64,000 nucleotides of DNA from Polynucleobacter sp. AP-Reno-20A-A9 (lineage in GTDB: Bacteria; Pseudomonadota; Gammaproteobacteria; Burkholderiales; Burkholderiaceae), in NCBI RefSeq assembly GCF_018882085.1, contig NZ_JACVPB010000003.1, positions 124,001-188,000 on the forward strand, written 5' to 3'. A program made the translations under genes and the position numbers. Every line of letters begins with the position of its first letter. Position 1 is the first letter of the stretch. Below the pieces are notes generated by a model. It was given only the letters and a program-made list of their open reading frames with translations, was not told the origin of the DNA and made no database searches. Below, piece after piece: positions 1 to 64,000 of the stretch.

Positions 1-681
1 CCCATCTTTAAGATGAAGACAGGTATTGAAGTCAAGGTAGTAGCTGTTGGAACAGGGCAGGCATTAGATATTGGCCGTCGCGGCGATGCGGACGTGGTGT
101 TTGTTCATGACAAACCTGCTGAAGAAAAGTTTGTTGAGGAAGGCTTTTCAACTAAACGCTACGAAGTGATGTACAACGACTTCGTCCTCATTGGACCTAA
201 ATCAGATCCAGCAAAAATCGGTGGTGGTAAAGATATTCAAGTAGCCCTACAAAAAATTTCTTCAGCTCAAGCCCCGTTTATATCGCGTGCAGACAAAAGT
301 GGGACTCATGCTGCAGAACTTCGTTACTGGAAAGGTGTGGGCATCACCCCTTCCTCCAGTCAATCTTGGTATAAAGAAACAGGCTCCGGTATGGGCCCAG
401 CCCTTAATACTGCTTCTGCCATGAACGGCTACATTTTGGCTGACCGCGCTACTTGGCTCAGCTTTAAGAACCGCGGTGATCTAGTCATTCTTGTTCAAGG
501 CGACCCAAAGCTATTTAACCAATATGGTGTGATGCTAGTAAACCCAGCAAAGTTTCCTCATGTGAAAAAAGCTCAGGGTCAAGAATTTATTGACTGGCTC
601 ATTTCCAAAAACGGACAAGATGCTATTGCCAGCTACAAGATTGATGGCGAGCAACTCTTTTTCCCGAATGCCAAGAAATAA
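1..681 (+). CDS. tupA: TupA-type tungstate ABC transporter substrate-binding protein (5' end outside window)
   Basis: Periplasmic receptor of a tungstate-type ABC importer. The reading frame is open to the left edge, so the signal peptide and roughly the first 40-50 residues are missing; the ATG at 13 is internal (the frame reads PIFKMKTGIEV). The 226 visible residues carry the family stretches VVAVGTGQAL, VMYNDFVLIGP, ISRADKSGTH and an ETGSGMG loop. Its partner permease and ATPase are at 50994 and 51682, about 50 kb away next to formate dehydrogenase; in most genomes tupABC are contiguous. A strong terminator follows at 698-724. Family assignment is solid; tungstate rather than molybdate specificity is inferred from the family. 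Confidence 0.88.
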   Translation, partial: PIFKMKTGIEVKVVAVGTGQALDIGRRGDADVVFVHDKPAEEKFVEEGFSTKRYEVMYNDFVLIGPKSDPAKIGGGKDIQVALQKISSAQAPFISRADKSGTHAAELRYWKGVGITPSSSQSWYKETGSGMGPALNTASAMNGYILADRATWLSFKNRGDLVILVQGDPKLFNQYGVMLVNPAKFPHVKKAQGQEFIDWLISKNGQDAIASYKIDGEQLFFPNAKK

Positions 682-697
682 TCCTGGCTCCATCAAG

Positions 698-724
698 AAA
701 AAAGCCCGCATCTGCGGGCTTTTT
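698..724. terminator. Bidirectional Rho-independent terminator
   Basis: An 8-bp perfect stem (AGCCCGCA at 703-710, TGCGGGCT at 713-720) is flanked by an A-run on the left and a T-run on the right. It can therefore end both tupA from the left and the convergent gene at 765-1346 from the right. Confidence 0.9.
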
Positions 725-764
725 CATAACTAGCGTACTACCCAGTTATTCGTTACTTGAAGAC

Positions 765-1346
765 TTATTTCTTTGGTGTTACGAAACCAATAGCTGTGTC
801 GTCAACAAACTCAACCATGACGTCATCACCAGCTTTGAATTTCTCAAGACCTAAAACAGCTGGGTCTACCTTAACTTTTTGCTTCTCGCCGCTTGGCAAT
901 GTGAAAGTTACGATACGTGTCTTTTGATCAATTGTTGAGATCTTTACAGTTGCGTAAACAGTTTCTGTAGTCTCTTCGAAAGGCTTAGCAGAACCTTTGC
1001 CAGCGATCACAACAGAGCGCACACCTGAAACACCTGGCTTCTGATCTTTACCAACAGCAGTTAAGCCAACAGCAACTGCCTGTGCATGCTCAACCAAGAA
1101 TACGTCGCCCTTCTTAACCTTATCTAAATCATTGATAGATTTAGCAACATTCATCTGCGCCAAATTACCATTAGCATCTTTCAATACAACGATGCGTTTT
1201 TTAGCATCTACTGAATCAACTGTTGCACTCAAAACTACAACATCAGCAGCTAAAGGCAACATCTTTGCGGGCAGTTGTGCAAAAACAGAACTTGCAAAGG
1301 TAACGCCTACTGCAGCAAACAAACTAGCTAATAAAGATTTCTTCAA
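765..1346 (-). CDS. Exported protein with two tandem copies of a small beta-rich domain, unknown function
   Basis: A 193-residue protein with a clear Sec signal peptide (basic MKKS start, hydrophobic core, cleavage near SVFAQ at about residue 23). The mature part is an internal duplication: residues about 36-95 and 128-190 share the pattern ATV..(V/I)D.K.RIV..K.G.....V and both end in VG(L)/IGF after an acidic stretch. The start is a TTG at 1346, chosen because AGGAG lies 6 nt upstream and no ATG precedes the signal peptide. It is convergent with tupA and shares its terminator. I do not recognise a named family; an OB-like or SH3-like fold in the periplasm is a guess. Confidence 0.75.
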   Translation of the reverse strand: MKKSLLASLFAAVGVTFASSVFAQLPAKMLPLAADVVVLSATVDSVDAKKRIVVLKDANGNLAQMNVAKSINDLDKVKKGDVFLVEHAQAVAVGLTAVGKDQKPGVSGVRSVVIAGKGSAKPFEETTETVYATVKISTIDQKTRIVTFTLPSGEKQKVKVDPAVLGLEKFKAGDDVMVEFVDDTAIGFVTPKK

Positions 1347-1509
1347 GATAACTCCTAATTGAGTAAAAGGTTTTGGACGAGCTCAATCTAGAGCCACAAT
1401 TCATTGTAACCATGGAATGGGGCAGTTTTTGTATGGAATCGAACCATCCTCACTCCCGTCGATATTTGGTAAATTAGGTTGAAATTGGCACTTGGAGGCG
1501 CTGGGAATC

Positions 1510-1941
1510 TTGGAAATACTGACTAAACCCTGGAAAGAAGCTGAGGAGGACGCCTTTTTGGTGCGTCAAGAGGTCTTCATACGGGAGCAAAAGGTTCCAG
1601 CAAAGCTTGAATTAGACGAATTTGACCCCTCTGCGGCCCATGCCCTAGCCTACCAAGCAGCGCACTGTATTGGCACCGGCCGATTGGTTGATTTAGGCGG
1701 CGGATTATTTCAAATTGGACGCATGGCTGTCTTAGCCCAATTCAGAAATCAGGGGGTAGGAAGGCAAATCCTAGAGAGGTTAGTTCATCTAGCCCGATCT
1801 CAAGGAGCGGAGTCTATCGTCTTGCACTCCCAAGTAAACGCTATACCCTTCTATGAAAAACTAGGCTTTCAGACACAGGGGTCTACTTACAGCGAAGCTG
1901 GGATTACTCATCGTAATATGATTCTCTTATTGCCCAACTAG
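1510..1941 (+). CDS. GNAT family N-acetyltransferase (ElaA/YjcF-like)
   Basis: Predicted acetyl-CoA-dependent N-acyltransferase of 143 residues. The N-terminal VRQEVFIREQKVP is typical of the ElaA/YjcF subgroup, IGRMAVLAQFRNQGVGRQIL is the acetyl-CoA pyrophosphate-binding motif (RxxGxG/A), and NAIPFYEKLGFQ is the usual C-terminal motif. No ATG is available at the N terminus; TTG 1510 is preferred because GGAGG lies at 1494-1498, though an in-frame TTG at 1492 is also possible. It is 12 nt upstream of the thioesterase gene and probably co-transcribed with it. The substrate is unknown. Confidence 0.85.
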   Translation: MEILTKPWKEAEEDAFLVRQEVFIREQKVPAKLELDEFDPSAAHALAYQAAHCIGTGRLVDLGGGLFQIGRMAVLAQFRNQGVGRQILERLVHLARSQGAESIVLHSQVNAIPFYEKLGFQTQGSTYSEAGITHRNMILLLPN

Positions 1942-1953
1942 TTTTACCGATCA

Positions 1954-2388
1954 ATGACAACCATCCACAATCCAAATCCCGCCGTCTCTACTTATACCCA
2001 TCGAGTCTGCTACTCGGATACAGATGCAGCAGGCTTTGTCTATCACGGCCGTTATCTAGAGATTTTTGAACGCAGCCGTGCAGAGTGGCTTGCACAAAGA
2101 GGCTTAAGCCCTACCAAACTAGTTAACGAACTCAATATCGTGATGCCTGTGCGTGAACTCACCATGAACTTCTATAAGCCAGGTCGCTTGGATGACATTC
2201 TTTACATTGATCAGGTAATTGAGCATCGCGGTCGCACTCAGATATCAGTAAAACAAACTGCGCAGAGAAAAGTTCTTGGGAGTGATGATTTAGAAACCAT
2301 TGCCAGCGCGGTATTGCATATCGTCTGCGTCGATACCAATACCCTTAAACCTAAGGCATGGCCTGATGGATTATTTCTTGCTGAGTGA
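1954..2388 (+). CDS. YbgC-type acyl-CoA thioesterase (4HBT hotdog fold)
   Basis: Cytosolic hotdog-fold thioesterase of 144 residues. The signature SDTDAAGFVYHGRY at about residues 21-34 contains the Asp (about Asp24) that acts as catalytic residue in the 4-hydroxybenzoyl-CoA thioesterase/YbgC group. Length is normal. It follows the GNAT gene closely and its stop is 20 nt before the next start, so the three genes from 1510 to 2987 probably form one transcript. It is not next to tol-pal genes, so the usual YbgC link to cell-envelope lipid metabolism cannot be assumed. Confidence 0.88.
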   Translation: MTTIHNPNPAVSTYTHRVCYSDTDAAGFVYHGRYLEIFERSRAEWLAQRGLSPTKLVNELNIVMPVRELTMNFYKPGRLDDILYIDQVIEHRGRTQISVKQTAQRKVLGSDDLETIASAVLHIVCVDTNTLKPKAWPDGLFLAE

Positions 2389-2408
2389 TATTGGCAATGG
2401 AGAGCAAT

Positions 2409-2987
2409 ATGTCTAATGGAAAATTACTGACCTTTGTTAAAGAACTCAGCCTGCTACTTGAGCAAAAGCCAGGCGAAGAGATTATTTTTACGAAAGGCAA
2501 GAAATTATTAGAGAAACTAATTGCAGTGGATGATTGGTTACCAGAAGAGTTCACCAAACCCCATCCGCAGTATTACCAGCAATACCTTTTATATGCCGAC
2601 CCCTTGGATCGATTCTCTGTGGTGAGTTTCGTTTGGGGACCAGGCCAAAAAACACCGCTACACAATCACACGGCATGGGGAATGATCGGTCAGTTGCGTG
2701 GCCAAGAAACAGGCACCCCATACTATCGACAAGCTGATGCCAGCTTTAAAGCGGGTAAGGCATGCGTTAGTTTGCCTGGTCACGTGGATACCGTATCTCC
2801 AGATACGCACGACATTCACGTAGTCGAAAATAGCTTAAGCGACAAGACTTCGATCAGCATTCATGTGTATGGAGGCAATATTGGCCGTATTCATCGCTCG
2901 GTATTTGATCCTGCAACTGGTGCAGAAAAGTCATTTGTCTCCGGTTATGCCAATACTCTCGTGCCCAACCTCTGGAATCCAGCGTAA
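2409..2987 (+). CDS. Thiol dioxygenase of the cysteine/3-mercaptopropionate dioxygenase family
   Basis: Non-haem Fe(II) cupin enzyme of 192 residues predicted to oxidise a small thiol to its sulfinate. The start ATG 2409 has GGAGAG 5 nt upstream; in-frame GTG 2385 and ATG 2397 lack this. Metal ligands are His85 and His87 (LHNHT) and His137 (HDIHVVEN). The second-sphere Ser150-His152-Tyr154 triad and Arg163 have the spacing I know for bacterial 3-mercaptopropionate dioxygenase (Ser155, His157, Tyr159 and Arg168 in the Azotobacter enzyme), and the Cys that forms the Cys-Tyr crosslink in mammalian CDO is absent. A four-domain rhodanese of the kind found beside such dioxygenases is at 7439. The mercaptopropionate assignment over cysteine is an inference. 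Confidence 0.8.
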   Translation: MSNGKLLTFVKELSLLLEQKPGEEIIFTKGKKLLEKLIAVDDWLPEEFTKPHPQYYQQYLLYADPLDRFSVVSFVWGPGQKTPLHNHTAWGMIGQLRGQETGTPYYRQADASFKAGKACVSLPGHVDTVSPDTHDIHVVENSLSDKTSISIHVYGGNIGRIHRSVFDPATGAEKSFVSGYANTLVPNLWNPA

Positions 2988-3069
2988 TTCTCTAATTAAT
3001 CAGCTTTTGGGGTTGATGACTTAAAATAGGAGCTCTTACTGCAAACGCCCTAGCGTGGCAGCTCACCCC

Positions 3070-3107
3070 ATTGACCGGGATAGTCGTTTAATTGAATACG
3101 GGTCAAT
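3070..3107 (+). promoter_or_regulatory. Inverted repeat in the helicase 5' leader
   Basis: ATTGACC at 3070-3076 and GGTCAAT at 3101-3107 are perfect inverted copies separated by 24 nt, 16 nt upstream of the helicase ATG. It could be a leader hairpin or an operator. The whole 2988-3122 gap is otherwise featureless. Confidence 0.35.
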
Positions 3108-3122
3108 ACTTTATTGGCCCCT

Positions 3123-4403
3123 ATGTTATTCACAGATCTTGGTTTATCAGAACCCATTCTTCGCGCTATTGCTGAAGAAGGCTACACCAGCCCCACCCCG
3201 ATTCAAGCAAAATCGATTCCCGCTGTCTTAAAAGGCGGCGATCTTTTAGCTGCCGCACAAACGGGCACAGGAAAAACTGCCGGTTTTACACTCCCCATTC
3301 TGCAGCGCCTCACCTCTTCAAAGCCTAGCTCAGGCAAACGTCTGTTACGCGTACTCATTCTGACGCCAACACGAGAATTAGCCGCTCAAGTCCAAGAGTC
3401 TGTTGTGACTTATGGCAAATACACTGGCTTGAAGTCCACTGTGATTTTTGGCGGTGTTGGCGCTAATCCGCAAATTAAAGCGATTGCTGGTGGCTTGGAT
3501 ATTTTGGTAGCCACACCTGGTCGCCTATTGGATCTCATGTCACAAAATTGTGTCTCACTCAATGACATCGAAATTTTAGTGCTCGATGAAGCCGACCGTA
3601 TGCTTGATATGGGCTTCTTACGTGATATTAAAAAGATCTTAGCCGCCTTGCCCAAGAAGCGTCAAAATCTTTTATTCTCAGCAACCTTTTCTACTGAAAT
3701 TAAACAATTAGCAGACGGCTTGCTCAATTCGCCTGAGTTGATTGAGGTGGCTCGTAGTAATAGTGCTAATGAAGCCATTGCCCAATTGATTCATCCGGTT
3801 GATAGAACCAAGAAACACCCTCTACTAGCCCATCTCATTAAGACCAACGACTGGAAGCAGGTACTGGTCTTTACGCGTACCAAGCATGGCGCGAATAAGC
3901 TGGTTACTCAGTTAGAAAATGATGGCATCACTAGTATGGCTATTCATGGCAATAAAAGCCAAAGCGCTCGTACCAAAGCATTGGCTGATTTCAAGGCTGG
4001 TAAATTAACTGCATTAGTTGCTACCGACATTGCTGCACGCGGTATTGATATTGACCAACTCCCTCACGTAGTGAACTACGACCTGCCAAACGTTTCTGAA
4101 GATTACGTACATCGCATTGGTCGTACTGGTCGCGCAGGCTCAAATGGTGTAGCAGTCTCTCTGGTGTGCGTTGATGAACATCAGATGCTCAGAGATATTG
4201 AGAAACTCATTAAACAAAAGCTACCGCAAGAAGTGATTGCCGGTTTTGAACCAGATCCAAATGCCGTGGCTCAACCGATTCAGCTGCGCAGTCAGCAACA
4301 CCAGCAATCTCGCAAACCAAGACCTGCTGGCGCAGGCGGAACTCAAGCGAAGAAAGCTCCTGCCAAGCGCAGCAGTCAACCCAAAAGAAGTTTTAGTCGC
4401 TAA
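3123..4403 (+). CDS. rhlE: RhlE-type DEAD-box ATP-dependent RNA helicase
   Basis: Cytosolic RNA helicase of 426 residues, likely acting in rRNA maturation or mRNA turnover. All core motifs are visible: Q motif [14 protein letters not shown] and PTPIQ near the N terminus, Walker A AQTGTGKT at residues 45-52, [20 protein letters not shown], then ARGIDID and [10 protein letters not shown] in the second RecA domain. The tail after about residue 375 is rich in Gln, Lys, Arg and Ala and probably disordered, as is usual for RhlE proteins. ATG 3123 starts the Q-motif region correctly; an upstream in-frame TTG at 3114 is unlikely. No convincing terminator follows. Confidence 0.93.
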
Positions 4404-4468
4404 AACAACTTGTGTTTAGCTTATTGACATGATCCAGACCTGATTTGGTTGATCTACGAAGGGTCTCA

Positions 4469-5350
4469 TTATTTATTTTTTAAATTAAAGACGCTTGAGA
4501 AATCCAGCTGGCCATTACCTGCTTTGCTGTGATTATCGTAAAGTTGCTGCGCTAATTTTCCGAGGGGAATACTAGCATCGAGATTTTCTGCATTCTCTAC
4601 CGCCAAGCCTAAGTCCTTAAGCATGAGATCCACACCAAAACCACCGGCGTAACCTTTTGAAGAAGGCACGTTTTCCATTACGCCGGGACAAGGGTTATAT
4701 AGCTCCAAAGCCCAGTTGCGGCCCGAACTCTTGGACATGATGTCAGACAGTACTTTAGGATCCATGCCGTTCGCGATGCCCAAACGCAGCGCCTCACTCG
4801 TTCCTAACATCTGAATGCCTAACATCATGTTGTTGCAGACTTTGACGGTCTGACCCGCTCCATTGCCCCCGGCATGAAAGATATTCTTACCCATCTTTTC
4901 TAATAAAGGGCGCGCGCACTCAACAGCACTTTCTTCGCCGCCAACCATAAACGTTAAAGTGCCTGCTTGCGCACCTGCAGTCCCGCCTGAGACTGGGGCA
5001 TCAATCATGGCAAAGCCTTTTGCCTTAGCAGCGATAGCAACTGCTTGAGCCACCTTAGGTGAAATCGTTGAGCAATCAATCAGTAGTGTTTTAGGATTTG
5101 CACTTGCCAATAAACCAGCATCACCAAGATATAAACCCTCGACATGGCGAGAAGCTGGCAACATGCTGATCAATACATCGGCATCTTTTGCGGTGTCATT
5201 GGCGTTAGTTGCAACACTACCCCCTGCGGCTGCAAAGACATCAAGCTGACTCTTCACTAAATCAAAGCCTGTAACTTGATGCCCTGCTTGTAATAAATTC
5301 AGAGCCATTGGTAAGCCCATATTGCCAAGCCCAATAAATCCAATTTTCAT
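4469..5350 (-). CDS. mmsB: 3-hydroxyisobutyrate dehydrogenase family NAD(P)-dependent oxidoreductase
   Basis: Beta-hydroxyacid dehydrogenase of 293 residues that would oxidise 3-hydroxyisobutyrate or a related short 3-hydroxyacid. The N-terminal Rossmann motif GFIGLGNMGLPMA, the substrate-binding DAPVSGGTAGA segment and the KVCNNMMLG segment holding the catalytic Lys are all present, and the length is typical. The assignment as MmsB is by family; no other valine-degradation gene is adjacent, so tartronate semialdehyde or another hydroxyacid remains possible. It lies 32 nt downstream of the small cupin gene on the same strand. Confidence 0.85.
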   Translation of the reverse strand: MKIGFIGLGNMGLPMALNLLQAGHQVTGFDLVKSQLDVFAAAGGSVATNANDTAKDADVLISMLPASRHVEGLYLGDAGLLASANPKTLLIDCSTISPKVAQAVAIAAKAKGFAMIDAPVSGGTAGAQAGTLTFMVGGEESAVECARPLLEKMGKNIFHAGGNGAGQTVKVCNNMMLGIQMLGTSEALRLGIANGMDPKVLSDIMSKSSGRNWALELYNPCPGVMENVPSSKGYAGGFGVDLMLKDLGLAVENAENLDASIPLGKLAQQLYDNHSKAGNGQLDFSSVFNLKNK

Positions 5351-5382
5351 ATCATTCTCAATTTCTTAATATTGTTTATTGT

Positions 5383-5652
5383 TTATTGTTTTCTAGAGGC
5401 CAGGTATTTCACTCCCTCAGGTCCATAGGACTCAGAATGCACCTCTTTAAATCCTAGCTCAAAAACATCACCAGTCTTGTAGGCACTACTCTTTCCATTA
5501 ATGGTGATTTCAATACTACCCTCAATTACTAGCGCCCTCACTTCAAAAGGATGCTCGTGATTGCCAAGCTGACCGTTAGGGACTTGCTGCACCTCTACCG
5601 GCTCAGGAAATCCGTCCTGCTGAAGCAGCAGCTGAAATTGCTCAGTATTCAT
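5383..5652 (-). CDS. Small single-domain cupin protein
   Basis: An 89-residue cupin_2-type protein. The core shows GNHEHPFEVRALVIEGSIEI and a second part FKEVHSESYG, giving His residues spaced as in metal-binding cupins (HEH and a later H). There is no signal peptide. It is divergent from the DUF1330-like gene at 5713 and precedes the 3-hydroxyisobutyrate dehydrogenase gene on the same strand. Function is unknown; small stand-alone cupins may be enzymes or ligand sensors. Confidence 0.78.
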   Translation of the reverse strand: MNTEQFQLLLQQDGFPEPVEVQQVPNGQLGNHEHPFEVRALVIEGSIEITINGKSSAYKTGDVFELGFKEVHSESYGPEGVKYLASRKQ

Positions 5653-5712
5653 GTCCTAACTATAGCGTGGATATACTCTCTTAGCATTCGGCAATCTATT
5701 TAAGGAGTCGTG

Positions 5713-6003
5713 ATGGTAAAAGTTATTGGATTAATGGAGCTCATGGATCAAGGCGCATTTGAACAATATCGCTCCCAAGTGGGTCAAACAGTTGAACTCT
5801 ATCAGGGCTCCATCAAAAACCGCGGTTCAGTTGCGGAACAGTTTTGGAATGAATTGGGGATTGCACCCTTTAGTACTTTTGTGGAACTCGAGTTTCCTGA
5901 AGTACAGGATGCTCATGCTTGGGCTACTAGCCCTGAATATCAAGCGCTAGTACCCATTCGCAGCAAGGCAATGAAGCTAACCCTGTTTAGCGTTGTCATC
6001 TAA
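5713..6003 (+). CDS. DUF1330 family protein (ferredoxin-like alpha/beta fold)
   Basis: A 96-residue cytosolic protein with the DUF1330 layout: N-terminal strand KVIGLMELMD, YRSQVGQTVELYQG, central VELEFPEVQDAHAWATSPEYQAL and a C-terminal hydrophobic strand. The Phe/Trp..SPEYQ.L segment is the family hallmark. ATG 5713 has AAGGAG at 5702-5707; an overlapping GTG at 5710 is less well placed. No function is established for the family. Confidence 0.82.
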   Translation: MVKVIGLMELMDQGAFEQYRSQVGQTVELYQGSIKNRGSVAEQFWNELGIAPFSTFVELEFPEVQDAHAWATSPEYQALVPIRSKAMKLTLFSVVI

Positions 6004-6036
6004 AAAGAATATTGAATATGTAATTTGCCAATAAAA

Positions 6037-6062
6037 AAGCCTAGCTCGAAAAAGCTAGGCTT
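6037..6062. terminator. Convergent Rho-independent terminator
   Basis: Perfect 10-bp stem AAGCCTAGCT (6037-6046) and AGCTAGGCTT (6053-6062) with a six-base CGAAAA loop. A-rich left flank and short T-run allow use from both sides, between the DUF1330 gene and the leftward histone-like gene. Confidence 0.85.
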
Positions 6063-6084
6063 ATCAATCAGTCTGGAGTGAGAA

Positions 6085-6273
6085 TTACTTCTTAGCTTCC
6101 ATCGCTTCTTTAGCGGCCGTGATTTCTTTACGACGCTCCTTGCAGGCACCAGCGATTTCTTGCAAGGCCTTACGTGCGCGAGCAGCAGATGCCTTAATAC
6201 CTTTTTCAATAAATTTTTCGTTTTCAGCTTTGTAAGTTTCAAAAGCAGCCAACAATGTATCGTGTTGTGACAT
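6085..6273 (-). CDS. Small basic histone H1/Hc1-like protein
   Basis: A 62-residue, Lys/Arg/Ala-rich, predicted helical protein. ATG 6273 is preferred to an upstream in-frame codon because AGGAG lies a few bases before it. The central segment GIKASAARARKALQEIAG followed by CKERRKEITAAKEA resembles the Hc1-type bacterial histone-like family (repeated AA.R.R and RKE.....K). The likely role is nucleoid binding or modulation, inferred from composition and this pattern only. It is divergent from the frameshifted Bug gene and its promoter region holds a 9-bp inverted repeat. Confidence 0.7.
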   Translation of the reverse strand: MSQHDTLLAAFETYKAENEKFIEKGIKASAARARKALQEIAGACKERRKEITAAKEAMEAKK

Positions 6274-6300
6274 CTCATCTCCTATTAACAAATGAATATT

Positions 6301-6324
6301 TATACTGACAGCCCGGTCAGTATA
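6301..6324. promoter_or_regulatory. Perfect 9-bp inverted repeat, candidate repressor operator
   Basis: TATACTGAC at 6301-6309 and GTCAGTATA at 6316-6324, six-base spacer, in the 160-nt divergent region between the histone-like gene and the Bug pseudogene. No T-run follows, so it is not a terminator. Geometry resembles a TetR/GntR-type operator. Confidence 0.5.
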
Positions 6325-6433
6325 TCCCTATAAAAACCATAGAAAATCGCTCCCTAAATCAGGGATAACTCTTATATTGCGGGGTTAAGCCAAAATAGAC
6401 CTATAAATCTTATAAATACACTGGAGACACATA

Positions 6434-7403
6434 ATGTTCAGAAATATCCTGGCAATACTGGTCGGGAGCCTCATTGGGCTGTCCGCTAGTGCCCAAACTA
6501 GCTCTTGGCCGGCCCCTAACAAGCCAATTACCTTTATTAACCCCTTCCCACCAGGCGGGGCTGTGGATGCCTTTGGACGCCCTTTAGCAAAGCAGCTCTC
6601 AACACAGCTAAATGACGCGATCGTGGTTGATAACCGGGGCGGTGCAGGTGGAACCTTGGGTGCCGCAGTTGCAGCAAAAATGGCACCGGATGGCTATACC
6701 TGGCTTCTTGGTGCAGTGCATCACTCCATTGCCCCAAGCATGTATACAAACCTCTCATATGACATCACCAAGGATTTTGAGCCAGTCGCAATGATTGCTA
6801 GCGTTCCTCATGTCATTGTTGTGAACCCAAACAAGTTTCCAAAAAATGATTTGAAATCCATCATGGCGGAGATTCGGAAGTACCCAGGAAAATATAACTA
6901 CGCTTCTACAGGCAATGGCACTTCGCAGCATTTAACAGGCGAACTCTTTAAGCTGCAAAACAAATTATTCATCACCCACATTCCCTATCGCGGAACAGGT
7001 CCTGCCCTTCAGGATCTTGTTGCAGGTCAAGTGGATATGATGTTTGATACCTTGGCAGGTGCAGCACCATAAAAATGGTCAGCTTATTGCAGTTGCTGTT
7101 GCAACCCCCAAAAGAGTGGATGCATTTCCAAATGTCCCAACTGCTCAAGAGTTGGGAATCTCTAATTTCATCGTATCTAGTTGGTATGCTTTGTGGGCAA
7201 TCAAGGGAACACCCAAAGACATTGTCGACAAGATGAGTGCCGAAACGCAGATAGCGCTTGCTTCACCTGATATTAAGGAGCGCTGGGCAGCTATGGGTGC
7301 AAGCGTGCCTAAGATGACGCGCCCTGAACTGGCCGCCTACATCAATCAAGAGGTGGTGCGCTGGGGTGAGGTAGTCAAAAAATCCGGCGCCAAGTTAGAC
7401 TAA
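6434..7403 (+). pseudogene. Bug/TctC-family tripartite tricarboxylate transporter receptor, frameshifted
   Basis: Periplasmic solute receptor of the Bug family, about 322 residues if intact. The first frame (6434-7072) gives a signal peptide ending SASAQ, then PITFINPFPPGGAVDAFGR and, at the end, AGQVDMMFDTLAGAAP followed at once by TAA. Family homology resumes in another frame at about 7060 (KNGQLIAVAVATPKRVDAFP) and runs to the normal C terminus KKSGAKLD at 7403. A net two-base loss or one-base gain near 7068-7075 explains this. Both halves look otherwise intact, so the lesion is recent, a base-call error, or (less likely) translationally bypassed. The rhodanese gene follows 35 nt later. 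Confidence 0.85.
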
Positions 7404-7438
7404 AAGATATTCATTAAATTAAAAATTCAAGAGACAGC

Positions 7439-9028
7439 ATGACCATTCAAACCAAAAATTATTCCTTTGTTCGCAACAAACTTCTCAATAAAGAAGAGAT
7501 TGCATTTTTAGATGTGCGCGAGGAAGATCCTCACGCACAAGAGCACCCCCTCTTTGCTGCCAACCTCCCCTTTTCTAGAGTAGAGATTGATGCTTATGCA
7601 AAGCTGCCGAAGAAAACCACGCCCATCGTCACTCTAGATGATGGCGAAGGTTTTGCTCAATTAGCCGCGCAACGCTTTATCAATCTTGGCTACACCGATG
7701 TATCTGTTTTCGATGGTGGCGTTCAAGGCTGGAAATCGGCTGGTGGTGAGGTATTTAAAGACGTTAATGTTCCCAGTAAGTCATTTGGTGAATTTGTGGA
7801 GTCCAAGCGTCACACCCCCTCCCTATCGGCACAAGAAGTAAAACAATTAATCGACAACAAGGAAGATGTTGTGGTTGTAGATGTGCGCCGTTTTGATGAA
7901 TACAACACAATGAGTATTCCAACAGGCATCAGCGTTCCAGGGGCAGAGCTAGTGCTGCGTCTCCCAGAATTAGCGCCTAATCCAAAGACAAAGGTCATTG
8001 TGAACTGCGCAGGCAGAACCCGTAGCATTATCGGCACGCAGTCGCTGATTAATGCCGGCATTCCAAATGAAGTGAATGCCTTACGTAACGGTACGATTGG
8101 CTGGACACTTGCCGGCCAAGAGTTAGATAAGGGGCAAAGCAGAAAGTTTCAGGAAGTCAGCGACGACACTAGAAACGAAGCAGCGGTCCGCGCTCGCAGT
8201 GTTGCTGATCGGGCAGGTGTCAAGCGTGCCAGCCTTAGTGATGTACAGACATGGAAGGCGCAATCTGATCGAACTACTTATTTCTTTGATACGCGCACCC
8301 CTGATGAATATGAAGCAGGTCATCTTCCTGGCTTTAGATCAGTGCCAGGCGGGCAGCTCGTACAAGAAACTGAGATGGTTGCCCCAGTTCGTGGTGCTCG
8401 GGTAGTTTTAGTAGACCCTAGTGGTGGCGGAGTACGCGCCAATATGCCCGCATCTTGGTTGGCGCAAATGGCTTGGGATATTTACGTTCTCGATGGAGTC
8501 AATGTCTCCGATCTCACCGAAAAAGGAGTCTGGAAGACCCCCCTGCCCAATCTTCCAACAATAGAGAGTGTTGACGCAGTGACGGCATCCAATTGGCTTA
8601 AGAGCGATAGCAATACGATTGCAATCGATTTCAGCACACATGCCAACTACGTTAAAGGACATATTCCTGGAAGCTGGTATGCCCTACGCTCACAACTGGC
8701 TGAAGCAATGAAAAAAATTCCTCAGGTAGATCGCTATGTCATTACCAGCTCACCAGCTGAATTAAGTCTTTTTGCTGCCCAGGAAGTGCAAGCGTTGACT
8801 GAAGCCGAGGTACTCGTTTTAGAGGGTGGCAATGCCGCCTGGATAAAAGCAGGCTTAGATCAGGAGAAAGGTCCGAGTCATTTAGCATCCCCTCCTTTAG
8901 ATCGCTATAAGCGCCCATATGAAGGCACTAGCGTAGATCCTGCAGCGATGCAGGCCTATCTTGACTGGGAGTTTGGCTTAGTGGAACAACTGGGCAAGGA
9001 CGGAACCCATCACTTCTGGGTTCTTTAG
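7439..9028 (+). CDS. Four-domain rhodanese-like sulfurtransferase with one intact active site
   Basis: A 529-residue cytosolic protein made of four tandem rhodanese modules (about residues 7-105, 125-235, 265-365 and 385-485). Only the second has a catalytic loop with Cys: NCAGRTRS, Cys190, preceded by VVVDVRRFDEY. The corresponding loops are LDDGEGFA in the first, DPSGGGVR in the third and SSPAELS in the fourth, all lacking Cys, so those modules are probably structural or regulatory. Expected activity is transfer of sulfane sulfur from thiosulfate or a persulfide to a thiol or cyanide. It lies 35 nt after the Bug receptor, and a thiol dioxygenase gene is 4.5 kb away at 2409. From memory, Pseudomonas aeruginosa has a thiosulfate sulfurtransferase gene of similar size next to its 3-mercaptopropionate dioxygenase. 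Confidence 0.9.
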   Translation: MTIQTKNYSFVRNKLLNKEEIAFLDVREEDPHAQEHPLFAANLPFSRVEIDAYAKLPKKTTPIVTLDDGEGFAQLAAQRFINLGYTDVSVFDGGVQGWKSAGGEVFKDVNVPSKSFGEFVESKRHTPSLSAQEVKQLIDNKEDVVVVDVRRFDEYNTMSIPTGISVPGAELVLRLPELAPNPKTKVIVNCAGRTRSIIGTQSLINAGIPNEVNALRNGTIGWTLAGQELDKGQSRKFQEVSDDTRNEAAVRARSVADRAGVKRASLSDVQTWKAQSDRTTYFFDTRTPDEYEAGHLPGFRSVPGGQLVQETEMVAPVRGARVVLVDPSGGGVRANMPASWLAQMAWDIYVLDGVNVSDLTEKGVWKTPLPNLPTIESVDAVTASNWLKSDSNTIAIDFSTHANYVKGHIPGSWYALRSQLAEAMKKIPQVDRYVITSSPAELSLFAAQEVQALTEAEVLVLEGGNAAWIKAGLDQEKGPSHLASPPLDRYKRPYEGTSVDPAAMQAYLDWEFGLVEQLGKDGTHHFWVL

Positions 9029-9066
9029 GTCCTTGCTGTTGTTCTGAATGCCTACTGAGTTATCAG

Positions 9067-10116
9067 TTAAGCAATCTTGTTGCGGATGATGCCGATGCCG
9101 GTGATGTTTGTTTCCATGACATCACCCGGCTTCATAAACTCCTGAGGAGTTCTTCCTGCGCCAACCCCAGATGGAGTGCCGGTCGCAATGATATCGCCAG
9201 GTAGCAAGGTTAGGCCACGCGATAGCTCAGCAATAATTGCTGGGATCTTGAAATACATTTGCTTGTAACTAGCGTTTTGTTTTTCAACGCCATTCACACG
9301 GCAAATAATGCGAGTGTCCTCCAAATTGACGCCACCTGCAGTAACAACCCAGGGACCCATCGGGCCGTGACCATCTATACTCTTGCCTTTAAACCATTGA
9401 CCGGACTGGCGTTTTTGCTGAATATCACGCGCTGTAGTGTCGTTGTAGGCAGAATAGCCAAAGACATAGTCCATTGCATTTTCTTCAGAAATATTCTTAC
9501 CCTTTTTACCAATCACCACTGCTAGCTCAGCTTCCCAGTCAATCATGGTGGAAATGCCAGCGTCATAAGGAATGTTGTCGAATGGGCCATTCATGGTTTG
9601 CGTACCTTTAGTAAATAGCACGGGAACCTTTGGATACTCTTTTACAGCAGTATCAGCACGATGCTTGAGACCCTCTTCAAAGTGGTCAAGGTAATTCCAG
9701 CCCACACAATAAATATTGCTTTGTGGCTTGGGAATAGGTGACAACAAAATCACTGTATTTACATTTGCCAAATTACTACTACGACCTTTAAATAATGTCG
9801 CCAACTCTAGCAAGCCTTTGTTGCCAGAACTAGCTAATGAAATCATTGAAGTAGGATCAAATGAGAGCTGCACCTTTTGACGAGCAGCTTCCGCAGGGAT
9901 ATCAACCACCATGCCGTCATTGGTGACCAAACCCAATCTTGAGGTGGCGCCCATTTTTGGCAGATAGTTGGCAATTCTAAGGCCTGCTTTACCAGTCAAC
10001 GGCTCCACCACAATCGGCGGCTGGCCATCAGCAGCAGCAAGTGCATTAGAAATAAACATGCCGCTCATAGCAGCAGATGCACCCAATTTAAGCGCATCTC
10101 TCCGATTTGTATCCAC
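9067..10116 (-). CDS. Fumarylacetoacetate hydrolase family enzyme with an N-terminal Tat-like signal
   Basis: A 349-residue protein whose C-terminal two thirds are an FAH/2-hydroxyhepta-2,4-diene-dioate isomerase domain: NIYCVGWNYLDHFEE, metal-binding IDWEAELAVVIGKKGKN, FGYSAYNDTTARDIQ and IIATGTPSGVG. The enzyme would cleave or isomerise a beta-diketo or 2-keto acid with divalent metal. Unusually, the N terminus NRRDALKLGASAA with a following hydrophobic stretch ending NALAAADG looks like a Tat signal, implying periplasmic location. The start is GTG 10116 with GGAGA just upstream. No catabolic partner genes are adjacent. Confidence 0.85.
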   Translation of the reverse strand: MDTNRRDALKLGASAAMSGMFISNALAAADGQPPIVVEPLTGKAGLRIANYLPKMGATSRLGLVTNDGMVVDIPAEAARQKVQLSFDPTSMISLASSGNKGLLELATLFKGRSSNLANVNTVILLSPIPKPQSNIYCVGWNYLDHFEEGLKHRADTAVKEYPKVPVLFTKGTQTMNGPFDNIPYDAGISTMIDWEAELAVVIGKKGKNISEENAMDYVFGYSAYNDTTARDIQQKRQSGQWFKGKSIDGHGPMGPWVVTAGGVNLEDTRIICRVNGVEKQNASYKQMYFKIPAIIAELSRGLTLLPGDIIATGTPSGVGAGRTPQEFMKPGDVMETNITGIGIIRNKIA

Positions 10117-10256
10117 AGCGTCTCCTTCAATATTTTTTTTAATGTTTTATTAATACTAATACGTTGTTTATTAAACAATCTGCCGTAAATATTAATACCA
10201 AACCCAGTTCTTAGGCGAAATATTGGAAATATCGCTATCCTCTAGTGGTGAGACCC

Positions 10257-10565
10257 TTGAAAATCCCCTCCCTAATTCACCTAGTAATCTACTTTGCGAC
10301 CCTTCTTGGGCTAAGCGCCTGTGGACGAGAGACGTATACCACTTGGAGCTGTAACTCCCCTTCTGAATCCAAGATTCCTATGGTGCTTCGAAAGGCCCAA
10401 ATGGAATTTAAGGGGGCAGTACTGGATTATTGCGGCAGTTTGGGTGCTCAAAGCTACTTTGACGAAAAATGCTCAGGCCAAACCGATCAATCGAAGACTG
10501 TATTTACAACCTCCTCAGGACTGCTTCTGACCAAAGGTCAAGAATATCAGTGCACTGCCTTATAA
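10257..10565 (+). CDS. Small Cys-rich putative lipoprotein, unknown function
   Basis: A protein of about 102 residues with a hydrophobic N-terminal segment ending in the lipobox LGLSAC, so probably a lipid-anchored protein. The mature part has four further Cys (SCNSP, DYCGS, EKCSG, YQCTA), suggesting two disulfides and a periplasmic compact domain. The start is uncertain: GTG 10245, GTG 10248 and TTG 10257 are all in frame; the last leaves a conventional short basic n-region. I recognise no family. The Trp-rich TIGR02450 gene follows 22 nt later. Confidence 0.65.
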   Translation: MKIPSLIHLVIYFATLLGLSACGRETYTTWSCNSPSESKIPMVLRKAQMEFKGAVLDYCGSLGAQSYFDEKCSGQTDQSKTVFTTSSGLLLTKGQEYQCTAL

Positions 10566-10587
10566 AAAGCATAGGAATGCATCAACG

Positions 10588-10809
10588 ATGAATCGACTCA
10601 GCCCCAAGAAATTACTCCTCACCAAATGGACTGCAGTTAAACCGATTGCCAAGCAAAAGCATTTTCTCGTCAGTAAAGTAATCCTACCCGAGCCACCAAA
10701 CGAAAAAATTGAGTTCGTCGAAATTGAGGCGGTCTACTCTAAGCAAACTACGCAAATTGCTTGGCGTGATCTCACCAATAGCGAATTATGGTTGCAGGGC
10801 TGGAAATAA
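10588..10809 (+). CDS. TIGR02450 family Trp-rich protein
   Basis: A 73-residue cytosolic protein with the family pattern SPKKLLLTKWTAVKP, KHFLVSKVI and the C-terminal WRDLTNSELWLQGWK. Length is normal for this conserved family of unknown function. It follows the small lipoprotein gene and is ended by a strong hairpin. Confidence 0.85.
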   Translation: MNRLSPKKLLLTKWTAVKPIAKQKHFLVSKVILPEPPNEKIEFVEIEAVYSKQTTQIAWRDLTNSELWLQGWK

Positions 10810-10810
10810 A

Positions 10811-10838
10811 AAACCGCCCCAATTCTGGGGCGGCCTTC
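10811..10838. terminator. Convergent Rho-independent terminator
   Basis: CCGCCCCA (10814-10821) pairs with TGGGGCGG (10826-10833) around an ATTC loop; A-run on the left, short T-rich tract on the right. It separates the TIGR02450 gene from the leftward phasin-like gene. Confidence 0.85.
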
Positions 10839-10863
10839 TGTTTTGCAATATTAGAGATCGATA

Positions 10864-11388
10864 CTATTCAGATTTCTTCTTGCCTCCGGATTTTTTAACT
10901 AAGTCATCGATATTCTTTTCAGCAGTCTCGGCAACTTGGTTAACAATGCGGCGCCCTTCTTTAAACATCTTCTGCCCGGTTGTAGACATTTCGTTTACAA
11001 CCTTAGAGAGCTTATCTGCGTGACTTGGTAATTTATTTTCAGCATCCTCCAGCCAGCCCACTAAAGAACTGCGAACCTTTTCCAAATGCTTTTCAGTTTC
11101 ATCGGCAGCACTCTCGCCAATATCTTTGAGAACTGACTTCACCTTCTTTTGATAGACTGCAGCACGCTTGGCGGTTTCTTTTGCTGCCTCTTCTTGTAGG
11201 TCTTTTAATTTAGCTAAATCGTTCTTAGCGGCTGACTTGGCGCTATCAAGGGCATTTTTCATGCCCCACTCCATTTCAGCAATATGATGCTCGCCCAACT
11301 GTTTGGCGGCATCCAGTAGCTTATGTGAGTATTCAAACAGCTCCTTAGCTTTTTCTTGTTGCCACTTTTGAAGATCTTTTGCATCCAT
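10864..11388 (-). CDS. Phasin-like coiled-coil protein
   Basis: A 174-residue, strongly charged, Ala/Lys/Glu-rich protein predicted to be almost entirely helical. The N-terminal half (FEYSHKLLDAAKQLGEHH, then NALDSAKSAAKNDLAKLKDLQ) follows the phasin pattern of surface proteins on polyhydroxyalkanoate granules; the C terminus is Lys-rich (KKSGGKKKSE). Single gene with AGGAG upstream. A 3-hydroxybutyrate dehydrogenase gene at 32943 fits PHB use. Other helical DNA- or membrane-associated proteins have similar composition, so the phasin call is moderate. Confidence 0.65.
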   Translation of the reverse strand: MDAKDLQKWQQEKAKELFEYSHKLLDAAKQLGEHHIAEMEWGMKNALDSAKSAAKNDLAKLKDLQEEAAKETAKRAAVYQKKVKSVLKDIGESAADETEKHLEKVRSSLVGWLEDAENKLPSHADKLSKVVNEMSTTGQKMFKEGRRIVNQVAETAEKNIDDLVKKSGGKKKSE

Positions 11389-11492
11389 TTTTACACTCCT
11401 GTAAACAAGGTTTAATAAGGCTTTGATGTTTAACTCTATACCGAAATAGATGAACTGCCAATGCCCCTAAATTCAGGCATTAAAATGAGGGT

Positions 11493-11882
11493 ATGACTGA
11501 GAGACAATCCATTTATGACGCTATCGGCGGAATCGACAAGGTTGATGAATTAGTAGATCGTTTTTACGATTTAATGGCTTTAGAGCCCCATTTTCAGGAT
11601 CTACGGTCCATGCACCCCCAGGATCTTTCAGGATCTAGAGAAAAGTTGAAATTTTTCCTTACCGGCTGGATGGGGGGTCCCGATATTTACTCTCCCAAGT
11701 ATGGTCACCCTATGCTTAGGGCACGACATCTACCATTCAAGATTGGCTTAAAAGAGCGAGATCAATGGCTTGCGTGCATGTATAAAGCAATGGAAGAGTG
11801 CGGGATATCTGGCAATGCTGCGAAGCAACTCGAGGAGTCTTTTCTAAACACTGCAGATTGGATGAGAAACCAAGCCAACTAA
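11493..11882 (+). CDS. Group II truncated haemoglobin (TrHbO)
   Basis: A 129-residue 2-on-2 globin binding haem and O2 or NO. The N terminus YDAIGGIDKVDELVDRFYDLM gives the A-B helix GG motif and the conserved Phe-Tyr at B9-B10. FFLTGWMGGPDIYSPKYGHP is the group II CD-E loop, and the following HLPFKIG contains the proximal His. Length and all family features are normal. It stands alone, converging on the Bug receptor gene at 11891. A role in NO or peroxide handling is a family-based inference. Confidence 0.92.
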   Translation: MTERQSIYDAIGGIDKVDELVDRFYDLMALEPHFQDLRSMHPQDLSGSREKLKFFLTGWMGGPDIYSPKYGHPMLRARHLPFKIGLKERDQWLACMYKAMEECGISGNAAKQLEESFLNTADWMRNQAN

Positions 11883-11890
11883 TCATTCGA

Positions 11891-12880
11891 TTAGTCGAGC
11901 TTTGCTCCCGCTTGTTTAACGGCTTTTGCCCAGCGCGGCATTTCCGCCGTAAGAAACTTAGTAAATTGTTCGGCGTTTAAATAAGCTGGATCAGCACCCT
12001 GATCAATCATTTTTCTCTGAACCTCTGGAGATTCGAGTGTTTCCTTAAATGCTTGGCTCAGTTTATTTACAGCCTCCGGTGGCGTTCCCTTGGGCGCTAA
12101 GACCCCGTAAAACCCGACAACATCTAGATTGGCAACTCCAGTTTCAATTACCGTGGGGACGTTAGGTAAAGCAGGATTACGTTTCGCACTAGTTACAGCT
12201 AATGCCTTTACCTTCCCCTGTTTGGCGTAATTAGCTGCTTGCGGAACAGACTCCGCCATAAATTGCACATGACCTGCAATCAAATCGGTAAAGGCAGGGG
12301 CGCTTCCTTTGAATGGAATATGCACCATAAAAATTCCAGTCTCACTTTTAAGCATCTCTGGAACTAAATGAGAAATTCCGCCATTACCAGCGGAGCCATA
12401 GTTCAGTTTTCCTGGATTTGCTTTTGCATAAGCCACAAACTCCTTCAGGGTGTTAGCCTGAACATCCTTGTTCACAATTAAGGCAAGAGGTTGCTGAGCT
12501 GTTCTAGCAACAGGTTGAAAATCTTTTAAGGTGTCATAGGGTGACTTGGTGTAGATCGCAGGATTAATGACCATCGTTCCCGTATTTGCCAGCAGCACGG
12601 TATAACCATCAGCCGGAGATTGAGCAACAAACTGAGCGCCAACCGCACCCCCAGCCCCAGCCTTGTAATCCACAATGACGGTTTGACCTAAAGAAGATTG
12701 CAGCTTGTCAACCAAAAGACGAATATGAGCATCCAGGGGGCCGCCCGCAGGGAAGCCAATAATGATCTTGATGGGCTTATCAGGATATGCCCCATTAGCT
12801 GGATTAATTACTAAAAATGCGACTGCAATCAGCAAAAATATCCTGATAACTTGTATGGACTTGTACATAAAGGGCTGCAT
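11891..12880 (-). CDS. Bug/TctC-family tripartite tricarboxylate transporter substrate-binding protein
   Basis: Intact periplasmic receptor of 329 residues with a signal peptide ending near NPANGAY. Family motifs: PIKIIIGFPAGGPLDAHIR, KAGAGGAVGAQFVAQSPADGYT, AGNGGISHL and the C terminus KQAGAKLD. ATG 12880 is chosen for a normal signal peptide; ATG 12868 is an alternative and neither has a strong ribosome-binding site. No TctA/TctB membrane genes are adjacent, as is common for the expanded Bug family in Burkholderiales, so ligand and membrane partner are unknown. Confidence 0.9.
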   Translation of the reverse strand: MQPFMYKSIQVIRIFLLIAVAFLVINPANGAYPDKPIKIIIGFPAGGPLDAHIRLLVDKLQSSLGQTVIVDYKAGAGGAVGAQFVAQSPADGYTVLLANTGTMVINPAIYTKSPYDTLKDFQPVARTAQQPLALIVNKDVQANTLKEFVAYAKANPGKLNYGSAGNGGISHLVPEMLKSETGIFMVHIPFKGSAPAFTDLIAGHVQFMAESVPQAANYAKQGKVKALAVTSAKRNPALPNVPTVIETGVANLDVVGFYGVLAPKGTPPEAVNKLSQAFKETLESPEVQRKMIDQGADPAYLNAEQFTKFLTAEMPRWAKAVKQAGAKLD

Positions 12881-12897
12881 TGAATTTACTTGGATAC

Positions 12898-12926
12898 ACT
12901 TTACCTTAAGACCACATTTGTAAAGT
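12898..12926. promoter_or_regulatory. Inverted repeat in the Bug/terC divergent region
   Basis: ACTTTAC (12898-12904) and GTAAAGT (12920-12926) are perfect inverted copies separated by 15 nt within the short 51-nt divergent promoter region. Candidate operator; short enough to be chance. Confidence 0.3.
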
Positions 12927-12931
12927 AGAAA

Positions 12932-13693
12932 ATGATTGAAAGTTCTATGCAACTCCTGAGTGATCCCAATACTTGGATTGCCTTTCTGACTCTCTCTGCC
13001 CTTGAAATTATTCTCGGCATTGACAACATCATTTTTATTAGCGTTATCGCCAACAGACTCCCCTCTGAAATTCGGGAGAAAGTTCGCCGCTTTGGCCTTT
13101 TATTTGCATTGGTCACCCGCATTCTTTTATTGCTTAGCTTGTCGTGGGTAATGGGCCTCACCAACCCCCTCTTCAGCATTTCTGACCACCTGATTAGCGG
13201 TAGAGATTTAATCCTATTGCTCGGTGGATTCTTTCTCATCTGGAAAGCCTCTAAAGAAATTTATATTGAAATAGAAGTGGGTGAGCATGGTGACGAGCAA
13301 AGCGACTCCCCAGGGAAGGACGGCGCCAAGTCAATGTTCTCTTTATTTATTGGCTCTGTTTTACAAATTGGCTTACTAGATATTATTTTCTCTCTGGATA
13401 GCGTGATTACAGCTGTAGGTATGGTTGATCAAATTAGTGTCATGATCGCAGCAGTCCTTGCTTCGGTACTTATCATGCTCATTGCCGCTAAGCCCATCGG
13501 AGATTTTGTTCAGCGCCACCCCTCTATTAAAGTGCTGGCCTTGTCATTCCTGACTGTTGTAGGCGTGGTACTCATCGCAGAAGGAATGGGTGTTCACATT
13601 CCTAAAGGCTATGTCTACGTTGCTATGGCATTTTCTTTATCGGTTGAGCTTTTAAATATCCGCTCACGTGAAAAGAAAAGACAGTCGAAGTAA
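12932..13693 (+). CDS. TerC/YgdQ-family integral membrane protein
   Basis: A 253-residue inner-membrane protein with about seven transmembrane helices. The two acidic metal-binding motifs of the TerC family are present: LEIILGIDNIIFISV near residue 25 and LLDIIFSLDSVITAVG near 150, separated by a charged cytosolic loop (VGEHGDEQSDSPGKDG). Family members are linked to Mn2+ export or to metal loading of exported proteins; that role is inferred. There is no room upstream for a yybP-ykoY riboswitch. A short hairpin follows the stop. Confidence 0.88.
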   Translation: MIESSMQLLSDPNTWIAFLTLSALEIILGIDNIIFISVIANRLPSEIREKVRRFGLLFALVTRILLLLSLSWVMGLTNPLFSISDHLISGRDLILLLGGFFLIWKASKEIYIEIEVGEHGDEQSDSPGKDGAKSMFSLFIGSVLQIGLLDIIFSLDSVITAVGMVDQISVMIAAVLASVLIMLIAAKPIGDFVQRHPSIKVLALSFLTVVGVVLIAEGMGVHIPKGYVYVAMAFSLSVELLNIRSREKKRQSK

Positions 13694-13711
13694 GCCCTGA
13701 TTTGCGGGCTT
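13692..13711. terminator. Short convergent hairpin terminator
   Basis: AAGCCC (13692-13697) pairs with GGGCTT (13706-13711) around an eight-base loop between the terC-like gene and the leftward flavoprotein gene, whose stop codon it touches. The T-run is weak. Confidence 0.55.
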
Positions 13712-14928
13712 TATAGGGATTGTGCGCAAGCAAAACCGCTTGCCCAAGCCCACTGAAAATTGTGTCCCCCCAAATGACCAGTGACATCCACGCACTCACC
13801 AATAAAGAATAATCCTGGATGCTTGCGCGACATCATCGTTTGCCCGTCGAGCTCTTTGGTATCCACCCCACCCAACATTACCTCTGCTTTTTTCCAGCCC
13901 AGGGTACCTGCTGGCTTTACAGACCAGTTCGTTAGTAGCTCCTTAAGAGCTTGGCGATCTTTTTTGGAGACCTCAGCCCATTTACGGCCCATTAAATTAC
14001 GCTGCTCTGCAAATGCTTTAGCTAATCGCTGAGGAAGTACAGAAGCCAAAATCGTTTCAGTTAGCTTTAAGCGATTCTCATCATTGTTAAAGAGCTCATC
14101 GCAATTAAATCCTCCAGGACGCTCAATTGCCCCAAGCCAATCAATATGAATGGGTTCGCCCTCTTCCCAATAACTGCTTGCCTGAAGAACCGCAGGACCT
14201 GATAGGCCTTTGTGCGTCAGAAGCAAATCCTCATTAAATCTACAGGCGCCGTATCGATGGCCCTTAGAGCCAGAGGCAATTCTGACTGGGACAGCTAGAC
14301 CGGCTAATTCACTGAGATCGCCGAAATTATCCGCAGTAAATGAGAGCGGTACTAATGCGGGCCTAGGATCAATCACATTCATGGAAAATTGCTTGGCAAT
14401 ATCCAATGAATAGGGCGTTGCTCCAATGGCAGGCACCGGCAACCCTCCAGTTGCCATGACTACTGACTTGGATTTTTCAGTGCCAGCGTTCGTTTGAATT
14501 AACCAGCGATCGCCTTCTTGCTCAATTGATTGCACAGATACCGGATGACGAATAGTCACATTTCCTTTGGCACATTCTGCAAACAACATATCAATGATTT
14601 GTTTAGCAGACTCATCGCAAAATAATTGGCCTTGGTGTTTCTCATGGTAATTAATGCCATGGGATGTGACCAGTTTGATAAATTCGGATGAGGGATATCT
14701 AGCAAGCGCACTTTTAACAAAATGCTGGTTGAGAGATAAGAAGTTAGCCGGGCTGCTGTGTAAATTAGTAAAGTTGCAACGACCACCACCACTAATGCGA
14801 ATCTTCTCACCCAGAACCTCTGCGTGATCCAGCACAAGCACTTTTTTTCCTAACTGTCCTGCAACTCCTGCACAAAATAAGCCGGCTGCTCCGCCACCGA
14901 TAATGATGGCATCCCAAGTTTTACTCAT
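13711..14928 (-). CDS. HI0933-family FAD-dependent oxidoreductase
   Basis: A 405-residue flavoprotein of the HI0933/YhiN/BaiN group. The N terminus AIIIGGGAAGLFCAGVAGQ is the FAD-binding dinucleotide fold, ISGGGRCNFTNLH is the group-specific second motif, VVMATGGLPVPAIGATPYS is a third FAD-contact segment and GECVDVTGHLGGHNFQWA is the C-terminal signature. Substrate is unknown for most members. The membrane protein gene at 14932 is 3 nt upstream, so the two are probably co-transcribed. Confidence 0.9.
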   Translation of the reverse strand: MSKTWDAIIIGGGAAGLFCAGVAGQLGKKVLVLDHAEVLGEKIRISGGGRCNFTNLHSSPANFLSLNQHFVKSALARYPSSEFIKLVTSHGINYHEKHQGQLFCDESAKQIIDMLFAECAKGNVTIRHPVSVQSIEQEGDRWLIQTNAGTEKSKSVVMATGGLPVPAIGATPYSLDIAKQFSMNVIDPRPALVPLSFTADNFGDLSELAGLAVPVRIASGSKGHRYGACRFNEDLLLTHKGLSGPAVLQASSYWEEGEPIHIDWLGAIERPGGFNCDELFNNDENRLKLTETILASVLPQRLAKAFAEQRNLMGRKWAEVSKKDRQALKELLTNWSVKPAGTLGWKKAEVMLGGVDTKELDGQTMMSRKHPGLFFIGECVDVTGHLGGHNFQWAWASGFACAQSL

Positions 14929-14931
14929 AGA

Positions 14932-15444
14932 TTACTCAAAACGATCAATGATGTCAGATGAGATATTGAGTTTTCTCATGTGAAGCTTGGTATAGGCTTG
15001 GCGAAAGTTCTTAGTCATTGAGATCATGACTGATGCAGTCCATGCAAAGGCAAACATTCCAGAAAAAGCGATGATAACTGCCAGCATCTTCCAGCCATCG
15101 GGCAGAATATCCTCCATGAACCCCATTGCTGTATATGTACTACCGCTAAATAGAATGCATTGCCCCAGTGCAGGTAGCAACTTGAATACATACAAAGCAA
15201 TGCCCCAAATCAGTATTTCAGCGATATGAGTTAAGAATAAGCAGAAGACGCTCACGTAAAAACAGAAAGCTACTGCAGAGTATTTTTTCTCAGTCAAATA
15301 TAGAAAAGTTTTGACTTCATAGCGCTTAGCAACCTGTAGCAGCACTACTCCATGAAAAACCATAACCAATGAGAGCATGACCCCACCCAAGAGATAGCCC
15401 GGAAGATCTAGAGATGTAGCGATGCTAGTTTGCGAAGGATTCAT
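14932..15444 (-). CDS. Membrane protein of the two-helix ion-channel family with a degenerate selectivity filter
   Basis: A 170-residue protein with four predicted transmembrane helices and a short cytosolic tail. Between the last two helices is a pore-loop-like segment, LFSGSTYTAMGFMEDILPDGW, followed by AFSGMFAFAWTASVM. Bacterial Ion_trans_2 proteins of this kind have TYTTLGYGD and then WRLL...G...FGWS, so the layout matches, but the K+ filter TxGYGD is replaced by TAMGFMED. Whether it conducts K+ is doubtful. No clear ribosome-binding site precedes the ATG. It sits directly upstream of the HI0933-family gene. Confidence 0.7.
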   Translation of the reverse strand: MNPSQTSIATSLDLPGYLLGGVMLSLVMVFHGVVLLQVAKRYEVKTFLYLTEKKYSAVAFCFYVSVFCLFLTHIAEILIWGIALYVFKLLPALGQCILFSGSTYTAMGFMEDILPDGWKMLAVIIAFSGMFAFAWTASVMISMTKNFRQAYTKLHMRKLNISSDIIDRFE

Positions 15445-15471
15445 AAGGGGGATTTTACAGGGGAGCGTGTA

Positions 15472-16329
15472 TTAACCCAATTGATACCAATCCCGAATTA
15501 CCTGCCAAGCATCCTGGGCCGTCTCAGAGAAGTGAATGGTTTGCATATCCTCCTCATCAATCACTCCAAATTCCACCATATGATTGAAGTTAATCACATC
15601 ATTCCAGTAGGCCTTACCCACCAATATCACCGGGATGCGGACCACTTTCTTAGTCTGCATGAGGGTGAGTACCTCAAACATCTCATCAAAGGACCCAAAG
15701 CCTCCAGGGTAAACAACGATCGCCCTAGCACGCAACATAAAGTGCATCTTGCGCAGCGCGAAGTAGTGAAAGCGAAAACTTAAGCCGGGAGTGAGGTATG
15801 CATTGGGTTGCTGCTCTCTGGGTAGGCTGATATTAAATCCAATGGTTTTATCGCCCGCCTCAAATGCACCTCGATTAGCGGCCTCCATAATTCCAGGGCC
15901 ACCTCCAGTGCAAACATGAAGCTTATTAGCGCTGCTCTCTTGAGTGGCGTTGTAGTGAGCTACTAATGCCCCGAACTCTCGGGCTGACTCGTAGTACCTG
16001 CTGTGTAAGAATGCTTTGTTGGCAGCCGTAATCTCCTCCGGAGTCTTTGCTTTTTTCTTTAGAGTCAATGCCTCAGCATGACTAATAAATCGAGTTGAAC
16101 CAAAGACAGTAATCGTATGCTCAATACCTTGCTCATTTAGCAGAACATTAGGCTTAAGTAACTCCAACTCAAAGCGAATGCCCATAGTCTCTCTTCGAGC
16201 TAAAAAGGCTTCGTCATCAAAAGCAAACTTATAAGAATCTTCTGAATCATCTTCTGCTATTTGACTCTTGTGAAGATTTAAAAAATCAGTAATGGTCTGT
16301 GAGTTATTAATCGGGAGTTTCGGACTCAT
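15472..16329 (-). CDS. LOG-family protein (TIGR00730, nucleotide 5'-monophosphate phosphoribohydrolase-like)
   Basis: A 285-residue cytosolic Rossmann-fold protein. The hallmark PGGFGSFDEMFEVLT (PGGxGTxxE type) and the upstream GGGPGIMEAANRGA define the LOG/lysine-decarboxylase-like family, which hydrolyses AMP or cytokinin nucleotides. The first about 90 residues form an extra N-terminal region often seen in the longer proteobacterial members. It has its own divergent promoter region shared with the small membrane protein at 16496. Physiological substrate is not known. Confidence 0.88.
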   Translation of the reverse strand: MSPKLPINNSQTITDFLNLHKSQIAEDDSEDSYKFAFDDEAFLARRETMGIRFELELLKPNVLLNEQGIEHTITVFGSTRFISHAEALTLKKKAKTPEEITAANKAFLHSRYYESAREFGALVAHYNATQESSANKLHVCTGGGPGIMEAANRGAFEAGDKTIGFNISLPREQQPNAYLTPGLSFRFHYFALRKMHFMLRARAIVVYPGGFGSFDEMFEVLTLMQTKKVVRIPVILVGKAYWNDVINFNHMVEFGVIDEEDMQTIHFSETAQDAWQVIRDWYQLG

Positions 16330-16371
16330 ATTCCAACCTTCGAGGGTATCTATAAGCTAATCTTAACCTGC

Positions 16372-16386
16372 ACACTAAGTTAGTGT
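16372..16386. promoter_or_regulatory. Perfect 7-bp palindrome in a divergent promoter region
   Basis: ACACTAA-G-TTAGTGT at 16372-16386, inside a partly extended repeat (TTAAC ... GTTAA). It sits 43 nt upstream of the leftward LOG-family gene and 110 nt before the small gene at 16496. Candidate operator for one or both. Confidence 0.4.
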
Positions 16387-16495
16387 TAATACCTAGTTCT
16401 ATCGAAGATAAGGTGCTCTAGGGATTATTGGGATTTACCTGGTGCTAAAGGCGAGTTACTATTGCTAGAATCTCAACTAAATCGAAGGAAAAGCA

Positions 16496-16699
16496 ATGAG
16501 CAACCGTTCAATCATCATTATGGTACTAGTCTTAATTGGTGCCACTGCCTACTTACTCCTCAAAGGCGACGGTAACGTTGATATGGGCGGCGAAAAGCAT
16601 GGTGCAGAAGCTGCTCATATGGAAGAAGCAAAGAAAGATGCTCCTGCAGCTGCTCCAGTAGCGCCTGCTGCGGCTCCTGCGGCTGACGCTAAGAAGTAA
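16496..16699 (+). CDS. Small single-pass membrane protein with an Ala/Pro-rich tail
   Basis: A 67-residue protein: one N-terminal hydrophobic helix (about residues 5-22, IIIMVLVLIGATAYLLL), a short hydrophilic region with HGAEAAHMEEAKKDA, and a low-complexity Ala/Pro tail ending ADAKK. AAGGAA lies upstream of the ATG and a perfect terminator follows, so it is its own transcription unit. No family recognised. Similar tails occur on other small proteins of this window. Confidence 0.7.
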   Translation: MSNRSIIIMVLVLIGATAYLLLKGDGNVDMGGEKHGAEAAHMEEAKKDAPAAAPVAPAAAPAADAKK

Positions 16700-16716
16700 T
16701 CTCTTCTTTTGCTTAT

Positions 16717-16743
16717 AAAACCGCGGTCCGCCGCGGTTTTTTT
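16717..16743 (+). terminator. Rho-independent terminator
   Basis: Perfect 10-bp stem AAAACCGCGG (16717-16726) and CCGCGGTTTT (16731-16740), TCCG loop, seven-base T-run. It ends the small gene at 16496 and stands 15 nt before the next start. Confidence 0.93.
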
Positions 16744-16757
16744 ATCGCCATATTTTA

Positions 16758-17576
16758 ATGAAGCTGATATTTTCCTCGCTCCTATATTTTGCACTTTTGT
16801 GTGTATCGCAACTTGCTATTAGTCAATCATCTAAGACCATGAAAACTATTGATCAGCCCACTCTGTCTTCCTTTGCACCAACCGGTATTCTGCGTGTTGG
16901 CATTAATTTAGGCAATCCAATTCTTGCCAATGAAGATCCAAGCTCAAAAAATTTATATGGCGTAACGATTGATATCGCTAGTGAGATCGGGAAGCGCACT
17001 TCATTGCCTGTGCAATTAATTCCCTTCAAAACGGCGGGGTCAACAGTCGATGCCGTAAAGACCGGTGAAATCGATTTAGTATTTGTGGCGATCGATCCAG
17101 TTCGTGGCGCTGATATTAGCTATACCCCAGCCTATATTCAAATTGAAGGGGCCTATATGGTGAAAGTCTCATCCCCATTAAAGCTGAATGATGAAGTGGA
17201 TGCCGCTGATAATGAAATCGTAGTTGGCAAAGGCAGCGCCTATGATCTCTACCTTACGCGTGAGATTAAGAATGCTGCCCTACTCAGAGCCGCAAGCTCA
17301 CAAGCAGTGATTGATGACTTCATGTCTGGAGCAGGAAATGTCGCAGCGGGCGTAAAACAACAGCTAGAAAGTGATGCCAAGCGCTATGAGGGCTTACGCA
17401 TGCTACCCGGTCGTTTCATGGTGATTAATCAAGCGATTGGCATACCGAAGGCTAGGCCCAACTATCAAAGTACTAGCGCCTACTTAAGCAACGTCATTAC
17501 AGAGTTAAAGCAATCTGGCTTTATAGCGGATGCCATGAAACGTCATAATATCCAAGGCGCAAAAGTAGCCGACTAA
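16758..17576 (+). CDS. Periplasmic solute-binding protein, family 3 (amino-acid type)
   Basis: A 272-residue protein with a signal peptide (MKLIFSSLLYFALLCVSQ...) and an SBP_bac_3 domain: GILRVGINLGNPILA, LYGVTIDIASEIGKR, VDAVKTGEIDLVFVAIDP and FMVINQAIGIPKA. It would bind a polar amino acid or similar ligand. No ABC permease or ATPase is nearby, so it is either an orphan receptor or a sensor-type or enzyme-like member. It converges on the beta-CASP nuclease gene with 14 nt between stops and no clear hairpin. Confidence 0.85.
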   Translation: MKLIFSSLLYFALLCVSQLAISQSSKTMKTIDQPTLSSFAPTGILRVGINLGNPILANEDPSSKNLYGVTIDIASEIGKRTSLPVQLIPFKTAGSTVDAVKTGEIDLVFVAIDPVRGADISYTPAYIQIEGAYMVKVSSPLKLNDEVDAADNEIVVGKGSAYDLYLTREIKNAALLRAASSQAVIDDFMSGAGNVAAGVKQQLESDAKRYEGLRMLPGRFMVINQAIGIPKARPNYQSTSAYLSNVITELKQSGFIADAMKRHNIQGAKVAD

Positions 17577-17590
17577 ATAAGCTAATTAGA

Positions 17591-19006
17591 TTAGCACTGA
17601 TAAGCATGTAAATGCTCAGGGATAATGACGTTTTCCCAATGCAATTCATCCCTGATGCATTTAGCCAATACAGAAGATGATTCAGGCTCACCGTGCACTA
17701 CAAAAACGGTTTTTGGCGACCGCTCAAATCCCCTAAGCCAATCTAACAAGCCTGCTTGATCAGCATGGGCAGACAATCCACCAATCGTATGTATTGAGGC
17801 CTTAACAGGAACATCCTCACCAAACAATCGCACTTTCTGCACTTTGTCCACTAAACGCCTACCGAGACTTCCGTACGCCTGGAATCCAGTGATCACAATA
17901 GCATTTTGCGTGCGAGGTAAATTACTAGCTAAGTGATGAACTATGCGACCAGCATCACACATACCGCTCGCTGAAATAATGATTGCCCCACCCTTAACTT
18001 TATTCAGAGCTTTTGACTCTTCCACGTCCGCAATGAAGCGAAGATCTACAGCATCTTGGTTATTTTTAAACCAAGTAAAAGTTGCCTGTGAGCTCCCATC
18101 CAATTGCGAGAAAAAATGTTGGGTTAAATGAGTGGCTGCAGTAGCCATTGGTGAGTCCACCCAAATACTTAAATGAGGTAAACGCCCTCTTTTAACTAAG
18201 TCAATCAAGAGAAATAAAATCTCTTGGGTACGCCCTACCGCAAAGGCGGGCATCACTACATTGCCGTGCGCGGTCATAGTTGAGGAAATCACCTCAACCA
18301 ACTCGTCTTCAGTATCTTGCAAACTACGGTGTAGACGGTCGCCATAGGTCGATTCAACAACAACTACATCAGCATCCTTAACCAAATCAGGATCAGGCAT
18401 TAAGACCTTACCCTTCATACCAATATCACCGGAGAAGACGCAACGCTTTTTCTTGGCACCATCCTCCGAGATATCCATTATGGCGATGGCAGAACCTAAT
18501 ATATGACCTGCATTACGAAACTCTAGGGATACTCCCGGCGCCAATTCCGTCACCTGCCCATAATCGAGCGGCTGAAACTGATTCAAGGTCATTTCGACCT
18601 CTTCAATAGAATATAAGGCAACAGGAATCTCTCCATGCCACTTGCCTGCCCTGATCTTTCTCTCTGCCCTCTCTACATCTGAGCGCTGCAAATGGGCGCT
18701 ATCCAGCAAAAGAATTTTCAATAATTCAAAGGTGGCATTTGTACAATAAATAGCGCCTGAAAAACCTTGAGCACATAGACGGGGTAATAAACCGCTATGG
18801 TCGATATGCGCATGTGTTAGCACCACGCAATCAAGATCCTTTGGCGAAAATGGTAATGGCTCAAGATTCTTATTTGTTGCCTCGCGCCCACCCTGAAACA
18901 TTCCGTAGTCAACCATGAAATGTCTTAGCCTTCCAGACAACATGACCTCGACCGAATGGCGTGAGCCCGTTACCTCTCCTGCTGCACCAAAAAACTGGAT
19001 CTTCAT
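17591..19006 (-). CDS. Metallo-beta-lactamase/beta-CASP RNA-processing exonuclease
   Basis: A 471-residue cytosolic protein like the CPSF/RNase J-related bacterial group. The N-terminal MBL domain has the zinc motif THAHIDHSG (His65, His67, Asp69, His70); later ligands are in FRNAGHILGSA and SGDIGMKG. The beta-CASP part shows MPAFAVGRTQEIL, IISASGMCDAGRI and VHGEPESS with downstream His. All metal ligands look intact. RNA cleavage is a family-level inference. It has its own promoter region of 64 nt shared with nnrD. Confidence 0.88.
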   Translation of the reverse strand: MKIQFFGAAGEVTGSRHSVEVMLSGRLRHFMVDYGMFQGGREATNKNLEPLPFSPKDLDCVVLTHAHIDHSGLLPRLCAQGFSGAIYCTNATFELLKILLLDSAHLQRSDVERAERKIRAGKWHGEIPVALYSIEEVEMTLNQFQPLDYGQVTELAPGVSLEFRNAGHILGSAIAIMDISEDGAKKKRCVFSGDIGMKGKVLMPDPDLVKDADVVVVESTYGDRLHRSLQDTEDELVEVISSTMTAHGNVVMPAFAVGRTQEILFLLIDLVKRGRLPHLSIWVDSPMATAATHLTQHFFSQLDGSSQATFTWFKNNQDAVDLRFIADVEESKALNKVKGGAIIISASGMCDAGRIVHHLASNLPRTQNAIVITGFQAYGSLGRRLVDKVQKVRLFGEDVPVKASIHTIGGLSAHADQAGLLDWLRGFERSPKTVFVVHGEPESSSVLAKCIRDELHWENVIIPEHLHAYQC

Positions 19007-19070
19007 AGGTTTAGCATACTCTTTCCTATAATTAGCTCAATACCCCTGAAATCAGAGCGATACTATTTAA

Positions 19071-19955
19071 ATGAATCCGCAACCTGTGACCTTAGACACC
19101 TTCAAGCAAGTGAAGCTGCTGCGGCGCCAGCCGTCAGAACATAAAGGTAGCGCAGGCAAAGTCGTTTTAATGGGCGGTGCACCAGGAATGGCTGGCGCCC
19201 TGATTTTGGCGGGCAATGCATGCTTACATCTAGGTGCCGGCTGGACGATCTTAGAAATATTAGATCCTGCCTCAGCACGCGCAGATCTTGATCACCCAGA
19301 GCTCATGATTCGCCTTGCTACAGGAGATGTTTATGAAACACTCAATGCTACTCAGCCTGATGTTGTTGCTATTGGCCCAGGTCTTGGCAAGTCAACTTTA
19401 GCAATTCAATGCTTGCGTGCTTCACTCTTGTATCCAAACACTCCATTGGTGATTGATGCTGATGCGCTGAATTTAATCAGCGAATCCACTGAGTTGCTCG
19501 AGCAACTACAAGCTCGTAATCGAGCGCTTCCAGAATTAACCGTACTTACCCCTCACCCCGGCGAAGCGGCAAAACTTTTGAAGACCACAACAGAAATTGT
19601 GCAATCAGATCGTGTGGGTGCAATTAAACAGTTGGTTGAGCACACGCAATCGATTGTGGTTCTCAAAGGACAACATACTTTGATTGCCTCCCCACAGCAT
19701 TCACTGGTGGAATGTCTTGCCGGCAACCCCGGAATGGGCACAGGTGGCATGGGAGATATTCTGACGGGAAGTATTGCCGCTATCGCCGCTCAAGGAATTC
19801 GACATCAACTGGATCTATGGCAAGCCACTGGCATTGCAGTTGAGCTACACGCCAGCGCGGCAGATAGCTTAGTGAACAAAGGGATTGGCCCAATAGGCTT
19901 AACACCCTCAGAGACCATCTTGGAAATGCGAGCGCTACTCAATAAGCTGTTATAA
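19071..19955 (+). CDS. nnrD: ADP-dependent NAD(P)H-hydrate dehydratase
   Basis: Metabolite-repair enzyme that dehydrates the S form of NAD(P)H hydrate using ADP. The 294 residues cover only the C-terminal YjeF/ribokinase-like domain: KVVLMGGAPGMAGALILAG, AIGPGLGKS, VIDADALNLI, LTPHPGEAAKLL and the hallmark GNPGMGTGGMGDILTG. The N-terminal epimerase domain of two-domain YjeF proteins is absent, so any NnrE partner must be elsewhere. The EamA transporter gene starts 7 nt after the stop. Confidence 0.93.
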   Translation: MNPQPVTLDTFKQVKLLRRQPSEHKGSAGKVVLMGGAPGMAGALILAGNACLHLGAGWTILEILDPASARADLDHPELMIRLATGDVYETLNATQPDVVAIGPGLGKSTLAIQCLRASLLYPNTPLVIDADALNLISESTELLEQLQARNRALPELTVLTPHPGEAAKLLKTTTEIVQSDRVGAIKQLVEHTQSIVVLKGQHTLIASPQHSLVECLAGNPGMGTGGMGDILTGSIAAIAAQGIRHQLDLWQATGIAVELHASAADSLVNKGIGPIGLTPSETILEMRALLNKLL

Positions 19956-19961
19956 ATCGTT

Positions 19962-20939
19962 ATGCATTCAGCAAGAGCAGCACATCTTCACCAACGCTAC
20001 CTCTATGGCATTTTGATGGCCGGAGTGGGCTCAATGCTATTTTCCGGCAAAGCTATTTTGGTAAAGCTCGCTTTTGGTTATGGCGCAAATGCAGAGACTC
20101 TTTTAGCCTTGCGCATGCTTATAGCACTCCCCTTATTCTGGGGAATCTTCTGGTGGGAGTCCCGTCGTAAGGCGATGAACCCCATCACCTGGCTTGATAG
20201 GGCTAAATTATTTTTCCTCGGATTTTTAGGTTACTTTTTATCAAGCTATATTGATTTTTTGGGACTGCAATACATCTCAGTTGGCTTAGAAAGAATTGTT
20301 CTTTACCTCACCCCAACCATTGTTTTATTAATCTCTTATTTTGTTTTAAAGAAACCCGTATCTCAACTGCAGTGGTTCTCGCTCATCGTTGGCTACATTG
20401 GGGTTTTTATCGTCTTTATTCAAGATGCCAGCTCCACTGGCATTGGCGCCTGGTTAGGCATGGCCCTCGTATTTGGTAGTGCTTGCTCCTATGCGGCCTA
20501 CATGATTGGTGCAGGAGAAATGGTTAAGCGTATTGGCAGCGTACGCTTGGTTGTCTATGCCAGTTCAGCCTCGGCATTTTTGAGCATCGCGCAGTCAACT
20601 ATCCACAACCCACTAGCTATATTTGAGCAGCCCATACCAATTTATTGGTTTAGTCTACTCAATGCCAGCTTATGCACGGTCATTCCAATGCTGCTGATTA
20701 TGATCGCAATCAACCGCATCGGATCTCCACTAGTGGCTCAAGCTGGAATACTAGGTCCAGTCTCCACTATCTTTATGGGATATCTCATTTTGGCGGAGCC
20801 AATCACTTGGACGCAAATTAGCGGTATGACTTTGGTGATGGCTGCAATGTGGTTGCTGGTACGCAATGATGCGCCAACAAAAAAGTCACCAGACCCCAAA
20901 AGATCTGATGACTTTGATGGTGCAGAACCTCTTAATTAA
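19962..20939 (+). CDS. EamA-family DMT transporter
   Basis: Inner-membrane protein of 325 residues with about ten transmembrane helices in two EamA repeats (second repeat from about residue 165). The first repeat shows FSGKAILVKLAFGYG and GLERIVLYLTPTIVLLISYF, typical of drug/metabolite transporters. The tail after about residue 300 is charged and cytosolic. Substrate unknown. It is probably co-transcribed with nnrD. A palindrome CCTCTTAATTAAGAGG (20928-20943) overlaps its stop codon. Confidence 0.87.
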   Translation: MHSARAAHLHQRYLYGILMAGVGSMLFSGKAILVKLAFGYGANAETLLALRMLIALPLFWGIFWWESRRKAMNPITWLDRAKLFFLGFLGYFLSSYIDFLGLQYISVGLERIVLYLTPTIVLLISYFVLKKPVSQLQWFSLIVGYIGVFIVFIQDASSTGIGAWLGMALVFGSACSYAAYMIGAGEMVKRIGSVRLVVYASSASAFLSIAQSTIHNPLAIFEQPIPIYWFSLLNASLCTVIPMLLIMIAINRIGSPLVAQAGILGPVSTIFMGYLILAEPITWTQISGMTLVMAAMWLLVRNDAPTKKSPDPKRSDDFDGAEPLN

Positions 20940-20959
20940 GAGGGGATGATTTCTGTGGC

Positions 20960-21232
20960 TTACTGAGCTGCAGCGTCAGCTGCTGCTTTAGTTTTCTTTT
21001 TAGACTTCTTTTTCGCTTTTTTCTCAGCCTTCTTTTCTTTCTTTGCTTTTTTCTTGGCTTTTTTCTCAGCAGACTTCTCAGCCGGAGTTGCGGCAGGGGC
21101 GGCCACTGGAGCGGCCACTGGAGCGGCAGCAGGTGCAGGAGCTGGATCAGCAGCCATCACAGAGATAGGGGCAATACCGATAGCAGCAGAAATCAGGGTT
21201 GCCAAGCTCAAGCGCGCGATACGAGAAATCAT
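20960..21232 (-). CDS. Small exported protein with Ala/Pro linker and Lys-rich tail
   Basis: A 90-residue protein with a signal peptide cleaved near SVMAAD, a linker of Ala/Pro/Val repeats, then a long Lys/Ala/Glu tract (AEKKAKKKAKKEKKAEKKAK and onward) ending ADAAAQ. ATG 21232 has GGAG 7 nt upstream. The linker DNA contains two tandem copies of GGAGCGGCCACT (about 21100-21125), so length may vary by slippage. The polycationic tail outside the cytoplasm could bind the cell envelope or polyanions, or be processed; function is unknown. Confidence 0.7.
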   Translation of the reverse strand: MISRIARLSLATLISAAIGIAPISVMAADPAPAPAAAPVAAPVAAPAATPAEKSAEKKAKKKAKKEKKAEKKAKKKSKKKTKAAADAAAQ

Positions 21233-21270
21233 GTAATTCTCCAAAAGAGTTTGTGGATAATTTAATAATA

Positions 21271-21284
21271 CTCAAATATTTGAG
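21271..21284. promoter_or_regulatory. Perfect 14-bp palindrome between divergent genes
   Basis: CTCAAATATTTGAG, no spacer, in the 81-nt region between the Lys-rich exported protein (leftward) and the nitrobindin-like gene (rightward). Candidate operator. Confidence 0.35.
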
Positions 21285-21313
21285 AAAAATGCTTCATTTT
21301 TAAAAGGTTGCTC

Positions 21314-21943
21314 ATGAGTGATTTTCCGGACGACATCTTTACTGAGCCCCAAGGCTACTCAGTCAACACCCTGGAACAACTTGGGCCCTTGACTGGTATG
21401 GCTGGGATCTGGGAAGGTGTTCGTGGCCTAGACGTAAAGCCCAAAGCCGAAGGACCAAAGAAGCAAGCTTATGTGGAGAGAATTGAGCTCCAGCCAATTG
21501 ATCCCCAAACCAATGGCCCTCAGCTTTTTTATGGCTTGAGATACCACACCCACATCACCAAGCCCGATCAAGTAAAGACCTATCATGACCAAGTCGGATA
21601 TTGGTTATGGGAGCCCGCAACTGGCAACATCCTTCATACACTGAGCATTCCTCGAGGCATGATTACGATGGCTTCTGGTAAGGCCGCTGCAAATGCTAAA
21701 CAATTTGAATTATTCGCAAAAGAAGATGATCGCTGCGCAGGTATCTCGTCTAATCCATTTTTAGATTACGCATTTAGAGCAGTAGAGTTTCGTATCCAGG
21801 TGTCGATCAATGATGATGGCACTTGGTCTTATGAACAAGACACGGTAATGAAGATTAAAGATCAAGCAGCGTTATTTCATCATGTTGATAACAACACTCT
21901 GCACAAGATCGGGGAAGCCACTCCCAATCCCCTTGCTAGATAG
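21314..21943 (+). CDS. Nitrobindin-like/FABP-like beta-barrel protein (DUF1794/THAP4-type)
   Basis: A 209-residue cytosolic protein with the ten-strand barrel layout of the nitrobindin family: LGPLTGMAGIWEGVRGLD near the N terminus, VERIELQPIDPQTNGPQLFYGLRYHTHI, then QVGYWLWEPATGNILHTLSIPRG and the C-terminal VDNNTLHKIG. Several His are placed where the haem ligand lies in nitrobindins, but I cannot confirm haem binding. ATG 21314 has AAAGG 6 nt upstream; a TTG at 21308 is less likely. Ended by a 16-bp hairpin. Confidence 0.8.
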   Translation: MSDFPDDIFTEPQGYSVNTLEQLGPLTGMAGIWEGVRGLDVKPKAEGPKKQAYVERIELQPIDPQTNGPQLFYGLRYHTHITKPDQVKTYHDQVGYWLWEPATGNILHTLSIPRGMITMASGKAAANAKQFELFAKEDDRCAGISSNPFLDYAFRAVEFRIQVSINDDGTWSYEQDTVMKIKDQAALFHHVDNNTLHKIGEATPNPLAR

Positions 21944-21962
21944 TTGCAGCAATGCCTTGTAA

Positions 21963-21998
21963 TGTAATAAAGGCCATCAAATGATGGCCTTTATTACA
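21963..21998. terminator. Long bidirectional hairpin terminator
   Basis: A perfect 16-bp stem, TGTAATAAAGGCCATC (21963-21978) and its complement at 21983-21998, with an AAAT loop. The A/T-rich stem base (AATAAAGG ... CCTTTATT) supplies a U-tract on either strand. It lies between the convergent nitrobindin-like and aminotransferase genes. Confidence 0.9.
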
Positions 21999-22021
21999 TA
22001 ATGCTGCACTACTTGAGTTGA

Positions 22022-23170
22022 TTACGCAGGCTGCGCTTCAGTCTCAGTAATTTTTTCTAATGCGGCAGCAAGAAGACCAACAGTGCGATCTACGTGCGCC
22101 AATTTTTCTAGGCCAAACAAACCAATGCGGAAAGTACGGAAGTCTGGTCTTTCATCGCACTGCAGAGGCACGCCAGCTGCAGTTTGTAAGCCCAGTGCAA
22201 TGAACTTCTTGCCAGACTGAATATCAGGATCTTTGGTGTAGCTTACGACTACGCCAGGAGCCTGAAAGCCCTTTGCAGATACAGAGCTATAACCTTGAGA
22301 GACCAATAGGTTGCGTACTTTTGTGCCCAACTCTACTTGTTTGTCTTTTAATGCTGCGAAGCCAAGGGATTGCGTCTCTTTCATCACATTACGCAAAATC
22401 TTTAAGGCATCAGTCGGCATGGTGGTGTGATACACATGACCACCCTTTTCGTATGCCTCCATAATCTGAAGCCACTTTTTGAGATCCATAGAAAAGCTGC
22501 TACTTTGGGTTGCATCAATGCGCTCACGTGCACGATCGCCAAGAGCGATTAATGCACAGCAAGGGGAACTGCTCCAACCCTTTTGAGGCGCAGTAATTAA
22601 TACATCAACATTGCAGGCCTTCATATCAACCCACATTGCGCCAGAGGCAATGCAATCCAATACAAACAAACCATTTACAGAGCGTACTGCCTCACCAACT
22701 GCTTTGAGGTAATCATCTGGAAGAATGATGCCGGCAGAAGTTTCTACGTGCGGCGCGAATACCACTGCTGGTTTTTCTTTCTTGATGAACGCAACCACTT
22801 CCTCAATTGGAGCTGGTGCAAATACACCCTGCGTTGAATCTTCTAACTGATGGCCTTTGATAACCGTCACATCTTTAGTAATGTTCGCTAAATCAAAGAT
22901 TTGTGTCCAGCGATAGCTAAACCAGCCATTACGCAAGACCAAGCATTTTTCATTGTTGGCAAATTGGCGGGCTACTGCCTCCATGCCAAAAGTTCCACTA
23001 CCGGGAACGATGACTGCAGAGCTAGCGTTATAAGCATCTTTAAGGATGCTAGAAATGTCGACCATCACGCGCTTGAACTCTTCAGACATATGATTCAAGG
23101 AGCGGTCGGTATAAACAACCGAGAACTCTAATAAACCGTCTGGATCAACATTGGGGAGTAAGCCTGGCAT
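22022..23170 (-). CDS. Class V PLP-dependent aminotransferase (alanine-glyoxylate aminotransferase-like)
   Basis: A 382-residue cytosolic fold-type I PLP enzyme. Visible features are the phosphate-binding GSGTFGMEAVA, the FVLDCIASGAMWVDMKA segment with the PLP-pyridine Asp, and the Schiff-base Lys in TAPQKGWSSSP. The N terminus DRSLNHMSEEFKRVM follows the alanine:glyoxylate/serine:pyruvate and 2-aminoethylphosphonate transaminase pattern. The exact amino donor cannot be fixed from sequence; no phosphonate or glyoxylate genes are adjacent. Confidence 0.87.
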   Translation of the reverse strand: MPGLLPNVDPDGLLEFSVVYTDRSLNHMSEEFKRVMVDISSILKDAYNASSAVIVPGSGTFGMEAVARQFANNEKCLVLRNGWFSYRWTQIFDLANITKDVTVIKGHQLEDSTQGVFAPAPIEEVVAFIKKEKPAVVFAPHVETSAGIILPDDYLKAVGEAVRSVNGLFVLDCIASGAMWVDMKACNVDVLITAPQKGWSSSPCCALIALGDRARERIDATQSSSFSMDLKKWLQIMEAYEKGGHVYHTTMPTDALKILRNVMKETQSLGFAALKDKQVELGTKVRNLLVSQGYSSVSAKGFQAPGVVVSYTKDPDIQSGKKFIALGLQTAAGVPLQCDERPDFRTFRIGLFGLEKLAHVDRTVGLLAAALEKITETEAQPA

Positions 23171-23285
23171 AGTAATTTCCTAGGGATTTCTGTGATTAGC
23201 CCTAAATGATACTGATTTAAGGCTTTCTTGGGGGCTGGAACCCAAAACCCTGCTTAAAAGGGCATTTTTGCCTGTTTTGCTGGGT

Positions 23286-24188
23286 TTACCTTCCTCTTTT
23301 AGAGGAGATCACTATGCCCGCAACAATTAGAGCAAAGGCGAGTCCATGAAACAGTTGGGGAGGCTCACCCAGCATGGCAGCCGATAAAAGTGCAGTAAAT
23401 AAGGGTATGAAATTAGCAAAAAAGGCGGCAACTGTAGGCCCCGCTCCATTAACTCCTAGACCCCAGCAGCGATAGGCAATCAAGGAGGGTCCAATGGCCA
23501 CGAAGACAATCAAAGAGCCAGTCCACCAATTGAGGTCCAGAAAAGCATGGCCAGCTGCAATTTCAAAACCATCAAAAAATCCCGTCCACAGCAGACCGAC
23601 TGTTACTTGCGCCATTAAAAATTCAGCCCATGGCCATTGACGTTCTGTGCTGGATCCTGGGCGACTTAGCATCCAACTATAAAACGCCCACAAGATAGTG
23701 GCCAACATAATTAAAAGATCGCCCACTACCATTTGCATAGACAGCAAGGCCGACAGATCTCCACGGGTAAGCACAATGCCAACACCCAGCAAACTCACGA
23801 CTGCGCCAATCATCTGCAAGATACTGGGCTTTACTTGATAAAACACCGCACCAATGAATAACATCCAGATGGGCATGCTGGCGCCGATAAGGGTAACGTT
23901 TATGGCAGTGGATGTTTGAAGAGCGAGGTATAACAGTACGTTGTAGCTGCCTACCCCGAATAAACCCAAAAGCAGGAAACGCTTCTTGTTTTGCCACAAG
24001 GCACTTCCCGGCATGAATACACGCCAACCCAAAGGAAATAAAAGCAAAGCAGCCAAGCCCCAGCGAACTGCGCTTAAGGTAATGGGGGAGATACTTCCCA
24101 CCAATACCCTCCCAGCGATTGCGTTACCTGCCCACAAAGCAGTAGCAGTGAGCAAGTAGGCGATTGTGGCGAAATTGAGCTGGTGCAT
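23286..24188 (-). CDS. EamA-family DMT transporter
   Basis: Inner-membrane protein of 300 residues with ten predicted helices in two EamA repeats. The first repeat has TATALWAGNAIAGRVLVG and LLYLALQTSTAINVTLIGAS; the second has GPTVAAFFANFIPLFTALLSAAMLGE, the usual family end. It is distinct from the DMT gene at 19962. It lies upstream of the aminotransferase on the same strand but 115 nt apart. Substrate unknown. Confidence 0.88.
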   Translation of the reverse strand: MHQLNFATIAYLLTATALWAGNAIAGRVLVGSISPITLSAVRWGLAALLLFPLGWRVFMPGSALWQNKKRFLLLGLFGVGSYNVLLYLALQTSTAINVTLIGASMPIWMLFIGAVFYQVKPSILQMIGAVVSLLGVGIVLTRGDLSALLSMQMVVGDLLIMLATILWAFYSWMLSRPGSSTERQWPWAEFLMAQVTVGLLWTGFFDGFEIAAGHAFLDLNWWTGSLIVFVAIGPSLIAYRCWGLGVNGAGPTVAAFFANFIPLFTALLSAAMLGEPPQLFHGLAFALIVAGIVISSKRGR

Positions 24189-24334
24189 TCAGTGGCTTAT
24201 TGGGGAAGCAGTAATTTGAGGTCCCCAAGCAAGGGATACCCTAGCATTGTAGAAACAAATCCCCGGTATTGCTAAGATAGAGCTTAAATTAAGCATTTGC
24301 TTCAACAAAATAGCATCAAACAGAAGGATACATC

Positions 24335-25480
24335 GTGGCAATCATTACCAATATAGAAGACTTGCGGGTCCTCCATCAAAAGCGTACCCCCAAGATGTTC
24401 TACGACTATGCAGACTCAGGATCATGGACCGAGTCAACATACCGTGCCAATGAATCCGATTTTCAAAAGATTAAATTGCGTCAGCGTGTAGCGGTCAATA
24501 TGACTAACCGCACCACTAAGACAACCATGATCGGTCAAGAAGTTGCCATGCCAGTGGCACTTGCACCGACAGGTCTTACTGGCATGCAGCACGCCGATGG
24601 TGAAATTTTGGCAGCCAAGGCCGCTGAAAAGTTTGGTGTGCCATTCTGCTTATCCACTATGAGCATTTGCTCAATTGAAGACGTAGCAGAACACACTACA
24701 AAACCATTTTGGTTTCAACTCTATGTCATGAAAGATCGCGGATTTATTGAACGTTTGATTGAGCGCGCTAAAGCAGCCAAATGTTCTGCACTGGTTTTGA
24801 CTTTGGATTTGCAAATCCTAGGTCAGCGTCACAAGGACTTAAAGAATGGCCTCTCTGCCCCTCCTAAGCTCACAATTGCCAATATGATCAACATGGCAAC
24901 TAAGCCACGCTGGTGCTTGGGCATGGCTATGACGCCGCGTAGGACCTTCCGCAATATTGTTGGCCACGCTACTGGCGTTGGCAACATGTCCTCACTGTCC
25001 TCTTGGACTGCAGAGCAATTTGATCCAGGCCTCAATTGGGGTGATGTGGAATGGATTAAAAAACTCTGGGGTGGAAAACTGATTATTAAAGGCATCTTAG
25101 ATGAAGGCGATGCACGCTTAGCAGCAAACTCCGGCGCGGATGCATTAATTGTTTCCAATCACGGTGGCCGTCAACTAGATGGTGCGATTTCTAGCATTCA
25201 GGCTTTACCTGGAATTGTGGATGCTGTTGGTAAAGATATTGAAGTGTGGATGGATGGCGGTATACGTTCAGGTCAAGATGTTTTAAAAGCATGGGCCTTA
25301 GGTGCGCGTGGCACGATGATTGGTCGCCCTTTCCTATATGGCTTAGGTGCTATGGGTGAGGCCGGTGTAACCAAGTGCTTAGAGTTAATTCACAATGAGT
25401 TGGACATCACCATGGCATTTACAGGCCATCGCGATATTCAGAATGTGACTAAAGATATTTTGTATCCAGGAACCTTTTAA
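24335..25480 (+). CDS. lldD: FMN-dependent alpha-hydroxyacid (L-lactate) dehydrogenase
   Basis: A 381-residue FMN enzyme that oxidises L-lactate or a related 2-hydroxyacid and passes electrons to the respiratory chain. Typical segments: PKMFYDYADSGSWTE, VALAPTGLTGMQHADGE, FQLYVMKDR, ALVLTLDLQILGQRHKD, the active-site SNHGGRQLDGA (catalytic His) and WMDGGIRSGQDVLKA with GRPFLYGLGA. The start is GTG 24335 with GAAGGA upstream. The following membrane protein begins immediately after the stop. Lactate is the best guess; mandelate or glycolate enzymes share these motifs. Confidence 0.9.
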   Translation: MAIITNIEDLRVLHQKRTPKMFYDYADSGSWTESTYRANESDFQKIKLRQRVAVNMTNRTTKTTMIGQEVAMPVALAPTGLTGMQHADGEILAAKAAEKFGVPFCLSTMSICSIEDVAEHTTKPFWFQLYVMKDRGFIERLIERAKAAKCSALVLTLDLQILGQRHKDLKNGLSAPPKLTIANMINMATKPRWCLGMAMTPRRTFRNIVGHATGVGNMSSLSSWTAEQFDPGLNWGDVEWIKKLWGGKLIIKGILDEGDARLAANSGADALIVSNHGGRQLDGAISSIQALPGIVDAVGKDIEVWMDGGIRSGQDVLKAWALGARGTMIGRPFLYGLGAMGEAGVTKCLELIHNELDITMAFTGHRDIQNVTKDILYPGTF

Positions 25481-26281
25481 ATTTTCCCCCTCCTCAACCA
25501 CCCTCTTGCTGTATTTGGCATCTCACTTATCGTATTTGCCTTCTCTGTTTGGTTTGGATATGCCGCACTGAGTCGCTATCGTACAAAAGATACCGAGACG
25601 TCTGCAGATCTCGGCATCATTCAGACGGCAACCTTAACCCTACTAGCCTTAATTATTGGCTTTACCTTCTCAATGGCTATTAATCGCCATGATCAGCGGG
25701 AGATCTTTGAGGAAGGCGAGGCAAATGCCATTGGTACTGAATTCTTAAGAGCTGATCTGCTACCCCCAAAAGCTGCTGCCGCCACCAAGGGTCTTTTACT
25801 GCAATATGTAGATCAACGTATTTTGTTTTATTCCAAACAGCCCCCAGAAAAGATTGAAGAGATTCATAGCAAAACAGATCAATTACAAACTGCCCTCTGG
25901 AACGAGATTCTGCCAACTGTTCGCACGCAACACACCGCTTCTATTGCCTTGGTTGCCTCCGGCATGAATGATGTTTTGAATTCTCAAGGCTATGTTCAAG
26001 CGGCATGGTGGAATCGCATCCCTCTGACAGCCTGGGCATTGATGGCAGCAATTGCTATTTGTGCCAATCTCTTGGTTGGATTTGGCGCACGGAATTTTGA
26101 GAAGAACATCGGCCTATTCATGATCTTCCCTTTTGTTATTTCAGTATCTTTCTTTTTGATTGCCGACATTGATAGTCCAAGGGGTGGCGTTATTCGTATT
26201 GAAGCTAGAAACTTAGTGGCGCTAAAAAATAATCTAAGCCAACAGATAAACATTGCCAACCCATCCATAAGCAATCAATAA
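25481..26281 (+). CDS. DUF4239/bestrophin-like membrane protein, apparently lacking a canonical start codon
   Basis: About 266 residues with two helices near the N terminus (VFGISLIVFAFSVWFGYAAL and LTLLALIIGFTFSMAI), a soluble middle with REIFEEGEANAIGTEFLRADLLP, and two C-terminal helices. The frame directly continues after the lldD stop at 25480 and there is no ATG, GTG or TTG before the first helix. The first ATG, at 25673, would cut into helix 2. An ATT at 25481 has AGGA at 25468-25471, suggesting ATT initiation or coupling to lldD termination. Function unknown; family members are thought to be channel-like. Confidence 0.65.
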   Translation: MFPLLNHPLAVFGISLIVFAFSVWFGYAALSRYRTKDTETSADLGIIQTATLTLLALIIGFTFSMAINRHDQREIFEEGEANAIGTEFLRADLLPPKAAAATKGLLLQYVDQRILFYSKQPPEKIEEIHSKTDQLQTALWNEILPTVRTQHTASIALVASGMNDVLNSQGYVQAAWWNRIPLTAWALMAAIAICANLLVGFGARNFEKNIGLFMIFPFVISVSFFLIADIDSPRGGVIRIEARNLVALKNNLSQQINIANPSISNQ

Positions 26282-26304
26282 GCTTCACCATAAAGGCGGT
26301 CCAG

Positions 26305-26496
26305 ATGAAACGAGTAGTGGATGTTTTTAAAAACCGTGGTCGCGAACTGGTGTGGACTTATGTCATCCATCTCCAGAATGATGAGGAATTTCATCCTGGG
26401 CAGCTAGATTTTGAAGTTGAGGCTCTTAGACTCTCGCAAATCGATAAACGTGGCTTAGCAAACGAGCTGAGCGCCAAAGTAAGGCTCAATAACTGA
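26305..26496 (+). CDS. Small hypothetical protein
   Basis: A 63-residue basic and acidic protein (MKRVVDVFKNRGRELVWTY at the start) without signal peptide or membrane segment. It is preceded by AAGG about 9 nt upstream and follows the DUF4239 gene by 23 nt on the same strand. I recognise no family; coding potential rests on context and a plausible amino-acid composition. Confidence 0.45.
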   Translation: MKRVVDVFKNRGRELVWTYVIHLQNDEEFHPGQLDFEVEALRLSQIDKRGLANELSAKVRLNN

Positions 26497-26544
26497 GGCT
26501 GAATTACCATCTTAAAGGGTAAAGCCCCTGGCGTTAATGCTGTT

Positions 26545-26563
26545 AATGAGATTCATTATCATT
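26545..26563 (+). promoter_or_regulatory. Candidate Fur box upstream of cytochrome b561
   Basis: AATGAGATTCATTATCATT, 31 nt before the cytochrome b561 start, closely follows the AATGAGAAT-N-ATTCTCATT style of proteobacterial Fur operators (AATGA ... TCATT arms, ATTATC half-site). Position in an A/T-rich promoter region fits. A match by eye only. Confidence 0.45.
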
Positions 26564-26593
26564 TATGATGAATACTCATAACATTTAACCGCA

Positions 26594-27130
26594 ATGCCGA
26601 AAACCAAATACCACACTGCCTCTATCTTCTTTCATTGGCTTGTTTTCTTCCTAGTTATTGCTGCTTTTGCAGTGATTGAGCTCAAAGGGCAATTCCCTAA
26701 AGGAAGCGAGCCTCGTGAGCTATGTAAAACGGTCCATGGCGTTATTGGTCAGCTCATTTTTATAGCCATGGCTCTTCGCTTGATAGTGCGCTTTACTTAT
26801 GGCGTTCCTAAGCCTACAAATCCAAAACCTTTATTTGTCTCATTGGCTACGGCAATGCATTGGATGCTGTATGCCCTGCTCTTGATATCACCCATCTTTG
26901 GTATCTTATATTTCCAGTATGGTGGCAAAGAAATTCACTTCTTTGGTTTGGTATGGCCTCAGCTAGTCACCCCCAATCCAGAGATGAAAAAGGTGGTTGA
27001 GGGGATCCATGAGTTCTTAGGGAACTCGCTCTACTTTTTGATTGGCATTCATGCTTTAGCAGGCTTGTGGCAACATTACGTCCTAAAGGACGCTACACTT
27101 CGTCGTATGTTGAATAAAATTGTTATCTAA
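26594..27130 (+). CDS. Cytochrome b561 family protein
   Basis: A 178-residue inner-membrane di-haem cytochrome with four helices. Haem-ligand His candidates are in ASIFFHWLVFF (helix 1), CKTVHGVIGQ (helix 2), ATAMHWMLYALLLISPIFG (helix 3) and LIGIHALAGLWQHYV (helix 4). Length and helix spacing match CybB, which oxidises ubiquinol in E. coli. The small membrane protein at 27132 follows 1 nt after the stop, so the two are translationally linked. Confidence 0.9.
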   Translation: MPKTKYHTASIFFHWLVFFLVIAAFAVIELKGQFPKGSEPRELCKTVHGVIGQLIFIAMALRLIVRFTYGVPKPTNPKPLFVSLATAMHWMLYALLLISPIFGILYFQYGGKEIHFFGLVWPQLVTPNPEMKKVVEGIHEFLGNSLYFLIGIHALAGLWQHYVLKDATLRRMLNKIVI

Positions 27131-27131
27131 A

Positions 27132-27308
27132 ATGAAACCTCTCTCCAAAAAAGCCAAGATGGCAATAGGCTGGACAGTCTTGATGACTGTCGTGGGCACT
27201 GCGATGCTTCATCAATGGCAATTTTTTGCCATGGGTTGCGCATCTCTTGCCATGTTGCTCGTAGCCAATCATTACGATCTTTTAAAAGATCCAGAAGACA
27301 AAAAATAA
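27132..27308 (+). CDS. Small two-helix membrane protein
   Basis: A 58-residue protein starting MKPLSKKAKMAIGWTV, with two short hydrophobic helices (about 11-27 and 34-47) and a charged C terminus ending PEDKK. The ATG lies 1 nt after the cytochrome b561 stop, so translation is probably coupled and a role as small partner or assembly factor is possible. No family recognised. A terminator follows at once. Confidence 0.65.
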   Translation: MKPLSKKAKMAIGWTVLMTVVGTAMLHQWQFFAMGCASLAMLLVANHYDLLKDPEDKK

Positions 27309-27335
27309 TCCCGCTTTATTAAGAGCGGGATTTAT
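27307..27335 (+). terminator. Rho-independent terminator
   Basis: AATCCCGCT (27307-27315) pairs with AGCGGGATT (27324-27332) around an eight-base loop, overlapping the last bases of the small gene at 27132 and followed by TTATT. Confidence 0.85.
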
Positions 27336-27343
27336 TAGCAACC

Positions 27344-27364
27344 ACCCCAGAATCTGGGGTTTCT
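27344..27364. terminator. Second hairpin serving the leftward OYE gene
   Basis: ACCCCAG (27344-27350) and CTGGGGT (27354-27360) with an AAT loop, 5 nt from the end of the leftward gene at 27366. With the hairpin at 27307 it forms a back-to-back pair between convergent genes. Confidence 0.7.
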
Positions 27365-27365
27365 A

Positions 27366-28466
27366 TTACAAAGTTGGGTAATCTGTATAGCCTACTTCCT
27401 CGCCACCATAAAAAGTAGCGCGGTTATATGGATTTAGTGTGGCACCCTGCTGGAATCTCTCTGCTAGATCTGGATTAGAAATGTAGAGACGGCCGTAAGC
27501 AACTGCATCAGCCAGACCATCCTCTAACACCTTCTCACCCATTGCCTGGTCATAGCCACCAGCAGTGATGAATTTCCCTTGATAAGCGGCACGGAACAAC
27601 TCTGAAGTAATAGGCGCATCTTCCAAGACTTGATCGCCACCACCAGCGCTAGTTGAGCGTGGCTCAATCATATGCACATAAGCTAAGTTATAGCCATTGA
27701 GCTTCTCAATTGCGGCAGTGAACAATGCCACTGGATTGCTATCCCCCATATCATTGAAGGTGCCGTATGGTGAAAGGCGAACTCCCACTTTATCGCTCGG
27801 GAATACTTTACTTACAGCTTCAATGACTTGACCCAATAAGCGCAAGCGATTTTCAATAGAGCCGCCATACTCATCTGTGCGCTGATTAGTTTTATCTTGC
27901 AAGAACTGATCCAGCAAGTAGCCGTTAGCTGAGTGAATCTCAATACCATCAAAGCCTGCAGCTTTTGCATTTTGTGCTGCCGCCTCAAACTCTTTGAGTA
28001 AGCGAGCGATATCTTCCAAACTCATTGCCGTTGGAGTCTCGTAGTTATGGAGCTTCCAATCTGCGCCATAGGTTTGACCTTCTGCAGCAATTGCTGAGGG
28101 TGCCTCAGGCGCACCCTGCTCTGGATGCAAGGAAGAATGGGAGATACGCCCAACGTGCCATAACTGCGCAACAATCGCACCACCCTTAGCATGAACTCCC
28201 TCAACAATCTCTTTCCATGCAGCAGTTTGTTGCGCTGAATAAATCCCAGGCGTCGCTGGGTAACCCTTACCCAACGGAGAAATCTGTGTTGCCTCAGTAA
28301 TGATGAGTCCGGCACTCGCACGTTGCGCGTAATAGATCTTCGCTAAGGGGTTAGGCACATCACCAGCAATCGCACGCATTCTAGTGAGTGGCGCCATTAC
28401 TAAACGGTTTTTTAAATGAAGTGCTCCGAGATTTACCGGAGTGAACATGATTTCTTTGCCTGACAT
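27366..28466 (-). CDS. nemA: Old-yellow-enzyme family alkene/nitroester reductase
   Basis: A 366-residue FMN ene-reductase using NAD(P)H to reduce activated alkenes, quinones or nitro compounds. Signature parts: FTPVNLGALHLKNRLVMAPLTR, IITEATQISPLGKGY, QLWHVGRISH, IEIHSANGYLLDQFLQDKTN, and NRLRLLGQVIEAV. The start ATG 28466 (MSGKEIMFT) has AAGG 7 nt upstream; the long in-frame extension to 28568 would overlap oxyR and is not family-like. It is downstream of oxyR on the same strand, separated by 71 nt, so it may be part of the oxidative or electrophile response. Confidence 0.9.
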   Translation of the reverse strand: MSGKEIMFTPVNLGALHLKNRLVMAPLTRMRAIAGDVPNPLAKIYYAQRASAGLIITEATQISPLGKGYPATPGIYSAQQTAAWKEIVEGVHAKGGAIVAQLWHVGRISHSSLHPEQGAPEAPSAIAAEGQTYGADWKLHNYETPTAMSLEDIARLLKEFEAAAQNAKAAGFDGIEIHSANGYLLDQFLQDKTNQRTDEYGGSIENRLRLLGQVIEAVSKVFPSDKVGVRLSPYGTFNDMGDSNPVALFTAAIEKLNGYNLAYVHMIEPRSTSAGGGDQVLEDAPITSELFRAAYQGKFITAGGYDQAMGEKVLEDGLADAVAYGRLYISNPDLAERFQQGATLNPYNRATFYGGEEVGYTDYPTL

Positions 28467-28537
28467 TTGCTGCCTTTTAAATAAGTAAAAAGAGGGTTGA
28501 CTGTAACAAGGATTGGTAAATTTTGCTGAATACGCGA

Positions 28538-29443
28538 TTAGGCCGCTCCAAATTGTTCGCGTATGCAATCTGCTAGTGCGTTAAATTCCTGTGTGTGTGC
28601 GGTAGAAGGTCGCGCAACCAAGGCAATGACTCTTTTAGGCGCTGGTGAGGCTAACTCTTTTGCTACTAACTCAGAGTTATTTAATAGACTGCTTTTGACT
28701 GCCATTCCAGGAAGCAAAGCAATCCCAAGTCCAGACTCCACCATTTGCAATAAGGTCAACAAGCTTGTTGCTTCCATTCCTTCAGCTTTACGAATGTCGG
28801 TGCGCTTGCATGCTTGCAAGCTATGCTCTCGCAGACAATGCCCCTCCTCTAACAATAAAAGTCGCTCAGCCATCTTGGCAGGCAAGGTAACCTCTTTTCC
28901 TTTTAGAGCGGGATCACCTTCTTTCGCAACCAACCAAAAATGATCGTCAAATAATTCTTGTACCAGAAGACCCTCTACATCATATGGAAGCGCTATCAAA
29001 GCAAAATCCAATTTATGCTCAGCCAATCTAGACAGTAGATTAGCAGTGAGATCTTCTCTAAGAGTAATTTTAAGTTCTGGAAAACGACTGCGAATTTCTG
29101 GAAGCACTGTTGGCAATAAAAATGGTGCAATCGTTGGTATGACGCCTAAACGAATTGTGGCAGTCATGGGTTTGCCGGTTGCACCCGCATACTCCACTAA
29201 ATCTTCAGATGCTGCCAAGATCAGCTTGGCACGCTCCAGAACTTCTAATCCCATTGGAGTAATAGATACATTCTGCCGATCACGCTCTACCAAATGTATT
29301 CCCAATGCTTCTTCCAACTCCTTCAGGCCCGCGCTTAAAGTCGATTGGCCGACAAAACAGGCTTGGGCTGCACGCGTGAAATTGAGCTCTTTGGCTAATG
29401 CGACGAAATACCCCAGCTGCCTTAAAGACGGTAAATAAGCCAT
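28538..29443 (-). CDS. oxyR: OxyR hydrogen-peroxide-sensing LysR-type regulator
   Basis: A 301-residue transcription factor. The N-terminal LysR helix-turn-helix includes LRQLGYFVALAKELNFTRAAQ and QSTLSAGLKELE. The C-terminal domain holds both redox Cys of OxyR: LLLLEEGHCLREHSLQAC, Cys203 and Cys212, nine apart as Cys199 and Cys208 of E. coli. This supports a true disulfide-switch OxyR rather than a generic LysR. ATG 29443 has GGAG 5 nt upstream. It is divergent from rubrerythrin, with a two-part OxyR-like site between them. Confidence 0.92.
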   Translation of the reverse strand: MAYLPSLRQLGYFVALAKELNFTRAAQACFVGQSTLSAGLKELEEALGIHLVERDRQNVSITPMGLEVLERAKLILAASEDLVEYAGATGKPMTATIRLGVIPTIAPFLLPTVLPEIRSRFPELKITLREDLTANLLSRLAEHKLDFALIALPYDVEGLLVQELFDDHFWLVAKEGDPALKGKEVTLPAKMAERLLLLEEGHCLREHSLQACKRTDIRKAEGMEATSLLTLLQMVESGLGIALLPGMAVKSSLLNNSELVAKELASPAPKRVIALVARPSTAHTQEFNALADCIREQFGAA

Positions 29444-29464
29444 TTTCACTCCATTATCGAATAA

Positions 29465-29501
29465 TTAGATTAATACTATCATAATGATTCATTAGACTGA
29501 T
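29465..29501. promoter_or_regulatory. Candidate OxyR operator between oxyR and rubrerythrin
   Basis: Compared with the tetrameric OxyR pattern ATAGnTnnnAnCTAT-N7-ATAGnTnnnAnCTAT, the half-sites TTAGATTAATACTAT (29465-29479) and ATTCATTAGACTGAT (29487-29501) match 8 of 10 and 6 of 10 defined positions with exactly 7 nt between them. The site is 22 nt from the oxyR start and 86 nt from the rubrerythrin start, suiting autoregulation plus activation. Confidence 0.55.
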
Positions 29502-29587
29502 CAATAAATAAGGCGCACACTGCATTCATCGTTGAGAAAGCAGTAAAGAAGACTCAACAAACTGAATGTAATTTGAAAGGAATCAAA

Positions 29588-30073
29588 ATGGCACGTCCAG
29601 AAATCAAAACCATCCAAAACTTAGAGTCCGCCTTTGCCGGCGAATCCATGGCTCACATTAAGTATCGTTACTTTGCCAAGTTAGCTCGCGCTGCTGGCGA
29701 CGAAGAAACCGCAAGGATCTTTCAAGCTACCGCTGACCAAGAAGTGATGCACGCTTTTGGCCACTTAGACTTACTTTACCCTGCTGGCACCGTTACTCCA
29801 GCAAGAGCCTTAGAGATTGCTATTGAAGGCGAAACTTATGAATACACTGAAATGTATCCATCCTTTCGGAAAACAGCCGTAGAAGAAGGCAATGCTGCGG
29901 CCATACAAGAAATTGATGAGCAAATTGCGGAATCTAAAGAGCATGCTGAGCAATTTCAGGCGGTATTGACTAAAGCAGCAAAACGCTTCGCTGCGTTAGC
30001 AAACGTTGAAGAGCGTCACGCAAACCATTACAAGCAAGCTCTGGCAAAAGCGAAGGTTTTTGCAGCCCAATAA
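29588..30073 (+). CDS. rbr: Rubrerythrin (ferritin-like di-iron domain only)
   Basis: A 161-residue non-haem di-iron protein that reduces hydrogen peroxide. Four-helix-bundle ligand motifs are visible: LESAFAGESMAHIKYR, TADQEVMHAFGH, ALEIAIEGETYEYTEMYP and VEERHANHYKQAL. The C-terminal rubredoxin domain of classical rubrerythrins is missing; instead a separate rubredoxin gene follows 61 nt downstream. ATG 29588 is preceded by AAGGAATCAAA. Divergent from oxyR, probably under its control. Confidence 0.92.
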   Translation: MARPEIKTIQNLESAFAGESMAHIKYRYFAKLARAAGDEETARIFQATADQEVMHAFGHLDLLYPAGTVTPARALEIAIEGETYEYTEMYPSFRKTAVEEGNAAAIQEIDEQIAESKEHAEQFQAVLTKAAKRFAALANVEERHANHYKQALAKAKVFAAQ

Positions 30074-30134
30074 GACGGGCCCAGAAAGAATTAGAAATTA
30101 AATTTAAAATCAGCAGACTATTTAAGGAATCAAA

Positions 30135-30302
30135 ATGAACACTTACCAATGTATCGTATGCGGCTATATTTACGACGAAGCAAAAGGGATCCCAGAAGAT
30201 GGCATTCCGGCCGGAACACTTTGGGCTGATGTCCCAGAAGATTGGGAATGCCCTGACTGCGGTGTTGCAAAGGCCGACTTTGAGATGGTTCAAGTAAGCT
30301 AA
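30135..30302 (+). CDS. rubA: Rubredoxin
   Basis: A 55-residue electron carrier with one Fe(Cys)4 centre. Ligands are in [15 protein letters not shown] and [14 protein letters not shown], the standard CxxCG ... CPxCG pair, with the usual [13 protein letters not shown] between. The leader AAGGAATCAAAATG is identical to that of rubrerythrin. It should pass electrons from the reductase encoded next to rubrerythrin. Confidence 0.95.
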
Positions 30303-30360
30303 GTCCACTTCTGCGTTCCTTACCACTTTTTTACCTACTCGTTATTTGGAGAGCCCAGCT

Positions 30361-31530
30361 TTGGATCAAACCACCCCCCAATCCCAATCCGCAATTGTCA
30401 TCATTGGTAGCGGATTAGCTGGCTACACGGTTATCCGTGAAATTCGAAAATTGGATAAAGCAGCCCCAATTACGCTGGTGACACGTGAACCCGGTTATTT
30501 TTATTCAAAGCCCATGCTTTCTACCGCTCTTGCGAGCAAGAAAGAGGCGGTGCAATTAATCTCTACACCAGCTGATGGCATGGCAACGCAATTAGAGATG
30601 ACTATCTTGGGTGAGTGTGATGTCATCTCAATCAATCCTGGCGCGCAAACCATTCAAACTAGTAAAGGTGAGGTTCCTTATGGAAAACTGGTAATGGCAT
30701 TGGGTGCCGACCAAACTCGCCTCCCACTTCAAGGGAACGCTGCTAACGAAGTTATCACAGTAAATGATCTAGAAGACTATGTACGCTTTCGCAATGCAAT
30801 CACTGGAAAAAAGAAGATTACCATCCTGGGTGCAGGCCTGATTGGCTGTGAATTTGCCAACGATCTTGTGCTGGGTGGTTATGAGGTAGATGTGATTGAC
30901 CTGGCTCCACAGGCTCTAGGTCGCCTCTTGCCCGAAGCTGCAGCTCTAGAGCTGCAAGGAAAACTCAGTGCAGCTGGTGTACGTTGGCATCTTTCTACAA
31001 CCGTGCAAGCGATTGATCGTCACGGAGATTCTTTACAGGTCATACTGGCCAATGGCAACACAATCTCTTGCGATGTATTTTTATCAGCTGTTGGCCTAAA
31101 GCCAAGAATTGAATTAGCTAAAGCAAGCGGCATTAATACGGAAACTGGTATTCAGGTAAACCGTGAACTCGAAACCAATATTAAAAACATTTTCGCAATT
31201 GGAGATTGCGCAGAGGTAGATGGTTTGGTTCTGCCTTATGTCATGCCGATTATGCAAGCGGCAAGAGCATTGGCGCCTACCTTAATTGGACAAACTACCT
31301 CACTTACCTATCCTGCGATGCCGGTGATGGTCAAAACCCCCGCATTAGCCACCATCGTTTCTCCGCCAGCTCAAGGCATAGAAGGTAAGTGGACCACAAC
31401 ACCTGTTGAAGGTGGCCTGGAGTCTCGTTTTGAATCTAGTGATGGCAAGTTATTGGGCTTTGTATTAATGGGAGCCGCCACTTCACAACGTGGCGCCCTC
31501 ACTAAGGAGCTGCCGGCTATTCTGGCTTAA
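30361..31530 (+). CDS. FAD-dependent rubredoxin reductase
   Basis: A 389-residue pyridine-nucleotide-disulfide-type flavoprotein expected to transfer electrons from NAD(P)H to rubredoxin. It has the N-terminal FAD motif IVIIGSGLAGYTVIREI, the NAD motif ITILGAGLIGCEFANDL at about residues 150-166, and the second FAD motif NIFAIGDCAEVDG. The first FAD region ends GYFYSKPMLSTAL, as in rubredoxin reductases. TTG 30361 is chosen because GGAGAG (30348-30353) lies 7 nt before it. Third gene of the rubrerythrin unit; a strong terminator follows. Confidence 0.88.
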   Translation: MDQTTPQSQSAIVIIGSGLAGYTVIREIRKLDKAAPITLVTREPGYFYSKPMLSTALASKKEAVQLISTPADGMATQLEMTILGECDVISINPGAQTIQTSKGEVPYGKLVMALGADQTRLPLQGNAANEVITVNDLEDYVRFRNAITGKKKITILGAGLIGCEFANDLVLGGYEVDVIDLAPQALGRLLPEAAALELQGKLSAAGVRWHLSTTVQAIDRHGDSLQVILANGNTISCDVFLSAVGLKPRIELAKASGINTETGIQVNRELETNIKNIFAIGDCAEVDGLVLPYVMPIMQAARALAPTLIGQTTSLTYPAMPVMVKTPALATIVSPPAQGIEGKWTTTPVEGGLESRFESSDGKLLGFVLMGAATSQRGALTKELPAILA

Positions 31531-31561
31531 ATTCCATGGATTCGTTTGATTTATCAAACAT

Positions 31562-31588
31562 AAAAGGCCCGCGATGCGGGCCTTTTAT
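31562..31588. terminator. Bidirectional Rho-independent terminator
   Basis: Perfect 11-bp stem AAAAGGCCCGC (31562-31572) and GCGGGCCTTTT (31576-31586) with a GAT loop, between the rubredoxin reductase gene and the leftward PuuD-like gene. Confidence 0.93.
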
Positions 31589-31606
31589 TGATGCAACTAG
31601 TAGTGA

Positions 31607-32200
31607 TTAAGAAACGATCACGAACCATGTAGTGTTGTGTGATTGAGCAACCATCAAGAACAACATTGGTACAGATAACAATGTGTTCAAACGGGATGTC
31701 AACATCGCAACGCGAGCAGATTTTGCTTTGATATCAGCTTCAACAGCAACGATACCAAGAGCGCGCTTTTGATTTGGCCAAATAATGAACCAAACGTTAA
31801 AGGCCATTACTAATGCAATCCACATACCTAAACCGATTGCACGGAATGGGGCTTGTAATGTGAAGGCTTGATGTAAGTAACCATTTAAAGCAGCAACAAT
31901 CAAACCAGTTAGTACAGTAAACAAGGCTGCGTAACGGAACCAGAACAACGCTGCTGGAGCAATCACTTTGCCAATTGCTGGCTTTTGCTCATCAGGAATC
32001 TTTGGCATTGAAGGAATTTGCACAAAGTTAAAGTACCAAAGCAATCCAATCCACATCACACCAAACATCACGTGTAACCAACGGAAAACAAATGGTAGTT
32101 CAGCAGAACTAAAGTTGCCGCCTAAAGCCAAAATAATCAGGGCGAGGAGGACAAAACCGGCAAAAACGGTACGCCCTAAAGAGGTCAAGATTGATGTCAT
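31607..32200 (-). CDS. PuuD/Urate_ox_N-like membrane protein without the cytochrome c domain
   Basis: A 197-residue protein with about five transmembrane helices. FRWLHVMFGVMWIGLLWYFNFVQ with its conserved His and Trp, ALFWFRYAALFTVLTGL and MWIALVMAFNVWFIIWPNQ follow the membrane domain of PuuD urate hydroxylases. The C-terminal cytochrome c domain of PuuD is absent, and no purine genes are nearby, so urate oxidation is doubtful. It lies 23 nt downstream of sodB on the same strand and may be co-transcribed. Confidence 0.75.
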   Translation of the reverse strand: MTSILTSLGRTVFAGFVLLALIILALGGNFSSAELPFVFRWLHVMFGVMWIGLLWYFNFVQIPSMPKIPDEQKPAIGKVIAPAALFWFRYAALFTVLTGLIVAALNGYLHQAFTLQAPFRAIGLGMWIALVMAFNVWFIIWPNQKRALGIVAVEADIKAKSARVAMLTSRLNTLLSVPMLFLMVAQSHNTTWFVIVS

Positions 32201-32223
32201 TAAATTTTCCTAAATAAGATAAA

Positions 32224-32802
32224 TTAAGCAAAATTTTGGCTAGCAAAATCCCAATTCACTACGTTCCAAAAATTTTCTACATATTTTGGTCGCGCATTGC
32301 GTGTATCAATATAGTAAGCATGCTCCCAAACATCACATGTCATCAGCGGCTTAGCATCTGTGGTGATAGGAGTTGCCGCATTACTGGTGGATGCTAAATC
32401 AACGCTGCCATCTGCTTTTTTAACCAGCCATGCCCAACCTGAACCAAAAGTTCCAACAGCACACTTTGTAAATTCTTCTTTGAACTTATCAAACGAGCCC
32501 CACTTAGCATTGATCGCATCAGCCAATGGGCCACTAGGTGCTCCACCACCATTTGGCTTCATGCTTGACCAATAAAAAGTATGGTTCCAAACTTGTGCAG
32601 CGTTATTAAATACACCACCTGTAGATTTCTTAATAATGTCTTCAAGAGATGAATTTTCAAACTCAGTCCCTTTAATCAAATTATTTAAATTGGTGACATA
32701 AGTCTGATGGTGTTTACCATAGTGGTACTCTAAAGTTTCCTTAGAGATGTATGGGGCCAAAGCATCGAGGGCATATGGCAACTGAGGTAAGGTATGTTCC
32801 AT
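32224..32802 (-). CDS. sodB: Iron superoxide dismutase
   Basis: Cytosolic SOD of 192 residues converting superoxide to O2 and hydrogen peroxide. Metal ligands are in [13 protein letters not shown] (first His), [10 protein letters not shown] (second His) and [11 protein letters not shown] (Asp and His). [23 protein letters not shown] and [11 protein letters not shown] favour the Fe-type over Mn-type. A partial inverted repeat lies in its promoter (32834-32856). Confidence 0.95.
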
Positions 32803-32833
32803 TCGTATTCCTTTTAATTACATTAACCAAAAT

Positions 32834-32856
32834 ATAGGTTATTTTGCGATAACTAT
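32834..32856. promoter_or_regulatory. Imperfect inverted repeat in the sodB promoter
   Basis: ATAGGTTAT and ATAACTAT flank TTTGCG, giving paired 8-bp arms with one extra base, about 32 nt upstream of the sodB start. Candidate operator of an unknown regulator. Confidence 0.3.
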
Positions 32857-32890
32857 AGACTATTCTAGGTTTTTTGTTTGACCCAAGAAA

Positions 32891-32918
32891 AATGCCGGCA
32901 AAGTAGCCTACCGGCATT
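32891..32918 (-). terminator. Hairpin terminator of the 3-hydroxybutyrate dehydrogenase gene
   Basis: AATGCCGG (32891-32898) pairs with CCGGCATT (32911-32918); reading leftward it is followed by TTTTTCTTGGG, a usable U-tract. It lies 25 nt after the end of the gene at 32943. Confidence 0.75.
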
Positions 32919-32942
32919 AACTTCAATGGCGTTAACAACGAT

Positions 32943-33719
32943 TTATTGAGCCGTCCAACCACCATCCATATTCCAGGCTACCCCACGAACCTCAGAGGCA
33001 TCTGGCCCACAGAGAAATACAGCTAAGGCTGCCAATTGCTCTGGACTCACAAATTCTCCAGATGGCTGCTTTTCGGATACCAAGGCGGTCTTTGCCGCTT
33101 CATTGGAAATGCCTTCACGTTCTGCGCGCGCATCTACCTGCTTCTGAACTAGCGGAGTTAAAACCCAACCTGGGCAAATTGCATTACAGGTAACACCAGT
33201 ACGCGCATTTTCTAGTGCAGTTACTTTAGTGAGACCCACAATGCCATGCTTAGCAGCAACATAAGCAGCCTTCTGGGTAGAAGCAACCAAACCATGCACG
33301 GAAGCGATGTTGATGATGCGGCCCCAGTTACGTTTTTTCATACCAGGTAAGGCATGGTGCGTTGTATGAAATGCCGAACTTAAATTAATGGCAATGATGG
33401 CATCCCATTTGTCTGTCGGGAACTCTTCAATGTTTGCGGTGTATTGAATACCCGCATTGTTGATTAAGATATCAAGTGAACCAAAACGCCTTTCTGTTTG
33501 CTTAATCAGATCTTCGATCTCAGCGGGCTTACTCATATCCGCGCCATGGTAATCAACCTCTACTCCACAGGCTTTAATTTTGGCAATAGCTTCATCCTTC
33601 TCGCCAAAACCATTGACCATGATGTTGACACCTTGTTTAGCCAGCGCAATAGCCATTCCCAAACCAATACCACTAGTAGAGCCAGTAACTAGGGCTGTTT
33701 TACCTTTTAATGTGGACAT
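32943..33719 (-). CDS. bdhA: 3-hydroxybutyrate dehydrogenase (SDR family)
   Basis: A 258-residue NAD-dependent short-chain dehydrogenase interconverting 3-hydroxybutyrate and acetoacetate. Cofactor motif TGSTSGIGLGMA near the N terminus, NNAGIQ, the Ser in IINIASVHGLVAS and the YVAAKHG active site (Tyr/Lys) are present, as is the HBDH-typical NAICPGWVLTPLVQKQ. This would feed PHB or ketone-body use, matching the phasin-like gene at 10864. Own terminator. Confidence 0.92.
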   Translation of the reverse strand: MSTLKGKTALVTGSTSGIGLGMAIALAKQGVNIMVNGFGEKDEAIAKIKACGVEVDYHGADMSKPAEIEDLIKQTERRFGSLDILINNAGIQYTANIEEFPTDKWDAIIAINLSSAFHTTHHALPGMKKRNWGRIINIASVHGLVASTQKAAYVAAKHGIVGLTKVTALENARTGVTCNAICPGWVLTPLVQKQVDARAEREGISNEAAKTALVSEKQPSGEFVSPEQLAALAVFLCGPDASEVRGVAWNMDGGWTAQ

Positions 33720-33848
33720 ATTATTTACCGTATCAAGTTAACTAAAAGGGCTTCCCGCTTCTTTATGAACCCCAAAACTTGATGTTACAGGATGTGCTGA
33801 ACCACCCCTGAAGCCTATGCACCAGGGGCGACCAGAATCTATTCAAAG

Positions 33849-36245
33849 CTAGATTTTCTTGAGAGCCCGCAAGATCTTTTCACAGGTGAGAGGCTGATCA
33901 AAGACCGCTGCATTCAATGGTGCCAAGGCATCATTGATAGCGTTTTGAACTGCGCCTGGCGCTCCAGCAGTACCAGCCTCACCCGCCCCTTTAGCGCCCA
34001 ATTTTGAAGATTGGGTGGGCGTCTCTACGTGGGCAACCTCAATATCCGGCATTTCATTGGCCATCGGCACTAAATAATCTGCCATGCTGCCATTGCGCAA
34101 CAAACCACTTTCGTCATAGAGACACTCTTCGAACAGAGCGCCGCCAATACCCTGAACGATTGCACCACGCACTTGTTCATTGACTAACATCGGATTGATA
34201 ACGCGTCCACAATCCTCTACCGCCCAATGCTTCAATAACTTTACAAAGCCTGTGTCTGGGTCAACCTCAACATAAGATGCTTGGACCCCATTCGTAAAGA
34301 TAAATGGGTATTCCTTTTGAGTGTAGTGACGTGTCACCATGAGATCTGCAGAAAATCCAGCTGGCAAAGTATCGGTACGGAAATACCCCACTCTACCCAC
34401 CTCACTGAATGGTAGTAATTGCTCGCCGGTCGCTTTGTCTAAGATATGGCCACGACGTGCAGTGAGTTCTGCAACAGGTCGATTCAAAATTGCGCCCGCA
34501 AGTTTAATAATATTTTCTTGTAGGGCTTGAGAAGCTAAAAGAACCGCTTCACCGCCAACACCCGCTCCACGTGAAGCCCACGTGCCACCGCCGTAAGGAG
34601 TCACATCGGTATCACCAGTAATAACGCGCACTTGGTCGATTGAAACACCGACAGCATCAGCCGCAATCTGGGTATAGATACCTTCAGTACCTTGACCTTG
34701 TTCACCAACACCAATCAAGACTGAAACCACACCACTAGGATCCATGCGAACGGTAGCGCCATCCTGAGAGGCAATACGAGCACCTCCTACGCCATAGAAA
34801 GCAGGGCTTGGATTGGTTAGCTCAATTAATGTTGCAAACCCAATGCCGCGATAAATCCCTTTTTTGCGCAACTCAGCCTGCTCTTTACGCAATGCAGAAT
34901 AATCCATCATCTTTTCGATGGTTCGCAAACATTGCTCATGTGAGAGAACTTCCAACTTAATTCCAGAAATTCCGGAGCAAGGATAAGCATCATCCGGAAT
35001 GACGTTACGTTTACGAAACTCGAGCGGATCCATTTGTAATTTTTGCGCAGCCAAATCCACCAAACCTTCGGTCACAGCGCAAGCAATCGGATGGCCTACG
35101 CCACGATACTGACAGGTAGGAGTTTTATTCTGAAAAACTACATTCAATTTAGCGCGATAGTTTTGATGCTTATAAGGGCCGCCGACCAGGTTCACTACCT
35201 GATTGCCCTCAATGGCGCTGGTCCTAGGGAACATAGAATAAGGGCCAATTGCGGTCAGATCATCGATCTCAAAGGCCAAGATATCGCCTGCCTTATTGGC
35301 CGCAATGCGGCCTTTAATGCGATGCTCGCGCGCATGAATATCACTTGTAAATGATTCAAGACGGTCTGCAACAAACTTCACAGGGCGCTCAAGCATCATT
35401 GAGAGACCTACGGTAGCGAAGTCATCTGGATATGCGTGAACCTTAATACCAAAAGATCCGCCCACATCCTTACAAATGACATGCACATCTGATTCTGAAA
35501 ACCCAAATTGACGGCAATACAAATCTTGCATCATATGTGGTGCTTGCTGAGAATGGTACACAGTGAGACGGCGATCGCCTGGGCTGTAATCCGCAATTTG
35601 ACAGCGTGGCTCGAGCGTTACTCCGGTATGACGCCCAAATCCAAAAGTAGCTTCTGCAACTACGTCAGCCGTTGCAAATACCTCATCCACATTACCAACA
35701 TCCAGGCTGCGTGTAAAACATAAGTTATCGCCAAGATCCGGATGAATCACCGGAGTATCTGCATCAAGCGCGGTTTCCATGGAAACGACTGCTGGCAGCT
35801 CCTCCCACTCAACATCGATATGCTGTAGAGCATCTTCTGCCTGCGCTCTTGTTTCTGCAACCACCGCTACCACCGGCTCACCCTGCCAACAAGCACGATC
35901 AATTGCTAATGCGTGTTGAGGGGCGGATTTCATACCGGCTAGGTGACCTAAGGTTGCCACCCAAGGCTTACAAATTTTTGCCATTTGCACACCATCAACT
36001 ACTGCAAGTACTCCAGGCATCTTGCTGGCATGCTCAGTATGAATTTTGCCGATTTTCATATGCGCAACCGGGGAGCGCCAGAACACCACATGAGCCATAC
36101 GAGGCAATTGAATATCATCAATATAAGTGCCCTGACCTTCAAGCAGACGACGAGCGCCATGTCTTGGTTCGCTATGACCGATATATCGCTGATCGTTTGT
36201 TACAGGATCCAGCACCATTCCCTTCAAATCACTTGGCTTATTCAT
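33849..36245 (-). CDS. Molybdenum hydroxylase large subunit (xanthine dehydrogenase/CoxL family, not CO dehydrogenase)
   Basis: A 798-residue molybdopterin-cytosine-dinucleotide subunit. N terminus GEP/SEPRHGARRLLEGQGTYIDDI, Moco contacts GGSFGIKVHAYPDD and GVGEQGQGTEGIYTQIAAD, and the catalytic Glu in KGAGEAGTAG (Glu756). The active-site loop is QYRGVGHP, neither AYRCSFR of CO dehydrogenase nor AYRGAGR of the form II group. It should hydroxylate an aromatic heterocycle or aldehyde. First-transcribed partners CoxS- and CoxM-like lie upstream in the same operon; a divergent TetR and FAD monooxygenase suggest catabolic use. Confidence 0.9.
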   Translation of the reverse strand: MNKPSDLKGMVLDPVTNDQRYIGHSEPRHGARRLLEGQGTYIDDIQLPRMAHVVFWRSPVAHMKIGKIHTEHASKMPGVLAVVDGVQMAKICKPWVATLGHLAGMKSAPQHALAIDRACWQGEPVVAVVAETRAQAEDALQHIDVEWEELPAVVSMETALDADTPVIHPDLGDNLCFTRSLDVGNVDEVFATADVVAEATFGFGRHTGVTLEPRCQIADYSPGDRRLTVYHSQQAPHMMQDLYCRQFGFSESDVHVICKDVGGSFGIKVHAYPDDFATVGLSMMLERPVKFVADRLESFTSDIHAREHRIKGRIAANKAGDILAFEIDDLTAIGPYSMFPRTSAIEGNQVVNLVGGPYKHQNYRAKLNVVFQNKTPTCQYRGVGHPIACAVTEGLVDLAAQKLQMDPLEFRKRNVIPDDAYPCSGISGIKLEVLSHEQCLRTIEKMMDYSALRKEQAELRKKGIYRGIGFATLIELTNPSPAFYGVGGARIASQDGATVRMDPSGVVSVLIGVGEQGQGTEGIYTQIAADAVGVSIDQVRVITGDTDVTPYGGGTWASRGAGVGGEAVLLASQALQENIIKLAGAILNRPVAELTARRGHILDKATGEQLLPFSEVGRVGYFRTDTLPAGFSADLMVTRHYTQKEYPFIFTNGVQASYVEVDPDTGFVKLLKHWAVEDCGRVINPMLVNEQVRGAIVQGIGGALFEECLYDESGLLRNGSMADYLVPMANEMPDIEVAHVETPTQSSKLGAKGAGEAGTAGAPGAVQNAINDALAPLNAAVFDQPLTCEKILRALKKI

Positions 36246-36257
36246 AATGCGTTTCCC

Positions 36258-36767
36258 TTAAGCGTTAGCAAGGACAGGTTTAATTTTTTGGCCCTTAGCA
36301 CGAGCATCTAAGACGTCGACAATCGCATCGACAATCGAGTGGTAACCAGTGCAGCGACAGTAATTACCGGAGATCCATTCGCGTACTTGTTCGCGCGTAG
36401 CTTTTGGCTGCTTCTCAATCAATTCCGCTGCAGCCAACAACATGCCAGAGGAACAGAAGCCGCATTGCATAGCGTTGTGACGCATAAAAGATTCTTGCAG
36501 ATCCGCCAAGACACCGTTTTTAGTAAGGCCTTCCACTGTCTCGACCACGCTGCCATCTGCTTGAACCGCCAGAAATAGACATCCGCGAATGATTTGACCG
36601 TCTACCTTGACGGTACAGGCTCCACACGCGCCCTGCTCACAACCCAAGTGAGGGCCTTTTAAATGCAAATCTTCACGTAAAAAATCCACCAGGTGTCTAC
36701 GCGGCTCAATCTCTGCGTTGACGAGTCGACCATTCACGGTCATTGAAATTTTTTTCTTCAAACTCAT
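36258..36767 (-). CDS. Molybdenum hydroxylase small subunit, two [2Fe-2S] clusters
   Basis: A 169-residue electron-transfer subunit. The plant-type ferredoxin cluster is bound by GCEQGACGACTVKVDG and the later Cys in IIRGCLF; the second cluster by MQCGFCSSGM and GNYCRCTGYHSIV. All eight Cys are intact. It carries electrons from the Mo site to FAD. It lies 12 nt upstream of the large subunit gene and 42 nt downstream of the FAD subunit gene. Confidence 0.93.
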   Translation of the reverse strand: MSLKKKISMTVNGRLVNAEIEPRRHLVDFLREDLHLKGPHLGCEQGACGACTVKVDGQIIRGCLFLAVQADGSVVETVEGLTKNGVLADLQESFMRHNAMQCGFCSSGMLLAAAELIEKQPKATREQVREWISGNYCRCTGYHSIVDAIVDVLDARAKGQKIKPVLANA

Positions 36768-36809
36768 TTTGATCTCCGAATTCTTTTACCGATGCTTGCT
36801 GTTTGAGCG

Positions 36810-37664
36810 TTAAGCAATCATGTGCTTGAGTCCGCGCTCAAGTAATACACCAATTAAATGCTGTTTCGCTTCCGCGCTATTAGTAATGTCTGCAATCGCC
36901 TCGATTTCATTACGCGCTTCAGCTACAGCTTTAGCAATTAATTCATCGTTGAGCTTTTGCCCATTGATTAAATCCTGAGCCTTGCTTGCCATTACTGGTG
37001 TAGCACCAACTGAGAAGAATGTAAAAGCACAATGCGTTAAAACATCGCCTTGCTTTTGTGCAACTGCAGCTAGACCCGCAACTGCATAGTCGCCATGTCT
37101 TCTAGCTAGCTCATGAAAATAAAAAACTTCTTGCTTGCTAGCCAGTGGAATCTCTGTAGCAACCAAAATTTCATCGGGCTCCAAAGAGGTCGTATACAAG
37201 TCAATGAAAAAATCGTTTGCAGAAATTCGGCGTTCGCCCGCTGGGCCATGAATTACCATAGTGGCACGCAAGGTCAAACTAGACGCAGGCCATTCAGCAG
37301 CCGGGTCGCCATATGCCAGCGAACCTCCCCAGGTACCAAGATTACGAATGGCGCGATGGGCAATATGTGGTGCTGCTGCTTTTAAAAGTGGGGCATGCTT
37401 TGCAACTAATTCTGAATCTTCAATTTCGGTATGGGTCACTAGAGCGCCAATACGCAAACTATCGCCAACCACTGAAATGCCTTTGAGTTCGGAGATATCC
37501 GTGATATCTATTAACACTTTTGGCTCAGACAAGCGCATATTCAAAGTAGCTAATAAAGTTTGCCCACCCGCAATTAATTGCGCATCATCGCCGCCCTGTT
37601 CAAGTAAAGATAGGGCTTCCTGTAATGCCTTGGGCTTTACATAATCGAATGCTGCAGATTTCAT
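36810..37664 (-). CDS. Molybdenum hydroxylase medium subunit, FAD-binding
   Basis: A 284-residue subunit of the CoxM type. FAD-binding segments are IAGGQTLLATLNMRLSEP near residue 33 and RNLGTWGGSLAYGDPAAEWPA near residue 110; the C-terminal domain has the usual small alpha/beta layout. ATG 37664 has GGAGGAG upstream. Gene order FAD, [2Fe-2S], Mo subunit is that of many catabolic hydroxylases. Confidence 0.92.
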   Translation of the reverse strand: MKSAAFDYVKPKALQEALSLLEQGGDDAQLIAGGQTLLATLNMRLSEPKVLIDITDISELKGISVVGDSLRIGALVTHTEIEDSELVAKHAPLLKAAAPHIAHRAIRNLGTWGGSLAYGDPAAEWPASSLTLRATMVIHGPAGERRISANDFFIDLYTTSLEPDEILVATEIPLASKQEVFYFHELARRHGDYAVAGLAAVAQKQGDVLTHCAFTFFSVGATPVMASKAQDLINGQKLNDELIAKAVAEARNEIEAIADITNSAEAKQHLIGVLLERGLKHMIA

Positions 37665-37739
37665 TAAGTCTCCTCCACCACCAATGTATTAAGCTTTTTA
37701 GCTTTTTATTTTTTGCGCTACTTTTTTATTACCGCTTTT

Positions 37740-38216
37740 TTATTTACCGCCAGCGTCTGACTCCAACGCCACTGTCTCCCCGCCTAATTCCTTTGCAAAC
37801 TTCTGAAAAAAATCGTCTGCAATCTTTTTTGCCGATGCGCTAATTAAGCGACCGCCAATTTGACCTAACTTGCCGCCAATCGAGGCTTCAGTTGTATACG
37901 AGACCAAAGTGCCACCCTCAGCCTGCTTTAGCTCAACCCGTGATTTACCTTTAGCAAACCCTGCCGCCCCACCCGACCCCTCAAAGGCCATAGAGCAGGA
38001 CTGGTCCGGAATGATGTCGCTTAGGAGCAGTTTCCCAGCAAAACGGGCTCTAACAGGCCCAATCTTGAACATCACCTTGGCGTGAATCTCTTCCGGAGAG
38101 ATGCGGCTGATCTCCTCGCAACCAGGAATGGACTTGGCCAACACGTCAATATCGTTCAAACCCTTCCACACATCAGGGATTGGAGCGGATATGAGTTGCT
38201 CACCATTTAATTCCAT
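37740..38216 (-). CDS. CoxG-family SRPBCC protein
   Basis: A 158-residue CoxG/COXG-family protein. MELNGEQLISAPIPDVWKGLND, the SIPGCEEI segment and RFAGKLLLSDI are typical, as is YTTEASIGGKLGQIGGRLI. CoxG-like proteins are encoded beside many molybdenum hydroxylases and have been linked to assembly or membrane attachment. It is the first gene of the leftward operon (75 nt before the FAD subunit) and faces the TetR gene across a palindrome-containing promoter region. Confidence 0.9.
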   Translation of the reverse strand: MELNGEQLISAPIPDVWKGLNDIDVLAKSIPGCEEISRISPEEIHAKVMFKIGPVRARFAGKLLLSDIIPDQSCSMAFEGSGGAAGFAKGKSRVELKQAEGGTLVSYTTEASIGGKLGQIGGRLISASAKKIADDFFQKFAKELGGETVALESDAGGK

Positions 38217-38258
38217 TTGATCTCCTTGGGGTTTGTACGAATAGAGTCTTATCTACCA

Positions 38259-38271
38259 ATTGTTCAACAAT
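38259..38271. promoter_or_regulatory. Candidate TetR operator
   Basis: A perfect palindrome ATTGTT-C-AACAAT, in the 112-nt region between coxG and the divergent TetR gene. A looser repeat TTGG ... CCAA follows at about 38289-38305. Likely binding site for the TetR regulator encoded alongside. Confidence 0.45.
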
Positions 38272-38328
38272 GTACCATTATTTAACTTTTGGTCAATAAG
38301 TCCAAATTCGGATAAACCCTGAGAATCC

Positions 38329-39021
38329 ATGCGTTTTACTGAAGATAGCGTTACCAGCCCAAACACCGCTGAAATTTCAGAAGGCTCCATGGCGCCTACC
38401 CGAAAAAGAATGGGTACAGCCGAGCGCAAACGCCAAATATTGGATAGCGCTATTCAGTTCTTTGCTAGAAATGGCATCGATGGCCAGTTAAGAAATTTAT
38501 CTAAAGAATTAGGCATCACCCACACCCTGCTCTATCACTACTTTCCTACAAAAGATGCGCTGATTCAAGAAGTTTATAAAGAGGTCTTTGAGTCTCGCTG
38601 GAAGCCAGAGTGGGAAGAATTGCTGGATGATGAGTCCCTCACCCCTGAAGAAAAATTCAATGCGTTCTATTTGGACTACTCCAACACAGTCTTAACTTAT
38701 GACTTTGTGCGCATTTTGATTTTCTCTGGCTTAAGTGATCACTCCATCAGCGATCGCTTCTTCGAACTCTTGCGCACACGCTTATTACCAAGGCTCATTC
38801 GTGAAACGCGCAAATATTGTGGTAGGTCTGATACATCAAAGCCCACGCAGCGTGAGCTTGAATTCCTGATGGGATTACACGGTGGCGTCTTCTATATCGG
38901 CATGAGACGCTGGATCTATGGACAAGCCATATATGCCGCCGAAAGCCCCAATACAGAACAAGAAATCATTCGCGACCGAGTGCAGTCTTACCTCCATTCC
39001 GCTAAATCACTATTTGCTTAA
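38329..39021 (+). CDS. TetR/AcrR-family transcriptional regulator
   Basis: Up to 230 residues. The DNA-binding domain RKRQILDSAIQFFARNGIDG, NLSKELGITHTLLYHYFPTKDALIQEVY is typical; the C-terminal effector domain includes a TetR_C-like region with RILIFSGLSDHSISDRFFELLRTR. The start may be ATG 38329 or ATG 38389 (MAPTRKRMGTAERK), the latter with AAGG just upstream. It is the first gene of the rightward catabolic set and divergent from the Mo-hydroxylase operon, so it probably represses both until an inducer binds. Confidence 0.9.
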   Translation: MRFTEDSVTSPNTAEISEGSMAPTRKRMGTAERKRQILDSAIQFFARNGIDGQLRNLSKELGITHTLLYHYFPTKDALIQEVYKEVFESRWKPEWEELLDDESLTPEEKFNAFYLDYSNTVLTYDFVRILIFSGLSDHSISDRFFELLRTRLLPRLIRETRKYCGRSDTSKPTQRELEFLMGLHGGVFYIGMRRWIYGQAIYAAESPNTEQEIIRDRVQSYLHSAKSLFA

Positions 39022-39035
39022 TTGAAAAGGTCACC

Positions 39036-39494
39036 ATGTCTAACTTAAGCCTTAATCACTTCTCTATCCGCAGTCTCGAGATTGAAAAAACCACTGACTT
39101 CTACAGCAAATTACTTGGCCTTACAGTCGGCCCTAGACCAGAGTTTCCATTTCCAGGTGTCTGGCTCTACAACGGTGATGAGAGTAGCTGGGCTAATGCA
39201 GTCTTGCACCTGATTGCGATTGACAAGAATGATCCTAATGGACTGAAAAAATATTTAGGTGAACGCGACCCTAGCACGCTGCATGGATCTGGCGCAGTTG
39301 ACCACATTGCCTTTTTTGCGACCGGCCTAGAAGAAAAAATTGCGCTCCTCAAGAAATTAAATGTTGCCTATCGCGAGCGAACCGTACCAGTAATAGGGCT
39401 GCATCAAATATTTCTCGATGATCCAAATGGTATTGTCATTGAGTTGAACTATCCAGCAACAGAAAAAACCGCCCTAGATGCGAAAGTTGCATAG
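39036..39494 (+). CDS. VOC-family (glyoxalase/dioxygenase fold) protein
   Basis: A 152-residue single-domain VOC protein with two beta-alpha-beta-beta-beta units. LNHFSIRSLEIEKTTDFYSKLLGL, a VDHIAFFATGLEEKI repeat start and HQIFLDDPNGIVIELNY give the metal-ligand positions (His7-like, His near the VDH, Glu of IELNY). It could be an isomerase, lyase or ring-cleavage-type enzyme; the single domain is shorter than extradiol dioxygenases. Tightly packed between the TetR and FAD monooxygenase genes, so it likely acts in the same pathway. Confidence 0.85.
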   Translation: MSNLSLNHFSIRSLEIEKTTDFYSKLLGLTVGPRPEFPFPGVWLYNGDESSWANAVLHLIAIDKNDPNGLKKYLGERDPSTLHGSGAVDHIAFFATGLEEKIALLKKLNVAYRERTVPVIGLHQIFLDDPNGIVIELNYPATEKTALDAKVA

Positions 39495-39503
39495 GAGTTA
39501 TTA

Positions 39504-40745
39504 ATGGCAAAAATTCTAGTCATTGGCGGCTCTCTTGGCGGTTTATTCGCGGCAAATATTTTGCTGCGTCAAGGGCATGACGTTACTTTGCTAGAAAAGA
39601 CCGTTGGATCTTTGGATGGGCGTGGTGCCGGCATTGTGACCCATGATGCTTTAGCTGAAGCACTGCGTGCAGCTGGAGTCACTGTTGATGAAACACTCGG
39701 CGTACCAGTGACAAAACGCATCACTTTGGGTGCTGATGGCGATAGCTTAGGTGAAATGGAGTTGCCTCAAGTATTGACCTCCTGGAGTCGCCTCTATCAA
39801 ATGCTGAAGGAAAGCTTTCCAAGCGAACGCTACCTTCAAGGCAAGACAGTAAATTCAGTTACACAAGACTCGAATGCTGTGCAGGTGCTTTGTGAAGACG
39901 GCAGTCAATATGATGCGGAGCTACTCATCGCCTCCGATGGCATACGCTCCGCAGTACGCGCACAAGTTGCACCACAGATTCAACCTGAATACGCTGGCTA
40001 TATAGCTTGGCGTGGCGTGTGCGATGAAGCATGTTTATCCAATTACACCTTAGAAACTCTATTTAATCGCTTTGGCTTTTGTTTACCCAATGGCGAGCAA
40101 ATGCTGGGTTACCCAGTTGCTGGCTCTGGCAATGACACTCGCCCTGGAAAACGTCGCTATAACTTTGTTTGGTATCGCCCGGCATCAGAGCATGAAGAGT
40201 TAGCCAGCCTATTAACTGATGACAATGGTCGTTACTACCCTACTGGCATTCCCCCGCTAAAAGTTTCTTGGAAGCATATTGCTCACATGCGCAAAGTGGC
40301 ACGAGAAATTCTAGCTCCTCAATACGCTGAGATTCTGGAAAAGACAGCGGCACCATTCTTGCAGGCAATTTATGACGTTCGCTCTGAGCAAATTGTCTTT
40401 GGCAGAATCGCATTAATGGGTGATGCCGCTTTTGTTGGTAGGCCACACGTAGGCATGGGTGTCACCAAGGCCGCTGATGAGGCAATAGTGATTGCAAAAC
40501 ATATTGCCGCACTTGGTGCCTCTCCTGCAGCGCTCAGTGCATATGGCGAAGAGAGATTAAGACTGGGTCAACAAGTAGTGGCTAGAGCCCAATATTTGGG
40601 GCGCTATATGCAGGCCCAAGGTAGTAAGGGTAATAGGGATAACGAGAAGCTAAAAAGAAATGCCGATACTGTAATGGCGGAAACCGCGATTGATATCAGC
40701 GATCTATTGGCTCAAGGGAAAGCAGTGCCTGAATCTGCGCATTAA
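39504..40745 (+). CDS. FAD-dependent aromatic/heterocyclic monooxygenase (2,6-dihydroxypyridine 3-monooxygenase-like)
   Basis: A 413-residue group A flavoprotein hydroxylase. FAD motifs: VIGGSLGGLFAANILLRQGHDV at the N terminus, DG motif IASDGIRSAVRAQV and GD motif ALMGDAAFVGRPHVGMGVTKAADE. The GRPHVG stretch and overall layout recall 2,6-dihydroxypyridine 3-hydroxylase from nicotine degradation. It would use NADH and O2 to hydroxylate a ring, fitting a pathway in which the Mo hydroxylase acts first. Nine nt after the VOC gene. The exact substrate is inferred only in class. Confidence 0.85.
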   Translation: MAKILVIGGSLGGLFAANILLRQGHDVTLLEKTVGSLDGRGAGIVTHDALAEALRAAGVTVDETLGVPVTKRITLGADGDSLGEMELPQVLTSWSRLYQMLKESFPSERYLQGKTVNSVTQDSNAVQVLCEDGSQYDAELLIASDGIRSAVRAQVAPQIQPEYAGYIAWRGVCDEACLSNYTLETLFNRFGFCLPNGEQMLGYPVAGSGNDTRPGKRRYNFVWYRPASEHEELASLLTDDNGRYYPTGIPPLKVSWKHIAHMRKVAREILAPQYAEILEKTAAPFLQAIYDVRSEQIVFGRIALMGDAAFVGRPHVGMGVTKAADEAIVIAKHIAALGASPAALSAYGEERLRLGQQVVARAQYLGRYMQAQGSKGNRDNEKLKRNADTVMAETAIDISDLLAQGKAVPESAH

Positions 40746-40820
40746 AAGGCGCATTCAGTTAAGATTTAAAAAAATAAAAAGTATTCTTATTTAACAAAGT
40801 TTTATATGGAGGAGACAACC

Positions 40821-42056
40821 ATGAAACAAAAAGTAACGAATCAAACAAGACGCAAGATGTTGATTGGTGGAGCTGCGGCAGCAAGCACCCCACTTTGGTT
40901 AAACGTAGCAAATGCTCAAGCTGACACTATTAAGATCGGCTTTCCGACACCATTGACAGGCCCCTTCTCGGCCGAAGCTCAGGACCAGGTGAAGGCCGCT
41001 GAATTAGCCATCAAAGAATTTAACGATGCAGGTGGCTTCAATGGACGCAAAGCAGAGCTCTTGGTACGTGATGACAAACTCAATCCCGGTGAAGCGGCAA
41101 CACGCACATTAGAGTTGATTGAAAAGGACAAAGTGAACTTTGTGGTTGGTTCACTTTCCGCAGCGACACAACTCTCGATCAATGCTGTTTGCAAAGAGCG
41201 CAAGGTTCTCTTTAACTCCATTAGCCAATCTGATGCGATTAACGAAGCAAAAGACTGGAGTGTCTATACATTCCATGAAGCACTAAATCCAACGATGACT
41301 GCTGGCGCTGTAGCGCGCTACTCTATTCCACGTTTTGGCAAAAAGATTGTGTTCTTAACAGCTGACTATGCATATGGCCATGAAATGGTACGTGCATTTG
41401 AACGTGCCGGCAAAGAAATGGGTGCTACTACCTTGGCCGATATTCGCCATCCACTAGGTGCCTCCGACTACTCTGCTTTCTTGCCACGCATCAAAGCTTT
41501 GAACCCAGATATTTTGGTGCTCTGTAACTTTGGTCGCGACTTAGTCAATGCAGCAAAACAATGTACTGACTTTGGACTGAAGTCCAGCATGAAGATTGTT
41601 ACACCAGTACTCCTCTATACCTCACGCCTTGCAGGCGGCCCTGAAGCCTTCGAAGGCATTATCGGCGGAACATCCTATTACTGGGGTCTGGAAGATCGCA
41701 TCCCTACTGCGAAAACATTTAACGATGCATTCCGTAAAATGTACAACGGTTCCGTGCCATCAGACTACGGCGCATTAGGTTATGCGGGTGTTAAGAGCGT
41801 ATTGGCCTCTATTAAGGTAGCAAAGTCTACTGAAACCTTGAAAGTAGTTTCTGCGATGGAGAACCTTAAGTACGACTGGTACAAAGGTCCCGAGTACTAT
41901 CGTAAGTGCGACCATCAGGCCGTACAAACCGTCATTATCGTAGAGTCCAAATCCAAGAATATGAAAGATAAGTACGACGTCTTCAATATTCTGACAATCG
42001 AACCTACTACTGAGAAAAATATGCGTTCTTGCGCAGAGCTAGGCCACAAAGCCTAA
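40821..42056 (+). CDS. Liv-type ABC transporter substrate-binding protein with a Tat-like signal
   Basis: A 411-residue periplasmic receptor of the branched-chain amino-acid (Peripla_BP_6) type. The signal TRRKMLIGGAAAASTPLW ends near NAQADT and has a twin Arg. Body: IKIGFPTPLTGPFSAEAQDQ, AIKEFNDAGGFNGRKAEL, and FLTADYAYGHEMVRAFERAG. ATG 40821 has GGAGGAGA upstream. Receptors of this class next to aromatic-degradation genes often bind aromatic acids or amides; that is the likely role here. A hairpin terminator lies between it and the permease genes. Confidence 0.9.
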   Translation: MKQKVTNQTRRKMLIGGAAAASTPLWLNVANAQADTIKIGFPTPLTGPFSAEAQDQVKAAELAIKEFNDAGGFNGRKAELLVRDDKLNPGEAATRTLELIEKDKVNFVVGSLSAATQLSINAVCKERKVLFNSISQSDAINEAKDWSVYTFHEALNPTMTAGAVARYSIPRFGKKIVFLTADYAYGHEMVRAFERAGKEMGATTLADIRHPLGASDYSAFLPRIKALNPDILVLCNFGRDLVNAAKQCTDFGLKSSMKIVTPVLLYTSRLAGGPEAFEGIIGGTSYYWGLEDRIPTAKTFNDAFRKMYNGSVPSDYGALGYAGVKSVLASIKVAKSTETLKVVSAMENLKYDWYKGPEYYRKCDHQAVQTVIIVESKSKNMKDKYDVFNILTIEPTTEKNMRSCAELGHKA

Positions 42057-42096
42057 TCTTAAAATTTCAGGGCGGATGACTCATTCACCCTGATCC

Positions 42097-42132
42097 ACTC
42101 CCCCGCACCATAAGGTAACGGGGAGTTTTTTC
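42097..42132 (+). terminator. Intra-operon hairpin terminator/attenuator
   Basis: ACTCCCC (42097-42103) pairs with GGGGAGT (42120-42126), followed by a T-run. It lies between the receptor and permease genes, 12 nt before the permease start. A weaker hairpin AGGG ... CCCT precedes it (42069-42091). Partial termination would yield more receptor than membrane components. Confidence 0.8.
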
Positions 42133-42143
42133 TGAGTATATTT

Positions 42144-43028
42144 ATGACCGGTCTTACATTTGAACTTCTTTGCATGCAGCTGCTTACAGGCATTGCCTTG
42201 GGCAGTATTTATGCACTTTTAGCCCTTGGCCTATGCCTCATTTTTGGCATGCTGAACGTGGTGAACTTTGCGCATGGTGCCTTCTTTATGGTGGGCGCAT
42301 TTTTAGGCGTCTACTTCCTGGGCATCACTGGAAGCTTTTGGTTTAGCTTAGTACTAACGCCATTACTTACAGGTGGCATAGGTCTTGTCACTGAGCGCTT
42401 TTTGGTCAGGCCGCTCTATGGACGCGGTCTTGACTACCCCTTGCTACTGACCTTCGGACTTTCATACGTTCTGATTGAAGTGATGCGAGTTACCTTTGGT
42501 ATCGAAGGCTTACCTTCGATCACCCCTGAGGGTCTGGGCGGAACAGTGAATGTAGGTATCGGCTATTTCCCCAAATACCGCCTCTTCTTAATTGCAGCAA
42601 CTGCCGTTGTTATTTTGGGCGTTTGGTTCTTCATTCAAAAGACCCGTTACGGCCTCATCATTAAAGCGGGTGCTGCCGACCAAGAAATCGTAAAGGTCTT
42701 GGGTGTCGACATTGCCAAGGTTTGGCTTTTGGTTTTTGGATTAGGCTGCGCAATTGCCGGTCTTTCCGGAATCCTTGCCTCTCCAACACGCTCAGTGAAT
42801 CCAGAGATGGGTATTCCGATTTTGGCTGAATCTTTTGTGGTGACTGTTGTAGGCGGCATGGGCTCACCTGTAGGCGCAGTCGTTGCAGGCTTATTAGTGG
42901 GCATTGTCTACAGCATGACCTCCCTCTTCTTCCCTGACTTAGCTGAACTCTCTATCTTTGTATTGATGGCTGTAGTGCTGTTAATTCGCCCACAAGGTTT
43001 ATTTGGTAAAGCAGGAGCGATGGGCTAA
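42144..43028 (+). CDS. LivH-type ABC permease
   Basis: A 294-residue inner-membrane permease with about eight helices. Typical LivH segments: GIALGSIYALLALGLCLIFGMLNVVNFAHGAFFMVGA, LVTERFLVRPLYGRGLDYPLLLTFGLSYVL and the coupling loop RAGA-like IIKAGAADQEIVKVLGVDIAKV; the end is VLLIRPQGLFGKAGAMG. It pairs with the LivM-type permease 14 nt downstream. Confidence 0.92.
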   Translation: MTGLTFELLCMQLLTGIALGSIYALLALGLCLIFGMLNVVNFAHGAFFMVGAFLGVYFLGITGSFWFSLVLTPLLTGGIGLVTERFLVRPLYGRGLDYPLLLTFGLSYVLIEVMRVTFGIEGLPSITPEGLGGTVNVGIGYFPKYRLFLIAATAVVILGVWFFIQKTRYGLIIKAGAADQEIVKVLGVDIAKVWLLVFGLGCAIAGLSGILASPTRSVNPEMGIPILAESFVVTVVGGMGSPVGAVVAGLLVGIVYSMTSLFFPDLAELSIFVLMAVVLLIRPQGLFGKAGAMG

Positions 43029-43042
43029 GGCTCTGTATATTT

Positions 43043-44002
43043 ATGAATTCATTTTTCCAACTCATTGCACGTCATCGCGTACTAGCAAGTACGCTGTTCT
43101 TGGCAATCTTCCCATTCATCATGCCGTACGAAGCATTGGCGATCAATATTTTGATCTTTGGTTTATTCGCCATGGGCTTTAACTTACTGTTTGGTTACAT
43201 GGGTCTACTATCCTTTGGTCACGCAGCCTTTCTAGGTATTGGTAGCTACATCACTGGCATTGCCATTGTTCACTATGGGGTACCTTGGGGTGCTGCTATT
43301 TTGGCTGGCATTATTGGTGCCGCTATTGGCGGCCTCATCATGGGTTACCTCGCCATTCGCACTCGTGGCATTTACTTCTCCATGGTGACTTTAGCGCTTG
43401 GTCAAATTGTGTATTACATCTTCTATAAGGCAGAGAGTCTTACTGGTGGGGAGAATGGCTTACGCGGCGTCCGCGTAGATGAATTCAATATTTTGGGCAT
43501 CCCAGTTGATTTCTTAAACCCATTGGTGAAGTACTACATCATTCTTTTCTTTGTGGTGATTGCCATTTGGCTTATTTCCCGCATCCTGAGTTCGCCCTTA
43601 GGTGCTGTGATGGAAGCAATCCGCGAGAATGAGAAACGCGCAGCAGCCTGTGGGTTTGACGTAGCACGCACCAAACTATTGGTCTTTGTATTGTCAGCGG
43701 CGATTTGTGGCCTAGCAGGCTCATTACGCGCCCTCCACCTCTCTATCGTGCCAATTGATTCCCTGCACTATCTACAATCTGGCCAGGCAGTCATGATGAG
43801 TATTCTCGGCGGAATGGGCACCTTCTTTGGTCCATTCATCGGCGCAGCAGTCATGCTCTACCTGGAGGATGTCGTAACCACCTTCACCAAGCATTGGATG
43901 GCTGTCGTTGGTTTAGTGTTCATGTTCTTTGTGCTGTTCTTCCCTAAAGGTATCTGGGGAACCATTCTGAGCAAGCTACAAATTAATCAGGATTCGAAAT
44001 AA
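43043..44002 (+). CDS. LivM-type ABC permease
   Basis: A 319-residue inner-membrane permease. GFNLLFGYMGLLSFGHAAFLGIGSY is the family signature, the EAA-like loop is AVMEAIRENEKRAAACGFDVARTKLL, and the C terminus FFPKGIWGTIL is standard. Its stop overlaps the ATPase start by 1 nt, indicating coupled translation. Confidence 0.92.
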   Translation: MNSFFQLIARHRVLASTLFLAIFPFIMPYEALAINILIFGLFAMGFNLLFGYMGLLSFGHAAFLGIGSYITGIAIVHYGVPWGAAILAGIIGAAIGGLIMGYLAIRTRGIYFSMVTLALGQIVYYIFYKAESLTGGENGLRGVRVDEFNILGIPVDFLNPLVKYYIILFFVVIAIWLISRILSSPLGAVMEAIRENEKRAAACGFDVARTKLLVFVLSAAICGLAGSLRALHLSIVPIDSLHYLQSGQAVMMSILGGMGTFFGPFIGAAVMLYLEDVVTTFTKHWMAVVGLVFMFFVLFFPKGIWGTILSKLQINQDSK

Positions 44003-44757
44003 TGAGTAGCGCAACTACAACCCCTATTCTTGAAGCACGTCATGTCAGCAAAAGCTTTGGCAAGTTCAAGGCATTGCAAGATGTATCTACTAGCTTTATG
44101 CCCGGAACGCTTACGGCAATTATTGGCCCTAATGGTGCCGGCAAAAGCACCTTCTTTAATGTCTTAAGTGGGGCGTTCCCACCATCTAGCGGCCAGATCC
44201 TATTTAATGGCAAAGATATTACTGGTATGCAACAGCATGAATTTGCTCGCATTGGTATTTCTAAAAGCTTTCAGATTACTAACGTCTTTAAGCAGTTGAG
44301 CGTTCATGAGAATGTCCGCGTTGCTGCACAGATGGAAACGGCGCGTTATAACTTCTTCCGTAATGCTCAAAGTTATCCAAAACCAATTGAGATCGCTGAT
44401 GAATTACTGCATCGAGTCAACCTAGAACACTTACGCAATAAGAAAACGGGTGACTTAGCGCATGGTCAGCAGCGCGCTCTGGAAATTGCGATGGCATTGG
44501 CCTGCAACCCCAGTCTCCTATTGCTTGATGAGCCTACTGCCGGCATGTCTCCAGAAGAAACTTTAGTGATGATGGAATTGATTCGTACACTTGCCAGCGA
44601 ACGGACAGTGATTTTGGTTGAGCACAAGATGAAACTCATTATGGGTCTTTGCAAACGCATCATCGTTCTTCACCATGGTGAGTTCTTGGCAGAAGGCACT
44701 CCAGAAGAAATCCAGAATAATGCTGAGGTACGTCGCGTGTACCTAGGTCAAGGTTAA
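44002..44757 (+). CDS. LivG-type ABC ATPase
   Basis: A 251-residue ATP-binding subunit. Walker A IIGPNGAGKSTFFNVLSG, the LivG-type GITGM/DITGMQQHEFARIGISKSFQ region, a degenerate signature LAHGQQRALEIAMAL and Walker B LLLLDEPTAGMSPEET are all present; the H-loop is VEHKM. The second ATPase follows 14 nt later. Confidence 0.93.
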   Translation: MSSATTTPILEARHVSKSFGKFKALQDVSTSFMPGTLTAIIGPNGAGKSTFFNVLSGAFPPSSGQILFNGKDITGMQQHEFARIGISKSFQITNVFKQLSVHENVRVAAQMETARYNFFRNAQSYPKPIEIADELLHRVNLEHLRNKKTGDLAHGQQRALEIAMALACNPSLLLLDEPTAGMSPEETLVMMELIRTLASERTVILVEHKMKLIMGLCKRIIVLHHGEFLAEGTPEEIQNNAEVRRVYLGQG

Positions 44758-44771
44758 ACAGAAAGCAAACT

Positions 44772-45476
44772 ATGTTGCGTGTAGAAAACTTAAACGCTTG
44801 GTATGACCGTAGTCACGTATTGCAAGGCGTCTCACTTGAAGTAAATAAAGGAGAGATCGTGACGTTGATGGGTCGTAATGGTGCCGGTAAAACCACTACC
44901 CTTCGCTCTCTGATGGGGTTGCTATCCAAACGTCAAGGTAAAGCATCTATTGATGGCACTTCATTTTTAGATTTACCTGCTCATGAACGCTTTCATCTAG
45001 GTCTGGCATATGTTCCAGAGGATCGCCGCATTGTTCCTGGATTGACTGTCAAAGAAAACTTGGAGCTTGGAGTCATCGCCAAGAAGAATTCTGGCGATAT
45101 GAGTGCCCTGGTGGATGAAATCGCTGAAACCTTCCCTAGACTAAAAGAGCGTTTACATCAGGACGGCACTTCAATGTCTGGCGGTGAGCAACAAATGCTT
45201 GCCATTGCTAGAGCAATGATTGGTAAGCCTAAAGTCATTTTGCTCGATGAACCTTCGGAAGGCATCATGCCGGTCTTGGTTGAAGAGATGTTTGAACTTT
45301 TTGCCAAACTAAAGCAGGAGGGTCTAACCATTCTGCTGGTGGAGCAAAACGTACAGCAAGCGCTTAAGATTTCTGACCGGGCTTATATCTTGGACCAGGG
45401 TGAAATTGTGTTTCATGACACTGCACAGAATCTCTTAAGCAATGATGAGATTCAGCAGAAGTATTGCGCCGTTTAG
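44772..45476 (+). CDS. LivF-type ABC ATPase
   Basis: A 234-residue ATP-binding subunit. Walker A TLMGRNGAGKTTTLRSLMG, the LivF-typical AYVPEDRRIVPGLTVKENL, signature MSGGEQQMLAIARAM and Walker B VILLDEPSEGIMP. It completes a five-gene importer. Its stop overlaps the stop of the leftward YqaA-like gene by 4 nt, with no terminator between. Confidence 0.93.
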   Translation: MLRVENLNAWYDRSHVLQGVSLEVNKGEIVTLMGRNGAGKTTTLRSLMGLLSKRQGKASIDGTSFLDLPAHERFHLGLAYVPEDRRIVPGLTVKENLELGVIAKKNSGDMSALVDEIAETFPRLKERLHQDGTSMSGGEQQMLAIARAMIGKPKVILLDEPSEGIMPVLVEEMFELFAKLKQEGLTILLVEQNVQQALKISDRAYILDQGEIVFHDTAQNLLSNDEIQQKYCAV

Positions 45477-45976
45477 ATGAGATGTAACCAGTGACCCAAC
45501 TGGAGCCAAAAACCGCTTGGGATCAAAGTGAGCAACCAGGTAAGCGTAATAAAGCGCAAGAGCTTACCAAGAAACATATAAATCAGGCATGGCTGCCATG
45601 GGAGCTTTAACCAACCCGCTGCCAGGCACAGGGGGTCACCTAATCCAGGCAGCCAGGCGAGCAGTAGCAACTTAGGCCCCCACTCCTCAAGCCAACGTTT
45701 GAGGCGGGTATTACGTGGCTCATCCATTGCCTTAAACCTATTGCGCGCTAACGCTCCAAGCCACCAATCTAGCATTCCCCCTAATGTATTACCAATGGTG
45801 GCAACAGCAATCGCCGCCCAAAATAAGTGGGGATTTAAGGTGATATAGCCAAACAGAATGGGTTCGGAACCAGCCGGTATCAATGTTGCAGAAATAAACG
45901 CACTGATAAATACCGCCGGCAAGCCAACCGATGGCATTTCAAACCATCCAAAAAAATGCTCGAACATGGGGTCCAT
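45473..45976 (-). CDS. YqaA-family (VTT/SNARE-associated-like) membrane protein
   Basis: A 167-residue inner-membrane protein with about four helices. ISAFISATLIPAGSEPILFGYI, TIGNTLGGMLDWWLGALARNRF and LLLLAWLPGLGDPLCLAAGWLKLPW follow the YqaA branch of the DedA/VTT superfamily, thought to act in lipid scrambling or membrane homeostasis. Single leftward gene in a rightward region, interrupting the catabolic set. Confidence 0.85.
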   Translation of the reverse strand: MDPMFEHFFGWFEMPSVGLPAVFISAFISATLIPAGSEPILFGYITLNPHLFWAAIAVATIGNTLGGMLDWWLGALARNRFKAMDEPRNTRLKRWLEEWGPKLLLLAWLPGLGDPLCLAAGWLKLPWQPCLIYMFLGKLLRFITLTWLLTLIPSGFWLQLGHWLHLI

Positions 45977-46049
45977 TAAGTAATGACCTCTAAGGCGCTG
46001 TCATACGAGTGGATTTCTTTGGTTTTCATTTACCCTATTTTGCCCTGTT

Positions 46050-46086
46050 TTAAGCAATAGCCAAGATTTTCAAATCTTGCTTAAAC
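46050..46086. promoter_or_regulatory. Bulged inverted repeat upstream of the acyl-CoA dehydrogenase
   Basis: TTAAGC (46050-46055) and AAGATTT (46063-46069) are matched on the right by AAATCTT (46072-46078) and GCTTAA (46079-46084), with a seven-base bulge on the left arm. It lies 53 nt before the start at 46137 and may be an operator; no T-run suits a terminator. Confidence 0.4.
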
Positions 46087-46136
46087 TAGTGTCTAAATCA
46101 GTAAATAAACCATAAAACCTATAAGTTGAGACTTTT

Positions 46137-47306
46137 ATGAATCACCCCACTCCTAAGCCAGACCAATACCAAGAAATGCGCGAAGCATTGCGCGATCTCT
46201 GCGGGTCGTTTGACTCCGTCTATTGGCAAAAAATTGATCATGAACGAGGCTATCCCGAGGCTTTTGTAGATGCCATGACTAAGGCTGGTTGGTTGGCTGC
46301 ATTAATTCCAGAGGAATATGGTGGCTCCGGATTAGGGCTTGCTGAAGCCTCCGTAATCATGGAAGAGATTAACTTTTCTGGAGGTAACTCCGGCTCATGC
46401 CATGGGCAGATGTACAACATGGGCACCCTATTACGCCATGGCTCAGACGCGCAGAAAAAAATGTATCTGCCAAAAATTGCCACAGGTGAACTACGTCTTC
46501 AAAGCATGGCTGTTACAGAACCAACTACTGGTACCGACACCACCAAACTGAAAACGACTGCAGTGAAAAAAGGTGACAAGTATGTAATCAATGGTCAAAA
46601 GGTATGGATCTCCAGAATTCAGCACTCTGACTTAATGATCTTGCTGGCGCGCACCACTCCGCTCAGCGAGGTACAACGCAAATCAGAGGGCATGTCGATT
46701 TTTATCGTCAATCTTGCTGATGCCATTGGTAAAGGCATGGAAGTGCGACCTATTGCGAACATGGTGAACCATGAAACTAACGAAGTGTTCTTTGACAATC
46801 TGGAAATCCCTGCAGAGAACCTCATTGGCACCGAAGGTCAAGGATTTAAATACATTCTAGATGGCTTGAATGCCGAGCGAGTCCTGATTGCCGCCGAATG
46901 TATTGGTGATGCCTACTGGTTTATCGATCGCGCCCGCCGCTATGCCAATGACCGAGTTGTTTTTGATCGCCCAATTGGTAAAAATCAAGGGATTCAATTT
47001 CCGATTGCTGATAGCTATATAGAAACAGAAGCTGCCAATCTCATGCGCTTTAAAGCTTGTGAGTTATTTGACAATCACCAACCCTGCGGCCCAGAGGCCA
47101 ATATGGCTAAATACCTGGCAGCTAAAGCATCATGGGAAGCGGCAAACGTCTGTTTACAAACTCATGGTGGCTTCGGTTTTGCCAATGAATATGATGTTGA
47201 ACGAAAGTTTAGAGAAACCCGCCTGTATCAAGTGGCGCCTATTTCCACGAATTTAATCTACTCCTATATTGCTGAACATGTTCTTGGCCTCCCAAGATCC
47301 TTCTAA
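46137..47306 (+). CDS. Acyl-CoA dehydrogenase with isovaleryl-CoA-dehydrogenase-like catalytic Glu position
   Basis: A 389-residue FAD enzyme introducing a double bond into an acyl-CoA. Segments: MAVTEPTTGTDTTKLKT (FAD/substrate loop), VINGQKVWISRI, GEGQ-like GTEGQGFKYILDGLNAERVLIAAECIG and QTHGGFGFANEYDVERKFRETRL. The C-terminal site where most members have Glu reads LYQVAPIS and lacks it, whereas Glu247 in LNAER matches the helix-G Glu of isovaleryl-CoA dehydrogenase (LDLER). Followed 12 nt later by a CoA transferase, so the two likely share one pathway. Confidence 0.9.
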   Translation: MNHPTPKPDQYQEMREALRDLCGSFDSVYWQKIDHERGYPEAFVDAMTKAGWLAALIPEEYGGSGLGLAEASVIMEEINFSGGNSGSCHGQMYNMGTLLRHGSDAQKKMYLPKIATGELRLQSMAVTEPTTGTDTTKLKTTAVKKGDKYVINGQKVWISRIQHSDLMILLARTTPLSEVQRKSEGMSIFIVNLADAIGKGMEVRPIANMVNHETNEVFFDNLEIPAENLIGTEGQGFKYILDGLNAERVLIAAECIGDAYWFIDRARRYANDRVVFDRPIGKNQGIQFPIADSYIETEAANLMRFKACELFDNHQPCGPEANMAKYLAAKASWEAANVCLQTHGGFGFANEYDVERKFRETRLYQVAPISTNLIYSYIAEHVLGLPRSF

Positions 47307-47318
47307 GAAGACTTTAAT

Positions 47319-48503
47319 ATGAGCATTCGTCCATTGGATGGCATTACTGTTGTTTCTTTAGAGCATGCTATTGCAGCTCCCTTCTGCACGCGCCAATTAG
47401 CAGACTTAGGTGCGCGAGTTATCAAGGTTGAAAGGCCTGGCGGGGGTGACTTTGCTAGAGGCTATGACACCCAAGTGGATGGACTCTGCTCTCACTTTGT
47501 TTGGGTCAATCGCTCCAAAGAAAGTTTGACCTTAGATCTTAAACAACCGTCAGCAATTGCAGCACTCAAGACATTACTAAAGACGGCTGATGTCTTAGTA
47601 CAAAACCTCGCGCCAGGAGCGGCTGCTCGTATGGGACTCACAGCTGAGATTTTGCAAAAAGACAATCCTAAACTCATCCTGTGCGATATCTCTGGCTATG
47701 GCAATAACGGCCCTTATCGCGATAAAAAAGCTTACGACTTACTTATTCAAAGTGAAGCCGGATTCTTGTCTGTTACCGGAACCCCTGAAACACCCAGCAA
47801 AGCCGGAAATTCGATTGCTGATATTGCAGCGGGTATGTATGCCTATACGAATATCTTAGCGGCTCTATTGCAAAGAGGAAAAACAGGCAAAGGCTCGGTC
47901 ATTGATATCTCTATGCTCGAATCCCTCGCCGAATGGATGAGCTTTCCTCTGTATTACGCCTACAAAGGTGCGGAACCACCACCAAGAAATGGCGCCTCTC
48001 ACGCCACCATCTATCCATACGGTCCTTTTAAAGCAGGCGATGGCAAGACTGTCATGTTGGGATTACAGAACGAACGTGAATGGGTTCAGTTTTGCGAAAC
48101 TGTTTTAGAAAACCCTGCACTCGCCCAAGATGAGCGCTTTGATCGTAACTTCAAGCGCAATGAAAAGCGTATTGAGCTGTTAAAAATTATTGATGCCTGC
48201 TTTAGTCAGCTCACTTCAGAACAATTGATCGCGAGACTCGAAAAAGCGCAAATTGCAAATGCCCACCTTAATGATATGGAAGGTCTTTGGAAGCATGAAC
48301 AGCTTAAAGCACGTAATCGCTGGACTGAAGTAGACACTCCTAACGGCGCCATTGCTGCCTTACTCCCCCCGGGTTTAAATAGTAGCTATGACTATCGCAT
48401 GGATCCCATCCCTGCGGTTGGAGATCATACCGACTCCATCCTTAAGGAATTGGGGTTAGTAGAGTCAGATATTGCTAGCATGAAGGCAAGCGGCGCGATT
48501 TAA
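47319..48503 (+). CDS. CaiB/BaiF class III CoA transferase
   Basis: A 394-residue cytosolic family III CoA transferase, moving CoA between acids. PLDGITVVSLEHAIAAPFCTRQLADLGARVIKVERPGGGD is the N-terminal hallmark, and the catalytic Asp is in KKAYDLLIQSEAGFLSVTG. The C-terminal part has the usual LAQDERFDRN and DHTDSIL segments. With the dehydrogenase it could activate and oxidise an acid left after ring cleavage; substrate unknown. The stop overlaps that of the leftward cls gene by 4 nt. Confidence 0.92.
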   Translation: MSIRPLDGITVVSLEHAIAAPFCTRQLADLGARVIKVERPGGGDFARGYDTQVDGLCSHFVWVNRSKESLTLDLKQPSAIAALKTLLKTADVLVQNLAPGAAARMGLTAEILQKDNPKLILCDISGYGNNGPYRDKKAYDLLIQSEAGFLSVTGTPETPSKAGNSIADIAAGMYAYTNILAALLQRGKTGKGSVIDISMLESLAEWMSFPLYYAYKGAEPPPRNGASHATIYPYGPFKAGDGKTVMLGLQNEREWVQFCETVLENPALAQDERFDRNFKRNEKRIELLKIIDACFSQLTSEQLIARLEKAQIANAHLNDMEGLWKHEQLKARNRWTEVDTPNGAIAALLPPGLNSSYDYRMDPIPAVGDHTDSILKELGLVESDIASMKASGAI

Positions 48504-49978
48504 AGTAGTGGCGAAGTGAGGTGTGCTGCGTTCTCAAGATAGCGATGCCAGCGCGGGCGCTTTGCCCAGGCCTTAGGATCGACATAATCAGATTTCTCTA
48601 AATAGGACTCAATTAACTTCTCAAGATTGGCGCAGAAGTCATCGTTATACACAATCAAGCTAATTTCAAAGTTCAGACGCAAACTACGTTGATCAAAATT
48701 TACCGAGCCAAAGATTGCAATCCGCTTATCAATCAACAAACTCTTGGTATGCAAGAGTCCGCCTTTAAACTCAGCAATCTTTACTCCGGACGCTAATAAA
48801 TCCTGATAAAAGCTTTTACTACTCCACGCAACCAAAGTGGAGTCGTTCAGCTTTGGCAAAATCAAAGTCACGTTCACACCGCGCCTTGCAGAGGCCATCA
48901 ATGCTTGCATGAGGCCATCATCCGGACCAAAGTAAGGAGTGGTAATAGTAAGCTCCTCACGTGCATCGATGATGGCCGAGAGCATTACTTGATACAAAAT
49001 ATCGTCACGATATACCGGCCCTGAAGCAAATTCCTGGGCGATGACCCCACCCTCCTTTGGCGCCACTGGAGGGGAGCAATCATTAAAGTGGGTGATCTTA
49101 GGATTATCAACGCTCCAGTCAAAGGCAAAGGTCAATTCAAATTGGGCTGCCACTGGACCCTCAATGCGAACCATGGCATCTACCCACTCTCCCACTCCAG
49201 AGTCCTGCTTAAAAGTGCGAGGGTCAACCATATTCATACTACCCGTCCACACTACAGAACCATCCACTACAAATATTTTTCGATGCAAGCGCAAATCTGC
49301 ACGGCGGAACTGAAAGCGGCCAATCTGAATCGGCAATGCTTCAGTTACTTGAATGCCTGCATTTCGGAATCGGACAGGCCAAGATGACTTAAACCAGTCT
49401 TTGCTACCTAAAGAATCCAATAGAACGCGGCAATCTACGCCGCGCTTTGAAGCAGCGATAACAGCCTCACCCACTCGATCGGCATCACCACCCAAAGCCC
49501 AAATATAGAACTCTAGATTCAGGCTTGTTTTTGCCTGATTAATCTCATCAATTAAGAGTTGCAGAATTTCTAGTGAATTTGTATGCAGCTCCACTTTATT
49601 TCCATCCACTACTGGTGTGCCATTCTTGGATTGGGCCAATAAACTTAAAGCCCTAGACTCAATAGGTAACTTCTGTCTCTCACTTGCAAACTCTTGACAT
49701 AGCTGTTGAGTAATTTGCGCATACTCTAGATTCATGCGTTTAATTTTTCGCGTCAAACTTCTTCCCACGGGACGTTCGCCAATCAGTACGTAAAGAGCAA
49801 TTCCCATTAGCGGGAAGGTCATCACGATAAAAATCCAAGCAAATGCAACCCCAACAGGTCTTCTTACAGAAATGATGGCGCCAATAAAATACGTTACCAA
49901 TAAGAAGTGAATTAGCAAAATCAATCTCAAATTGAATGCAGATTGTGTATTGATAAAAAAGCCTAATAAATCATTCAT
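48500..49978 (-). CDS. cls: Cardiolipin synthase
   Basis: A 492-residue inner-membrane phospholipase-D-family enzyme condensing phosphatidylglycerol to cardiolipin. Two N-terminal helices (to about residue 60, LIHFLLVTYFIGAIISV and FAWIFIVMTFPLMGIALYVLIG) precede two PLD catalytic motifs, HRKIFVVDGSVVWTGSMNM and HTKSLLIDKRIAIFGSVNFD (HxKxxxxD). FNLRFE-like RLNFEISLIVYN is also typical. Its start overlaps the EEP-family gene stop by 4 nt (ATGA), so they form one operon. Confidence 0.93.
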   Translation of the reverse strand: MNDLLGFFINTQSAFNLRLILLIHFLLVTYFIGAIISVRRPVGVAFAWIFIVMTFPLMGIALYVLIGERPVGRSLTRKIKRMNLEYAQITQQLCQEFASERQKLPIESRALSLLAQSKNGTPVVDGNKVELHTNSLEILQLLIDEINQAKTSLNLEFYIWALGGDADRVGEAVIAASKRGVDCRVLLDSLGSKDWFKSSWPVRFRNAGIQVTEALPIQIGRFQFRRADLRLHRKIFVVDGSVVWTGSMNMVDPRTFKQDSGVGEWVDAMVRIEGPVAAQFELTFAFDWSVDNPKITHFNDCSPPVAPKEGGVIAQEFASGPVYRDDILYQVMLSAIIDAREELTITTPYFGPDDGLMQALMASARRGVNVTLILPKLNDSTLVAWSSKSFYQDLLASGVKIAEFKGGLLHTKSLLIDKRIAIFGSVNFDQRSLRLNFEISLIVYNDDFCANLEKLIESYLEKSDYVDPKAWAKRPRWHRYLENAAHLTSPLL

Positions 49979-50727
49979 TCAAGTTCCAATTCAGCGGTAA
50001 TACCTAGGTGATCTGACAGCTTTAACCATTCATGCAAAATTTCTGCTGAATGTACTTTTATTCCTCGAACATAAATCCTATCCATTGGAAGCAATGGTTT
50101 CACACTGGGAAATGTTTTTGCTGGGGAGCCGGTGAGCAATTCAAATACCTCATCAAAGCCAGCAGCCTTCATGGGGGCGCTCACACGATTACGCCAATCG
50201 TTGAAGTCTCCCGCTACGATCGTGGGTCCATTTTGAGTTAGATCCTGGATATGCCTAATGATCGCCTCTAACTGCCGCTCCCTGCCCCGCTCAAAAAGCG
50301 CCAAATGCACACAGAAACAATGAATAGGCAGATCCATCCCTTCCAATCTTGTAACGCTATGAAGCAGGCCACGACTCTCAAAGCGATACGCTGAAATATC
50401 GTAGTTATTTCCCTTTTGTTGCGGATGCTTAGAGAGGATGGCATTACCATGATGTCCATCGCGATACTCCACATTTTTCCCATAATGCCAATCATGCCAA
50501 AAATCTTCCGAAAGGAAGTGCGTCAACTCCGTTAGCGGCCATTGACTAAAGCGACGGGCTCTACCCCGATGCTCCTGTTGCAACTCCTGCAAGAAAAGAA
50601 GATCTGGATGATGGCTGCGCATTTTTTCACGCAACTGATAAATCGTGGAGTAGCGATGCAAGGGGGATAAGCCCTTATGGACATTCATACTCAATACCGT
50701 GAAACGGATAGCTTTATTAGGGCTCAT
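49975..50727 (-). CDS. Endonuclease/exonuclease/phosphatase (EEP) family hydrolase
   Basis: A 250-residue metal-dependent phosphoesterase. Motifs: LSMNVHKGLSP, LLFLQELQQ (catalytic Glu), the central YGKNVEYRDGHHGNAILSKHP, HCFCVHLALF, IVAGDFNDW and LSDHLGITAEL with the terminal His. EEP genes next to cardiolipin synthase are common and may concern lipid or nucleic-acid phosphodiesters. ATG 50727 overlaps the upstream stop by 1 nt (TAATG); a longer in-frame form would overlap the ferredoxin gene. Confidence 0.9.
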   Translation of the reverse strand: MSPNKAIRFTVLSMNVHKGLSPLHRYSTIYQLREKMRSHHPDLLFLQELQQEHRGRARRFSQWPLTELTHFLSEDFWHDWHYGKNVEYRDGHHGNAILSKHPQQKGNNYDISAYRFESRGLLHSVTRLEGMDLPIHCFCVHLALFERGRERQLEAIIRHIQDLTQNGPTIVAGDFNDWRNRVSAPMKAAGFDEVFELLTGSPAKTFPSVKPLLPMDRIYVRGIKVHSAEILHEWLKLSDHLGITAELELE

Positions 50728-50927
50728 TAAAACTGACCCGCAGCACGCTGGCGTCGAACGCGCGCCAAGTAGATTTCGCCTTCGACTAATTCCTGGCACT
50801 GCATGCATTTATTGCAAATGGATGCCTGCTCCCGCAACTCATCAATCGAGTCTATTGGGTGAGCATCCAAATATTCGCGTAAATCCACGTCGAGGACCTC
50901 ATTACAGAGGCAAACCACTTCAGCCAT
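50727..50927 (-). CDS. BFD-like [2Fe-2S] protein
   Basis: A 66-residue protein with the bacterioferritin-associated-ferredoxin-type domain: VVCLCNEV (Cys6, Cys8) and ICNKCMQCQEL (Cys38, Cys41, Cys44), the CxC ... CxxC pattern. It may deliver electrons or sense iron. Start of the leftward bfd-EEP-cls operon and divergent from tupB across 66 nt. Confidence 0.82.
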   Translation of the reverse strand: MAEVVCLCNEVLDVDLREYLDAHPIDSIDELREQASICNKCMQCQELVEGEIYLARVRRQRAAGQF

Positions 50928-50975
50928 AGGTCAAAAATAGGGGAATCAATCTCATTACAGTCATTTTGCCATTGC

Positions 50976-50990
50976 CTTGATAGAATCAAG
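50976..50990. promoter_or_regulatory. Inverted repeat abutting the tupB start codon
   Basis: CTTGAT-AGA-ATCAAG, perfect 6-bp arms, ends 3 nt before the tupB ATG where a ribosome-binding site would normally be. It resembles an FNR half-site pair with one base too few in the spacer, or a start-site hairpin. Confidence 0.45.
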
Positions 50991-50993
50991 CGC

Positions 50994-51689
50994 ATGTTAA
51001 AAGCTTTTCAAGACGCCCTTTCCTTGCTTACCCACCTTGATGGCAGCGTTCTGGGGATCGTCTGGGTCTCCCTGCAGGTCAGCCTTACTGCCCTTCTAAT
51101 TGGAACCCTCTTGGGCCTGCCGATTGGAGCCCTGCTGGCAACAGAACGTTTTACAGGCAAAAAGACCATTATTGTGACCCTGAATACCCTCATGGGGGTT
51201 CCTACAGTCATTGTTGGCGTGTTGGTATACCTAATGCTGTCACGCACAGGGCCTCTTGGCGTCTGGGGTTGGCTGTTTACCGTCAAGGGCATGATCGTGG
51301 CTCAAACGTTGCTCACAACCCCTTTGATAGCCGCCCTCAGTCGTCAAATATTAGAGGACTCCTGGAAAATACACCGCGATTCCTTTCTGAGCCTCAAATT
51401 GCCATCCCTTTCCCGCTTTAAATGGTTAATTTGGGATTGCCGCTTCTCGCTGACCATTGCCGTGCTTGCCGGCCTAGCTAGAGCCATATCAGAGGTTGGA
51501 GCGGTCATGATTGTTGGCGGGAATATTGATCATTCAACCAGAACAATGACAACTGCGATTGCGCTAGAGACTAGCAAAGGTGATCTACCTTTAGCTCTCG
51601 CCCTTGGCATCATCTTGCTTACCATTGTCCTTCTGGCCAATTTATTTACGTTTGCAGTTCGTCAAATTGCGGAGCGTCGATATGGCTAA
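50994..51689 (+). CDS. tupB: TupB-type tungstate ABC permease
   Basis: A 231-residue inner-membrane permease with about five helices. IVWVSLQVSLTALLIGTLLGLPIGALLATERF and the coupling loop SEVGAVMIVGGNIDHSTRTMTTAI match the TupB family, which takes tungstate (sometimes molybdate) from TupA. No good ribosome-binding site precedes the ATG; a small inverted repeat sits there instead. The ATPase gene overlaps its end by 8 nt. tupA is at the left edge, 50 kb away. Confidence 0.9.
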   Translation: MLKAFQDALSLLTHLDGSVLGIVWVSLQVSLTALLIGTLLGLPIGALLATERFTGKKTIIVTLNTLMGVPTVIVGVLVYLMLSRTGPLGVWGWLFTVKGMIVAQTLLTTPLIAALSRQILEDSWKIHRDSFLSLKLPSLSRFKWLIWDCRFSLTIAVLAGLARAISEVGAVMIVGGNIDHSTRTMTTAIALETSKGDLPLALALGIILLTIVLLANLFTFAVRQIAERRYG

Positions 51690-52389
51690 TCCAATGGAGC
51701 ATTTTGAAAAGTTCATTGAGCTCAAAGACATTATTGTTAAAAGCAATGGCAGAACCATCCTAAATATCCCTCATGCGCTGATTCCAGCAGACAGAATTAC
51801 CGCCTGCATTGGCCCCAATGGCGCTGGCAAAACTACCCTACTCAAACTTCTAGACGGACTCATCAAGCCAGATAGTGGAACAGTAAGCTACTCGTTTAAA
51901 ACAAAAACGGCTTTGGTTTTACATCACACACCAATGATTAAAGCTTCAGCAAAAACAAATCTAACAATAATTTGTGATGCAGATGCATCCATTAAGAATG
52001 CTGATGTAGACCGCGTGATTGAACAAGTGGGTCTAGGCAAGTTCGTCAACAGCCCAGCTCAAAAATTATCCGCAGGTGAAAGACAAAAGCTTTGTCTTGG
52101 AAGAGCCATTCTTCAAAAACCCAATTTGGTTTTGCTCGATGAGCCTACCGCCAACCTTGATCCCAAGACTACCGAGCAAGTTGAAGAGTTGATCCGTCAA
52201 TTTGATCGGCAGGGAGCAGATGTGATTTTTTCATCTCATCAACTTGCCCAAGTACAAAGGCTGGCTGAACATATTATCTTTATTGACCAAGGTGAGATAA
52301 AAGAAAAGGGACCCGTAGGCCCCTTCTTCAACAATCCTCAAACACCAGCAGCTAAACGCTACTTACAGCAAGAGTTGCTCAGCGATTAA
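51682..52389 (+). CDS. tupC: TupC-type ABC ATPase
   Basis: A 235-residue ATP-binding subunit. Walker A CIGPNGAGKTTLLKLLDG, signature LSAGERQKLCLGRAIL, Walker B LVLLDEPTANLDPKTTEQ and H-loop FSSHQLAQ. ATG 51682 has GGAG 7 nt upstream and overlaps tupB by 8 nt. The stop is immediately adjacent to the stop of the leftward exported-protein gene, with no terminator. Confidence 0.9.
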   Translation: MANPMEHFEKFIELKDIIVKSNGRTILNIPHALIPADRITACIGPNGAGKTTLLKLLDGLIKPDSGTVSYSFKTKTALVLHHTPMIKASAKTNLTIICDADASIKNADVDRVIEQVGLGKFVNSPAQKLSAGERQKLCLGRAILQKPNLVLLDEPTANLDPKTTEQVEELIRQFDRQGADVIFSSHQLAQVQRLAEHIIFIDQGEIKEKGPVGPFFNNPQTPAAKRYLQQELLSD

Positions 52390-52695
52390 TTACTTAGATG
52401 CTGGTGCGGCTGGTGCTACTGGAGCAGCCGGCGCAGCAGCTGCGGCAACCACTGGCGGAACAAATGGTGGTGGAGCGACACATGCAGCTGGCGCTGCAGT
52501 CCCAGCTACCTTAAAACGATCGGCAACCCGATTTTGCGCCTGGCATAACTGATAGGCGCCAACTTTATCGCCGTAAGCAGTTTTAGCTTTAGCTAAATCT
52601 GCTGCTGCCTGAGCTTCTGGCGTCAGCGGTGGAAGAGTCGCAAAAACTGCGGCAGAGGCAAATGCGCCGAATGTAAAAGCAATGATTTTTTTCAT
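52390..52695 (-). CDS. Small exported protein at the end of the formate dehydrogenase operon
   Basis: A 101-residue protein with a signal peptide (MKKIIAFTFGAFASAAVFA), a conserved-looking core LPPLTPEAQAAADLAKAKTAYGDKVGAYQLCQAQNRVADRF with a single pair of Cys (QLCQ and AACVA), and an Ala/Pro/Val tail. ATG 52695 has AAGGACAAGG upstream. It starts 10 nt after the FDH gamma gene, so it is its last operon partner. Function unknown; a periplasmic accessory role is inferred from position. Confidence 0.75.
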   Translation of the reverse strand: MKKIIAFTFGAFASAAVFATLPPLTPEAQAAADLAKAKTAYGDKVGAYQLCQAQNRVADRFKVAGTAAPAACVAPPPFVPPVVAAAAAPAAPVAPAAPASK

Positions 52696-52705
52696 GGCCT
52701 TGTCC

Positions 52706-53761
52706 TTATTTATTAACCTTGTTGTACCAGAGCTCATGGTGCTCTTTCGCCCAAGTAGCATCTACATAGCCTGTCTTCATACCATCAAGAGAACCTTGCA
52801 TACCTATTGAACCAATATAAATATGCCCCATAGCCATAGTAGTCATCAAGATAGAAGCTGAACTGTGAATGATATTTGCTAACTGCATAGTTCCACGAAT
52901 ATATTGAACTTCCATGAAAGGAACGATCATGTCGAGCACAAAACCAGAGGATGAAATTACCAAACCTAAGAAAGTCATGCCAAACCAGAACCAAATTTTC
53001 TCACCGAAGTTAAAGAAGCCCGCAGGAGGATGCTTTCCGCCGAACATCCCACCAAATGACTTGATCCAAGTAAGGTCGCCTTGACCTGGGATATTTCTGC
53101 TTGCAAAGAGCAGGAAGAAGATAACAACGCTCAGTGTAAATAACGGCCCAGTGTAATTGTGAATATTTTTGCAAACCATTAAGAAGGAGCCATAAGCAAC
53201 ACCACCCATTAAAGGCATTGCAAAATACTTGCCATATAAAATTAACAAGCCTGTAAATGCAAGAGCCAAGAAACTGAATGCCATCACCCAATGTGTAAAG
53301 CGTTCAAAGCCATTAAAACGTTTGACTTTTTGGCCAGACATCGGTGCATGTAACTTAATTGGGCCTTTAATGATGAAAAGAGCAGCAATACCAAAGAAGC
53401 CAATGGCCAACAACCAGCCACCGAATACCGTGATAACACCATTGCGAATTAAGCGCCATTGTTGACCAGAGCGCTGAATTAAAACGCTAGCCTCTTTATC
53501 AGGGATGCTGACGAAGTTGTATGGATCGCTATTTGCTGTTGTAAAAATGGAAGGGTTTGCTGGCTGCGATTGTGCTTGAGTGCCGTTAGCCAAAGCATTT
53601 GGATTTGCCGGTACTGACGAAGGCGGAATATCTACTCCGCTAGCAGATGGCAAAGGCAACATCGGTGCGCGCTCCGCGAAACTGATTCCACTTGCCATAG
53701 TCAGCGACAAACCAGCAGCCACTACCAAAGTGCGTAGAACTTTAGAAAATGATCGTTTCAT
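52706..53761 (-). CDS. Formate dehydrogenase gamma subunit (cytochrome b)
   Basis: A 351-residue membrane cytochrome b that passes electrons from formate to quinone. It has a cleavable signal (to about residue 29, SGISFAERA), a periplasmic N-terminal domain of about 75 residues, then about five helices. Haem His candidates are in GFERFTHWVMAFSFLALAF, VCKNIHNYTGPLF, ANIIHSSASIL and AMGHIYIGSIG. ATG 53761 is chosen because AAGGAC lies 6 nt upstream; ATG 53767 overlaps that site. Forms FDH with the alpha and beta subunits. Confidence 0.92.
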   Translation of the reverse strand: MKRSFSKVLRTLVVAAGLSLTMASGISFAERAPMLPLPSASGVDIPPSSVPANPNALANGTQAQSQPANPSIFTTANSDPYNFVSIPDKEASVLIQRSGQQWRLIRNGVITVFGGWLLAIGFFGIAALFIIKGPIKLHAPMSGQKVKRFNGFERFTHWVMAFSFLALAFTGLLILYGKYFAMPLMGGVAYGSFLMVCKNIHNYTGPLFTLSVVIFFLLFASRNIPGQGDLTWIKSFGGMFGGKHPPAGFFNFGEKIWFWFGMTFLGLVISSSGFVLDMIVPFMEVQYIRGTMQLANIIHSSASILMTTMAMGHIYIGSIGMQGSLDGMKTGYVDATWAKEHHELWYNKVNK

Positions 53762-53808
53762 ACACATGTCCTTAAACGTTTTCGTTTTATTTATTATTAT
53801 TTAGTTGA

Positions 53809-54045
53809 TCACTTAACGCGACTGTATTCGTTTTGACCTTGATTGCGCTTGTCAATCGACTCAGTCCAACTAGCCTGGTTTCCTGGTGTCCAATTCTTGG
53901 TCATAAATCCATTATTGGCACCCATATAAGGGGCCACATCAGGACGCTTAGCAGCTTTCGCAGCAATTTCTGGTGGCTCAGAGCAGGCGGCCAACAACAA
54001 TGCCGCTGCAAAACATAAACCGAGAGATTTGAAATTAACTTTCAT
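53809..54045 (-). CDS. Small lipoprotein embedded in the formate dehydrogenase operon
   Basis: A 78-residue protein with a lipoprotein signal (lipobox LLAAC, Cys21) and a 58-residue mature part containing RPDVAPYMGANNGF and WTPGNQASWTESIDKR. The start overlaps the FDH beta stop by 1 nt (TAATG), so it is translationally coupled to beta, and gamma follows 47 nt later. The position between two structural subunits and periplasmic side suggest a small accessory subunit or assembly factor. I recognise no named family. Confidence 0.8.
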   Translation of the reverse strand: MKVNFKSLGLCFAAALLLAACSEPPEIAAKAAKRPDVAPYMGANNGFMTKNWTPGNQASWTESIDKRNQGQNEYSRVK

Positions 54046-54701
54046 TATTTAGCTCCTGGAATTTTTGCAGCAGGTGTTGGCGTAGGCGCTGGCGCGTCTG
54101 GTCCACCGTACGCAGTGTTCCAACCAAAAGCCTTAGATCCTGGGTACTTGCCATTCTTCTCACGTGTCGCAACACGATTATTAAAGATGCCGGAAATAAT
54201 ATCGCTATCACCGCCGATCAATGCTTTGGTTGAACACATCTCAGCACAGAGTGGCAACTTGCCTTCTGCCAAACGATTGCGTCCATATTTCTCGAACTCT
54301 GCAACACTGCCATTTTCTTCAGGGCCACCACTACAAAATGTGCACTTATCCATTTTGCTACGGGAACCAAAGGCGCCCTTACTTAAGAACTGCGGCGCGC
54401 CAAATGGGCAAGCAAAAGAGCAATAGCCACAACCGATACAGATATCTTTATCGTGCAGTACAACACCCTCGTCTGTGCGGTAGAAACAATCTACTGGACA
54501 CACCGCCATACAAGGAGCGTCGCTACAGTGCATACACGCAACTGAAACTGATTTTTCTTGACCGATGATGCCATCATTTACCGTAACAACACGGCGGCGA
54601 TTAACACCCCAAGGCACTTCATTATCATTTTTACAGGCGGTGACACAACCGTTGCATTCAATGCATCGCTCTGTGTCGCAAATAAATTTCATTCTTGCCA
54701 T
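54045..54701 (-). CDS. Formate dehydrogenase beta subunit (four [4Fe-4S])
   Basis: A 218-residue ferredoxin-type subunit. Cluster motifs: CIECNGCVTACKND, CMHCSDAPCMAVCPVDC, CIGCGYCSFACPFGAP and CTFCSG ... CAEMCSTKAL. It relays electrons from the Mo/W site to the cytochrome. Unlike E. coli FdnH/FdoH (about 300 residues with a C-terminal membrane helix) it ends in a Pro/Ala tail, APAPTPTPAAKIPGAK, without a helix. It follows alpha by 27 nt. Confidence 0.92.
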   Translation of the reverse strand: MARMKFICDTERCIECNGCVTACKNDNEVPWGVNRRRVVTVNDGIIGQEKSVSVACMHCSDAPCMAVCPVDCFYRTDEGVVLHDKDICIGCGYCSFACPFGAPQFLSKGAFGSRSKMDKCTFCSGGPEENGSVAEFEKYGRNRLAEGKLPLCAEMCSTKALIGGDSDIISGIFNNRVATREKNGKYPGSKAFGWNTAYGGPDAPAPTPTPAAKIPGAK

Positions 54702-54728
54702 TGTGTTCTCCTGACTTTATTTTTTGAC

Positions 54729-57707
54729 TTAGGCAAATTTTTCGATTTGACACATGGTGGTTTTAGTCTCTTGCATCATCGTCACTTGGTCGTAGCCGTA
54801 CGTTGTTGCAGTATTGACCGCTTCACCCTGAACTACTGGAGCAGCACCTTCTGGGTAGTACTTCCGAATATTTTCGCCCTGCCACCAACCTGCAAAGTGG
54901 AAAGGTACAAAGGCGGTTCCTTGATCAACACGCTCTGTAACCATTGCGCGCACTTTGATCTTGGCGCCAGTTGGCGACTTCACCCAAACATAATCCCAGT
55001 TCTTGATGCCGCGGTCCGCTGCAGCCTTTGGATTGATCTCCACAAAGTTTTCTTGTTGAAGTTCTGCCAACCATGGATTGGAACGGGTCTCATCTCCACC
55101 GCCCTCGTACTCAACCAAACGACCAGAGGTCAGAATGATTGGGAACTTCTCATATAACTTCTGATTCAAGTTTTGATCTTGAACAGTCTTATAGAGGGTT
55201 GGCAAGCGCCAGAAGTTCTTCTTATCAGCAGAAGTTGGGTATTTGCGCATCATTGGCGCATTTGTACTGTAAAGCGCTTCACGGTGAGTTGGAATCGCAT
55301 CAGGGAAGTTCCATACCACTGCACGTGCTTTGGCGTTACCAAATGGATGGCAACCGTTCTTCATTACAACGCGTTGAATACCACCAGACAAGTCAGTCTT
55401 CCAGTTCTTACCTTCAGCTAGCTTTTTCTCGTCATCAGTTAACTGATCCCACCAGCCTAATTTCTTTACGAGCACGTGATCAAATTCCGGGTAACCAGTG
55501 GTGATCGCTGAACCCTTAGAGTATGAACCGTCTTCAGCCAACAAGCTCTTACCCTCACGCTCAACACCGAAGTTAGCGCGGAAGTTTCCACCGCCCTCCA
55601 TGACGCTCTTACTGGTGTCGTACAGATTTGGCGAACCTGGATGCTTAATTGCTGCTGTACCGTAGCAAGGCCAAGGCAAACCATAGTAGTCACCTGTTGT
55701 GTCGTATCCCGTTACCGGGTCAACACCACCACGAGACTTCAGGGTCTTAGGATCGAATGTAGCAACCATTCTCATGTGTGCTTTTAGACGCTCAGGGGTT
55801 TGACCGGTGTAGCCAATGGTCCAGCACGAGCGATTGATCTCACGCAAGATGTCTTCAATTTGTGGCTCTTTCCATTGCTTACCAGCAAATTTAGAATTGA
55901 GTATCTTGTAGTTCTTAGACAACTCTTCGCCGAAACCTAAGCGATCAGCAAAAGCTTGCATGATCACGTGGTCAGGAACAGACTCAAACAATGGGTCGAT
56001 AACTTTCTCACGCCACTGCAATGAGCGGTTCGATGCTGTAGCAGAACCACAGGTCTCAAACTGCGTTGCCGCTGGCAATAAATACACATTACGATTCTTA
56101 TTAACCGCCTGACCTTCTGCGGCGGGCATTGCAGCCATTGCAGCAGTAGCACTTGGATATGGATCCACAACAACCAAGAGATCCAATTTATCCATTGCGC
56201 GCTTCATATCGAGGCCACGAGTTTGGGAGTTAGGCGCATGACCCCAGAAGAACAAACCTTTCACGTTAGTCTGCTGGTCGATCATGTCATTCTTTTCGAG
56301 AACAGCATCCACCCAACGAGAAACAGTAGTGCCTGATTTCTCCATCATGTCGGGCGCATAGCGGCCTTTAATCCACTCGTAGTCAACACCCCAAACGGTT
56401 GAGAAATGTTTCCATGAGCCCGCAGCCAAGCCATAGTAACCAGGTAATGAGTCTGGATTAGGACCAACGTCAGTTGCACCCTGAACGTTATCGTGTCCGC
56501 GGAAAATATTCGTACCGCCGCCAGACTTACCTACGTTACCCAATGCCAGCTGCAAAATACAGGAAGCACGCACAATCGCATTACCAATAGTGTGCTGGGT
56601 TTGACCCATACACCAAACAACGGTACTAGGACGATTCATTGCCATGGTTTTGGCAGCTTGGTAAACCTGAGCCTCTGGAACACCACAAGCTTCTTCAACT
56701 GCTGCAGGAGTCCACTTCTCCATTACTTCTTTACGAATCTCTTCCATGCCATAAACACGGTCGTTGATGTACTTCTTATCTTCCCAGCCATTTTTAAAGA
56801 TGTGATACAGCATGCCAAACAAGAAAGGAATATCAGTACCAGAACGAATACGGATGAACTGGTCAGACTTAGCAGCAGTACGGGTGTAGCGCGGATCAAC
56901 CACAATCACCTTACAACCATTTTCTTTTGCATGTAAAAGCATCAACATCGAAACTGGGTGTGCCTCAGCAGCATTTGAACCAATGTACAAAGCAGCTTTG
57001 GAATTCATCATGTCGTTGTAGCTATTAGTCATCGCACCATAGCCCCAGGTGTTTGCAACACCCGCTACCGTTGTGGAGTGACAAATACGAGCCTGATGGT
57101 CTGTATTGTTTGTACCAAAGAAAGAGACCCACTTACGAAGTAAGTAGGACTGTTCATTATTGTGTTTGGAGGAGCCGATAAAGAACATCGCATCCGGAGA
57201 GTATTTCTCTCGAATGCTCTTCATCTGCGCAGTAATTTCAGTTAAGGCTTGGTCCCAAGAAATACGTTGGTACTTTCCATCAACCAACTTCATTGGGTAA
57301 CGCAAACGATAATCACCGTGTCCATGCTCACGCAAGGCGGCGCCTTTAGCGCAGTGGGCACCCATATTGATTGGGGAATCAAATACTGGGTCTTGACGAA
57401 CCCATACACCATTCTCAACGGTGGCATCTACTGCGCAGCCTACGGAGCAGTGAGTACAAATAGATCTCTTGACTTCAATCTTACCCTTGCCATCTAGCAT
57501 TGCCTTGCTTTGCTCGGCTGAGGCCTTTTGCACAAAGCTCAATTGACTAGCAGCGATACCAGCACCAACTCCTACGCCTGAACGCTTTAAGAATGTGCGG
57601 CGATCCATCGTTGGTACAGCAGCCTTTAAGCCGCGTGACAGACTACCAATTAGACGCGATGTGGAGCGACTGCTTTGTGGGGTAGCGGATTTACGAGTCA
57701 GACTCAT
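54729..57707 (-). CDS. fdhA: Formate dehydrogenase alpha subunit (Mo/W-bis-MGD, Cys type)
   Basis: A 992-residue catalytic subunit oxidising formate to CO2 on the periplasmic side. The Tat signal RRTFLKRSGVGVGAG follows a long basic n-region; the [4Fe-4S] site is CTHCSVGC ... GAHCAKG. The metal ligand is Cys209 in ARICHSTTVAG, where E. coli FdnG has selenocysteine, followed by the conserved His. MGD-binding segments such as GSNAAEAHP and WCMGQTQHTIGNA are present, and the C-terminal domain is complete. Metal may be tungsten or molybdenum; tupBC nearby favours tungsten only weakly. Confidence 0.95.
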   Translation of the reverse strand: MSLTRKSATPQSSRSTSRLIGSLSRGLKAAVPTMDRRTFLKRSGVGVGAGIAASQLSFVQKASAEQSKAMLDGKGKIEVKRSICTHCSVGCAVDATVENGVWVRQDPVFDSPINMGAHCAKGAALREHGHGDYRLRYPMKLVDGKYQRISWDQALTEITAQMKSIREKYSPDAMFFIGSSKHNNEQSYLLRKWVSFFGTNNTDHQARICHSTTVAGVANTWGYGAMTNSYNDMMNSKAALYIGSNAAEAHPVSMLMLLHAKENGCKVIVVDPRYTRTAAKSDQFIRIRSGTDIPFLFGMLYHIFKNGWEDKKYINDRVYGMEEIRKEVMEKWTPAAVEEACGVPEAQVYQAAKTMAMNRPSTVVWCMGQTQHTIGNAIVRASCILQLALGNVGKSGGGTNIFRGHDNVQGATDVGPNPDSLPGYYGLAAGSWKHFSTVWGVDYEWIKGRYAPDMMEKSGTTVSRWVDAVLEKNDMIDQQTNVKGLFFWGHAPNSQTRGLDMKRAMDKLDLLVVVDPYPSATAAMAAMPAAEGQAVNKNRNVYLLPAATQFETCGSATASNRSLQWREKVIDPLFESVPDHVIMQAFADRLGFGEELSKNYKILNSKFAGKQWKEPQIEDILREINRSCWTIGYTGQTPERLKAHMRMVATFDPKTLKSRGGVDPVTGYDTTGDYYGLPWPCYGTAAIKHPGSPNLYDTSKSVMEGGGNFRANFGVEREGKSLLAEDGSYSKGSAITTGYPEFDHVLVKKLGWWDQLTDDEKKLAEGKNWKTDLSGGIQRVVMKNGCHPFGNAKARAVVWNFPDAIPTHREALYSTNAPMMRKYPTSADKKNFWRLPTLYKTVQDQNLNQKLYEKFPIILTSGRLVEYEGGGDETRSNPWLAELQQENFVEINPKAAADRGIKNWDYVWVKSPTGAKIKVRAMVTERVDQGTAFVPFHFAGWWQGENIRKYYPEGAAPVVQGEAVNTATTYGYDQVTMMQETKTTMCQIEKFA

Positions 57708-57774
57708 ATGATTTCCCTGAGAAAGTTTTTTTAATTATTTGGAAACAGTTAAAGCAATAGTGAAACTATGATGG

Positions 57775-57996
57775 TTAGATCAGAGTAGATTCGTAGTACT
57801 TGCGCATGTGAGCAGTCATTGTTTGACCCGCATCTTTCACAGCTTTTGCACCACTAATTTCTTGGATAACAGCCTTGCCAACTGGAGTTTGACTTACTAC
57901 AGCAACAGCTCCAACCGCAGCGCCTGCACCAATAAAGAACTTACGGCGCGATGGCTTGTTTTCTTCGCTTAAAGCAACTTTGGATTTGGTGGTCAT
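57775..57996 (-). CDS. Formate dehydrogenase region Tat target protein (TIGR02811-like)
   Basis: A 73-residue protein with a Tat-like signal SRRKFFIGAGAAVGAVAVVS near residue 16 and a short C-terminal part KDAGQTMTAHMRKYYESTLI. Small proteins of this pattern sit directly upstream of fdhA in many proteobacteria; function is unknown. It precedes alpha by 67 nt and is preceded by an FNR-like site. Confidence 0.88.
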   Translation of the reverse strand: MTTKSKVALSEENKPSRRKFFIGAGAAVGAVAVVSQTPVGKAVIQEISGAKAVKDAGQTMTAHMRKYYESTLI

Positions 57997-58019
57997 TGCA
58001 TGCTCCTCTGGAATTATTC

Positions 58020-58033
58020 TTGATTTGGGTCAA
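58020..58033. promoter_or_regulatory. FNR/ANR-like inverted repeat before the fdh structural genes
   Basis: TTGAT-TTGG-GTCAA (read rightward) differs from the FNR consensus TTGAT-N4-ATCAA at one base and extends to CTTGA ... TCAAG. It lies in the 115-nt gap before the Tat target gene, only about 24 nt from the start codon, closer than usual for an activating site. Confidence 0.45.
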
Positions 58034-58111
58034 GTGTAATAGGAAATCGCATTTTTGACATATTGGTGTAACTATTCGTTATTAAGACAATATTTATATT
58101 GCGATGCAACA

Positions 58112-58762
58112 TCAAATCATGTCGAAACCCTGTCCTTCAATTGCCAGGAATTCTCGGGTTAGCGCGGCGATTGGGTGATACAGATGCATCTCCGGAATAC
58201 CCTCTATTGCATCGCAAAATTCGTCATACCAAGGGCGGATATGCTCATTGAAAAAAACCCTTTGATTTGTAAGGTTTGAGATCTCCACGTCATCCCCCGC
58301 AATAAGGTAGCGCATGACCTCACTCAGTGCTGAGATATGGTCTTCGGTTTCAGTCATTTCTTCCGCGGCCTCAAGCCCAAAACCCTCCAAAGCCTTGCGT
58401 ATATTCACCAAGGGCTTTTCGTTCAAATGGCCGGCCATATAAAAGGAGCCATTCAAAACGACATTAGGCTTACCAACACTGATGAAATTCAAATCAAACT
58501 CTTCATGCCAAGCCTTGGCAGGATTATTTTTAGCAACCTCCACTACATCCATCCAAACCTTAGCCAAGGGCGCTTCGTCTGCCGCGTCTTGTTGATCGGC
58601 AGTAGCGGCAATTTGATCTAAAAGCTCTTGATCAGGCGGCATCTGAAAAAAACGGGCGATCAAGCCATACAAATCTGCTCTAGCCAGATCTTCTGGCAGG
58701 CCAACATCCCCCACTTCGGCAGATAAATTCTCTTTTGCTGCTTCTTTAGTAATTTCGCTCAT
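58112..58762 (-). CDS. TorD/DmsD-family molybdoenzyme chaperone
   Basis: A 216-residue cytosolic chaperone that would bind the FDH alpha signal peptide and aid cofactor insertion. ARADLYGLIARFFQMPP, HEEFDLNFISVGKPNV and HIRPWYDEFCDAI follow the TorD/FdhE-like helical pattern. ATG 58762 overlaps the stop of the polyferredoxin gene (ATGA), indicating coupling. A 115-nt gap separates it from the structural genes. Confidence 0.87.
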   Translation of the reverse strand: MSEITKEAAKENLSAEVGDVGLPEDLARADLYGLIARFFQMPPDQELLDQIAATADQQDAADEAPLAKVWMDVVEVAKNNPAKAWHEEFDLNFISVGKPNVVLNGSFYMAGHLNEKPLVNIRKALEGFGLEAAEEMTETEDHISALSEVMRYLIAGDDVEISNLTNQRVFFNEHIRPWYDEFCDAIEGIPEMHLYHPIAALTREFLAIEGQGFDMI

Positions 58763-60849
58763 GTTTCTTTTTTCACCATATCTACCACTCGACAATCACT
58801 ACACATCTTCAATCGATCCATTGCAGCGCCAGCAAATGCACCATGAGCGCCCAGCTTGGTAAGCATGAGATCAACCATCTTGAGTGTTCCGAAAGGCTTG
58901 CCACAACTAATGCAATGGAAAGCCTGGGTTTCATTCAGGGTGGTCCGCTGCTTGCGCTGCTCAACTGTTTGCAAACGAGGCGCAAGAGTTAATGCCTTCT
59001 CGGGACAGGTTTGCACACAGATACCGCACTGAACGCACTGCTTTTCAATAAAAGAAAGAATGGGTTCATCGGGATTATCTAAAAGAGCACCTTCAGGACA
59101 GCCGCTGACACAAGACATACACAAGGTGCAAGAATCTTTGTTAATGGTCAGACCACCCAACAAGGAAGACTTTGGAAGTATGACTCCCGCCTCAGGTAAT
59201 GGCGTCTTAGCTTGTTTTTGTAAATGCTCTAGCGCTGCCTCTAGCGTTTCGCGCTTCTGATTTGATAAACCAATACTTGCAGGAGTGCAGATAGGGCCAA
59301 GTGATCCTCGCTGACGTAAAGCTCCCATTGCTTTAGATACCGTCGATAGATCCTGAACAGAACTCGCTAAGATCAAGTGAACGCGCTCATCAAAGCCATA
59401 CGCTTTGAGAATGCTATTTGCTAAATCCGCTTGCTCTTCCAGCGCTGCACGATACGCAGGATCCTCGTCTCCGCTCAATAACAAAGTGACTTCAGCAAAA
59501 CCATATGTCAGTGCACCTAACCATAAGTCCAAACCAGTAGAGGCGATATGCTCAATACCATAAGGAATAACAAATGATGGAAGACCTTCAAATTGTTTTG
59601 GCATGACATGCGCAGACCTGCCCAAGCCATCAATCATTTGCGTACCGGCTTTTAAGGTATGCAATAGCAAGCTGGGAGCCATCGCTTGATTCAACTTTTT
59701 AGCTTCGGCAGTAAAGACGCTCGCTACCGTTTTCAGCTCCTTGCCCTGATGGGCAACGCTTGGGTAGTTGTAACGCATTGCGCCGGATGGGCAAGTGGTA
59801 GCACAGGCACCACAACCCATGCAAAGATTTGGATTGACCTCTACAGATCCTTGGCCATTTTTAAAGATCGAGCCAATAGCGCCAGTTGAGCAAACATCAA
59901 TACAGGCATTGCAGCCTACTTTGCCATTACGACCATGCGCACAAATTTTTTCGTTATAGGAAAAATATTTAGGCTTCTCAAACTCCCCCACCATCTCCGA
60001 GATTTGATTGACTGCCAGCGCCTGCTCTAGGGGATCAACACCAGGGGCAAAGTATCCCTGCGGGGTTTGACTCATGCGCATTTTGGGGTCTACACGCAGG
60101 TCCAAAATTAAATCGAACTCAGAACTACGCTCGCGCTCTTTTCGGTCAAAAGAAATGGCACCAATGCTGGCACATGCAGTAACGCAATCGCGATGAGATT
60201 TACATTTACCTAAATCAATCTGAAAGGAGAGATCAATGGCGCCCTCAGGGCAAACCTCAACACAGGCCCCACAGCGAGTACACATCTCTGGGTCAATCGG
60301 ATTTTGCAGCTCCCAATTTACAGAAAAGTTTCCTAGATAACCATCCAACTTATTGACCGCACCAGTAAAGATTGGATAACTGCGACTAAGCGGCAAGTCA
60401 CCAGGCTGCGTACATAAGACAGAAACATCTAAAGATGGGCTTAATTTTTCGACCCAAGGAATAGCTTGGGAGCCAGCGCCGATAATTAACAACCTACCCT
60501 GACTTTCGTAATTCACAACAGGAACAGGTTCAGCCTCCGGCATATCAGCTAAAGCCAATAAAGCGGCAATTTTAGGTCCGGATGTTTTGGCTTCTTGAGT
60601 CCAGCCAGCTACTTCACGAATATTGACAAAACGTAGTGGCGCAACTAACGGCTTTTCAGATTGGTCCGCTAGCTCACTAAAAAGTGCCCCTTCTTGCGTA
60701 CACGCTATCACCAGGGAATCAGAACCGTCTAGTGCCTTTAAAAAAGAGCCGACCTCTTGTCTACACAAGGATGTGTGAATCGGAACCCCGATAGCTTTTG
60801 CATCCAAAGGCATGGTGCCATTGCAATTACAGACTAATTTTTGACTCAT
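58759..60849 (-). CDS. Polyferredoxin with about six [4Fe-4S] motifs, FDH-associated
   Basis: A 696-residue cytosolic iron-sulfur protein. Cluster motifs in order: CTRCGACVEVCPEGA, CKSHRDCVTACASIGA, CNACIDVCSTGA, CMGCGACATTCPSGA, CTLCMSCVSGCPEGA and CVQCGICVQTCPEKA; N-terminal CNCNG and a C-terminal CISCGK ... CSDC add further Cys pairs. A central non-cluster region (about residues 375-540) resembles a hydrogenase-delta-type domain. It lies between DUF3306 and TorD genes, so a role in FDH maturation or electron transfer is likely but not established. Confidence 0.88.
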   Translation of the reverse strand: MSQKLVCNCNGTMPLDAKAIGVPIHTSLCRQEVGSFLKALDGSDSLVIACTQEGALFSELADQSEKPLVAPLRFVNIREVAGWTQEAKTSGPKIAALLALADMPEAEPVPVVNYESQGRLLIIGAGSQAIPWVEKLSPSLDVSVLCTQPGDLPLSRSYPIFTGAVNKLDGYLGNFSVNWELQNPIDPEMCTRCGACVEVCPEGAIDLSFQIDLGKCKSHRDCVTACASIGAISFDRKERERSSEFDLILDLRVDPKMRMSQTPQGYFAPGVDPLEQALAVNQISEMVGEFEKPKYFSYNEKICAHGRNGKVGCNACIDVCSTGAIGSIFKNGQGSVEVNPNLCMGCGACATTCPSGAMRYNYPSVAHQGKELKTVASVFTAEAKKLNQAMAPSLLLHTLKAGTQMIDGLGRSAHVMPKQFEGLPSFVIPYGIEHIASTGLDLWLGALTYGFAEVTLLLSGDEDPAYRAALEEQADLANSILKAYGFDERVHLILASSVQDLSTVSKAMGALRQRGSLGPICTPASIGLSNQKRETLEAALEHLQKQAKTPLPEAGVILPKSSLLGGLTINKDSCTLCMSCVSGCPEGALLDNPDEPILSFIEKQCVQCGICVQTCPEKALTLAPRLQTVEQRKQRTTLNETQAFHCISCGKPFGTLKMVDLMLTKLGAHGAFAGAAMDRLKMCSDCRVVDMVKKET

Positions 60850-60860
60850 GCGCTATCTTC

Positions 60861-61436
60861 TTAGGTTTTTTTCTGTTCGGGCTGAATTGATGACTCATTG
60901 AGAACATTATTCGGCACTTCATCCAATGGAGCTGGTATTTCTTGTGTGGATGTTAAATCACTTTGCTGCTGGGTTGCCAATGTGTTCCCCTCAAGCTGAG
61001 AATCGGAGGCTTGGCTTGCGCTTTGCTGAGATTTCTGAACATTCTCTTCGCTCGACTTACTGAATAAATTGAGCATATCGCTCTGAACCATTCTCTCGAG
61101 CATTCCAGGCGGCAATGGGTCTGGCTTACTGTAATCATCAATATAGATATCCAATCCATCCATGATGTTGAAGTGAGGATCGGTAAACATTTTCTTTAAA
61201 GCGGCCTGCTGAACTGAGGGATCTACATCCGGCTTCATAAAGGCAGAAAAGTCTGGATCAAAACGATCGATCTTAGCTACATCTTCTAAGGTAGCAGGTG
61301 GAGGTGCAGGCTCTTGGGCGCCCTCAACTATTGGAGTCTGAGAAACTTCTTTAGGAATCTCTACTTTTTTTTCTGGTGAGACATCCTCTTTGCCAGCTTT
61401 ACGCTTAGACCAGCGCCCCAGAAATCCATCGGCCAT
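60861..61436 (-). CDS. DUF3306 protein
   Basis: A 191-residue protein. The N terminus GFLGRWSKRKAGKE and the middle FDPDFSAFMKPDVDPSVQQAALKKMFTDPHFNIMDGLDIYIDDYSKPDPLP define DUF3306; the C-terminal third is Gln/Ser-rich and probably disordered. ATG 61436 has GGAGG 4 nt before it and shares ATGATG with the DUF3305 stop. DUF3305-DUF3306 pairs are found in fdh regions; function unknown. Confidence 0.9.
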   Translation of the reverse strand: MADGFLGRWSKRKAGKEDVSPEKKVEIPKEVSQTPIVEGAQEPAPPPATLEDVAKIDRFDPDFSAFMKPDVDPSVQQAALKKMFTDPHFNIMDGLDIYIDDYSKPDPLPPGMLERMVQSDMLNLFSKSSEENVQKSQQSASQASDSQLEGNTLATQQQSDLTSTQEIPAPLDEVPNNVLNESSIQPEQKKT

Positions 61437-61969
61437 CATTCCTCCATAGGGCGTTCTGCGCCCTTGAATGAAGCGGGCTTATGGCGTTTTTTGGGTTCGG
61501 GCCGGTAGTTGTCATTGACATACTCCTGCAACCAAGCAGCATGCTCGTCAATCATGGGAACCGTATCAACTGACTCACCACCATCAAGCAAGCGTGCAGC
61601 CTCGTTATAGCTGACACAAATACGGTGTGGAATTGCAAAAGATGGCTCGGCTTTAGCCAAGGCAATAGATTGTTCGTCGATGTAACGCTCAACATCTTCC
61701 TCTAGACGCCACATCACAAACCAACTTGGGATTGCAGCTGAAACATTGAGATAGTATCCCTCAGCCTCATCCAGAAAAAGATCAAGCTCATAGCCGGTAA
61801 ACATCCAAGATTCACCATCCTCATCTCGCCCCAGAAACTGACCCACAATGGATTTAGTTTGTTGGCTGTTGAATTGCCCAAAATCAGGCAATACCTCCTG
61901 AGGCACCCAGCGGTAAGAGACCCATGGGTTATCAATATTCTGTTTACGCATTAGCACTGCAAAGCGCAT
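61436..61969 (-). CDS. DUF3305 protein
   Basis: A 177-residue cytosolic protein. NPWVSYRWVPQEVLPDF, FTGYELDLFLDEAEGYYLN and PSWFVMWRLEEDVER are characteristic of DUF3305; the C terminus is basic. It overlaps the DUF3306 gene and follows apbC by 14 nt. The pair is presumably involved in formate dehydrogenase biogenesis or electron transfer, an inference from context. Confidence 0.9.
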   Translation of the reverse strand: MRFAVLMRKQNIDNPWVSYRWVPQEVLPDFGQFNSQQTKSIVGQFLGRDEDGESWMFTGYELDLFLDEAEGYYLNVSAAIPSWFVMWRLEEDVERYIDEQSIALAKAEPSFAIPHRICVSYNEAARLLDGGESVDTVPMIDEHAAWLQEYVNDNYRPEPKKRHKPASFKGAERPMEE

Positions 61970-61983
61970 AAATGTTCAGAGCC

Positions 61984-63072
61984 TCAGGTGTTTTGAACCA
62001 CAATGTTCGGAAATTTACTGCTCATATCCTTGGATAAAGTAGCAACACGGATGGCGACCTGTCTAGCAATACCTTTATAGATTGCGCTAATTGCGCCGTC
62101 TGGGTCGGCCACTACAGTTGGACGCCCGGCATCAGCCTGCTCACGAATCGAAAGATTTAGAGGTAGTGAGCCCAAGAAATCTACTGCGTACTCTTTACAC
62201 ATTTTTTCACCACCGCCAGCACCAAATACATGCTCTTCATGTCCGCATTTGGTACAAACGTAAGTACTCATGTTCTCAATAATGCCGATGATGGGTACGC
62301 CCACCTTCTCGAACATCTTGAGGCCCTTACGAGCATCTAGCAAAGCAATATCTTGAGGTGTAGTAACAATGACTGAGCCTGTGACAGGAACCTTTTGCGC
62401 CAAAGTCAGCTGAATGTCACCCGTACCAGGCGGCATATCCACAATCAAGTAATCTAGATCACGCCAACGGGTTTGACGAAGCAACTGTTCAAGCGCTGAA
62501 GTCACCATAGGACCGCGCCATACCATGGGGGCGTCATCATCAATCAGAAAACCAATTGAGCTTGCCTGCAAACCATAGGCCTCCATTGGCTCAATCGTGT
62601 TTTCTTCAATAGAGTCTGGTCTACCAGTAATGCCCAGCATCATTGGCTGGCTTGGGCCATAAATATCCGCATCCAAAATACCGACCTGCGCACCTTCAGC
62701 AGCAAGAGCTAAAGCGAGATTCACGGCCGTTGTGGACTTCCCTACTCCACCCTTACCGCTAGCCACGGCAATAATATTTTTTACGCCAGGCAATAATTTC
62801 ACGCCACGTTGAACGGCATGCGCAACGATTTGACTTGAGATATTGACGCTCACATTTTTGACGCCTGACAATTCACGTAAAGCATTAATTACCGATTTAC
62901 GAATCGAATCAAACTGACTTTTAGCGGGATAACCCAGCACGATATCTAAAGAAATATCGCCATCTTCTACGCGAAGATTTTTAATATTTCTGGCTGAGAC
63001 AAAATCGATCTTCGTATTGGGATCAACTAAGTTTTTTAGCGCTGCCTGTACCAACTCTGGTGTAACCGACAC
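61984..63072 (-). CDS. apbC: Iron-sulfur cluster carrier ApbC/Mrp
   Basis: A 362-residue P-loop ATPase that carries and donates Fe-S clusters. An N-terminal MIP18/DUF59 domain (to about residue 85) precedes the deviant Walker A VASGKGGVGKSTTAVNLA; DADIYGPSQPMMLG and DMPPGTGDIQLTL follow, and the cluster-binding Cys pair is CTKCGHEEHVFG. Leading the fdh accessory genes fits the large Fe-S demand of FDH and the polyferredoxin. It also serves general Fe-S assembly. Confidence 0.93.
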   Translation of the reverse strand: MSVTPELVQAALKNLVDPNTKIDFVSARNIKNLRVEDGDISLDIVLGYPAKSQFDSIRKSVINALRELSGVKNVSVNISSQIVAHAVQRGVKLLPGVKNIIAVASGKGGVGKSTTAVNLALALAAEGAQVGILDADIYGPSQPMMLGITGRPDSIEENTIEPMEAYGLQASSIGFLIDDDAPMVWRGPMVTSALEQLLRQTRWRDLDYLIVDMPPGTGDIQLTLAQKVPVTGSVIVTTPQDIALLDARKGLKMFEKVGVPIIGIIENMSTYVCTKCGHEEHVFGAGGGEKMCKEYAVDFLGSLPLNLSIREQADAGRPTVVADPDGAISAIYKGIARQVAIRVATLSKDMSSKFPNIVVQNT

Positions 63073-63092
63073 TACATTCTCCTAATATGAAT

Positions 63093-63119
63093 AAACCTAG
63101 AATGGACCTCTAGGTTTTT
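63093..63119 (-). terminator. Hairpin after the phosphate permease gene
   Basis: AAACCTAGA (63093-63101) pairs with TCTAGGTTT (63109-63117), seven-base loop. Reading leftward it ends the permease transcript, with TTTATT after the stem, before apbC starts at 63072. Confidence 0.7.
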
Positions 63120-63201
63120 AGTATTTTCTTAATTAGCGCTAGCTTACTCGTAGCTGCCAATATTTGCTGAAAGTGACTTTGATCACCTTCTATTTATCGC
63201 A

Positions 63202-64000
63202 TTAGAAAATCAGCAGACTCAGATAATAGACTGCCATCGACATCAAAGCAGTGGCTGGGATGGTGAAGATCCAGGCCCAGACGATGTTTCCGGCGACCCC
63301 CCAACGAACTGCACTAGCCCTTTGGGTCGAGCCAACACCAACAATAGCCCCAGTGATTGTGTGGGTAGTCGAAACGGGAACGCCCAAGGCTGTTGCCGCA
63401 AACAAAGTGATGGCGCCACCAGTCTCGGCGCAGAAACCGCCCACCGGTTTGAGTTTTGTCAGTTTTTGACCCATGGTTTTTACAATCCGCCAACCACCGA
63501 ACATCGTACCCATCGCAATGGCGATATAGCAGCAAATAATGGTCCAGGTCGGAGGCATCTTTGCGCCAGCTTCCGCGTAACCCGTAATGATGAGCAAGAG
63601 CCAAATAATACCGATAGTCTTCTGAGCATCATTGCCGCCATGACCCAAACTATAGGCGCTAGCAGAAACTAACTGCAGCCGGCGGAACCAACGATCTGTT
63701 TTTGCTAGGTTAGCGTTTTTGCAAACCCATGCTACTAATAACATCATTAAGGAGCCAAGCAAGAAACCCACCAACGGAGAAATAAGAATAAAGGAAACGG
63801 TTTTGATGATTCCGGACCAGACCAAGCCATCTACCCCAGCCTTTGGTAATGCCGCTCCAACTAAGCCACCGATCAAAGCATGGGATGAACTGGATGGGAT
63901 GCCGTAATACCAAGTAACCACATTCCAAATAATCGCTCCTACCAAAGCACCAAAGATCACATGCAAATCAACCGCAGCTGGATGAACAATACCTTTACCG
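63202..64000 (-). CDS. PiT-family inorganic phosphate permease (5' end outside window)
   Basis: The frame is open to the right edge (codons before 63966 read GKGIVHPAAVDL), so the N-terminal part is missing and the TTG at 63966 is internal. About 265 residues are visible, with several helices and the PiT signatures GIPSSSSHALIGGLVGA and, in the second repeat, GVPVSTTHTITGAIVGVG; LGHGGNDAQKTIGI is the GAND-type loop. Imports phosphate with H+ or Na+. C-terminal half is intact. Confidence 0.93.
   Translation of the reverse strand, partial: GKGIVHPAAVDLHVIFGALVGAIIWNVVTWYYGIPSSSSHALIGGLVGAALPKAGVDGLVWSGIIKTVSFILISPLVGFLLGSLMMLLVAWVCKNANLAKTDRWFRRLQLVSASAYSLGHGGNDAQKTIGIIWLLLIITGYAEAGAKMPPTWTIICCYIAIAMGTMFGGWRIVKTMGQKLTKLKPVGGFCAETGGAITLFAATALGVPVSTTHTITGAIVGVGSTQRASAVRWGVAGNIVWAWIFTIPATALMSMAVYYLSLLIF

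Follow-up and report, generated by a model that had tools for sequence, protein, structure and literature searches.

Oxidative defence and the locus

In Polynucleobacter sp. AP-Reno-20A-A9, a freshwater bacterium, oxyR is divergent from genes for rubrerythrin, rubredoxin and rubredoxin reductase. Is this a peroxide-reducing chain commanded by the peroxide sensor, or do these genes share a promoter region for other ends? The genus is reported to be often abundant (extract of PMC7522526). We favor the reading that the locus is an OxyR-controlled peroxide-reducing divergon, with a probability of roughly 0.72. A preliminary description, made from the letters of the analyzed 64,000-nucleotide stretch (the window), had called the genes a complete peroxide-reducing chain, and open reading frames and Pfam scores place all four where it had them:

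28538..29443, minus strand: oxyR of the OxyR-A type, encoding a LysR-family peroxide sensor whose redox cysteines are C203 and C212
29456..29492: conserved 37-bp OxyR-type element of two dyads at 22-bp spacing, ATC-N9-GAT-N7-ATC-N9-CAT
29492..29497, plus strand: conserved −35-like hexamer of the rubrerythrin (rbr) promoter, identified by alignment; the sequence is TTAGAC in the window and TTGGAC in the majority of rbr-type relatives
29588..30073, plus strand: rubrerythrin, long one-domain type, 161 aa from ATG, predicted peroxidase
30096..30108, plus strand: AATTAAATTTAAA leader element before rubredoxin
30135..30302, plus strand: rubredoxin, 55 aa, CxxC-N29-CxxC
30361..31530, plus strand: NAD(P)H:rubredoxin reductase, TTG start

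The redox cysteines of E. coli OxyR are C199/C208. The corresponding pair here, C203/C212 in a GHC-N8-C motif, was already recognized in the preliminary description and is invariant in 95/95 oxyR loci sharing 55% identity or more, the window among them (66 different sequences), as well as in 10/10 more distant ones. The protein misses the NCBIfam OxyR equivalog cut-off (222.2 bits vs 329), which is still its best match among the models listed. The rubredoxin scores 79.8 against a Pfam cut-off of 23, and the reductase exceeds the cut-offs for both PF07992 (Pyr_redox_2) and PF18113 (Rbx_binding; 76.9 vs 22.1). The TTG start of the reductase at 30361 is preceded by GGAG, and its best solved match is the Pseudomonas aeruginosa rubredoxin reductase 2v3a (E = 3.9e-106). 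A genome scan shows that the rbr–rubredoxin–reductase order is kept in other Betaproteobacteria: among scan loci with enough sequence, rubredoxin follows rbr in 76/76 and the reductase in 70/73. No oxyR lies beside rbr in 42/76 scan loci.

Evidence for OxyR control

The element between oxyR and rbr has the architecture of an OxyR site. The consensus OxyR tetramer site consists of two dyads 22 bp apart, and this is the spacing found at 29456-29492, overlapping the segment proposed earlier as the OxyR region (29465-29501). Counting the window, 49 distinct intergenic regions conserve the 37-bp element, with ATC and GAT invariant. A matrix from which the window's own core was removed scores 51.6 at the element, against 0.1 for the runner-up position in the 64 kb, and the best of 30 Markov-shuffled windows reaches 7.5 (matrix with the window core included); the element is therefore more than chance. 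A matrix from rbr/rubredoxin-type sites also picks out a site upstream of ahpC in this genome, 86 bp ahead of the start codon and with 24.1 bits, as it does in 5/5 other species scanned (86–92 bp before the start, 9.4–28.8 bits). Matrix scanning found no OxyR-type site upstream of katG in this genome, nor at the one catalase-type locus examined (L159). Sites upstream of rbr outside Polynucleobacter are mostly weak by a matrix that was built from this element.

The gene opposite oxyR-A also changes between lineages. Both katG and ahpCF, whose presence the preliminary description had marked for checking, occur in the Polynucleobacter genome, and no PF00199 catalase was found there. In sister lineages ahpCF or katG takes the place of rbr opposite oxyR-A: oxyR-A is divergent from ahpC-ahpF in 3/3 such loci with a gene-by-gene listing (L100, L101 and L103), L102 has ahpC opposite oxyR-A, and coordinates put an ahpC-type gene opposite it in another four genomes and katG in a single genome.

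Published proteomics adds a stress response. Among the P. asymbioticus proteins tabulated in the available part of PMC7522526, rubrerythrin Pnuc_1376 is the third of the 50 most raised by UV (log2 +6.52, a response to UV rather than to peroxide treatment or an oxyR mutation). It falls outside the top 50 of the cold sample, several other top UV-raised proteins rise in the cold sample too, and AhpC-type proteins are mildly raised by UV (+0.65 to +1.34). Pnuc_1376 is probably the same gene as the rubrerythrin described here, on the basis of the next locus tag, Pnuc_1377, which is a rubredoxin (extract of PMC3308952).

Taken together, the conserved site, its counterpart before ahpCF, the exchange with ahpCF or katG and the UV-raised rubrerythrin make OxyR control and peroxide reduction likely, with binding and enzyme activity predicted. 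The earlier suggestion that the chain is apparently under OxyR thus gains support from sequence comparison. Our literature search returned no paper joining rubrerythrin, rubredoxin reductase and OxyR. In the mechanism we propose, an OxyR tetramer would occupy the 37-bp site, H2O2 would oxidize C203/C212, and OxyR would then activate the rightward promoter, whose putative −35 hexamer abuts the site. Electrons would pass from NAD(P)H through the FAD of rubredoxin reductase to rubredoxin, on to diiron rubrerythrin and finally to H2O2, and this chain may work alongside KatG and AhpCF, the latter with an OxyR-type site too.

Repeated loss of rubrerythrin

Across genomes the chain is not indivisible, and rbr has been lost repeatedly. 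Our survey covers 121 genomes, incomplete metagenome-assembled ones among them, and its co-occurrence counts ignore kinship. All 42 genomes with this rubrerythrin (rbr-A) contain oxyR-A. Of 84 oxyR-A genomes we set aside 14 (oxyR 58–68% identical, none with rbr-A), leaving 70 "window-like" genomes; the cut is not sharp by identity alone, as G200 and G209 (66–68%, with rbr) were retained. Intact rbr-A is missing from 28/70. On an OxyR tree of 56 rows, which includes five from beyond the genus and has long outgroup branches, rbr changes state 11 times when two broken copies are scored absent, and well-supported branches force at least six of these changes. Of the "complete peroxide-reducing chain" of the preliminary description, the peroxide-reducing chain is supported by the gene order kept in Betaproteobacteria and by the UV-raised protein (extract of PMC7522526), and the idea of a single unit is weakened, rbr alone having been lost many times. 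Compensation by katG was considered and rejected: katG is present in 17/42 rbr-A genomes vs 13/28 without (P = 0.63, kinship ignored).

What remains after loss suggests a further role for the electron carriers. The reductase gene lies 121–1154 bp from oxyR in 28/28 window-like genomes without intact rbr-A, and therefore rubredoxin probably has another client. In the divergon reading, rubredoxin and reductase very likely also serve a second acceptor. A stronger version, which we consider rather unlikely, holds that rubredoxin and reductase are the main OxyR-linked product, made for another acceptor, with rubrerythrin an optional client. The repeated changes of rbr state and the retained reductases are in its favor, as are the retention of rubredoxin in 12/14 rbr-less loci examined, the absence of rbr-A from 55/96 genomes with the reductase, and two decaying genomes in which rbr is broken and oxyR, rubredoxin and reductase are free of stops. 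The AATTAAATTTAAA leader element likewise persists, exact in 26/41 rbr-plus and 4/12 rbr-less loci and one change off in six and four, respectively, so that 8/12 rbr-less loci keep it exactly or nearly so. Against this, other bacteria and viruses keep rbr and rubredoxin together as a pair, and retention is imperfect: 2/28 of the rbr-less reductases contain stops (five in G164, one in G256), rubredoxin was not found at the G204 locus (L095), the oxyR–reductase gap of G259 is only 121 bp, and among the 14 diverged genomes set aside the reductase lies beside oxyR only in G244. The second client could be an alkane hydroxylase, or some diiron or repair enzyme, but no alkane hydroxylase was recognized in the genome, where the two FA_desaturase matches look by eye like ordinary desaturases.

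The rubrerythrin promoter

The conserved site could instead serve oxyR autoregulation alone, with rbr constitutive or under iron or other control. Consistent with this, five rbr-less relatives (L090, L096, L097, L098 and L104) keep the OxyR core but not the rbr-promoter block TTGGACTGAT, and a clear site is missing from most scan loci with no oxyR next to rbr (L216 and L239 reach 17.4). We nevertheless regard autoregulation alone as improbable: the rbr-type alignment rows retain, with minor variation, the −35-like block abutting the element, and the element precedes ahpC as well. A consensus promoter scan gave nothing above shuffles and flagged no promoter at the hexamer at 29492-29497.

A long one-domain rubrerythrin

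The rubrerythrin itself scores 59.6 bits with PF02915 (cut-off 22.8; scored on the 166-aa open reading frame from TTG 29573). The ligands of helices A–C (E19, E52, H55, E82 and E85; E, ExxH, ExxE) are invariant in 36 rows and also in 80 virus rows, except H55, present in 79/80. Helix D carries E115-S-x-x-H119 at the canonical place, with Ser at the position of sulerythrin's Glu ligand, and a canonical E141xxH144 25 residues further; both sets are invariant. The AF2 monomer (pLDDT 89, pTM 0.65) leaves either Glu/His set as a candidate iron site in a dimer. That the protein is an iron-oxidizing, iron-holding or sensing protein and not a peroxidase, as its ferritin-like fold and the two invariant Glu/His sets of its unusual helix D might suggest, is very unlikely given the rubredoxin and reductase downstream and the one-domain relatives that reduce peroxides (ferriperoxin, in the available part of PMC3317640).

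The preliminary description had called this rubrerythrin anaerobe-style and thought that it had lost its rubredoxin domain. Its nearest relatives are sulerythrin and Burkholderia one-domain rubrerythrins, sulerythrin-like types that extracts of PMC5114695 and PMC3317640 describe as common in aerobes. Nor is there a sign of loss, the domain being absent in 80/80 rubrerythrin loci kept by the genome scan (156–167 aa). A second PF02915 match in the genome was discarded as a rubrerythrin, being Coq7-like by its BioB neighbor and, by eye, its sequence.

Related genes occur elsewhere. In other species a second rubrerythrin type (rbr-B) shares the genome with a second OxyR in 45/47 of its genomes; at L105, the locus examined, the two lie near each other, and DUF3501 and Fe-S oxidoreductase genes adjoin rbr-B. 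The present rubrerythrin type is carried by 80 kept virus loci (contigs), with rubredoxin downstream in 77/80 and the other three ending within 50 bases. PHROGs yielded no family for rubrerythrin or rubredoxin, and a silage virome contains a rubrerythrin gene (extract of PMC10146946).

We tentatively extend the divergon reading, at somewhat less than even odds, to a distinct rubrerythrin system running on separate rubredoxin, in whose one-domain protein an extended helix D bears two metal-type Glu/His sets, both invariant. Within Polynucleobacter the system would be an interchangeable OxyR-driven cassette, with ahpCF and katG as its alternatives at a single promoter and with rubredoxin and reductase forming a lasting core for a second client; tailed phages would carry the rubrerythrin–rubredoxin half as a stable pair, whose probable use is to blunt peroxide while they infect. 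A diiron, rubredoxin-fed peroxidase would join the enzymes that OxyR likely commands, and one sensor gene faces different peroxidases across lineages. It can now be tested why rubrerythrin persists in an aerobe that also has KatG and AhpCF, what else rubredoxin serves and why phages carry the pair.

Comparison with known systems

In the anaerobic archaeon Pyrococcus furiosus, a rubrerythrin/rubredoxin/NADH:rubredoxin reductase system was reportedly described by Weinberg in 2004. As in our locus, a separate rubredoxin and an NAD(P)H rubredoxin reductase feed a rubrerythrin peroxidase; P. furiosus rubrerythrin differs in carrying its own rubredoxin domain, and the system to our knowledge has no OxyR. 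The closest solved reductase belongs to the P. aeruginosa rubredoxin–rubredoxin reductase pair (2v3a, 2v3b), known as a shuttle for alkane oxidation.

Among rubrerythrins, sulerythrin 1j30 has the same fold (Z 12.8, 43% identity), and the aerobic-type sulerythrin and ferriperoxin likewise lack a rubredoxin domain and come from aerobic hosts (extracts of PMC5114695 and PMC3317640). Aerobic-type one-domain rubrerythrins neighbor DUF3501 and an Fe-S oxidoreductase, whereas the Polynucleobacter protein neighbors rubredoxin and reductase and has ~25 extra C-terminal residues. Assignment to this DUF3501/Fe-S (group 4) locus type was rejected, as tblastn matched neither gene within the 64-kb window. 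Group 5 of PMC5114695, a proteobacterial clade termed "cyanobacterial-type" in the available part, is similar in being proteobacterial and without a rubredoxin domain; one cyanobacterial plasmid protein is 30% identical to our rubrerythrin, the proteins of that plasmid record being of another type.

A parallel in regulation is the oxyR-ahpCF divergon, seen at the same oxyR in sister lineages. There too OxyR is divergent from an NADH flavoenzyme and a peroxidase; here a diiron peroxidase with a rubredoxin carrier stands in place of the thiol peroxidase.

Gene Order and OxyR Types

In the window, oxyR is divergent from genes for rubrerythrin (rbr), rubredoxin and rubredoxin reductase, an order shared by every one of the 17 Polynucleobacter loci read in which window-type oxyR accompanies an intact rbr. 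The features are as follows.

27366–28568, same strand as oxyR: old-yellow-enzyme gene (N-ethylmaleimide reductase family), directly 3′ of oxyR
28538–29443, minus strand: oxyR
29456–29492: 37-bp OxyR-type element
29588–30073, plus strand: rubrerythrin, first gene opposite oxyR
30096–30108: AATTAAATTTAAA leader element, before rubredoxin
30135–30302, plus strand: rubredoxin, 3′ of rubrerythrin
30361–31530, plus strand, from TTG: rubredoxin reductase, 3′ of rubredoxin

Farther downstream, the opposite strand carries genes for a Urate_ox_N-like protein and an Fe superoxide dismutase. The old-yellow-enzyme gene is present 3′ of oxyR in many relatives too, and is possibly a further OxyR-linked gene. 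The nearest named loci are Polynucleobacter, with identical gene order and 94–96% rubrerythrin identity, which places the window in that genus.

Within its own genome (2.18 Mb, 43 contigs), the window OxyR is the sole match to itself at E ≤ 1e-20. Two OxyR types occur among 121 Polynucleobacter genomes: type A (58–100% identity to the window's) in 84 and type B (32–38%) in 55, with both together in 21. The cysteine pair C203/C212 is C/C in 95/95 loci at ≥55% OxyR identity and in 10/10 at 34–50%.

A Conserved OxyR-Type Element

The oxyR–rbr gap contains a 37-bp element, ATC-N9-GAT-N7-ATC-N9-YAT, with two dyads 22 bp apart, the spacing of OxyR tetramer sites. From 87 intergenic sequences, of which 50 are distinct, we aligned 49, including the one from the window; the remaining one, the 61-bp gap of genome G246 with its broken rbr, was omitted. 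All 49 agree at the first ATC, at the GAT and at some second-half columns.

A scan matrix built on 39 distinct sites of the rbr or rubredoxin type scored the training site at 51.6 in the 64-kb window (own core omitted), with the next best at 0.1 and no other outlier; background maxima were 7.5 in 30 Markov-shuffled windows and 17.0 in twenty 65-kb AT-rich null sets. The matrix also picks out the ahpC upstream region of the window's own genome, at 24.1 bits (24.3 without the window's core). This site lies 86–92 bp before the start there and in 5/5 other species scanned, which score 24.1, 24.1, 19.5, 28.8 and 9.4. Scanning upstream of the genome's own katG gave no site. Among 12 katG loci from other species, six (L146, L147, L150, L151, L152 and L158) have a site of 22–35 bits 144–316 bp upstream, weaker sites occur at L144 (14.9), L145 (19.6 and 18.5) and L160 (10.6), and the scan found none at L148, L149 and L161. 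L144 has an additional 25.7-bit match away from katG. The preliminary description's gene set opposite oxyR and its putative regulatory link were borne out, and comparison across relatives gives good support that both are real.

One Sensor, Different Peroxidases

In diverged type-A lineages, oxyR is divergent from ahpC-ahpF instead of the rbr set: both genes lie opposite oxyR at L100, L101 and L103, and ahpC was seen there at L102. By coordinates, oxyR is divergent from an ahpC-type gene in G174, G193, G190 and G254 and from katG in G260. A single peroxide sensor therefore faces three kinds of peroxide-removing genes within the genus. At L105 (G177) and L106 (G173) a second type of rubrerythrin, some 145 aa long, is accompanied by a CCG Fe-S protein and DUF3501, at L105 near type-B oxyR and ahpC-ahpF; type-B oxyR accompanies this rubrerythrin in 45/47 genomes that carry it.

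Loss of Rubrerythrin and Retention of Its Partners

Intact window-type rbr is found in 42/121 genomes, all with type-A oxyR. With 14 more diverged type-A genomes set aside by hand, 70 window-like genomes remain, 28 without intact rbr (two, G094 and G246, hold broken remains). On a 56-row OxyR tree the rbr label changes 11 times, at least six via well-supported branches. All 28 have a reductase gene 121–1154 bp from oxyR, with stops in two (five in G164, one in G256). Among loci read without intact rbr, the reductase is present in 14/14 and rubredoxin in 12/14; genus-wide, 96/121 genomes have the reductase, and 55 of those lack window-type rbr. The leader element AATTAAATTTAAA is kept across much of the genus, partly where rbr is gone: 26/41 rbr-plus loci have it exactly and 6/41 with a single change, and the rbr-less loci give 4/12 and 4/12, respectively. 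Because reductase, rubredoxin and leader persist where rbr was lost, rubredoxin and its reductase probably serve another client. Across window-like genomes we found no association between rbr presence and katG.

The loci with broken remains (L116 in G094, L117 in G246) belong to decaying genomes, with rbr split or carrying stops and flanking metabolic genes broken; oxyR, rubredoxin and reductase have no stops. The short oxyR–rbr gap of G246 cuts the OxyR site.

Relatives in Other Bacteria and in Viruses

A genome-contig scan for rubrerythrin relatives kept 80 of 565 loci, from Polynucleobacter, Rhodoferax, Limnohabitans, Aromatoleum, Zoogloea, Gallionella, Alkanindiges and others, many of them MAGs. 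Where sequence sufficed, rubredoxin came next in 76/76, the reductase was also downstream in 70/73, and an OxyR-like gene was divergent in 34/76 (29 at ≥50% identity; five at 35–37%, both cysteines retained). All 80 rubrerythrins are 156–167 aa long and therefore none has a fused rubredoxin.

Viral contigs (IMG/VR) yielded at least 563 relatives, of which the 80 kept (L242–L321) are 61–67% identical to the window's rubrerythrin. A rubredoxin-like stretch follows in 77/80 (tblastn), the other three (L261, L278, L286) having ≤45 bases beyond rbr; a stricter pattern (both CxxC pairs, 20–40 residues apart) held in 52/80. In a quick tree, 27 sampled virus rubrerythrins form one clade (SH-aLRT 100), and no single branch sets all the bacterial rows apart. 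Terminase was found in 9/37 virus records searched, including 6/7 of those ≥100 kb. The virus rubrerythrin would presumably have a role during infection. INPHARED phages gave only distant matches (8 records). On one 264-kb viral-classed contig, in which a terminase search gave none, a porin-like gene (L249:1201–2385), betaproteobacterial by eye, lies near rubrerythrin.

Comparison with Known Systems

An AF2 model of rubrerythrin from a 36-row alignment (pLDDT 89.2, pTM 0.65) is built of four helices, of which the fourth spans 103–160, and its residues 4–134 fit sulerythrin 1j30 (Z 12.8, 2.4 Å, 43% identity). E19, E52, H55, E82 and E85 are invariant in the 36 bacterial rows. Where sulerythrin has ExxH, the window protein has E115-S-x-x-H119. 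On the overhanging helix, 25 residues further along, lies a canonical ExxH (E141, H144). Neither set varies across the 36 bacterial and 80 virus rows.

In Polynucleobacter asymbioticus, rubrerythrin (Pnuc_1376) and rubredoxin (Pnuc_1377) have consecutive tags in PMC3308952. Among the 50 proteins that UV raised most strongly, rubrerythrin ranks third (log2 6.52) in both the text and Table 1C of PMC7522526, the sub-heading of the UV part being misprinted in the copy consulted; AhpC-type proteins are described there as only mildly up. Locus tags suggest that this is the same gene as the window's rbr. Our literature search found no paper combining rubrerythrin, rubredoxin reductase and OxyR. The chemistry of the three-gene set is presumably that of the families to which its proteins belong. 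Ferriperoxin, a one-domain relative, is described in PMC3317640 as reducing peroxide with NADPH and ferredoxin reductase. PMC5114695 treats one-domain rubrerythrins as an aerobic lineage and places a proteobacterial clade without the rubredoxin domain in a separate 'cyanobacterial' group. Rather than the 'anaerobe-style' system in an aerobe first proposed, the gene arrangement represents a novel form of the oxyR–peroxidase divergon.
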